Below are positions 1 to 24,833 of a stretch of 24,833 bases of DNA, in pieces. The position numbers and the translations under genes were made by a program. The notes beneath the pieces are model-generated. The model was not told the origin of the DNA, ran no database searches, and saw nothing but the letters and a program-made list of their open reading frames with translations. This DNA is from a virus, in IMG/VR virus record IMGVR_UViG_3300047667_000625, positions 1 to 24,833 of that record, one strand, 5' to 3'. Numbering within the stretch: position 1 is the first letter of the stretch; each line of letters opens with the position of its first letter.

Positions 1-997
1 CATAGTTACCAGACATGCTGTTGAATAACATAAGAACGTCGTGGCCTTCCAGCATCATGTAATAGCTATGCGACAATTTAGTTAGTTCAATAAGGAATTG
101 TGTTGGATCAAACGTACTATCGTCTCCAATTAAATCTAGCATTGGAGCAGACATACCAACAGGCAATTTTGTATACAATCCATTAATTATATTATCTAAT
201 ATGTTTCTAGAAGTTTTTTGATCTATGTTGTGTTGGTGCAAAAGGTCACTAAGATTGGCCAGTCCACTTGGGTTAAGGTTAAGCCCGCCTCGTATTACAG
301 TTGTACATGCTTGTTTATTTGGTAGACCATAATGCAGTAACCTTTCTTTAGGAATACCAGCATCAACTAAATCATTATAGAGCGCACGTTTAATCATAGT
401 GCTGGCACCATAACCAGATGTGCTGTAAAGTCGACCACCGCTTAATTTGCCCCGTGTGCCACGGCCCGTAGCTTTGATTTCTGCAACTTTATTTCCAATT
501 TGCAGGTCACCTTTTGTAGCTAGCGTAATATTTTCTCCTAATAGGACCATCATTATTTCGCCTGGGCCCTGGCTTGGACCGTAACCCATTTCGCCGCGGA
601 ATTGTAATGCCATTTGTGGTGCAATGATAGTAGCAATTGGATCATTTGCCATCGCACTATATATGTTTCCTTTATTTGCTTTTAGCATATTGTTGCCGTC
701 AAAGAATCCATTACCGTTTGATAGTTTGGTTAAAAATTGTTCTTTGTACTCAAACGGTACTTTGACACGCATTACCATGTCGCGCAGTTTTGTATCCAAG
801 TTACCTTTTACAGTGCCAAACTTGTATTTTACCGCGGCCTCTGCTAACAGTGTTAATTCATCCTCTCGCAGTACACCAATAATTTTCTCCCAGTCTGGGC
901 TATCATTGTCTAATTTATCCAGCAATAACATTACTGTGGATTTTAAATTGTTTGCAGGGGATATTGCTTGTAGGAATATGGGGAGTTGTGTTACCAT
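1..997 (-). CDS. Partial unknown protein, possible PD-(D/E)XK nuclease fold (C-terminus off the left edge)
   Basis: An open frame runs from an ATG at 997 to the window edge without a stop (about 332 residues visible). The first in-frame stop upstream is TAA at 1030-1028, and ATG 997 is the only usual start between; GGA a few bases upstream is a weak ribosome site. I do not recognise the family. Residues 144-189 hold a pattern resembling restriction-endonuclease folds: GPGE (E147), KGDL (D164), then AEIK (E173 and K175), followed by a Gly-rich stretch. The nuclease idea is inference from these residues alone. It lies downstream of ClpS in the same direction, separated by about 100 bases that hold no supported gene. 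Confidence 0.72.
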   Translation of the reverse strand, partial: MVTQLPIFLQAISPANNLKSTVMLLLDKLDNDSPDWEKIIGVLREDELTLLAEAAVKYKFGTVKGNLDTKLRDMVMRVKVPFEYKEQFLTKLSNGNGFFDGNNMLKANKGNIYSAMANDPIATIIAPQMALQFRGEMGYGPSQGPGEIMMVLLGENITLATKGDLQIGNKVAEIKATGRGTRGKLSGGRLYSTSGYGASTMIKRALYNDLVDAGIPKERLLHYGLPNKQACTTVIRGGLNLNPSGLANLSDLLHQHNIDQKTSRNILDNIINGLYTKLPVGMSAPMLDLIGDDSTFDPTQFLIELTKLSHSYYMMLEGHDVLMLFNSMSGNY

Positions 998-1095
998 CTG
1001 TCCAAATCCCGGACCAAATTGGTCAACTTATTTTTAAGGCCAATTGCCATGTAAATTAATTTTTGTATCATCATATGAAAATCTATAGCCTAACA

Positions 1096-1395
1096 TTACT
1101 CTTCTTTCATCGTAACCCTGAGGGGCATTGATGAAAGTTTAATAACAGTATGGGCTTCAGATAGTTTTTGTTCAGCAACTTCATAAGAAAACAACCCAGC
1201 TACACCAGAACCGTCAGTGTGAACCTTAAGTGTAATTGCTGTGGCCATTTCATTGCTCATATTAAATACAATAAGAAGCAGTGAAACAACAAATTCCATT
1301 GGTGTTAGATCATCATTGTGCAGTACAATAGCCCATTTCTTTGGGACTTTGAGTTCAACCTTCTGTTCTTCAATAACGTCTGGGTTAGTTGACAT
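1096..1395 (-). CDS. clpS: ATP-dependent Clp protease adaptor ClpS
   Basis: ClpS hands N-degron substrates to the ClpA unfoldase of the cytoplasmic ClpAP protease. The 99-residue product has the whole ClpS core: VLHNDDLTPMEFVV at 24-37, matching the N-degron pocket (N27, D28, D29, M33), then KVHTDGSG (H59 equals the conserved pocket histidine), EVAEQK at 72-77 and a PLRVTMKEE tail. Length is close to bacterial ClpS. GAGG lies six bases before the ATG. The gene follows Hsp20, with a perfect 9-bp inverted repeat containing a late-promoter-like core between them. No ClpA or ClpP is present, so the protein would have to act on the host protease. Function as a host-ClpAP modulator is inference. 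Confidence 0.95.
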   Translation of the reverse strand: MSTNPDVIEEQKVELKVPKKWAIVLHNDDLTPMEFVVSLLLIVFNMSNEMATAITLKVHTDGSGVAGLFSYEVAEQKLSEAHTVIKLSSMPLRVTMKEE

Positions 1396-1411
1396 ATTTT
1401 ACCTCATTGGT

Positions 1412-1434
1412 AGGGAGGTATTTACTACCTCCCT
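1412..1434 (-). promoter_or_regulatory. Perfect hairpin with late-promoter-like core in its loop, upstream of clpS
   Basis: AGGGAGGTA (1412-1420) and TACCTCCCT (1426-1434) form a 9-bp perfect stem with a 5-base loop. On the minus strand GTAAATA (1425-1419) spans the loop and the first bases of the downstream arm; it is one base off the ATAAATA late core. No U-tract follows in the direction of transcription, so a simple intrinsic terminator is unlikely. RNA begun at such a promoter would lack the upstream arm. Confidence 0.6.
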
Positions 1435-1441
1435 GTTAAAG

Positions 1442-1885
1442 TTATTTGCCGCTCGTTGTAATTTTGATTGAGCGTGGTTGCATAGTGTCTGGCAATGTAA
1501 GGCGTAATGCAATACGCATAATGCCATTTTCCACTGATGCAGATTCTACTGATACATATTCAGCAATAACAAATTCACGCTTAAATGCACGGGAAGATAT
1601 ACCACGATGCAGATATGTTACATCTGTAGCCTCTTCGGCCTTGTGGCCTGCTACGATTAACTTGCTGCGATCCTGTGTAATTTCTAAATTGTCAAGTGTG
1701 AATCCTGCAATCGCAAGTTCAACAACAAAGTTGTTGCTATCTACTTGAATTACGTTATATGGCGGATAGGTGTCATTGTTTGTATACGAAACTGTATCGA
1801 TAAGGTCTAGCATGTGACCAAATCCAATGCCGCAATCGGCCAAAAATCCAGGTAGAGTTGTAGTGTTAATATTAATCTTGTTCAT
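1442..1885 (-). CDS. hsp20: Small heat-shock protein, Hsp20/IbpA family
   Basis: An ATP-independent holdase that binds unfolding proteins in the cytoplasm. The 147-residue protein resembles the IbpA branch: YPPYNVIQ at 40-47 opens the alpha-crystallin domain, AIAGF at 58-62, VAGHK at 78-82, YLHRGI at 91-96 followed by FKREF, and NGIMRIAL at 120-127. The C-terminal IxI anchor that controls oligomer assembly is present (IKI, 140-142). AAAGGAGA lies five bases before the ATG. Marine T4-like phages often carry Hsp20 genes, where a role in capsid assembly or host stress has been proposed. The unit lies downstream of S21 and has a late-promoter-like motif in a hairpin at the end of the S21 gene. 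Confidence 0.95.
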   Translation of the reverse strand: MNKININTTTLPGFLADCGIGFGHMLDLIDTVSYTNNDTYPPYNVIQVDSNNFVVELAIAGFTLDNLEITQDRSKLIVAGHKAEEATDVTYLHRGISSRAFKREFVIAEYVSVESASVENGIMRIALRLTLPDTMQPRSIKITTSGK

Positions 1886-1936
1886 GTTTATCTCCTTTAA
1901 TAAGCAAGATAGTATGGGTCCCTAATGGCAACCCCG

Positions 1937-1953
1937 CTGGTATTTATTACCAG
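1937..1953 (-). promoter_or_regulatory. Short hairpin with ATAAATA core, upstream of hsp20
   Basis: CTGGTA (1937-1942) pairs perfectly with TACCAG (1948-1953) around a 5-base loop. Minus-strand ATAAATA (1947-1941) spans the loop and enters the downstream arm. The S21 stop codon (1949-1947) lies in the same site. A start six bases beyond the core would give an Hsp20 leader of about 50 bases that lacks the upstream arm. Confidence 0.6.
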
Positions 1954-2198
1954 TCTTGTCGTTTCTCAATGTCTTTTTGCAGCCGCTTTTTTGCCGCTGC
2001 TTTTGCTTTTTTACGCGTCATGCTTGGCTTTTCAAAAAAGCGGCGATCGCGCATTTCTTTAAAGACGCCTTCAGACTGAAGTATCTTTTTTAGGCGGCGC
2101 ATAGCTTGGCCGACATTATTGTCACGTACCTCAACTTTTGTTCCGCGAGGCGCGGGATCACGTGGGGGTTTTCTGTTATTGTATTCTTTAGCTGCCAT
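1947..2198 (-). CDS. rpsU: Ribosomal protein bS21
   Basis: bS21 binds the 30S platform close to the anti-Shine-Dalgarno end of 16S rRNA and influences initiation. The product (83 residues) has the family core [26 protein letters not shown] and FEKPS, then a basic tail rich in [10 protein letters not shown]. This resembles alphaproteobacterial S21 more than the E. coli form, a clue to the host. There are about 20 extra N-terminal residues with a Pro/Arg-rich stretch. Two consecutive ATGs are possible (2201 and 2198); AGGA is three and six bases away, so I chose 2198. The gene overlaps the end of IF-3, which implies translational coupling. Phage S21 is known from marine phages and can plausibly replace the host copy. 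Confidence 0.94.
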
Positions 2199-2715
2199 CA
2201 TTTGTCCTTTTTAACATAGCTACGATTCGATTACCGGCAAATGAAGGTTTGCCGTCGTATTCAACACCTTCAACCGTTTTAATTATGCGATCAAGAACAT
2301 CAAATCCAAGGTCAGAGTGTTGGCGCTCACGTCCACGGAACTGCACTATAATTTTTACCTTGTGTCCTTTTGCAATAAACTTATCTATATGAACACATTT
2401 GGTCTCAAAATCATGATGATCAATATTAGGCTTGAACTGCACTTCTTTAATATGAATTTGTGCCTCACGCTGCGATTTTGCGTATTCTTTTTCTTTACGT
2501 TTTAAATCGAATTGATACTTGCCCAGATCTAGGATCTTGCAAATTGGCGGATCACTCTGATCATTAATTAATACCAAGTCAAGGCCTTCGGCTTCTGCAA
2601 GAGAAATCGCCTTATAGGTTGATATAATATCACTACCTACATCAGTAACAAGTCGAATGTTACGATAAGTTATATCCTGATTAGCCAGAATTTGTGTTCT
2701 TAATTTTATGTTAAT
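2188..2715 (-). CDS. infC: Translation initiation factor IF-3 with an AUU start codon
   Basis: IF-3 binds the 30S subunit, prevents premature 50S joining and rejects non-canonical start codons. The full frame gives 175 residues, close to the 180 of E. coli. The N-domain has ITYRNIRLV (15-23), [15 protein letters not shown] (36-50) and [13 protein letters not shown] (55-67); the C-domain has HIKEVQFKP (88-96) and FRGRERQH (126-133). The first ATG, GTG or TTG in frame is TTG 2577, which would delete the N-domain up to LDL. The frame instead starts at ATT (2715-2713), seven bases after AGGAG; an in-frame TAA lies just upstream at 2730-2728. E. coli infC also starts with AUU, which lets IF-3 repress its own synthesis. 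A sigma-70-like promoter lies upstream. Confidence 0.93.
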
Positions 2716-2742
2716 AGGGTCGCTCCTTTAATTATTCTGCTT

Positions 2743-2771
2743 ATTGTACTGGTTTTATTGTGATAAGTCAA
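2743..2771 (-). promoter_or_regulatory. Sigma-70-type promoter for infC-rpsU
   Basis: Minus-strand TTGACT (2771-2766) and TACAAT (2748-2743) each match the sigma-70 consensus at five of six bases and are separated by exactly 17 bases. A start near 2736 would give a leader of about 20 bases that contains AAAGGAG and the ATT start. The stop codon of the upstream gene (2770-2768) is embedded in the -35 box. Confidence 0.72.
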
Positions 2772-3205
2772 GCAATGCTACTGTATTCATTCAACAAAAA
2801 CTGCTCAATTTCTTCAATATTAGAAAATATCCTGTATTGGTAGCTGTTGAGAAGGTTAACCATTACAGGATATGATGATTCAGTTGACAACCAAAACACG
2901 AATGCTTTCTTGTCGTTTTCTGCTTGCATTGCTAAAAATACTTCCTCAGCTGAAATATTATCCAAATTAACAATAATAGCTGATACCATGCCTGCTGCGG
3001 CTCGATACCATGCAGCATGATCTGAATTAAACGCTTTATCTCCAACAAAAAATGTAATTTCTACTTCTGGGAATAGCTTATCATAAATGTCGGCATATGG
3101 TTTGTAATCACTCAGCGTTGTTCCTAATAACAATATACTTGGACCTATAATATTTAGCTTTAGGTCAGGTGGTGTAACTGTGTACACCGAATTTTTACGT
3201 CTCAT
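2768..3205 (-). CDS. Unknown protein
   Basis: A 145-residue protein preceded by AGGAT five bases before the ATG, so translation is well supported. I do not recognise the family. It looks like a soluble alpha/beta fold: a basic start (MRRKNS), a hydrophobic strand IIGPSILLLGTTLS at 19-32, a second strand-like segment EVEITFFVG at 47-55, SAIIVNLD near 75-82 and KAFVFWLS near 99-106. The alternating strands and helices could suit a Rossmann-like or receiver-like fold, but I see no catalytic motif. It sits between the membrane coiled-coil gene and the infC promoter, and its stop overlaps that promoter's -35 box. Confidence 0.8.
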   Translation of the reverse strand: MRRKNSVYTVTPPDLKLNIIGPSILLLGTTLSDYKPYADIYDKLFPEVEITFFVGDKAFNSDHAAWYRAAAGMVSAIIVNLDNISAEEVFLAMQAENDKKAFVFWLSTESSYPVMVNLLNSYQYRIFSNIEEIEQFLLNEYSSIA

Positions 3206-3227
3206 TTAGTATCCTGTTATGTGTGCC

Positions 3228-4562
3228 TTAGCGGCGATCTATCAATATACCACCTTGTGGTGCCGTGCGCGGCTGTATGCTAGGTGCATTGGCTGCTTGA
3301 ACTTCTGGTTCAGTTACAACATCGTCAGGTGTGTCAGATGTTGAAATAGGCGGTATACTGTCATTATGATGTATTTCTGGATAATTGTCAATAGGTTGCC
3401 GATGTAATATGCTTAGGCCGGCAAGTACAAGAACGATAGCAAGCGGGTCAAATACTAACACGATAATAATAATCACCCATCGGACAGCTTCTTCCAATAT
3501 TTGTGTATCAGTTTGTCCGTATATTAGTTCTGCAATATATTTGACAGGGCCTACTTCAACCTCTAACACTCGCAATTCTCCTTGTAGGCTAAACTGACGG
3601 GTTAGCAACTCACTAATTTGATTATTTGCAACATCAATAACCAATTCTTGTTGTGATATTTCAGCTGTATTATCTGCTGTAGTTACAGTTATTAACTGAT
3701 TACGGAATGAATTAATGGCTTCCTGCGCTCTTGCAATCTCTGCATGTGCTGCGTTGTTTAATCTAGTAATCTCTGCACGGGCGGCTATAACTGTGGGATT
3801 ATCTATTGTCTGAAGTCGCTCCAGACTGGTTATAATTTCAGCCTGTCTGGCAGCAAGTCTTGTTGATGCAATGTCTATTCTGTTACGAGTATCTGCCCCT
3901 AATACCCCATCAACCCTGGCGCCTACAATTGCCTGCAGCCGTTCCACGTCATTATTGCTCTGGGCGGTCGACAGCTCTTGTCGCTGCGATCTGATACGGT
4001 CTAGCTCTTCCTGTAGCGGTCCCTGTATAGTATTAGACTGCATAATTAACTGGTTTTGTGTAGCCAATGCACTTGCTTGCCGCAATGTAATATCAGCTAT
4101 TAAGCGTTCCTGTGTTTCTATACGGGCCTGTATATCAATATCTGCAGAAACAACGCGTTGACCAAAACTATCAATTGCAACCGTGGCGCGTTCAATTGTT
4201 TGCTGCTCTCGAGATATTTCTTGCTCGACACGTTCAATTTGTGCAGCAATGCCGCCACTGTTGGCAGCTTGTTCAATATGTGCTTTACTTAAAAATCCAA
4301 AGATGCCCATGCTTGTAATAAACATGAGTATAACTACTGCGCTTGTTAAATACGTTTTGGTTAGAAGTGGGGCATCATCCCAGAAACTATGCAACCAGAT
4401 TGCAGACGTAACTTTTGCGACTTCAAGTGTTACGCCCATAATAATAATAGGAATTACTGCCGCTGAGAAAATTGCAGTCAAACCAATAATACTATAATAT
4501 GCTGCCACAGCGCTGACTGCCAGAGCAACTGCTACTGTCCAAATTCCAAATATAAACTTCAT
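3228..4562 (-). CDS. Membrane protein with long coiled coil
   Basis: A 444-residue protein with about three N-terminal membrane segments (roughly 5-25, 28-48, 72-92), a long helical coiled-coil region rich in Gln, Glu, Arg and Ala (about 100-335), one more membrane segment (about 361-385, with VFDPLAIVLVLAG) and a Pro-rich tail of about 55 residues. The coiled coil is probably displayed on one side of a bacterial membrane. Residues 207-225 (ERLQAIVGARVDGVLGADT) resemble the core of a type 1 peptidoglycan-binding repeat (LQ...G...DG..G..T), which is unusual inside a coiled coil. The start overlaps the previous stop as ATGA, so translation is coupled. A full TATAAATA lies about 47 bases upstream. 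Function is unknown; an envelope role is inference. Confidence 0.88.
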   Translation of the reverse strand: MKFIFGIWTVAVALAVSAVAAYYSIIGLTAIFSAAVIPIIIMGVTLEVAKVTSAIWLHSFWDDAPLLTKTYLTSAVVILMFITSMGIFGFLSKAHIEQAANSGGIAAQIERVEQEISREQQTIERATVAIDSFGQRVVSADIDIQARIETQERLIADITLRQASALATQNQLIMQSNTIQGPLQEELDRIRSQRQELSTAQSNNDVERLQAIVGARVDGVLGADTRNRIDIASTRLAARQAEIITSLERLQTIDNPTVIAARAEITRLNNAAHAEIARAQEAINSFRNQLITVTTADNTAEISQQELVIDVANNQISELLTRQFSLQGELRVLEVEVGPVKYIAELIYGQTDTQILEEAVRWVIIIIVLVFDPLAIVLVLAGLSILHRQPIDNYPEIHHNDSIPPISTSDTPDDVVTEPEVQAANAPSIQPRTAPQGGILIDRR

Positions 4563-4867
4563 GTGTTAGTGCTTAACGCAAATCCTTGTTCTATTAACTG
4601 CTCGTTTATATTTATACGATTGTTGCAGTCATCAATTTTAAAGATTTGCCCTAAGCACCGCCCAACCTTGCCCCGTTTGTTATATGTTGTTTCACAAATA
4701 AAATCGGATGGTAATAGTCTAATTAAGGTATACATTGCCTCATTTGTATTGCCTACACCAAATAAACGAATATTTAGCCGCATTACTACGCCGAAGCTAA
4801 GATCAAAGTCTGCTTCTATTGTGTTACCATTAACAACACGAATCAAATGGCATGGAAATTCTCTCAT
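4559..4867 (-). CDS. Degenerate staphylococcal-nuclease-like (SNase/TNase) protein
   Basis: A 102-residue protein with the layout of phage SNase-like domains: VVNGNTIEADFDLSFGVVMRL (11-31), IRLFGVGNTNEA (33-44), GKVGRCLG (65-72) and a final LIEQGFAL. Active family members usually have DGDT in the first block and GIDTPE or GINAPE in the second, where acidic residues bind the metal. Here these read NGNT and GVGNTNE, so two metal ligands seem lost, although R34 of RL, E43 and the GR of GKVGR remain. It may bind nucleic acid without cutting it. AAGGGG lies six bases before the ATG and falls inside the hairpin described separately. The stop overlaps the next start as ATGA. Confidence 0.8.
   Translation of the reverse strand: MREFPCHLIRVVNGNTIEADFDLSFGVVMRLNIRLFGVGNTNEAMYTLIRLLPSDFICETTYNKRGKVGRCLGQIFKIDDCNNRININEQLIEQGFALSTNT
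4609..4616 (-). promoter_or_regulatory. Late-promoter-like TATAAATA upstream of the membrane coiled-coil gene
   Basis: Minus-strand TATAAATA is an exact match to the T4 late promoter consensus. It lies inside the end of the SNase-like gene, about 47 bases before the next ATG at 4562. Being inside coding sequence it could occur by chance. Confidence 0.5.
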
Positions 4868-4874
4868 TAATAGC

Positions 4875-4911
4875 CCCTTTAGTATATTTATGTACTATCT
4901 ATACTAAAGGG
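4875..4911 (-). promoter_or_regulatory. 12-bp hairpin holding a late promoter and the Shine-Dalgarno of the SNase-like gene
   Basis: CCCTTTAGTATA (4875-4886) and TATACTAAAGGG (4900-4911) are perfect inverted repeats around a 13-base loop. Minus-strand CATAAATA (4892-4885) crosses from the loop into the downstream arm. That arm ends in AAAGGG, which supplies the Shine-Dalgarno sequence of the gene starting at 4867. Read-through RNA would pair it away. RNA started about six bases past the core (near 4879) would begin AAGGGG, with the site free. T4 gene e and soc use this arrangement to block translation of early transcripts. Confidence 0.72.
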
Positions 4912-4920
4912 TATTATATT

Positions 4921-5490
4921 CTATGAGTCATCAACGTAGAACAGATGATCTCCAATTGTGCTTTGGTAGTTTAGCCCGTCTGCCCATCCAGGTGTTACAT
5001 AATTAGCATGATAATGATCTGCACCATCTGTCATGTCTGCAACTATACCATACATGATACGGTTAGCGGTAGCTGTTGCCATATCAGCAGCTTCAACTTC
5101 AGCAATGTTATTGCTAATAGGAAACACGTCGCTCTTTCCATCACAAAAGTATGAGAATTGGCAACGATGGCGGGTAATCGGGCCACCACCTCTGGGGCCT
5201 TGGTGCACAACTGCACACACTGTATCTGGAAAGCGTGTACTTTCCACTCGATTCATAATCACATGGCCGATTGCGGCCATTCCCATAACAGTCTGGTTGC
5301 CGCCCTCAAAGTAAATAGCTTGGGCCAAACAGTCTGTTTGCACACTATTGATACTGGGAAGGTTAATGTCTGCCAATCTTGGCGGGTGCACCCCATGTAC
5401 TTCGGCGCGCGGGCTGATATCAATAAACGTTTGTTCTGCATTAGCAGAAATTGGAGATATCAGCAGCGCTGCAATTAAGACATTTCGCAT
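4921..5490 (-). CDS. Exported SleB-family cell wall hydrolase
   Basis: A peptidoglycan hydrolase of the SleB/CwlJ (Hydrolase_2) family, probably a lysin. From the ATG at 5490 it has 189 residues. It opens with a typical Sec signal peptide, MRNVLIAALLISPISANA, with likely cleavage after residue 18. The domain follows: DCLAQAIYFEGG at 53-64 (E62 is the expected catalytic Glu), GHVIMNRVE at 75-83, FPDTVCAVVHQG, CQFSYFCDGK at 110-119, GADHYHANYVTPGWA at 156-170 and IGDHLFY at 179-185. AGGA lies five bases before this ATG; a longer frame to 5583 has no such support and would bury the signal peptide. A TTGACA promoter precedes it. The signal peptide implies export by the host Sec system rather than by a holin alone. 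Confidence 0.92.
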   Translation of the reverse strand: MRNVLIAALLISPISANAEQTFIDISPRAEVHGVHPPRLADINLPSINSVQTDCLAQAIYFEGGNQTVMGMAAIGHVIMNRVESTRFPDTVCAVVHQGPRGGGPITRHRCQFSYFCDGKSDVFPISNNIAEVEAADMATATANRIMYGIVADMTDGADHYHANYVTPGWADGLNYQSTIGDHLFYVDDS

Positions 5491-5523
5491 ATCTGTCCTC
5501 TTATATTGTTTGCTTACAATACA

Positions 5524-5552
5524 GATATAACAACACAGATTAATAGTGTCAA
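5524..5552 (-). promoter_or_regulatory. Sigma-70-type promoter upstream of the SleB-type lysin
   Basis: Minus-strand TTGACA (5552-5547) is a perfect -35 box, followed after exactly 17 bases by TATATC (5529-5524), four of six to the -10 consensus. The stop codon of the upstream gene (5551-5549) lies in the -35 box, as at the infC promoter. The start would fall about 25 bases before the lysin ATG. Confidence 0.6.
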
Positions 5553-5887
5553 GCGTTATTTTCTTTAAATCGAAAATAACCATGCAGCGTACCCTCTATG
5601 TTTTCCTTGCCAATAGGATTTTGACTATGCACATAGAAGTCAAACCCGGCAGGCAGCTTAAACTGATCTTCGCCTGCAATGTCAAGTTCAACAATAAATT
5701 TAGCAATATCATGGCCAGTATGTTTAACGTCACCAAGGTCATGATCGAAGCTAATATATGCTGGCATTCCATGAATACGAAAACACATCATAACGTCTTC
5801 CCAGTCACGAGCTATGATCCAATTGCGGCCGTCATTGCGGGGCGGAAATCTTTCATCATCAATAAACAGGCTATAGCTACTCATCAT
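5549..5887 (-). CDS. Cyclic-phosphate processing receiver-like (cREC) domain protein
   Basis: A 112-residue protein that matches the cREC group of receiver-like domains: SLFIDDERFPP near 6-16 with the acidic DDER cluster, ARDWEDVMMCF, YISFDHDLGD (acidic DHD), TGHDIAKF, and FYVHSQNPIG with the conserved His-Ser-x-Asn-Pro. These domains are predicted, not well proven, to act on cyclic phosphate ends of nucleotides or RNA. Three ATGs in a row overlap the end of the previous gene; AGGA is two, five and eight bases away, so I chose the middle one. A longer frame reaching 5929 would run through the upstream gene and is unlikely. The short length suggests a stand-alone domain. Confidence 0.83.
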   Translation of the reverse strand: MMSSYSLFIDDERFPPRNDGRNWIIARDWEDVMMCFRIHGMPAYISFDHDLGDVKHTGHDIAKFIVELDIAGEDQFKLPAGFDFYVHSQNPIGKENIEGTLHGYFRFKENNA

Positions 5888-6113
5888 CATCGTCCTTATC
5901 ACTTTGGAAAACTGCGCATAATGCTGCAAATCTTACCTCGTCCCAGCCAATAAGTTGTCGAAAACTATCCAGGGCAACAGCACCATCTACGTTGCCTACA
6001 GTCACACCAGCGCCTGCCGCCCATATCAATCCAGGCATCAAGTCCAGGATGCAATCGGAAAAAGACTTTTCGGCGAGTACGTCGTTAGTTCCTTTAATGG
6101 CTACTTTGGCCAT
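5877..6113 (-). CDS. Unknown small protein with acidic tail
   Basis: A 78-residue protein that I do not recognise. It has a hydrophobic middle (ILDLMPGLIWAAGAGVTVG, about 22-40) that is too polar around it to call a clear membrane helix, and ends in DKDDDDE. GAGG lies seven bases before the ATG. The start overlaps the stop of the previous gene as TAATG, and its end overlaps the start of the cREC gene, so the three small genes are probably translated as a coupled unit. Confidence 0.75.
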   Translation of the reverse strand: MAKVAIKGTNDVLAEKSFSDCILDLMPGLIWAAGAGVTVGNVDGAVALDSFRQLIGWDEVRFAALCAVFQSDKDDDDE

Positions 6114-6415
6114 TAGTCAACCTCAGGGAAAAGCATTTTGACATGCGCCTGGGCCCGCTCAATTTGGCGGAATGTCCACAGTTGTTTTGCATAATTTGTA
6201 GCAATGTCTATATTGACGCCGCGCAAGCTCACGCTTTCCTTTGCGATTTGGAATAGTTGCCGTTTGTTGAGGTTTTGAAAGGTGTTCATTGCGTCTGTAT
6301 CTGATACAAAGCAGGGATTGGCCAGTGCGAATGTGGTAATTTCGTTTACACCCATTGGCACAACTACTTTTGCCAAGATACGACGCTTGTCGTCTTCACA
6401 AATTTTAGATCGCAT
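6113..6415 (-). CDS. Unknown small protein
   Basis: A 100-residue, probably soluble helical protein; family not recognised. The start is well supported by AAGGA six bases before the ATG. It begins with a charged segment (MRSKICEDDKRRILAK) and has an NLNKRQLFQIAKESVSLRG stretch near 48-66. It is the first gene after a TTGACA promoter in the 77-base gap following the fibre gene, so it may open the unit that runs through the cREC gene. Confidence 0.75.
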   Translation of the reverse strand: MRSKICEDDKRRILAKVVVPMGVNEITTFALANPCFVSDTDAMNTFQNLNKRQLFQIAKESVSLRGVNIDIATNYAKQLWTFRQIERAQAHVKMLFPEVD

Positions 6416-6453
6416 ATTTTCATTCCTTGTTGAGGTACATATGTTATTATTGG

Positions 6454-6482
6454 AACATACAGCAATGTGCCTTACTTGTCAA
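6454..6482 (-). promoter_or_regulatory. Sigma-70-type promoter downstream of the fibre gene
   Basis: Minus-strand TTGACA (6482-6477), a perfect -35 box, is followed after exactly 17 bases by TATGTT (6459-6454), four of six to the -10 consensus. It lies in a 77-base gap and points to the small-gene unit starting at 6415, with a leader of about 30 bases. Confidence 0.58.
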
Positions 6483-6492
6483 CAACAAAATG

Positions 6493-8820
6493 TTATGGTG
6501 ATGAAATATAGTTAATGTTTACTGCCCAATTAACAGTGTGTCCGGCATCACCCTGCACTCTGACACGAAACTGGTTGGATACAATATCAAGCAATAAATC
6601 GTAGTTGCTGGTTGCCGCTGTACTATTGAAAGTAGTTTTGTTACCAGATGTTCCTACAATACTAACAGTTCCTGAGTTATTGTCAACCAGACCTTCAATT
6701 TTAATGGCTGTTGCATCATCTGCATCAGTACGATTGGCAACCGCAGTAATGGTAACAAACCAAAGTGAATTTGACGCAGGGGTCATGCGAGCGCCATCAA
6801 ATAATACTTCTGTTGCACTTCCGTCATTAGTACTAACTGTGCCTGCCTCTCCTTGGCTGGCTGAAATCTCAATGTTATCCGTGTTTTCAACTATTACTAT
6901 ACCAGTTCCTGCTGATATGCTACGAAATTCCAAGTTATTAGCATTTCGTTGTTTGAATACATTGCTACCTGTACCTAGATTGCCAGCGGTAATCGCATCG
7001 CCAATTGTAAGAACATTGCCAGAAGATGTGATAGTAATAGCACCACTTACATTTATAGACTTAAACTCCAATGTACCAGCATTATTGCCATTAAAAATAT
7101 CATAGCTGCCGCCCCCAACGTTTGAGGCCCCTGTTAGACCAGCAGCAAATTGTGTCCATGCTGCTCCCTTGTATCCTTCAAATGCATTTGTTGTGGTGTT
7201 GTATCGCATAGCACCAGGTGTAGCACTAACCCTATCCCCTGTTGGGCCGCTTGGCAATTTAATACTGTCTGTTCCTGGTAGTGTTAGATTGTCGGCAAGA
7301 CTAATTATTGGATTTGCTGCAACTCCGTTGCCGTTTGTTACTGTAAGTTGTGATAACGTGCCAGTAATAGATCGGTAAACTGGGTTGTCTGATGCACGTA
7401 CAAGAATGCCACTTGTGACATTTGCATTTACTTGTGTTAAAAATTCACCCAAACCAGTTGCGGTGCCACCGCTGCCAACAATCTCCCAGTCAGCCAATGT
7501 TCCAGTTACGCCGCCGTTGCTGAGATACGTGGTATTATTATCTGTTCTGTATACCATCTGCCCCTTGTCAACCACAAGAGCCAATAATTCTGCTTGACTA
7601 CCAGCAAACACTGTTGCACCGTTTAGATTGTATGTGTTTGTAACTACAGTGGTGTTGGTGCCACCACCAGCAGCGGCATTAATTGTTCCAGCTTCAGTTA
7701 CTGGGTTTGTGGGTAGCCCGCCTGCATCAAAACCTGGTTGGGAGATTGCAGTAGGGGTAGTCCCCACACTGGTCTCTGCTGCAGATTGTGTTGTTACGGT
7801 TGTATACCCAATAACTTCACCGCAATAATTAAACACCGGCTCTTGGTTGGAAATTTCTGGAGTTGGATTTGGTGTGCGGCGTAATACTCGTAATAAATCA
7901 TCATCGCAAAATAATTCAAAGATGTTGTTATACACATTGCCGTCACTGTCAGTAACTTGGTAGCTACCCAACTGTTGATATGCTGCCCATAATCCTGCGC
8001 CATTTCGAGTTGCGCCCTGTATGCCTTCATCCTGTGAATTGAACAATACACCCATACCTGTATTGGTGGGGCGTGGGAACTCTGCCAAGTCACTACCACC
8101 TTGTGCATATACACCTGAAGTTGCATTTTCTTTTGCAATTATACTGTCAATCTGTTTTTTAATTGAATTTACATCAGCGATGATACTATCAATAAAGGCA
8201 TCTGTTAGGTTGTTAGCAATTAAATCATCATAATTATTTGCAATCTTGGCCAAAACTCCGCCTGTAAATATCCCTGTATTAAAGCTTCCTGGTATCAAAC
8301 ATCCACCAATTTGATCAGGCAACATTGTACCAATTTGATCAATAATATCGCGGCCAGCGCCAAGGAAGCTATCCATTGCATTTTCAAGTACACTGGGAAT
8401 TTGTATTGGATCAATTGGTGTTGAGCAAAAATTAATCATACTAGCAATCTGTGATACTTCTGCCAGTACATTGTTAATACGGGCCAGCACTTCATCAAAT
8501 TTAAGATGATCTAAAAACGCGTCAACAGCCGTGTCTAATGCGGTTAATGCAGCCATTAATTCTTCAGATATAACACCAATAGTACTGCTCAAGAGCTCTT
8601 TAATATTTAGACTGATACAAATTTGAATATTTGGAAGTTTTAGACCGCGGCCAGCTAATAATGAACATATGATTTCTTTAAGGTTGACATCTAGCTCAGC
8701 ACTAATAGTCAGGCGGCCGATATCAGCTACACTGCCGGATAATTGCGCGCTAACAGAATTAGTTGCACTTAGATAGTCGGTTGCGTTTTGCAACCCGTTT
8801 GGAAAGTCTGTAAATGGCAT
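6493..8820 (-). CDS. Tail-fibre or baseplate-associated virion protein
   Basis: A 775-residue structural protein. The first 250 residues look helical and may attach to the virion. A middle part is rich in Thr, Asn, Gly and Ser. PSGPTGDRVSATPGAMRYN and FEGYKGAAWTQFA (about 525-560) are typical of phage fibre knobs and shafts. Two successive repeats of about 45 residues follow (about 565-610 and 612-655), sharing NxGxGxxxF...NNxxLEFxSIxxxxxI. The C-terminal 120 residues (SLWFVTITAVANRTD through VNWAVNINY) resemble beta-rich fibre tips that bind receptors. AGGA lies seven bases before the ATG. The PAAR gene lies directly upstream, which supports a place in the tail. The exact role is inference. 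Confidence 0.88.
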   Translation of the reverse strand: MPFTDFPNGLQNATDYLSATNSVSAQLSGSVADIGRLTISAELDVNLKEIICSLLAGRGLKLPNIQICISLNIKELLSSTIGVISEELMAALTALDTAVDAFLDHLKFDEVLARINNVLAEVSQIASMINFCSTPIDPIQIPSVLENAMDSFLGAGRDIIDQIGTMLPDQIGGCLIPGSFNTGIFTGGVLAKIANNYDDLIANNLTDAFIDSIIADVNSIKKQIDSIIAKENATSGVYAQGGSDLAEFPRPTNTGMGVLFNSQDEGIQGATRNGAGLWAAYQQLGSYQVTDSDGNVYNNIFELFCDDDLLRVLRRTPNPTPEISNQEPVFNYCGEVIGYTTVTTQSAAETSVGTTPTAISQPGFDAGGLPTNPVTEAGTINAAAGGGTNTTVVTNTYNLNGATVFAGSQAELLALVVDKGQMVYRTDNNTTYLSNGGVTGTLADWEIVGSGGTATGLGEFLTQVNANVTSGILVRASDNPVYRSITGTLSQLTVTNGNGVAANPIISLADNLTLPGTDSIKLPSGPTGDRVSATPGAMRYNTTTNAFEGYKGAAWTQFAAGLTGASNVGGGSYDIFNGNNAGTLEFKSINVSGAITITSSGNVLTIGDAITAGNLGTGSNVFKQRNANNLEFRSISAGTGIVIVENTDNIEISASQGEAGTVSTNDGSATEVLFDGARMTPASNSLWFVTITAVANRTDADDATAIKIEGLVDNNSGTVSIVGTSGNKTTFNSTAATSNYDLLLDIVSNQFRVRVQGDAGHTVNWAVNINYISSP

Positions 8821-8833
8821 TAGTTGTTCCTAG

Positions 8834-9139
8834 TTAAGATCCACCACATGCAAACACATTTGGTGATGCGCCGACACTTTGGGGGTTGCAATGTGGTGGG
8901 CCAATAGGTACACACAATGAATCAGGGCTGGCAGAGCTACCTTTGAGCACTACCTTTTTATTATTGATGAATACTGTACCGTCGTTAACAGTGGCGCCCA
9001 AGGCGCCGCCGCCATGTGTATTAGCATCCCCTTGCACACTAGCCAGTAGACTGTTTACATACACATTGCTTTGACCAGATACGATTGTTGATGCGCCGCA
9101 ATTACGGGCGTCTGTGTTACGATGTACTGCAATACTCAT
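8834..9139 (-). CDS. PAAR-like tail spike tip protein
   Basis: PAAR proteins cap the tip of contractile tail spikes and hold a metal ion; T4 gp5.4 is the model. This 101-residue protein opens with AVHRNTDARNCGASTIV, then NVYVNSLLASVQGD, NTHGGGALG, a strand pair around GTVFINNKKVVLKG, and IGPPHCNPQ plus SPNVFACGGS. The Cys and His residues (C14, H42, H83, C84, C98) are candidates for metal binding. Length is typical. AAGGAG lies five bases before the ATG, and a late-promoter-like CATAAATA lies about 18 bases upstream of the ATG, consistent with a virion gene. Confidence 0.92.
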   Translation of the reverse strand: MSIAVHRNTDARNCGASTIVSGQSNVYVNSLLASVQGDANTHGGGALGATVNDGTVFINNKKVVLKGSSASPDSLCVPIGPPHCNPQSVGASPNVFACGGS

Positions 9140-9156
9140 AATAACTCCTTACGAAG

Positions 9157-9163
9157 TATTTAT
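9157..9163 (-). promoter_or_regulatory. Late-promoter-like CATAAATA upstream of the PAAR gene
   Basis: Minus-strand ATAAATA (9163-9157), preceded by C and followed by CTT, lies 17 bases before the PAAR ATG and overlaps the stop of the upstream gene. T4 late consensus is TATAAATA. No inverted repeat is visible here. Confidence 0.6.
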
Positions 9164-9489
9164 GGAACAATCAATTTAGGTTTTCCGCTGGCAGCAAAAT
9201 CAAGCCCACTTACTTGTTTTATGTAGGCATTTTTAAAATCGTTGCTAGTAAGGATAGTCGTAATAATTGCATTTTTAGTAAATGCCAATTCACCAATTGA
9301 TTCATGTAGATAATTACTTGACATCAGGTATGGTGCCAGAGCCATACCACCCTCAGTTGGGACTGGCGCCATTGGCTTACGTAAAATGATAGCGTTTGCG
9401 TCATCTGATACGTAATATCCAATAATTTCTTCGCCTGAAAAAAGTTTTAGTGTAATTACATCGTTTTTTGTGTGTTTACTTTGTAGCAT
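9160..9489 (-). CDS. Unknown small protein
   Basis: A 109-residue protein, family not named here. It starts TKNDVITLKLFSGEEIIGYYVSDD, then AIILRKPMAPVP and MALAPYLMSS; the alternating short strands could form a small beta-barrel such as an Sm-like fold, but that is only an impression. The second half is FTKNAIITTILTSNDFKNAYIKQVSG. AGGAG lies five bases before the ATG. It follows the glutaredoxin gene without a gap and precedes the PAAR gene. Confidence 0.8.
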   Translation of the reverse strand: MLQSKHTKNDVITLKLFSGEEIIGYYVSDDANAIILRKPMAPVPTEGGMALAPYLMSSNYLHESIGELAFTKNAIITTILTSNDFKNAYIKQVSGLDFAASGKPKLIVP

Positions 9490-9747
9490 TTATACTCCTG
9501 GGTTTCCTGACCACATGTTGTGATCCTCATAATATCGTTGTAGCTGATCAAATCCGCCAACATATTCACCATGTAGGAAAATTTGCGGCACTGTTGTTGC
9601 ATTTGGGACCACTTCTAATAATTGATCTTTGGTCCAGTTGTCACTTAGATTACGTTCTTCATATATGATACCAGAGCGTCCTAGCAACTCTTTCGCCATA
9701 TCACAGTACGGGCAATTATTTTTACTCCATACAATTGTTTCTTTCAT
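9490..9747 (-). CDS. grx: Glutaredoxin
   Basis: A dithiol glutaredoxin of 85 residues that reduces protein disulfides, likely including those of the ribonucleotide reductase encoded nearby. It has the CPYC active site (12-15), TTVPQIF with the cis-proline that shapes the glutathione site (about 52-58) and YVGGFDQL (about 63-70). The ATG at 9747 has AGGAG seven bases upstream. A longer frame to 9783 would add an unrelated basic N-terminus and overlap the previous gene. T4-like phages usually pair such a protein with their reductase. Confidence 0.93.
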   Translation of the reverse strand: MKETIVWSKNNCPYCDMAKELLGRSGIIYEERNLSDNWTKDQLLEVVPNATTVPQIFLHGEYVGGFDQLQRYYEDHNMWSGNPGV

Positions 9748-9757
9748 GTTTCTTCTC

Positions 9758-10189
9758 CTATAGTTCGTAAATGAAGACTTCATAGTCCTCTAATATTCCG
9801 TCAACTAGTATCATTACATCATCCCAGCGTAGCCCACCTAACCCACACCCAATTTTAGGCATGGCAATTGAGTGTAACTCGTGTTCTTGCATATAATAGT
9901 CAATTTCTACCAAACAATTGGCAATTGCATTTAGATCAGCATATTGCCTACCATCATACCCTTTGTCTTGTTGTGTATGTGCATTAACCCAAATTTGGCC
10001 TGCATAGTCAACAAATTGGCAAGTACCAAGAATATGCTCCTGTAAGCTAAGATATTGGTTGCGTACATATGGATGATCACGTTTGATCGCCCCTGCCACC
10101 CCGCTTCCAAAATGTCCTGTGCAGTTTACACCATGTGCAATAACTTGCTCTGTTGCTTTGGTTACATCACCTGTCTTGTAGTGTATCAA
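9758..10189 (-). CDS. Macro-domain protein (ADP-ribose binding or processing)
   Basis: Macro domains bind ADP-ribose and related nucleotides; some remove phosphate or acetyl groups or reverse ADP-ribosylation. The 143-residue product has YKTGDVT (4-10), VIAHGVNCTGHFGSGVAGAI (16-35; N22 and the Gly-rich loop), LGTCQFV, VNAHTQQ, and MPKIGCGLGGL (110-120), the second phosphate-binding loop. This resembles Poa1-like members. The frame has no ATG near its start. TTG 10204 lacks a ribosome site, while TTG 10189 has GGGGGAG six bases upstream, so I chose the latter. It overlaps the previous gene by 23 bases. A role in countering ADP-ribosylation defence or recycling nucleotides is inference. Confidence 0.9.
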   Translation of the reverse strand: MIHYKTGDVTKATEQVIAHGVNCTGHFGSGVAGAIKRDHPYVRNQYLSLQEHILGTCQFVDYAGQIWVNAHTQQDKGYDGRQYADLNAIANCLVEIDYYMQEHELHSIAMPKIGCGLGGLRWDDVMILVDGILEDYEVFIYEL

Positions 10190-10517
10190 TATAGTCTCCC
10201 CCAAAAGTCAGTTTGAACAAAGTTGCGTCTTCTATGCTAGCAAATCTATATGCAGTAAAATTACGAATATTGATATCCTCGTCTATATCACTATCATGTA
10301 TTATGTTAATGTTGTACTCTGCGCCCCATGTGTTAATATCAGCCACCAACTGTGAATTGGCTGCGGCGTCTTTGTTGGGGTACCACGGCGGCGGTTGCAA
10401 TATAGGACGCATTTCTATTTTGACTACGTAACGCGTTGAGTTTCTGTTATGCTCAACTGTTGCTGCTAACATATCGCGTAGTGTGGCAATTGCTGCCGTA
10501 TCTTCTTTTGTAATCAC
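10167..10517 (-). CDS. Unknown small protein, probable paralogue of the next gene upstream
   Basis: A 116-residue protein with a GTG start that overlaps the preceding stop as GTGA; AAGGA is nine bases upstream. Family not recognised. Its C-terminus, FASIEDATLFKLTFGGDY (about 91-108), closely resembles FESEEDATFAKMGIGGDY in the adjacent protein, which suggests that the two arose by duplication or share a small fold. It has a Pro-rich segment RPILQPPPWYPN near 37-48. The two genes sit between ribonucleotide reductase and the macro-domain gene. Confidence 0.78.
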   Translation of the reverse strand: MITKEDTAAIATLRDMLAATVEHNRNSTRYVVKIEMRPILQPPPWYPNKDAAANSQLVADINTWGAEYNINIIHDSDIDEDINIRNFTAYRFASIEDATLFKLTFGGDYIDTLQDR

Positions 10518-10795
10518 TTATCAAATTCCTTGAATTGGTAATCTCCGCCAATACCCATTTTTGCAAATGTAGCATCTTCTTCTGATTCAAAAAAGACAAC
10601 ATGAGTATTAGCGAATGGATGTGCTACCAAGTGGCAGTAATTAAACTGTGTCTCACAAGTCTGCCTTATATTATCCAGGTCAGATTTTGATAACTTGCCC
10701 AAAAGTACAAGCCGATCAGGATATGTTGTTGAGTGTGCAGCATAAATTTCCAACGCACCCGGTTCATAATTGGATTTAAACATTATATCTTTCAT
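10514..10795 (-). CDS. Unknown small protein, probable paralogue of the following gene
   Basis: A 93-residue protein from ATG 10795. The start is uncertain: TTG 10840 (six bases after the ribonucleotide reductase stop, possible coupling), ATG 10795 and ATG 10783 are all open, and none has a strong ribosome site. Its C-terminal FESEEDATFAKMGIGGDY matches the neighbouring protein's FASIEDATLFKLTFGGDY. A DRLVLLGKLSKSDLDNI segment lies in the middle. Function is unknown. Confidence 0.72.
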   Translation of the reverse strand: MKDIMFKSNYEPGALEIYAAHSTTYPDRLVLLGKLSKSDLDNIRQTCETQFNYCHLVAHPFANTHVVFFESEEDATFAKMGIGGDYQFKEFDK

Positions 10796-10846
10796 AATTG
10801 GTGGTGGGCCCAAAAGCTGTGATGCTAGATGGACCCACAAATATAG

Positions 10847-13057
10847 TTAGATCTCGCAGGCACCGCCTGCGCAGGCAATTGCACCCATGGTATCTATATC
10901 AGTGAACTTCTTCTTTGACAATCCAGTTGTGAAGTCAATTGGTTTCATATTCTGTTGAATCTTGGCCCACTTGTGAAGTAGATACACATCTTTCAGACAA
11001 TATTCTGCCATCTTTTCGTCGCCATCAAAATAGTTTTCAGCAAAGTTCTTGAATCGACGTATCCATTCTGCGCCCAGGTCCTTCTGCTCACCAGGGCGTT
11101 GACTATCACCACTCTGTGCCATATAGGTTGCTACCCATAGATCACCAAAGCCTTTGAAGCTTTCAACAATTAATCCACTGGCAAACATTGATGCGCGGCC
11201 ATATTTTTCAACAAGCTGTACTTCTGTAAGTACTTCTGTAAATGGTGCTTGATTAAAATCTTTATCGCCTGTTGCTGCCAAGAAACTGATACCTGCAAAG
11301 CTGTCACGGTTATTGAACAGATATTCTTCAATATCATCCCATTGATCTGCTGCGACCTGTACTGTGTTGGACACATTATGTCGTACCGTTGGGTCAACAC
11401 ATAGTGATTCATCAGTGCCATACTCGACCCAACTTTGCTGCACAAGACGTACTTTTTCCAGAAGCTTGATACCGTACAGATCGCGTTTAAAGAGTGATTC
11501 ACGAGGAGCGATAACAGGAAAACTAATTTGGTAGTCAGTGCCATTAGTTGACCATACACTTTCTTCTACCATATAAGGATTAGTAGCTGCAAACATTTGT
11601 GCAACTTCTGTTTCTTTATTCATCTGAACATGACGGATATAACGTGGGCTATGGTCGCCATGGATACCTGAACTTGTGCCTAATAGAACGCTTGCGTTGC
11701 CACTTGGCTTTACACATGTGGTGCGGGCTGCTGGGTTAATGCCCAGCAAAGCGGCCATTTGGCGGTTAACTTTTTTAACAAGCTCAGCACCTTCTTTTAG
11801 TATTTCTTCGTCAAATAGTACATCAGGCGCGTTCATCCAACCAGTAACAGACACACCAATCAATGCTTCACGAGCAAAAATCTTCTTGCTTGTTTCATTT
11901 AGGAATTTGAAGTCTGTATAACCAGCCTGCAATGTTCCTAGAATAGCGCCAACGCGACATGCCTTGAGGAATTCTTCTTTGGTAGTACACTTGCTGCCGT
12001 TTATTTCAGATAGGTTGCATCCCTGCCATCCGCTAGTCTTTTTATCGCCTTCTATGAGCACAGGATATTTACCAATTTCAACACATGGGTTGTATGTGTG
12101 TTCTGTCGATTCTGTAAACACAAATCCAGGCTCACCAAATTCCTGAATTGACTTCATAATTTCTGCAAACTGCTCACGGCTGGCTTCTTTGCGCACAATT
12201 ACTGCACTATTATTTGAGCGGCCGCGCTGTGGATTATCCACATACCAGCTGCCTGTTTTTGCTTTAATCATTTCATCATCTGTTGGTGTAAACAGACAAA
12301 TAGTGGCTGAGCGTCTGACACCACCAGCTAATACAGCATCAGCGGCATGCATACAAATATCATATACCTCGATTGGCTTCAAAGCGTTTCGACCTGCTAG
12401 TACTGCGCCTTGCACCAGGTGTTCAATCTTATCAAGTGACTTGCGTAGTGGTTCTGGTCCTGGTGCTTTAAATCCGCCTGAGATCATTGCTCCCTTTGGG
12501 CGTACTTTGTTGAGGTCAAAATAGACACGCCGTCCCTCATACTCTGGATATCTGCCGCCTACAAAGAAACTAGACATAAGAACGTCTAGTGCAGTGGCCC
12601 AGCCCTCAATACTATCGTCGACTTCATGGATTTTAGCCTGACCTTTACGTTGTGCAATTAAAGGAAGCTTTGCGACATGGTGTGTTTGTACTGAGAACCC
12701 TGCGCCGGCTCCACATAATAACACGTAAAATAGTTCTCCAAAGAAGGCAGGTCTATCTGCATATGACGACGTACAATTGTACATGCGCATTTGGTGTTTA
12801 AGAATTTGGTCACCACCAAATTGCAATGCGCGCTGCGCACCAAGAACATATTTGAGTTTATATAATGCTTCTGCTTCATCAATAAGGATAGACAATTCGT
12901 CTGTCATCTTATCAGTGTAGAATCCTCTGTGCATGTTCATTACACGGGCAACGCTTTCTTCCCATGTTTCATATCTGTCGTTCTCCTCGCTCCAACGACT
13001 GTATCCTTCGTAAAATTTTGCTTCCCCCATGAGGGCGCGGGTATCGATATCTTTCAT
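10847..13057 (-). CDS. nrdJ: Adenosylcobalamin-dependent ribonucleotide reductase, monomeric class II
   Basis: Converts ribonucleotides to deoxyribonucleotides, using coenzyme B12 to create the active-site radical. At 736 residues it is close to the Lactobacillus leichmannii monomeric enzyme. Visible key residues: C95 in MYNCTSS and C347 in GCNLSEIN (the redox pair), NPCVEI at 323-328 (C325 as the radical cysteine, E327 as the base), the PSGNASVLLGTSSGIH loop, and a C-terminal CAGGAC pair (C729, C734) that shuttles electrons. The spacing between C325 and C347 is wider than in the Lactobacillus protein. GGAG lies six bases before the ATG. No intein or gap is seen. It needs no oxygen and no separate radical subunit, but relies on cobalamin available in the host. 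Confidence 0.96.
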   Translation of the reverse strand: MKDIDTRALMGEAKFYEGYSRWSEENDRYETWEESVARVMNMHRGFYTDKMTDELSILIDEAEALYKLKYVLGAQRALQFGGDQILKHQMRMYNCTSSYADRPAFFGELFYVLLCGAGAGFSVQTHHVAKLPLIAQRKGQAKIHEVDDSIEGWATALDVLMSSFFVGGRYPEYEGRRVYFDLNKVRPKGAMISGGFKAPGPEPLRKSLDKIEHLVQGAVLAGRNALKPIEVYDICMHAADAVLAGGVRRSATICLFTPTDDEMIKAKTGSWYVDNPQRGRSNNSAVIVRKEASREQFAEIMKSIQEFGEPGFVFTESTEHTYNPCVEIGKYPVLIEGDKKTSGWQGCNLSEINGSKCTTKEEFLKACRVGAILGTLQAGYTDFKFLNETSKKIFAREALIGVSVTGWMNAPDVLFDEEILKEGAELVKKVNRQMAALLGINPAARTTCVKPSGNASVLLGTSSGIHGDHSPRYIRHVQMNKETEVAQMFAATNPYMVEESVWSTNGTDYQISFPVIAPRESLFKRDLYGIKLLEKVRLVQQSWVEYGTDESLCVDPTVRHNVSNTVQVAADQWDDIEEYLFNNRDSFAGISFLAATGDKDFNQAPFTEVLTEVQLVEKYGRASMFASGLIVESFKGFGDLWVATYMAQSGDSQRPGEQKDLGAEWIRRFKNFAENYFDGDEKMAEYCLKDVYLLHKWAKIQQNMKPIDFTTGLSKKKFTDIDTMGAIACAGGACEI

Positions 13058-13069
13058 TTTTCTCTCCGG

Positions 13070-13582
13070 TTAATGATGTCTGTGTCGTAGATACGATCGT
13101 ATATCAAACGATTCACGTATCTCTAAGTATGCAACACTTCGGAGGGGTGTAACTTGGTTATAAAGAATATTCATAGCGTACTTGCTATCGAAAACAGCAA
13201 TCATATATTCATCATTATTCTTATGATCATAAACTCGATCTAAAGTGACTGTTTTATTGCAGTCCATGTAATGCATGTTATACGCCATCGCGAGACCTCT
13301 ACTGTATTTACAGCATTCACCTTCATAAATGATCTCCCATATAGTTGGCCATGATTTAGGACAATATGGATCTATTGCCACGCTTACATTAGGAACTTGC
13401 TCCCACCATTTGCGTATAGATTCCAAAGATGATAACATAATACTATCATCAACATCATTACCATTTACCACAAGGGCATAATGGGACTGAAGCTCAATCC
13501 TAAATTCTCTCCAACTTGCTAGACGTTCATCGGGTGAACGCAACCACAAATTCTGTAACTGATTTATATTCAGCTGTTCCAA
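13070..13582 (-). CDS. Unknown protein, probable TTG start
   Basis: A 170-residue protein that I do not recognise. The frame starts at TTG 13582 without a clear ribosome site, and no ATG lies in the first part, so the true start may be another TTG further in. It is Trp- and Tyr-rich (WLRSPDERLASWREF, SWPTIWEIIYEGECC, YSRGLAMAYNMHYMDC, MIAVFDSKYAMNILYNQV). A soluble alpha/beta protein is likely. The end, SYLRHRHH, is basic. It sits 12 bases before ribonucleotide reductase and is probably co-transcribed with it. Confidence 0.75.
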   Translation of the reverse strand: MEQLNINQLQNLWLRSPDERLASWREFRIELQSHYALVVNGNDVDDSIMLSSLESIRKWWEQVPNVSVAIDPYCPKSWPTIWEIIYEGECCKYSRGLAMAYNMHYMDCNKTVTLDRVYDHKNNDEYMIAVFDSKYAMNILYNQVTPLRSVAYLEIRESFDIRSYLRHRHH

Positions 13583-13626
13583 AGTGTTAACTATTGTTGC
13601 TTTTTACACAACGTATAGTTCGCGTA

Positions 13627-13641
13627 TATGCATAATGCATA
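13627..13641. repeat. Short perfect palindrome in a gene gap
   Basis: TATGCAT and ATGCATA flank a single A in the 84-base gap before the TTG-start gene. It could be a protein-binding site. No ribosome site or clear promoter is otherwise seen in this gap apart from an ATAAATA at its far end. Confidence 0.35.
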
Positions 13642-13666
13642 CATGTTGCGTCTATCCCGCCGTTGT

Positions 13667-14344
13667 TTATTTATTAAGTTCGTAATAATCACCCACACGA
13701 TGGGCCCATTTATTACTGTACTCAGCGAACTCATCTATGCTGAGTTCGAATAGTTGAAACTCACACTCCCTGCTACACATAAAAATGGCAACAGTTTGGA
13801 TGTCAGTATCAAATAATACGTTATGGGCATTACCATATGCCGCGCCCTGCATGAAATAGTCGTCGATCCATTCACGCTTCTTTGGCTTATTGGTTTGCTT
13901 AAAGTCCATAATTGCTTGCTGGCCCTTCCAGATGCCGACAACGTCTGTGGTGCCTGCATAGAGCCCTGGATAATATAATCCAATTTCAGTGCCCCAAACT
14001 TCGTCTATGTCTGGGCCAATGTTTTTAATTACTGTATCAGCCATGTTAGCAGCTATACGGTGTACAAGATTGTCTTTGCGTTCATATTTGTCATGTATAA
14101 GCCACTGCTCAAGATAGTTGTGCATAAGTGTGCCCACACCAGCAGCTTCAGTTGTAATCTTTTGTGCTTCTGTATGTCCTACACGGTTGCGCCAATCCTG
14201 CAGAGCTTTCTTATCTGCTGCTGGTTTGGTGTCTGCCAAAATAGTTGTTACACTTGGAAGAAACCCACTTACAGTGTCGTATAATCGCTTGCCTTCAAGT
14301 CTTGTTCGTTTAATCTCTTGGTAAGGGAATTTTTCAGTTATCAT
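13667..14344 (-). CDS. RecB/Cas4-like PD-(D/E)XK exonuclease
   Basis: A 225-residue nuclease of the PD-(D/E)XK superfamily, probably used in phage recombination or host DNA breakdown. Motifs appear in the expected order: SVTTIL (31-36), GVGTLMHNYLEQW (69-81, with H75), GTEIGLYYPGLYAGTTDVVG (118-137; E120 and D134), MDFKQ (146-150; D147 and K149 as metal and catalytic residues) and YFMQGAAY (163-170; the RecB-type QxxxY motif). All catalytic positions seem intact. No clear ribosome site precedes the ATG at 14344, though a strong hairpin lies just upstream. Similar proteins are common in marine T4-like phages. Confidence 0.9.
   Translation of the reverse strand: MITEKFPYQEIKRTRLEGKRLYDTVSGFLPSVTTILADTKPAADKKALQDWRNRVGHTEAQKITTEAAGVGTLMHNYLEQWLIHDKYERKDNLVHRIAANMADTVIKNIGPDIDEVWGTEIGLYYPGLYAGTTDVVGIWKGQQAIMDFKQTNKPKKREWIDDYFMQGAAYGNAHNVLFDTDIQTVAIFMCSRECEFQLFELSIDEFAEYSNKWAHRVGDYYELNK
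13668..13674 (-). promoter_or_regulatory. Late-promoter-like AATAAATA
   Basis: Minus-strand ATAAATA overlaps the stop codon of the nuclease gene, about 85 bases before the next start. Match to the late core is exact over seven bases, but the distance to the gene is longer than for the other sites. Confidence 0.35.
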
Positions 14345-14370
14345 ATTACCATATTACACTGAAGTCATTG

Positions 14371-14407
14371 AAAAGTCTACTAAATTATGGTAATCTAGTA
14401 GACTTTT
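14371..14407. terminator. 12-bp hairpin, possible bidirectional terminator
   Basis: AAAAGTCTACTA (14371-14382) pairs perfectly with TAGTAGACTTTT (14396-14407) around a 13-base loop, in the 79-base gap before the nuclease gene. On either strand the stem ends in TTTT, so it could end transcription both ways, but the U-tract is short and lies inside the stem. Unlike the 4875-4911 hairpin, its loop holds no ATAAATA. Confidence 0.5.
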
Positions 14408-14423
14408 AATAGTGCAATATTGG

Positions 14424-14924
14424 TTACTCGCCTGTTTCTAAAAACGACACAAATTCCTGTGTAGAAATAGCACCAAAGTCTTTATTATTGTGAACACTAT
14501 GGACTGTATCTTCTTGTGGATTAAACGTAAGAATATCTGTATCAGTGTATGGTCCAACACGATAGGAGAACTTCATTTTATTACCTTGGATTTTAACTGT
14601 TTCTGGCATAATATTATATACAACTTGACTGCCGCCCATTATAAAATCATGCAAGTCTTGGATTGAATTAATTGTGTTGTCACTAGCCTGCCCATCCATC
14701 GTGTTCTCGTCAAGATTGTCATATGCACCAGCTTCAACATCAGCTTGCATCTCCTGTGTAATTCCCACAAGTGCTGCAATTATGTCAGTTACTGAATCAC
14801 CGTCTTCGAGACATGCGCCAACCAATTGTTCTAGTTTAAACGACACATCGTTGGTATCTTCGTTTACTACTTGACTGTACGATTCGTTTAAACCTGACAG
14901 TGTTTTTAATCTTTTAATATCCAT
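14424..14924 (-). CDS. Unknown protein, probably virion or prohead associated
   Basis: A 166-residue acidic protein. The ATG at 14924 overlaps the previous stop as TAATG, so translation is coupled; the longer frame to 14942 would run through the preceding gene. It opens MDIKRLKTLSGLNESYSQ, a short peptide resembled at one end of several neighbours (RIRSLAGI, KLTKLSRALSENY, MDLKLITELNES). The rest has FKLEQLVGACLEDGDSVTDIIAALV, which is helical, and a beta-rich second half (VKIQGNKMKFSYRVGPYTD). Family not recognised. Position within the structural block supports a virion role, by inference only. Confidence 0.8.
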   Translation of the reverse strand: MDIKRLKTLSGLNESYSQVVNEDTNDVSFKLEQLVGACLEDGDSVTDIIAALVGITQEMQADVEAGAYDNLDENTMDGQASDNTINSIQDLHDFIMGGSQVVYNIMPETVKIQGNKMKFSYRVGPYTDTDILTFNPQEDTVHSVHNNKDFGAISTQEFVSFLETGE

Positions 14925-15553
14925 TACCAATATATTTCCCATTTAAATGTTACTTGTGCTGAATCAGTATTCTGCTTGGTTATTATGCTGTAGCCCAGGC
15001 CTTGAAAATGATGAATTACTTGTGTATATTCATATAATTTCTTGCGGTCAGCAGTTAGTCCAGACCACATGCTGTAGTAATCAACACTTGTGGGAGTTGT
15101 AGCGGCTGTTGTGCCTGCTGTAAAGCCTAAATTTGCCAAGGCAGTACCACTGCCTTCAACTAATACAAGGTTCCATGCTGACAGTGGTGCAATGTAAGTT
15201 AGCACAATTTCATTACCAAGTCTGGATGCTACTAATCCAGTAATTGCTGTATTATTAATATCTGCAATTGCCTGGTCAATACCAGTACCATCAGTTGCAC
15301 CGTCGCCCAATGTGATAGTTTCGCCTGCGATAATAATAGTTTCAGTTGCAATAAACGCGCCTGCGCCCACACTTGTAACTGTAATTATTGGCGTGCATTC
15401 CGTCATTGTGGTGCCGTCTGCAACTTCTGTCGTAAGCTCGCCAGCCAGGGCGGCGACTATTACTGCCCTGGTTATAGTATCAATTTCATTGTATATAACT
15501 TGGTCAGTTGTTGATGCTGTACGAGCCTGTGTTGATGTTAAATCATGTGCCAT
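14924..15553 (-). CDS. Unknown protein, probable virion protein
   Basis: A 209-residue Thr- and Ala-rich protein with little charge, typical of phage structural proteins. Visible parts: DQVIYNEIDTITRAVIVAALAG near the start (helical), a beta-rich middle with TIIIAGETITLGDG, LANLGFTAGTT near 135-145, and a conserved-looking end, SMWSGLTADRKKLYEYTQVIHHFQGLGYSI. AAGGA lies seven bases before the ATG. It overlaps the next gene as TAATG. I cannot name the family. Confidence 0.82.
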   Translation of the reverse strand: MAHDLTSTQARTASTTDQVIYNEIDTITRAVIVAALAGELTTEVADGTTMTECTPIITVTSVGAGAFIATETIIIAGETITLGDGATDGTGIDQAIADINNTAITGLVASRLGNEIVLTYIAPLSAWNLVLVEGSGTALANLGFTAGTTAATTPTSVDYYSMWSGLTADRKKLYEYTQVIHHFQGLGYSIITKQNTDSAQVTFKWEIYW

Positions 15554-15556
15554 GCG

Positions 15557-15997
15557 TTATTCCTTTTTGCCGATTCCTGCTAGGCTGCGTATACGCTGGA
15601 TACTTTCATTGTATTCATTATAATCAAACTCTGGATCGCCCATAGCTCTACGCATATCTTTTTCTTCTTCACCAAGGCCCTTAGTTGCTTGGTCAGTTGC
15701 CATATTGTCAACTCTATCGGCTTCAATGTCACCAGCTTCTGCTCCTGTCATTGCATCAGCGTCTGAGGTAGCAATGGTTATCATATCACGTGTGGCAACC
15801 GATACAATGCCGATGTCACCTAAAATGGACATCAACACATCAGCATCAACTGCAAAGCCTTGTTGTTCAAGATCATTGAGCAGATTTTGGGTGCTGACCT
15901 CGTCAATACCCTCTGCGCTCACGGCTGTAAGCAGAGTGATTACCTCTGAACGGAGATCATCATTGTAATCACTTTCATATAGATCATGAAGTCGCAT
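15557..15997 (-). CDS. Unknown acidic protein, probably virion or prohead associated
   Basis: A 146-residue acidic protein that starts MRLHDLYESDYNDDLRSEV and overlaps the previous stop as TAATG. Its middle is rich in Asp, Ala and Glu (TSDADAMTGAEAGDIEADRVDN). It ends ESIQRIRSLAGIGKKE, matching the RLKTLSGL peptide that begins the protein two genes downstream. Acidic, helical, overlapping genes in this position would suit prohead core components, but this is inference. Confidence 0.78.
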   Translation of the reverse strand: MRLHDLYESDYNDDLRSEVITLLTAVSAEGIDEVSTQNLLNDLEQQGFAVDADVLMSILGDIGIVSVATRDMITIATSDADAMTGAEAGDIEADRVDNMATDQATKGLGEEEKDMRRAMGDPEFDYNEYNESIQRIRSLAGIGKKE

Positions 15998-16695
15998 TAC
16001 ATTTCTGCTTTCATCTCGCGGCCTGTTGGATCTGCTCCGCCAACTGTGGCGGCGGCACCAGAAAACTCATCGTCCATATCCATATCGTCCATATCCATGT
16101 CATCGTCCATATCACCGCCCATGTCCATGTCCATGTCCATATCCATATCATTTGCTGGGGCAAGTCCTTGTGCAGATTGGATTGCACTATCATATTCAGT
16201 TTTTGCGCCCTTTAATGATTCAACTAATCCAGCAAGTGCCGCATCTGCTTGCGTAGCAAATGCATCTGCTTCACTCTGCCCAACTTCACTTCTCATTGCA
16301 TCAACAATTGGCAACAAGTCTTGCACTTGCATTTTTGCTGCGTCTTCAATCATACCCTGAATTTTGTCTGAAAGCTCTTTGGCAGCAAGAATAACTTTGG
16401 CTTCTTCCATGCTATCCTCGTCAAGCCCTTCAGCAAGATTAAAAGCAGTAAGTTCAGATTGAATATTTGCTTGCATCCAAAGTTCCAAACTTTCTGCAAT
16501 CATTCCGAATTTAATGCGTTTGTTGCTGTCTTTATTTTCTGCAACGTTCTTGCGAGCAGCGTATGCCCATCTGGCGGCACGTTTTTGTGTCATACCGTCA
16601 AAATTAATGGTATGATCGTAATTTTCTGATAGGGCGCGGGATAGCTTAGTTAGCTTACTGCGCGAATTGGTTGATGTAAATTCTTTAAGAATCAT
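15997..16695 (-). CDS. Acidic Asp/Met-repeat protein, possible prohead scaffold component
   Basis: A 232-residue protein with a helical body. The N-terminus (MILKEFTSTNSRSKLTKLSRALSENYDH) holds a variant of the short peptide seen in neighbours. Residues about 90-130 (MEEAKVILAAKELSDKIQGMIED, AKMQVQDLLPIVDAM) look like a long amphipathic helix pair. Residues about 183-210 are almost all Asp and Met, encoded by a hexamer-rich tract. GGAG lies seven bases before the ATG and CATAAATA about 23 bases upstream. Similar helical proteins are found near prohead genes in marine T4-like phages; a scaffold role is inference. Confidence 0.82.
   Translation of the reverse strand: MILKEFTSTNSRSKLTKLSRALSENYDHTINFDGMTQKRAARWAYAARKNVAENKDSNKRIKFGMIAESLELWMQANIQSELTAFNLAEGLDEDSMEEAKVILAAKELSDKIQGMIEDAAKMQVQDLLPIVDAMRSEVGQSEADAFATQADAALAGLVESLKGAKTEYDSAIQSAQGLAPANDMDMDMDMDMGGDMDDDMDMDDMDMDDEFSGAAATVGGADPTGREMKAEM
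16069..16150. repeat. Hexamer-rich tract encoding Asp-Met repeats
   Basis: On the plus strand CCATNT units recur, mostly CCATAT and CCATGT, broken by CATCGT and CACCGC. They encode the Asp/Met stretch of the acidic protein. Such tracts can change length by strand slippage in multiples of six without breaking the frame. Confidence 0.7.
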
Positions 16696-16717
16696 GTCAT
16701 ATCTCCGTATATGTGTA

Positions 16718-16724
16718 TATTTAT
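16718..16724 (-). promoter_or_regulatory. Late-promoter-like CATAAATA upstream of the Asp/Met-repeat gene
   Basis: Minus-strand ATAAATA, preceded by C, lies 22 bases before the ATG at 16695 in a 42-base gap and matches the late core exactly over seven bases. Confidence 0.6.
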
Positions 16725-16737
16725 GTAAAACTTAACT

Positions 16738-17337
16738 TCACAGCGCCTTCAGAAGTTTAATCTTGACCGCCTGCAATTTGGTTCTGCTGTTTGAGTATTT
16801 TGCTGTAGTAACATCAAATTGTGTTGAGTTTTCATTTAACCGTTTAAGCCTACTCTTGTGGCTGTATGTTTCCATTACTGCACCAATATATTCTTGATCC
16901 AGTTCCAATAATCGATTTACTTTTCGATTATCACCAGTATAGAGCATATGCTTTACAATACCCATTGCTGTTTCAAACAATCCCAGACTGTCATGCATAA
17001 TATCACCAGTTTTGGTGTCAGTGATCATATAGAATGTTTTGGACAATCCCTCTTGCACTATTTTCTTTTGGGTGCTAATCTTATATTGTGATACACTTAC
17101 ACCAGAATCTGTACGGGTGGCATTAACTGCTACAGCCAAATTAGGATTACGTTGTGTTTCAGTTACAATATCCTGCGCAGCCACTCCTGTTGCTGCCTGC
17201 AATTTATGCAGAATAGCAGCCATTGCAGCGGTATCGCCAATTGTTGAGGTTGCAGACGGTTTGTGGGTACCGTTTGATACGTCATTCAGTTTACTGAGAA
17301 TGTTGGCCATTGCGTCAGTTTGATTTTGCTCTGTCAT
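16738..17337 (-). CDS. Unknown protein, probable virion-region protein
   Basis: A 199-residue protein, family not named. The N-terminal third has two short related segments, MANILSKLNDVSNG and MAAILHKLQAATGV, each a hydrophobic helix with a Leu-rich pattern. A beta-containing middle, YMITDTKTGDIMHDSLGLFETAMGIVKHML, is followed by a basic helical tail (SHKSRLKRLNENS and SRTKLQAVKIKLLKAL). AGGA lies eight bases before the ATG. It sits within the run of structural-type genes. Confidence 0.8.
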   Translation of the reverse strand: MTEQNQTDAMANILSKLNDVSNGTHKPSATSTIGDTAAMAAILHKLQAATGVAAQDIVTETQRNPNLAVAVNATRTDSGVSVSQYKISTQKKIVQEGLSKTFYMITDTKTGDIMHDSLGLFETAMGIVKHMLYTGDNRKVNRLLELDQEYIGAVMETYSHKSRLKRLNENSTQFDVTTAKYSNSRTKLQAVKIKLLKAL

Positions 17338-17380
17338 TTATCTGTTCCTATTGGTAATAAATTTAGTTAACTGTAGTGTA

Positions 17381-17599
17381 TTAATTCAAACCTTCATTTG
17401 TATTTGGTGTGTAATAGATGCCTTTGTCGGCATCCATAAAACGTTGTAGTACGCCACGACTGGTTAACATTCTAGCTACTTCAGCCTGTCGTTCGTTAAA
17501 CTGGGTTTTATATGCTATTTTGCCAATGCTTTCCAAAAATTCATATTCTGAATTGGAAATGAATGTTGGTATACCACCTTTAACAATAAATGATCGCAT
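17381..17599 (-). CDS. Unknown small protein
   Basis: A 72-residue soluble protein that starts within the stop of the long gene upstream (TAATG), so translation is coupled. Visible pattern: ISNSEYEFLESIGKI, then ERQAEVARMLTSRGVLQRFMD, GIYYTPN. The helix-turn-helix-like spacing (EVARMLTSRGVLQR) could mean DNA or RNA binding, but there is no firm motif. Function unknown. Confidence 0.75.
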   Translation of the reverse strand: MRSFIVKGGIPTFISNSEYEFLESIGKIAYKTQFNERQAEVARMLTSRGVLQRFMDADKGIYYTPNTNEGLN

Positions 17600-18831
17600 T
17601 ATGCAATTCCTGCTCTGCGTTTAAGCCATGCCGTCATTTCAACAATGTTCGCTTTTGGCGTCGCTGATTCTTTCCAGCATTGACGGGCAGATTTATTAAC
17701 ATTATATCGCTCGCCACTATCACTGTCATATACACTGATTGTTAAATTATTACCATTAATTTGCGTCAACCGTCCAGATTGCTCATAACCATCTTTAAAG
17801 CCTACGGCGTCGCCAACTGCAAACTCATCACCATCCATTGATGTAGCTTCTTCAATTGATTTTTCATTTACCATTGCATCTACAATGCCTGCTGCAGATA
17901 GTGCGTACTCAACGTCATCTTTGCGCACATCACGAAGTTGTGGCTCATTTAACATGTGCATAATATCTGCAACAGTAACTGATTCTGGATAGGATTGATA
18001 AACGCGATTGGCTAAATGCTCTAATGATTCAAGCTCGTCAGCATCTGCCGATGCTAACAATGCTCTAATTACCTCATCTGAATTGTATGGAATGAGATTG
18101 TCGGGCGTATCAGTTTCTTCAATCGAGGAAGTTTTGTTGGTAAGGTAGTTAATGATCGGCAACCATTCTGGGTCTCTACCGACGTCTGCCATGTATGATG
18201 CATGGTCCAATGCAGCCATGTGGTCACCGTCAAATTCTGTAGTAACCCAATTTTCCATCCACTCTGGCGTGGATGTGTCTACTTTTTTCTTTCTGTCTTC
18301 TTTAACTGCACGACGCTTCATATAGTCTGTTTTTGCTGTTGGTTTTTTAGCAGGCTTCGGCTTTTTCTTACCACTAATTTGATCTTCATGGTCTTTACGG
18401 CGCTTGGAGTAGTCAGATTCTTCAATTGGCTCTTCCTCAACGTCAGGGTCAGGCTGTGGTTGGTTGCTGGCAGTTGTGTTTCTTCCGCCACCTGAATAGC
18501 TGCTGGTCGACTGTGTTGCAGTGGTTTGTTTCTTGGCTACTGGTGCTGCGGCTGTTCTAGCTGCTGGTCGGCTACTTGCTGCTGACGTGCTGGCACCGCC
18601 ACCCATACTATATTCCATAGTTGGCAATGGGCCCAGGATATCTTGCACCTGTTCTATATTACCTGAAGAATATGCATCGTCCAGCGCAAGTAGGTCACTT
18701 AGCCCAAGCTTTTTTACAATCTCTGTAATGTCATCATCATCCAGCTCTACTTCAAACATTGTGTTGATCATATTTTGAATCACATCGTTAATAGTGCCGC
18801 CCATTTCTTCCATATCTTCAAATAATTTCAT
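17599..18831 (-). CDS. Unknown protein with disordered linker and a small C-terminal beta domain
   Basis: A 410-residue protein. The N-terminal 75 residues (MKLFEDMEEMGGTINDVIQNM through LDDAYSSGNIEQVQDILGPLP) are helical. Residues about 75-190 are low complexity, first Ser/Thr/Ala/Gly, then Lys-rich with TDYMKRRAVKEDRKKK, and are probably disordered. A helical part follows to about 335. Residues about 345-395 (FAVGDAVGFKDGYEQSGRL, ITISVYD-like strands) resemble a KOW or SH3-like small barrel. It ends WLKRRAGIA, close to the RLxxLSG peptide of its neighbours. GAAGG lies before the ATG, with a double ATAAATA just upstream. Confidence 0.82.
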   Translation of the reverse strand: MKLFEDMEEMGGTINDVIQNMINTMFEVELDDDDITEIVKKLGLSDLLALDDAYSSGNIEQVQDILGPLPTMEYSMGGGASTSAASSRPAARTAAAPVAKKQTTATQSTSSYSGGGRNTTASNQPQPDPDVEEEPIEESDYSKRRKDHEDQISGKKKPKPAKKPTAKTDYMKRRAVKEDRKKKVDTSTPEWMENWVTTEFDGDHMAALDHASYMADVGRDPEWLPIINYLTNKTSSIEETDTPDNLIPYNSDEVIRALLASADADELESLEHLANRVYQSYPESVTVADIMHMLNEPQLRDVRKDDVEYALSAAGIVDAMVNEKSIEEATSMDGDEFAVGDAVGFKDGYEQSGRLTQINGNNLTISVYDSDSGERYNVNKSARQCWKESATPKANIVEMTAWLKRRAGIA

Positions 18832-18850
18832 GTTATATACCTTCTTATGT

Positions 18851-18861
18851 TATTTATTTAT
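18851..18861 (-). promoter_or_regulatory. Overlapping pair of late-promoter-like ATAAATA cores
   Basis: Minus-strand ATAAATAAATA gives two overlapping matches to the core, 20 to 30 bases before the ATG at 18831. The tract also covers the end of the upstream basic-protein gene. Confidence 0.5.
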
Positions 18862-19144
18862 TGAGCGCGCGAATCATTTTACTTGCTGGGTTCGTGCGCT
18901 TGGTGCGCTGCGCCTTACGCGTCATACGGCTACCTTTTTGTGCTTTGGTGCGCTTCAGGGCAAAGCGCTTTTTAATATCCACAGGCTTACTGCATTGGCC
19001 TGGATCACTTACAACTCTACCCTTGCGTTTTCCAAATGTACAACGATATTTACGCGCAATCTTTTTACCTTTTTTGGCCCAAACCATCTTAGTTTCAACT
19101 AATGTATCTGGCTGGGATTCAGATATAATTTCATGCATTTTCAT
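18854..19144 (-). CDS. Small, very basic protein
   Basis: A 96-residue protein with a strongly positive charge. Visible pattern: KMVWAKKGKKIARKYRCTFGKRKGRVV, then PGQCSKPVDIKKRF, LKRTKAQKGSRMTRKAQRTKRTNPASKMIRALNK. The two Cys residues sit in a possible pair, and the C-terminal ends like other marine T4-like small basic proteins. A nucleic acid-binding or capsid-internal role fits the charge but is inference. ATG 19144 is nine bases after AGGA; ATG 19153 directly abuts the ribosome site and is less likely. Confidence 0.82.
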   Translation of the reverse strand: MKMHEIISESQPDTLVETKMVWAKKGKKIARKYRCTFGKRKGRVVSDPGQCSKPVDIKKRFALKRTKAQKGSRMTRKAQRTKRTNPASKMIRALNK

Positions 19145-19156
19145 TGTGCACATTCC

Positions 19157-19175
19157 TTTATGATATTTACATAAA
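19157..19175 (-). promoter_or_regulatory. Short hairpin with late-promoter-like core, upstream of the basic-protein gene
   Basis: TTTATG (19157-19162) and CATAAA (19170-19175) form a 6-bp stem around a 7-base loop. The core GTAAATA (19170-19164 on the minus strand) fills the loop. The downstream arm joins directly to GGA, so it holds part of the AAAGGA ribosome site of the next gene. The layout matches the larger hairpin at 4875-4911, with a weaker stem. Confidence 0.5.
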
Positions 19176-19454
19176 TGCGATCATCAGCACAACAATAGTG
19201 CTCAACAGTCCACCTATGATAGTCGCCGCCGCCCCAACAAACAATCTATTTGTCCCTTGTGCATTATTGGCGTTTTCTTCACGAATTTTTGTCATGCTTT
19301 CGGCATGTTCCTTGCGGAATTCAGCTAAATCAATAATTAGTATATCCATTCGCTCGTCTACAGTTTCAACTTTTTCTGCTAGGATAGCATAACGCTGGCG
19401 CGCCATGTCAACGTGCACTTCAAGATTGGTTTTTTCTAATTCACTATTAAACAT
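19167..19454 (-). CDS. Tail-anchored coiled-coil membrane protein, XhlA-like
   Basis: A 95-residue protein with a heptad-like helical region (about 5-55: LEKTNLEVHVDMARQRYAILAEKVETVDERMDILI, EFRKEHAESM) and one C-terminal membrane segment (about 72-94: FVGAAATIIGGLLSTIVVLMIAFM). Phage haemolysin XhlA-type proteins, which associate with lysis functions, have this shape. The similarity is of architecture, not a proven match. AAGGA precedes the ATG, and CATAAATA lies about 35 bases upstream. A terminator closes the unit just upstream. Confidence 0.8.
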   Translation of the reverse strand: MFNSELEKTNLEVHVDMARQRYAILAEKVETVDERMDILIIDLAEFRKEHAESMTKIREENANNAQGTNRLFVGAAATIIGGLLSTIVVLMIAFM

Positions 19455-19488
19455 ATTAGTTATCCTTTACCACATTGTCTTACATTCA

Positions 19489-19495
19489 TATTTAT
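19489..19495 (-). promoter_or_regulatory. Late-promoter-like CATAAATA upstream of the tail-anchored protein
   Basis: Minus-strand ATAAATA (preceded by C) follows the terminator at 19508-19537 and lies 34 bases before the next ATG. The terminator-then-promoter order marks a transcription unit boundary. Confidence 0.6.
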
Positions 19496-19507
19496 GGTTA
19501 TGGCTAT

Positions 19508-19537
19508 AAAAAATATGCTGCCAGTTAACTCAGCATA
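19508..19537 (-). terminator. Intrinsic terminator after the 19525-19935 gene
   Basis: On the minus strand TATGCTG (19537-19531 side) pairs with CAGCATA (19520-19514) around a 10-base loop, followed by TTTTTT (19513-19508). The stem overlaps the stop codon of the gene it ends. Confidence 0.68.
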
Positions 19538-19935
19538 AAATAGGTATTGATGTTGTCCAAAGTATCAAAAATGTTTACTGGAAATTCCACAGTGTTGTCA
19601 AGATCGCTTGTGATTGCAACACCATGTACATCCTGGTTCAAAAATGCTAATTGATCTTCACCGTCAGACCAGACCATGTTCTGCTCAACTTGGAAATTGA
19701 GCTGCCACACTATGGCATGGCCTGCGCCAAAGAAACTACTAAATTGGACTGGGATAGCATCATAATAATTTATCATAACATGAGGATCAAATAACTGGGT
19801 GCGTAACCCAATAGTCTGCAAGAGAACATTTAAATTTTGTTGTTGGTGGTATTCTTTTGTATTACTATCGCTCACGCGTTGCATACGTGTATTAGTTATA
19901 TCAACCAAAGTAAGTGCGCTGATTACCTGCGTCAT
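19525..19935 (-). CDS. Unknown protein, virion-region
   Basis: A 136-residue acidic protein with a hydrophobic pattern of strands: VISALTLVDITNTRM, MINYYDAIPVQFSSFFGAGHAIVWQLNFQVEQ, FPVNIFDTLDNINTYFMLS. Family not recognised. The start overlaps the stop of the previous gene (ATGA). AAAGG lies before the ATG. The gene ends in an intrinsic terminator. Confidence 0.8.
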   Translation of the reverse strand: MTQVISALTLVDITNTRMQRVSDSNTKEYHQQQNLNVLLQTIGLRTQLFDPHVMINYYDAIPVQFSSFFGAGHAIVWQLNFQVEQNMVWSDGEDQLAFLNQDVHGVAITSDLDNTVEFPVNIFDTLDNINTYFMLS

Positions 19936-20636
19936 ACCAAGCCTTTGCCTAACTGATATCCACCTGCAAAACCTGCGGCTGCGGCTGCACCTGCTGCGGC
20001 GGCAGTTTTAAGTGCACTGGTCTCTGGGTTGTTGGCATTGGGGTCAACAAGGTTGTTGCTCTTGGCTAGCTCCTTGAGTACACCATACATTTCACTGCGG
20101 CGGGCATTCATTTGGTAGAAAAATAACATGCGTGTGATTACTGTGCGTTTTTGCCCAGTTTGCAAAGTTGGCCAGCTTTGTGCTAATCTGCGGACTGAAC
20201 GATAATTGCTGTTGCTGATATGTAGCGACTGCTCCAGACGTTGTAGTGTTTGGCGTACAATTCCAGGATTTATACTATTCCTGCTGACACTACGCAGATA
20301 GCGTACAATGGCAGGGACGTCAAGCTGTATACGATCAAACAATTGTGCATCTGCGCTGCTACCAACCAAGTCTGTTCTTTTTTCAGATATTACATGCAGG
20401 TTAAGATACAGGTCTGTCCCCATTTGACGATATTGGCTAAATCGATTAAACGTAACTGTTTTGTTAGCATAATTACTAGCAATTGGTGCAAACTCAAATT
20501 CATTAAAAAGTATCCAAATTGCAATCATATCCATGAATGCATGGTCACATACTGTGCGGGCGGTGGATTGGTTGAATGCACTTTTGCTGCGGTATTGTGA
20601 GCTCTCATTCAGCTCTGTAATCAATTTAAGATCCAT
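19932..20636 (-). CDS. Unknown protein, virion-region
   Basis: A 234-residue helical protein. It opens MDLKLITELNESSQYRSKSAF, which resembles the start of the 14424-14924 product. The body is Arg- and Asn-rich with repeated helices (VRQTLQRLEQSL, YRSVRRLAQSWPTL). The last 30 residues, AAAAGAAAAAGFAGGYQLGKG, are small and hydrophobic and could insert into a membrane or pack in a capsid. AGGA lies seven bases before the ATG. It overlaps the next gene by four bases. No family recognised. Confidence 0.8.
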   Translation of the reverse strand: MDLKLITELNESSQYRSKSAFNQSTARTVCDHAFMDMIAIWILFNEFEFAPIASNYANKTVTFNRFSQYRQMGTDLYLNLHVISEKRTDLVGSSADAQLFDRIQLDVPAIVRYLRSVSRNSINPGIVRQTLQRLEQSLHISNSNYRSVRRLAQSWPTLQTGQKRTVITRMLFFYQMNARRSEMYGVLKELAKSNNLVDPNANNPETSALKTAAAAGAAAAAGFAGGYQLGKGLV

Positions 20637-20640
20637 GTTG

Positions 20641-21714
20641 TTATCCTATTGTCCATTTGTGGCGCGGCACTAATTTTACTTTATCGCGCGCCGCCACGTA
20701 GCCTTCGCCGCCACGCTCATTACCTATATGTGATGTTATGTCCATTTCTGCATCATCAAATTGGTTTATTACTTGATTTTTTAGTGATTGTATTTTAAGA
20801 ACAATATCAAATAGTATAGTGTACTGTTCAAATTCTGGTGAGTTTAAAATCTTTTCCTGTTTGTTTTTGCTTACTTTGCTGGTTGTCAACCAATTTGAGA
20901 ACTCTGACTTTAGTTTGTCCCATTGCTTTGTGCGGCTTATCTGGTTTACATAGGTGTAGATAATATTGCGGATATCGCTAAGTCCTTGTTGTGGTTCCAC
21001 TAATTTGTCAATTAGTTGCGCATTTTGTTGTACTTGTGTGCGCAATTCCCCAATACCTTTGATATCTGTCTGCGGCGTTTGCTGCACTGTTATTGGTGGC
21101 ATTACAAACAAGTTGCCTTCTTGCAGCATATCTGATGAAGCTCGTGTTGTATTACCGTCAGAGGATGTAAATGTATGTATTACCACACCAGCTAAACTCT
21201 GGGCGATACGCTTACCAATTACACTCTGTTGTTTGACTGCATAGGTCACTTTGTTGGGAGTGAAAATATAATGGCCAGATTTAAGTGCAGGTGTGTCCTT
21301 ATACAATAAGTCACCATGAATAAATCCACGCATGGTCGCAGGGGTAGCCTGTTCAAATGATGGCCAAATCTTTGCCATACCTGCTGCAAATTTGCGGCGG
21401 TTGGCGTCTGCATCTTTACCACGATTAAGCAACATGGATTCCAGATCCTGTGCACTCTTGACCTTACCATCATAACCCTTGGCACTGAATCCTGCTATGT
21501 CAGTTAAAATAAAATCGCCTGCATCATCACGTCCAAAAATTACGGCTGGTGTGCCATCCCATTTAATACTTACATCGCTTACATCAGATCCAAAGCGGGC
21601 AAGTACATCAAGCGCTCGTAGAGCACCAGCGCTGCCATCTACAAATACTAAATCTTCTAAATGTTGCAGATTGCGGCCTACAGGCGCCTCAGTAAGTAGC
21701 TGTGAGTATCTCAT
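20641..21714 (-). CDS. Nucleotidyltransferase of the DNA/RNA ligase superfamily type (KWDG)
   Basis: A 357-residue protein with the mark of covalent nucleotidyltransferases. SIKWDGTPAVIFG (49-61) holds K51 as the candidate AMP- or GMP-accepting lysine of motif I (KxDG). Later, GFIHGDLLYKDTP resembles the middle motif, and GGEGYVAA (335-342, E337) and VKLVPRHKW (346-354) are like motifs IV and V. Such proteins are common in marine T4-like phages, with unproven substrate; RNA or DNA end sealing or capping are candidates. The ATG at 21714 overlaps the preceding stop as ATGA. Its partner is the polymerase-beta-type gene just upstream, so both are likely made together. Confidence 0.86.
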   Translation of the reverse strand: MRYSQLLTEAPVGRNLQHLEDLVFVDGSAGALRALDVLARFGSDVSDVSIKWDGTPAVIFGRDDAGDFILTDIAGFSAKGYDGKVKSAQDLESMLLNRGKDADANRRKFAAGMAKIWPSFEQATPATMRGFIHGDLLYKDTPALKSGHYIFTPNKVTYAVKQQSVIGKRIAQSLAGVVIHTFTSSDGNTTRASSDMLQEGNLFVMPPITVQQTPQTDIKGIGELRTQVQQNAQLIDKLVEPQQGLSDIRNIIYTYVNQISRTKQWDKLKSEFSNWLTTSKVSKNKQEKILNSPEFEQYTILFDIVLKIQSLKNQVINQFDDAEMDITSHIGNERGGEGYVAARDKVKLVPRHKWTIG

Positions 21715-22511
21715 GCACTCTGTTCTTTCCATTGTGGTTCTTTACGCAGATTATCAAGTAATTGAGCACCAGCCTGGTCGCCCAGTAATGCCATAATTGA
21801 TTCCATGCTACCTAAATCCTTACTTGATGCAGATTTGCCCAATAGCATACGTGCAATCTCATTTATATCATCGGTTACAAGGTTCTCCTTTTTACCTGAT
21901 TCATCACGAGAAAACAACCCCTGATAGGGCGACCAAAGCATATTTTTTTGTTTAGCAAGTGCTGCCATCGCGATATGTTTGTTGACGCCTTTGAACTTGC
22001 TGCCTTGTGGAATTTCATGTGTATGGAATGTTGCAGCAATTTTAGCTTTTGGTACTACCATAATATCTACTTGATGAGCAACACCTGCAATTTTAACACG
22101 AACATGTACGCTTACGCCACTTTGCCCAGTTTGAAATCCTGCCTGATCATACATTGCCCGCAATGCCTTTTTAATAGCTGCGGGCTGTTCTTGATTGGTG
22201 GACTTGGCAAGTTGATCTTGGTCAACAATTATATCAAGATCACCACTTATTTTGCCTGGAGTTGGAGATGCGCTACTCCCAATAGGAATCGCTTTGGTGC
22301 CGGCTTTGCTCAGTACACCATTAATAGCTTGCATAATTGCTGGAATTTTATCATGCGCGAAAGGGGTAACATCGCCAAATATTTTACCCCCTTCATCAAG
22401 TATAGTTGCCTTGATTGGTGATGTTAGGGAAACTCCCTTAGCTCTATTTCCGCGCAGGTTCCGCATGATGCGTCGCTTACTCCCCCCGCTTAGGATATCC
22501 TCTATTCTCAT
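21711..22511 (-). CDS. Polymerase-beta-type nucleotidyltransferase
   Basis: A 266-residue protein with the active-site layout of the polymerase-beta nucleotidyltransferase superfamily: PIGSSASPTP (G78, S79) followed by ISGDLDIIVD with D91 and D93, then VAHQVDIMVV with D149 as the third carboxylate. These would bind the two metals and transfer a nucleotide to an RNA, protein or small molecule. The substrate cannot be told from sequence. The C-terminal part has LGKSASSKDLGSMESIMALLGDQAG. The start lies within the previous gene (35-base overlap) without a good ribosome site, so translation is probably coupled. The stop overlaps the ligase-type partner as ATGA. Confidence 0.85.
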   Translation of the reverse strand: MRIEDILSGGSKRRIMRNLRGNRAKGVSLTSPIKATILDEGGKIFGDVTPFAHDKIPAIMQAINGVLSKAGTKAIPIGSSASPTPGKISGDLDIIVDQDQLAKSTNQEQPAAIKKALRAMYDQAGFQTGQSGVSVHVRVKIAGVAHQVDIMVVPKAKIAATFHTHEIPQGSKFKGVNKHIAMAALAKQKNMLWSPYQGLFSRDESGKKENLVTDDINEIARMLLGKSASSKDLGSMESIMALLGDQAGAQLLDNLRKEPQWKEQSA

Positions 22512-22749
22512 TTACTTTTCTTATTCCTCGTTCAAACTTTTTAGGATCTTGTGTCTTAATTGCATTTAACAGTCGCTTTGTCAAGTCATTTGCAGTTTCT
22601 TCATCGTAAGTTTCGCTTATTAGATTCAGAAGATTCTCAGTTCCAGCAATGATATTTATTGCCTTGCTTTCAATAAAATGCGCCTTATCAGTGTGGCGTT
22701 CAATACGACTAATTTCTTCAAGAATACTACGGGTACGCTTTGTTGCCAT
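22477..22749 (-). CDS. Unknown small protein
   Basis: A 90-residue helical, charged protein that resembles small proteins near replication genes in marine T4-like phages, though I cannot name it. Visible pattern: ATKRTRSILEEISRIERHTDKAH, NIIAGTENLLNLIS, ANDLTKRLLNAIKTQDPKKFERGIRKVNENRG. AAGGA lies before the ATG, with a CATAAATA about 20 bases upstream. It overlaps the polymerase-beta-type gene by 35 bases. Confidence 0.8.
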   Translation of the reverse strand: MATKRTRSILEEISRIERHTDKAHFIESKAINIIAGTENLLNLISETYDEETANDLTKRLLNAIKTQDPKKFERGIRKVNENRGYPKRGE

Positions 22750-22770
22750 TTATAGATCCTTTTCCAATGT

Positions 22771-22777
22771 TATTTAT
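22771..22777 (-). promoter_or_regulatory. Late-promoter-like CATAAATA
   Basis: Minus-strand ATAAATA, preceded by C, lies 21 bases before the ATG at 22749 in the short gap after the helicase gene. It would drive the small gene and the nucleotidyltransferase pair. Confidence 0.55.
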
Positions 22778-22780
22778 GTG

Positions 22781-24151
22781 TTATTCACTTCGCCGCAGTA
22801 TCGATTTAAGTTTGTCAGCGTTGTTGATGGCTTTTTCAGTATTTGGAATTGAGTCGCTTGGCGACTTTTTACTGAGTTTATCATATAAGCCGTTGCTTGT
22901 ATGTGTTTCTGCGTCATTCTCATCCTCTTCAAGATCACGTATCCGTAAACTATCATTGTCAAACCCAAGATCAACCTTTGTACCAACACCACTGCTTGAA
23001 CGGGTCTTCATAAACTGAACCTGTATTCTACCACGCTCTTTCATTGCACGACTGCTAAAGATACCAATTACATTATCTGCTGTTTGGATTTTTGTTAGTC
23101 CGCCAGCAATGTGACTATGATCAAATTCAACTTCATCAACAGCATTACGGTTCAACTGTGATGCAGTTGCAAAAAGATAGTTGCCTTCCATTGCAAAGTT
23201 GCGCAATTCTTCTGATACATGCTTGTCTTTTTGTGAGATGTTGTCACTTGAGATCTTAACTTTGGCAGGATTCATCAAGTCCAAATAGTCCAGCAATACA
23301 CAATCAACTTTTAAATTGTTTTGGATTTGATATTCTTTAATATATGCTTTTAGGTCATTTATGTTTATACCATTTGGTAATTGCACAAGTTGCAATCCAC
23401 CACTCTTTTTCCCCTTCATTACAATCTTTAGAGCTACGTCTTCCAGATTACTGAATAGTTGTTTTGTATTATAACCAGTAAGCATACTGTCCAAGCGCAT
23501 GCCACAAAGATCTTCCGAAAGTTCAAGTGACACATACAGTACATTAAATCCTTTTTCAACCCAGTTTAGTGCCAGGTTCTGTAGAAATAGTGATTTGCCT
23601 GCGCCGGAACCACCCGCAAAGATATTAAGCTCGCCACGGTTAAATCCACCATACAACGGATAGTCCATTGTTGCCCAGCCGGTGCTTGTGCCGCCCTTGT
23701 CTGCCATGATGCGCTGCAAACGCTCAGCTGGATTTTGCCAGTAGTTTGTGCCTAATTCTTTAGCAAGGCCGATTTGGACTGCATTTTTAATTAGTTCTTC
23801 AACTGCTCCATACTCTTTCTTTTCCAGTTTATCTGCTGACGCTAGGATTGCTAGCTCAAGTGCTTTGTGCCTGCAAAACCTTTCAAAATCATCCAAGAAC
23901 CATTTCCGATGATCACTACCAGCAGTTCCAATGTCTTGCAAATCAAGACCAGTCTTTGCCTTAATTTGCTTGCGTTCTGGTACACTGCCATAGTCGGCCA
24001 CATAGTCACGTAAAAATTTTACAGAGTCGCGCATGGCACGATCGAAATATTTTTCATCCAAAATGCTGTTGCATCTCACAAACAAATCATGGTCGCTTAC
24101 TAAAAACTCCACGTATAATTTTTGTAGTTCTGTATTGTATTCTTCTGCCAT
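22781..24151 (-). CDS. Replicative DNA helicase, T4 gp41-like (DnaB fold)
   Basis: A hexameric DNA-unwinding motor at the replication fork, related to T4 gp41 and DnaB. The 456-residue protein has an N-terminal helical domain, then the RecA-like core: STGWATMDYPLYGGFNRGEL leading to Walker A GGSGAGKS (180-187), YVSLELSE (206-213), Walker B VDCVLLDYLD (282-291) and the conserved SQLNR (331-335). The region after about 370 holds VQFMKTRSS, with the arginine and lysine typical of the C-terminal core. The tail is acidic and probably flexible. It overlaps the upstream gene as TAATG. The primase fragment two genes upstream fits a gp41-gp61 pair. Confidence 0.95.
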   Translation of the reverse strand: MAEEYNTELQKLYVEFLVSDHDLFVRCNSILDEKYFDRAMRDSVKFLRDYVADYGSVPERKQIKAKTGLDLQDIGTAGSDHRKWFLDDFERFCRHKALELAILASADKLEKKEYGAVEELIKNAVQIGLAKELGTNYWQNPAERLQRIMADKGGTSTGWATMDYPLYGGFNRGELNIFAGGSGAGKSLFLQNLALNWVEKGFNVLYVSLELSEDLCGMRLDSMLTGYNTKQLFSNLEDVALKIVMKGKKSGGLQLVQLPNGININDLKAYIKEYQIQNNLKVDCVLLDYLDLMNPAKVKISSDNISQKDKHVSEELRNFAMEGNYLFATASQLNRNAVDEVEFDHSHIAGGLTKIQTADNVIGIFSSRAMKERGRIQVQFMKTRSSSGVGTKVDLGFDNDSLRIRDLEEDENDAETHTSNGLYDKLSKKSPSDSIPNTEKAINNADKLKSILRRSE

Positions 24152-24414
24152 TAACTATATATTATTCCCTGTCGCAATTGGTGCAATTCATATTCACCGT
24201 CTATTGTAAAATCACTAAGCTTCCATATAATGTATTCTTCATCTGTAAGATATATGAAATACTGTGATTTATGATTTGTATAATTTCTTGTATCATTAAA
24301 AGTAAAATTAAGTTGTACCGCTGACGTTCGCCATATTGCTGACCCATACCAAGACCATCTGGGTTCATTGACTACTTTTATAATGTGTGTTGTCACTTCT
24401 TGACTATAACGCAA
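24151..24414 (-). CDS. Unknown small protein
   Basis: An 87-residue protein between primase and helicase. It starts at TTG 24414, six bases after AGGA, one base from the primase stop. The pattern is rich in Tyr and Trp: EPRWSWYGSAIWRTSAVQLNF, SQYFIYLTDEEYIIWKLSDF. A small beta-rich domain is likely. It could be a primosome-linked factor by position only. Confidence 0.72.
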   Translation of the reverse strand: MRYSQEVTTHIIKVVNEPRWSWYGSAIWRTSAVQLNFTFNDTRNYTNHKSQYFIYLTDEEYIIWKLSDFTIDGEYELHQLRQGIIYS

Positions 24415-24415
24415 C

Positions 24416-24833
24416 TCATTTCCTAAGGTATTTCTTTGCTAGTACTTTAATCTTAGTGGGATTGTCAGTAGCAGCTTGTATTACGGATTGTAAAACAAAT
24501 GCACGACCATATTCATTCGCTGCACTATTGGCATCTTTATGTTGCTCCATCCATTCTGGAAAAGAAACAGACCAACCTTCTTTTATAGCTGGCTCTATTA
24601 ATTCATTACCAGCATGGTCAGCATCTGGCAATAATACAATACGCTTGCGTGTCTGTTTAATCAAACTTGCTTGCTCTTCGCTCAGGCTATTACTCCCTAA
24701 TGCTACTCCGTCTATACTTATAGCGTCAAAATCGCCTTCCACTACAATTATTATATTTCTGTCAGGTTTTTGCCTATCAAGATTGAATACATAGTGTGGT
24801 GGCTTTGACAACAGATATTTGGGTGTTTTGCTA
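24416..24833 (-). CDS. DNA primase, C-terminal TOPRIM part (N-terminus off the right edge)
   Basis: The open frame continues past the right edge with no start, so the gene is partial; about 138 residues are visible. A TOPRIM domain is clear: IIIVVEGDFDAISIDGVALG (E as the first catalytic acid), then RIVLLPDADHAGNELIEPA with the DxD pair. A KDANSAANEYGRAF stretch follows, as in the C-terminal part of T4 gp61-like primases. It would lay RNA primers with the helicase encoded downstream. Confidence 0.9.
   Translation of the reverse strand, partial: SKTPKYLLSKPPHYVFNLDRQKPDRNIIIVVEGDFDAISIDGVALGSNSLSEEQASLIKQTRKRIVLLPDADHAGNELIEPAIKEGWSVSFPEWMEQHKDANSAANEYGRAFVLQSVIQAATDNPTKIKVLAKKYLRK

Follow-up and report, generated by a model that had tools for sequence, protein, structure and literature searches.

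Why should a late promoter lie inside a hairpin that covers the ribosome binding site of the next gene? The question is raised by a short intergenic region in the IMG/VR record IMGVR_UViG_3300047667_000625, analysed here over 24,833 nt (the window), with its genes on the minus strand. The upstream gene (4921–5583) encodes a SleB-type cell wall hydrolase (Pfam Hydrolase_2, E 4e-21) and the following gene (4559–4867) a 102 aa protein resembling staphylococcal-type nucleases (SNase-like), with degenerate catalytic motifs. Between them, on the minus strand, the arms CCCTTTAGTATA (4900–4911, the 5′ arm of the RNA hairpin) and TATACTAAAGGG (4875–4886, the 3′ arm) are complementary at 12 of 12 positions across a 13 nt loop, which confirms the perfect 12-bp inverted repeat described in the initial annotation. 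The hydrolase stop codon precedes the 5′ arm by 10 nt, and RNA reading through from this gene would include the whole hairpin. The Shine–Dalgarno sequence of the SNase-like gene, AAGGGG (4874–4879), lies mostly within the downstream arm, as had been claimed, and ends 6 nt before the ATG (A at 4867). The T4-type late promoter core CATAAATA (4885–4892) occupies the tip of the hairpin; it had been placed in the loop, but its last two bases already belong to the downstream arm.

We think it probable that the SNase-like gene is subject to an early-to-late translational switch of the T4 gene e or I-TevI type. RNA coming from the upstream genes would fold positions 4875–4911 into the 12-bp hairpin and bury the Shine–Dalgarno sequence. 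Once a phage late sigma factor of the gp55 type becomes active, transcription would start about six bases past CATAAATA, at 4879, and the resulting late RNA, beginning AAGGGG, would be translatable. The next gene downstream (3228–4562) would be switched on together with the SNase-like gene through the overlap of its ATG with the SNase stop codon. The geometry, the folding energies, the promoter assignment and the recurrence of the architecture in relatives agree with such a switch, while covariation of the stem at orthologous loci does not.

We take CATAAATA to be a late promoter from its motif and its conservation. All ten copies of NATAAATA in the window are on the coding strand, none on the opposite one, and for eight of them a gene start follows within 60 nt. 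One-mismatch matches to TATAAATA are not enriched in the window overall (50 compared with 51 by chance), so that the promoter signal is carried by strand and position. The T4 late promoter core is reported to span −13 to −6 (PMC1524935), and this spacing predicts the start at 4879 with a 12 nt leader, in line with the earlier estimate of about six bases past the core. The record looks like a fragment of a T4-superfamily phage, to judge from a gp41-like helicase, a PAAR protein and a ribonucleotide reductase (RNR) sharing 67% identity with its counterpart in Rhizobium phage RHph_I1_18; a megablast search of the window against phages gave no matches. A gene for gp55, the late sigma factor, is absent from the 24.8-kb fragment, and homologues are present in the 168-kb contig of the nearest relative and in RHph_I1_18.

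Folding of both RNAs in silico, which the initial annotation had called for, gave a clear difference. Opening the Shine–Dalgarno sequence at 37°C is predicted to cost 13.1 kcal/mol in the read-through RNA, where its calculated unpaired probability is 0.05–0.16, and 2.6 kcal/mol in the RNA from 4879. The latter lacks the upstream arm by virtue of the promoter placement and begins with AAGGGG ahead of the ATG, as had been foreseen, and the read-through RNA would indeed trap the ribosome site. When the upstream segment was shuffled, none of 200 sequences matched the observed masking in either of two calculation variants, the second being minimum-energy folding. In one fold the stem was lengthened by a CTCAT/ATGAG helix that takes in both the start codon and the stop codon upstream; this outer helix was not seen when a longer context was folded. 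Upstream of the hairpin, where read-through RNA would originate, a single terminator-like match (12569–12590, minus strand) was found between 4911 and 13057, with totals of such matches at chance level. On the other hand, the proximity of the hydrolase stop codon to the 5′ arm means that ribosomes finishing the hydrolase might loosen the stem.

These values can be set beside those of T4 leaders treated by the identical method. In gene e, a helix masking the Shine–Dalgarno sequence is reported for the longer early RNA alone, with a late promoter within the sequence encoding the upstream strand (PMC3014915). The window resembles e in the masking helix, the promoter placement and the opening energies (13.4 kcal/mol in the read-through and 2.8 in the late RNA of e). 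It differs in the number of late promoters (two for e, one here), in the gene guarded (lysozyme in e, SNase-like here) and in the arms, which are unrelated. For I-TevI, I-TevII, I-TevIII and segB of T4 and mobE of Aeh1, a hairpin hiding the ribosome binding site in early or middle RNA has been described, with the late promoter sited so that the late RNA cannot form it (PMC2988022). I-TevII (11.3/0.3 kcal/mol, read-through/late) and segB (9.4/4.5) have 26–30 nt between core and ATG, compared with 25 nt in the window, but these genes are homing endonucleases in introns or inserted between genes, whereas the window's gene is SNase-like, degenerate and part of a syntenic block. For T4 soc, 49 and 25, too, structured RNA around the translation start has been reported (PMC3014915, PMC2988022); masking is moderate for gene 49 (6.2/1.0) and slight for soc (1.7/0.5). 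The proposed likeness to T4 e and soc thus holds well for e and poorly for soc.

The SNase-like protein matches Pfam SNase (PF00565) just below the curated cut-off (20.2 bits compared with 21; E 8.5e-4) and a PHROG endonuclease family with an E value of 6e-8. Two syntenic orthologues, L036 (39.7 bits) and L020 (34.4 bits), score above the Pfam cut-off, and an alignment (A1) reveals that catalytic motifs kept by relatives have been lost in the window's protein, which bears out its description as degenerate. Close relatives were found neither in viral nor in genome collections, and a search with the version from L003 returned its own contig as the sole match. Since the SNase-like protein has lost these motifs, late timing may serve the gene at 3228–4562, which encodes a conserved membrane/coiled-coil protein. 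This gene lacks a well-placed Shine–Dalgarno sequence and its ATG overlaps the SNase stop codon, so it is probably translated by coupling and the switch probably gates both genes.

Two further observations concern this neighbour. A perfect TATAAATA lies inside the SNase-like gene (4609–4616, minus strand), 46 nt before the ATG of 3228–4562, and is a possible second late promoter for it. In 18 of its homologues (L017, L023, L027, L028, L034, L035, L040, L043, L047, L049, L050, L056, L057, L063, L067, L070, L073 and L080) the late-promoter core stands only 12–15 nt before the ATG as called by our own analysis rather than by annotation, and no Shine–Dalgarno sequence was found; the late mRNA of these homologues would therefore be leaderless or nearly so.

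Orthologues of the SNase-like gene, collected through the neighbouring 3228–4562 protein together with a profile search, provide points against a switch. A late-promoter core is present upstream of most syntenic orthologues, usually 40–60 nt before the ATG, but the masking stem is absent from most of them, and the covariation that the initial annotation had expected at orthologous loci was not found. The nearest orthologue, L003 (53–54% identity), has an 8-bp stem including a G-U pair and masks weakly (4.3 compared with 0.7 kcal/mol). L036 and L020, with the core 26–27 nt from the ATG, have unrelated arms of their own (CCCTCCTA/TAGGAGGG in L036; GGTAAATACCC pairing with GGGTATTTATC in L020), neither clearly above shuffles in minimum-energy folding (49 and 11 of 200 as high, respectively). 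Unrelated hairpins also occur in L049 and L050, where the core is 39 nt from the ATG and 0/200 and 1/200 shuffles score as high. As the latter two exceed shuffles and the former two do not clearly do so, it is suggested, although not proven, that hairpins arose independently at the same SNase-like gene in relatives. The gene e structure is itself reported missing from several T4-type phages (PMC3014915), so conservation among orthologues is not strictly defining for this class.

That most orthologues do with the late promoter alone would also suit a promoter that happens to sit in a chance or neutral inverted repeat, with the SNase-like gene a plain late gene with a short leader. We rank this low and consider it unlikely. 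Perfect 12-bp repeats with a loop of 3–30 nt averaged 0.043 per window in 300 dinucleotide shuffles of the whole window, at least one appearing in 7 of them, and the repeat at 4875–4911, one of two in the real window (the other, by inspection, is a hairpin at 14371–14407), falls exactly on a promoter and a Shine–Dalgarno sequence. Moreover, selection for such elements in related phages is evident from their enrichment at late-promoter genes and their covariation at gp5-like genes.

The enrichment was seen in a survey of 324 late-promoter genes in 166 loci. Stems of at least 8 bp that pair with the Shine–Dalgarno sequence numbered 10 compared with 1.6 in shuffles, and those of at least 11 bp 3 compared with none, control heptamers giving 0 or 1; the one control case of 11 bp (AAATATA) probably represents the element of the window itself, because CATAAATATAC contains AAATATA. 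An element stands directly before the homologue of 3228–4562 in L052 (13 bp) and in L014 and L078 (7 bp). In the genome of the nearest relative the strongest element (15 bp, G-U allowed) precedes a gene for an Amidase_2 protein, likely a lysis enzyme and hence a parallel to T4 e. Pattern scans, which count near-duplicate contigs, gave mixed evidence on orientation: with CTCCTT..AAGGAG, stems of at least 9 bp before an open reading frame were found at least 18 times in the late-promoter orientation and at least 5 times reversed, but with CCCTTT..ATAAATA..AAAGGG the counts were at least 6 and at least 6, with no orientation bias among the matches listed. Since TTATTTT follows a G+C-rich stem of RHph_I1_18 in which GATAAATA is embedded, this stem may be a terminator, and we did not count it as a clear case. 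The pattern scan itself also yielded CTCCTT..ATAAATA..AAGGAG elements at homologues of a probable neck protein (L180/L227, L190, L206, L208, L271 and L286), gp13-like by eye and without a Pfam match.

Comparative support beyond the reach of a single locus comes from compensatory changes at gp5-like hub genes. Homologues of one such protein (Pfam Gp5_OB) were collected by protein similarity. Among homologues with at least 60% identity, TATAAATA tops a stem of at least 8 bp, G-U pairs included, in 24 of 25 distinct upstream regions, a sample that is biased in its closest members since the query came from the hairpin scan, those at 60–70% being less affected; at about 52% identity or below the count is 0 of 15. 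Among 13 distinct sequences, 89% of cells pair compared with 79% after shuffling, and 16 cells are changed on both sides compared with 6.8; as the alignment (A3) was hand-trimmed to arm5 + TATAAATA + arm3, it leans towards that structure. The covariation score is 0.335 compared with 0.153, with none of 500 shuffles as high, bearing in mind that related sequences can beat such shuffles without structure. Sliding the partners lowers every covariation measure.

Many of the elements at gp5-like genes have a T-run behind them and may double as terminators. A similar role could be imagined in the window, where the hairpin begins so shortly after the hydrolase stop codon: it might mainly be a terminator or a 3′-end stabilizer of the hydrolase mRNA, its overlap with the Shine–Dalgarno sequence being a matter of sequence economy. 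This too ranks low, and we find it quite improbable, as no T-run follows the window's stem on the minus strand (GGGGCTATTAATG; GCTATTA follows) and the stem is missing from the output of the terminator scan. Least probable of all, and also ranked low, is a DNA operator at which a dimeric protein bound to both arms would block the late promoter: the palindrome does flank the promoter symmetrically and I-TevI is reported to bind its own late promoter (PMC2988022), but the arms differ completely between relatives and genes while the pairing with the Shine–Dalgarno sequence and the distance to the ATG are retained, and the 18-bp arm-plus-core word has no second copy in the record.

The translational switch that we favour for the SNase-like gene belongs to a textbook class of mechanism; the novelty lies in the target and in an apparently wide distribution among environmental T4-like phages. 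A literature search, with most subscription journals outside its coverage, yielded no description in such phages. The classic T4 control, known chiefly from genes for lysozyme, capsid, recombination and homing endonucleases, would be extended to an uncultivated T4-superfamily phage and to a new target. More tentatively, we propose that environmental T4-superfamily phages might generally use hairpins that mask the Shine–Dalgarno sequence and carry a late promoter at the tip, a layer of control that would have evolved repeatedly. Its targets would include virion genes (the gp5-like hub gene among them), an amidase gene and the gene for the membrane protein encoded after the SNase-like gene, and the late mRNAs would start at the Shine–Dalgarno sequence or, for some membrane-protein homologues, at the start codon. 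The survey suggests that the elements can be recognized from sequence alone, which would offer a way to predict genes kept silent early.

Elsewhere in the window, on the minus strand at 1096–2715, lies a host-like block of genes for a ClpS-like protein (named by eye), Hsp20, ribosomal protein S21 and IF-3 (Pfam), in an order shared by many relatives. Within this block, TAAATA also sits at the tip of two further minus-strand hairpins, one at 1407–1439 before the ClpS-like gene (GGGAGGTAGTAAATACCTCCC) and one at 1936–1954 before the Hsp20 gene (CTGGTAATAAATACCAG); the Shine–Dalgarno sequences of both genes fall outside their stems. In the IF-3 homologue (2188–2715), the conserved N-terminal domain is not preceded by any ATG, GTG or TTG; the IF3_N domain is complete (Pfam E 7e-20) if translation is taken to start from the ATT at 2715, 7 nt after an AGGAG. 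In bacteria, an AUU start codon typifies the self-regulated infC gene. The IF-3 homologues of several relatives have ATG in place of this ATT.
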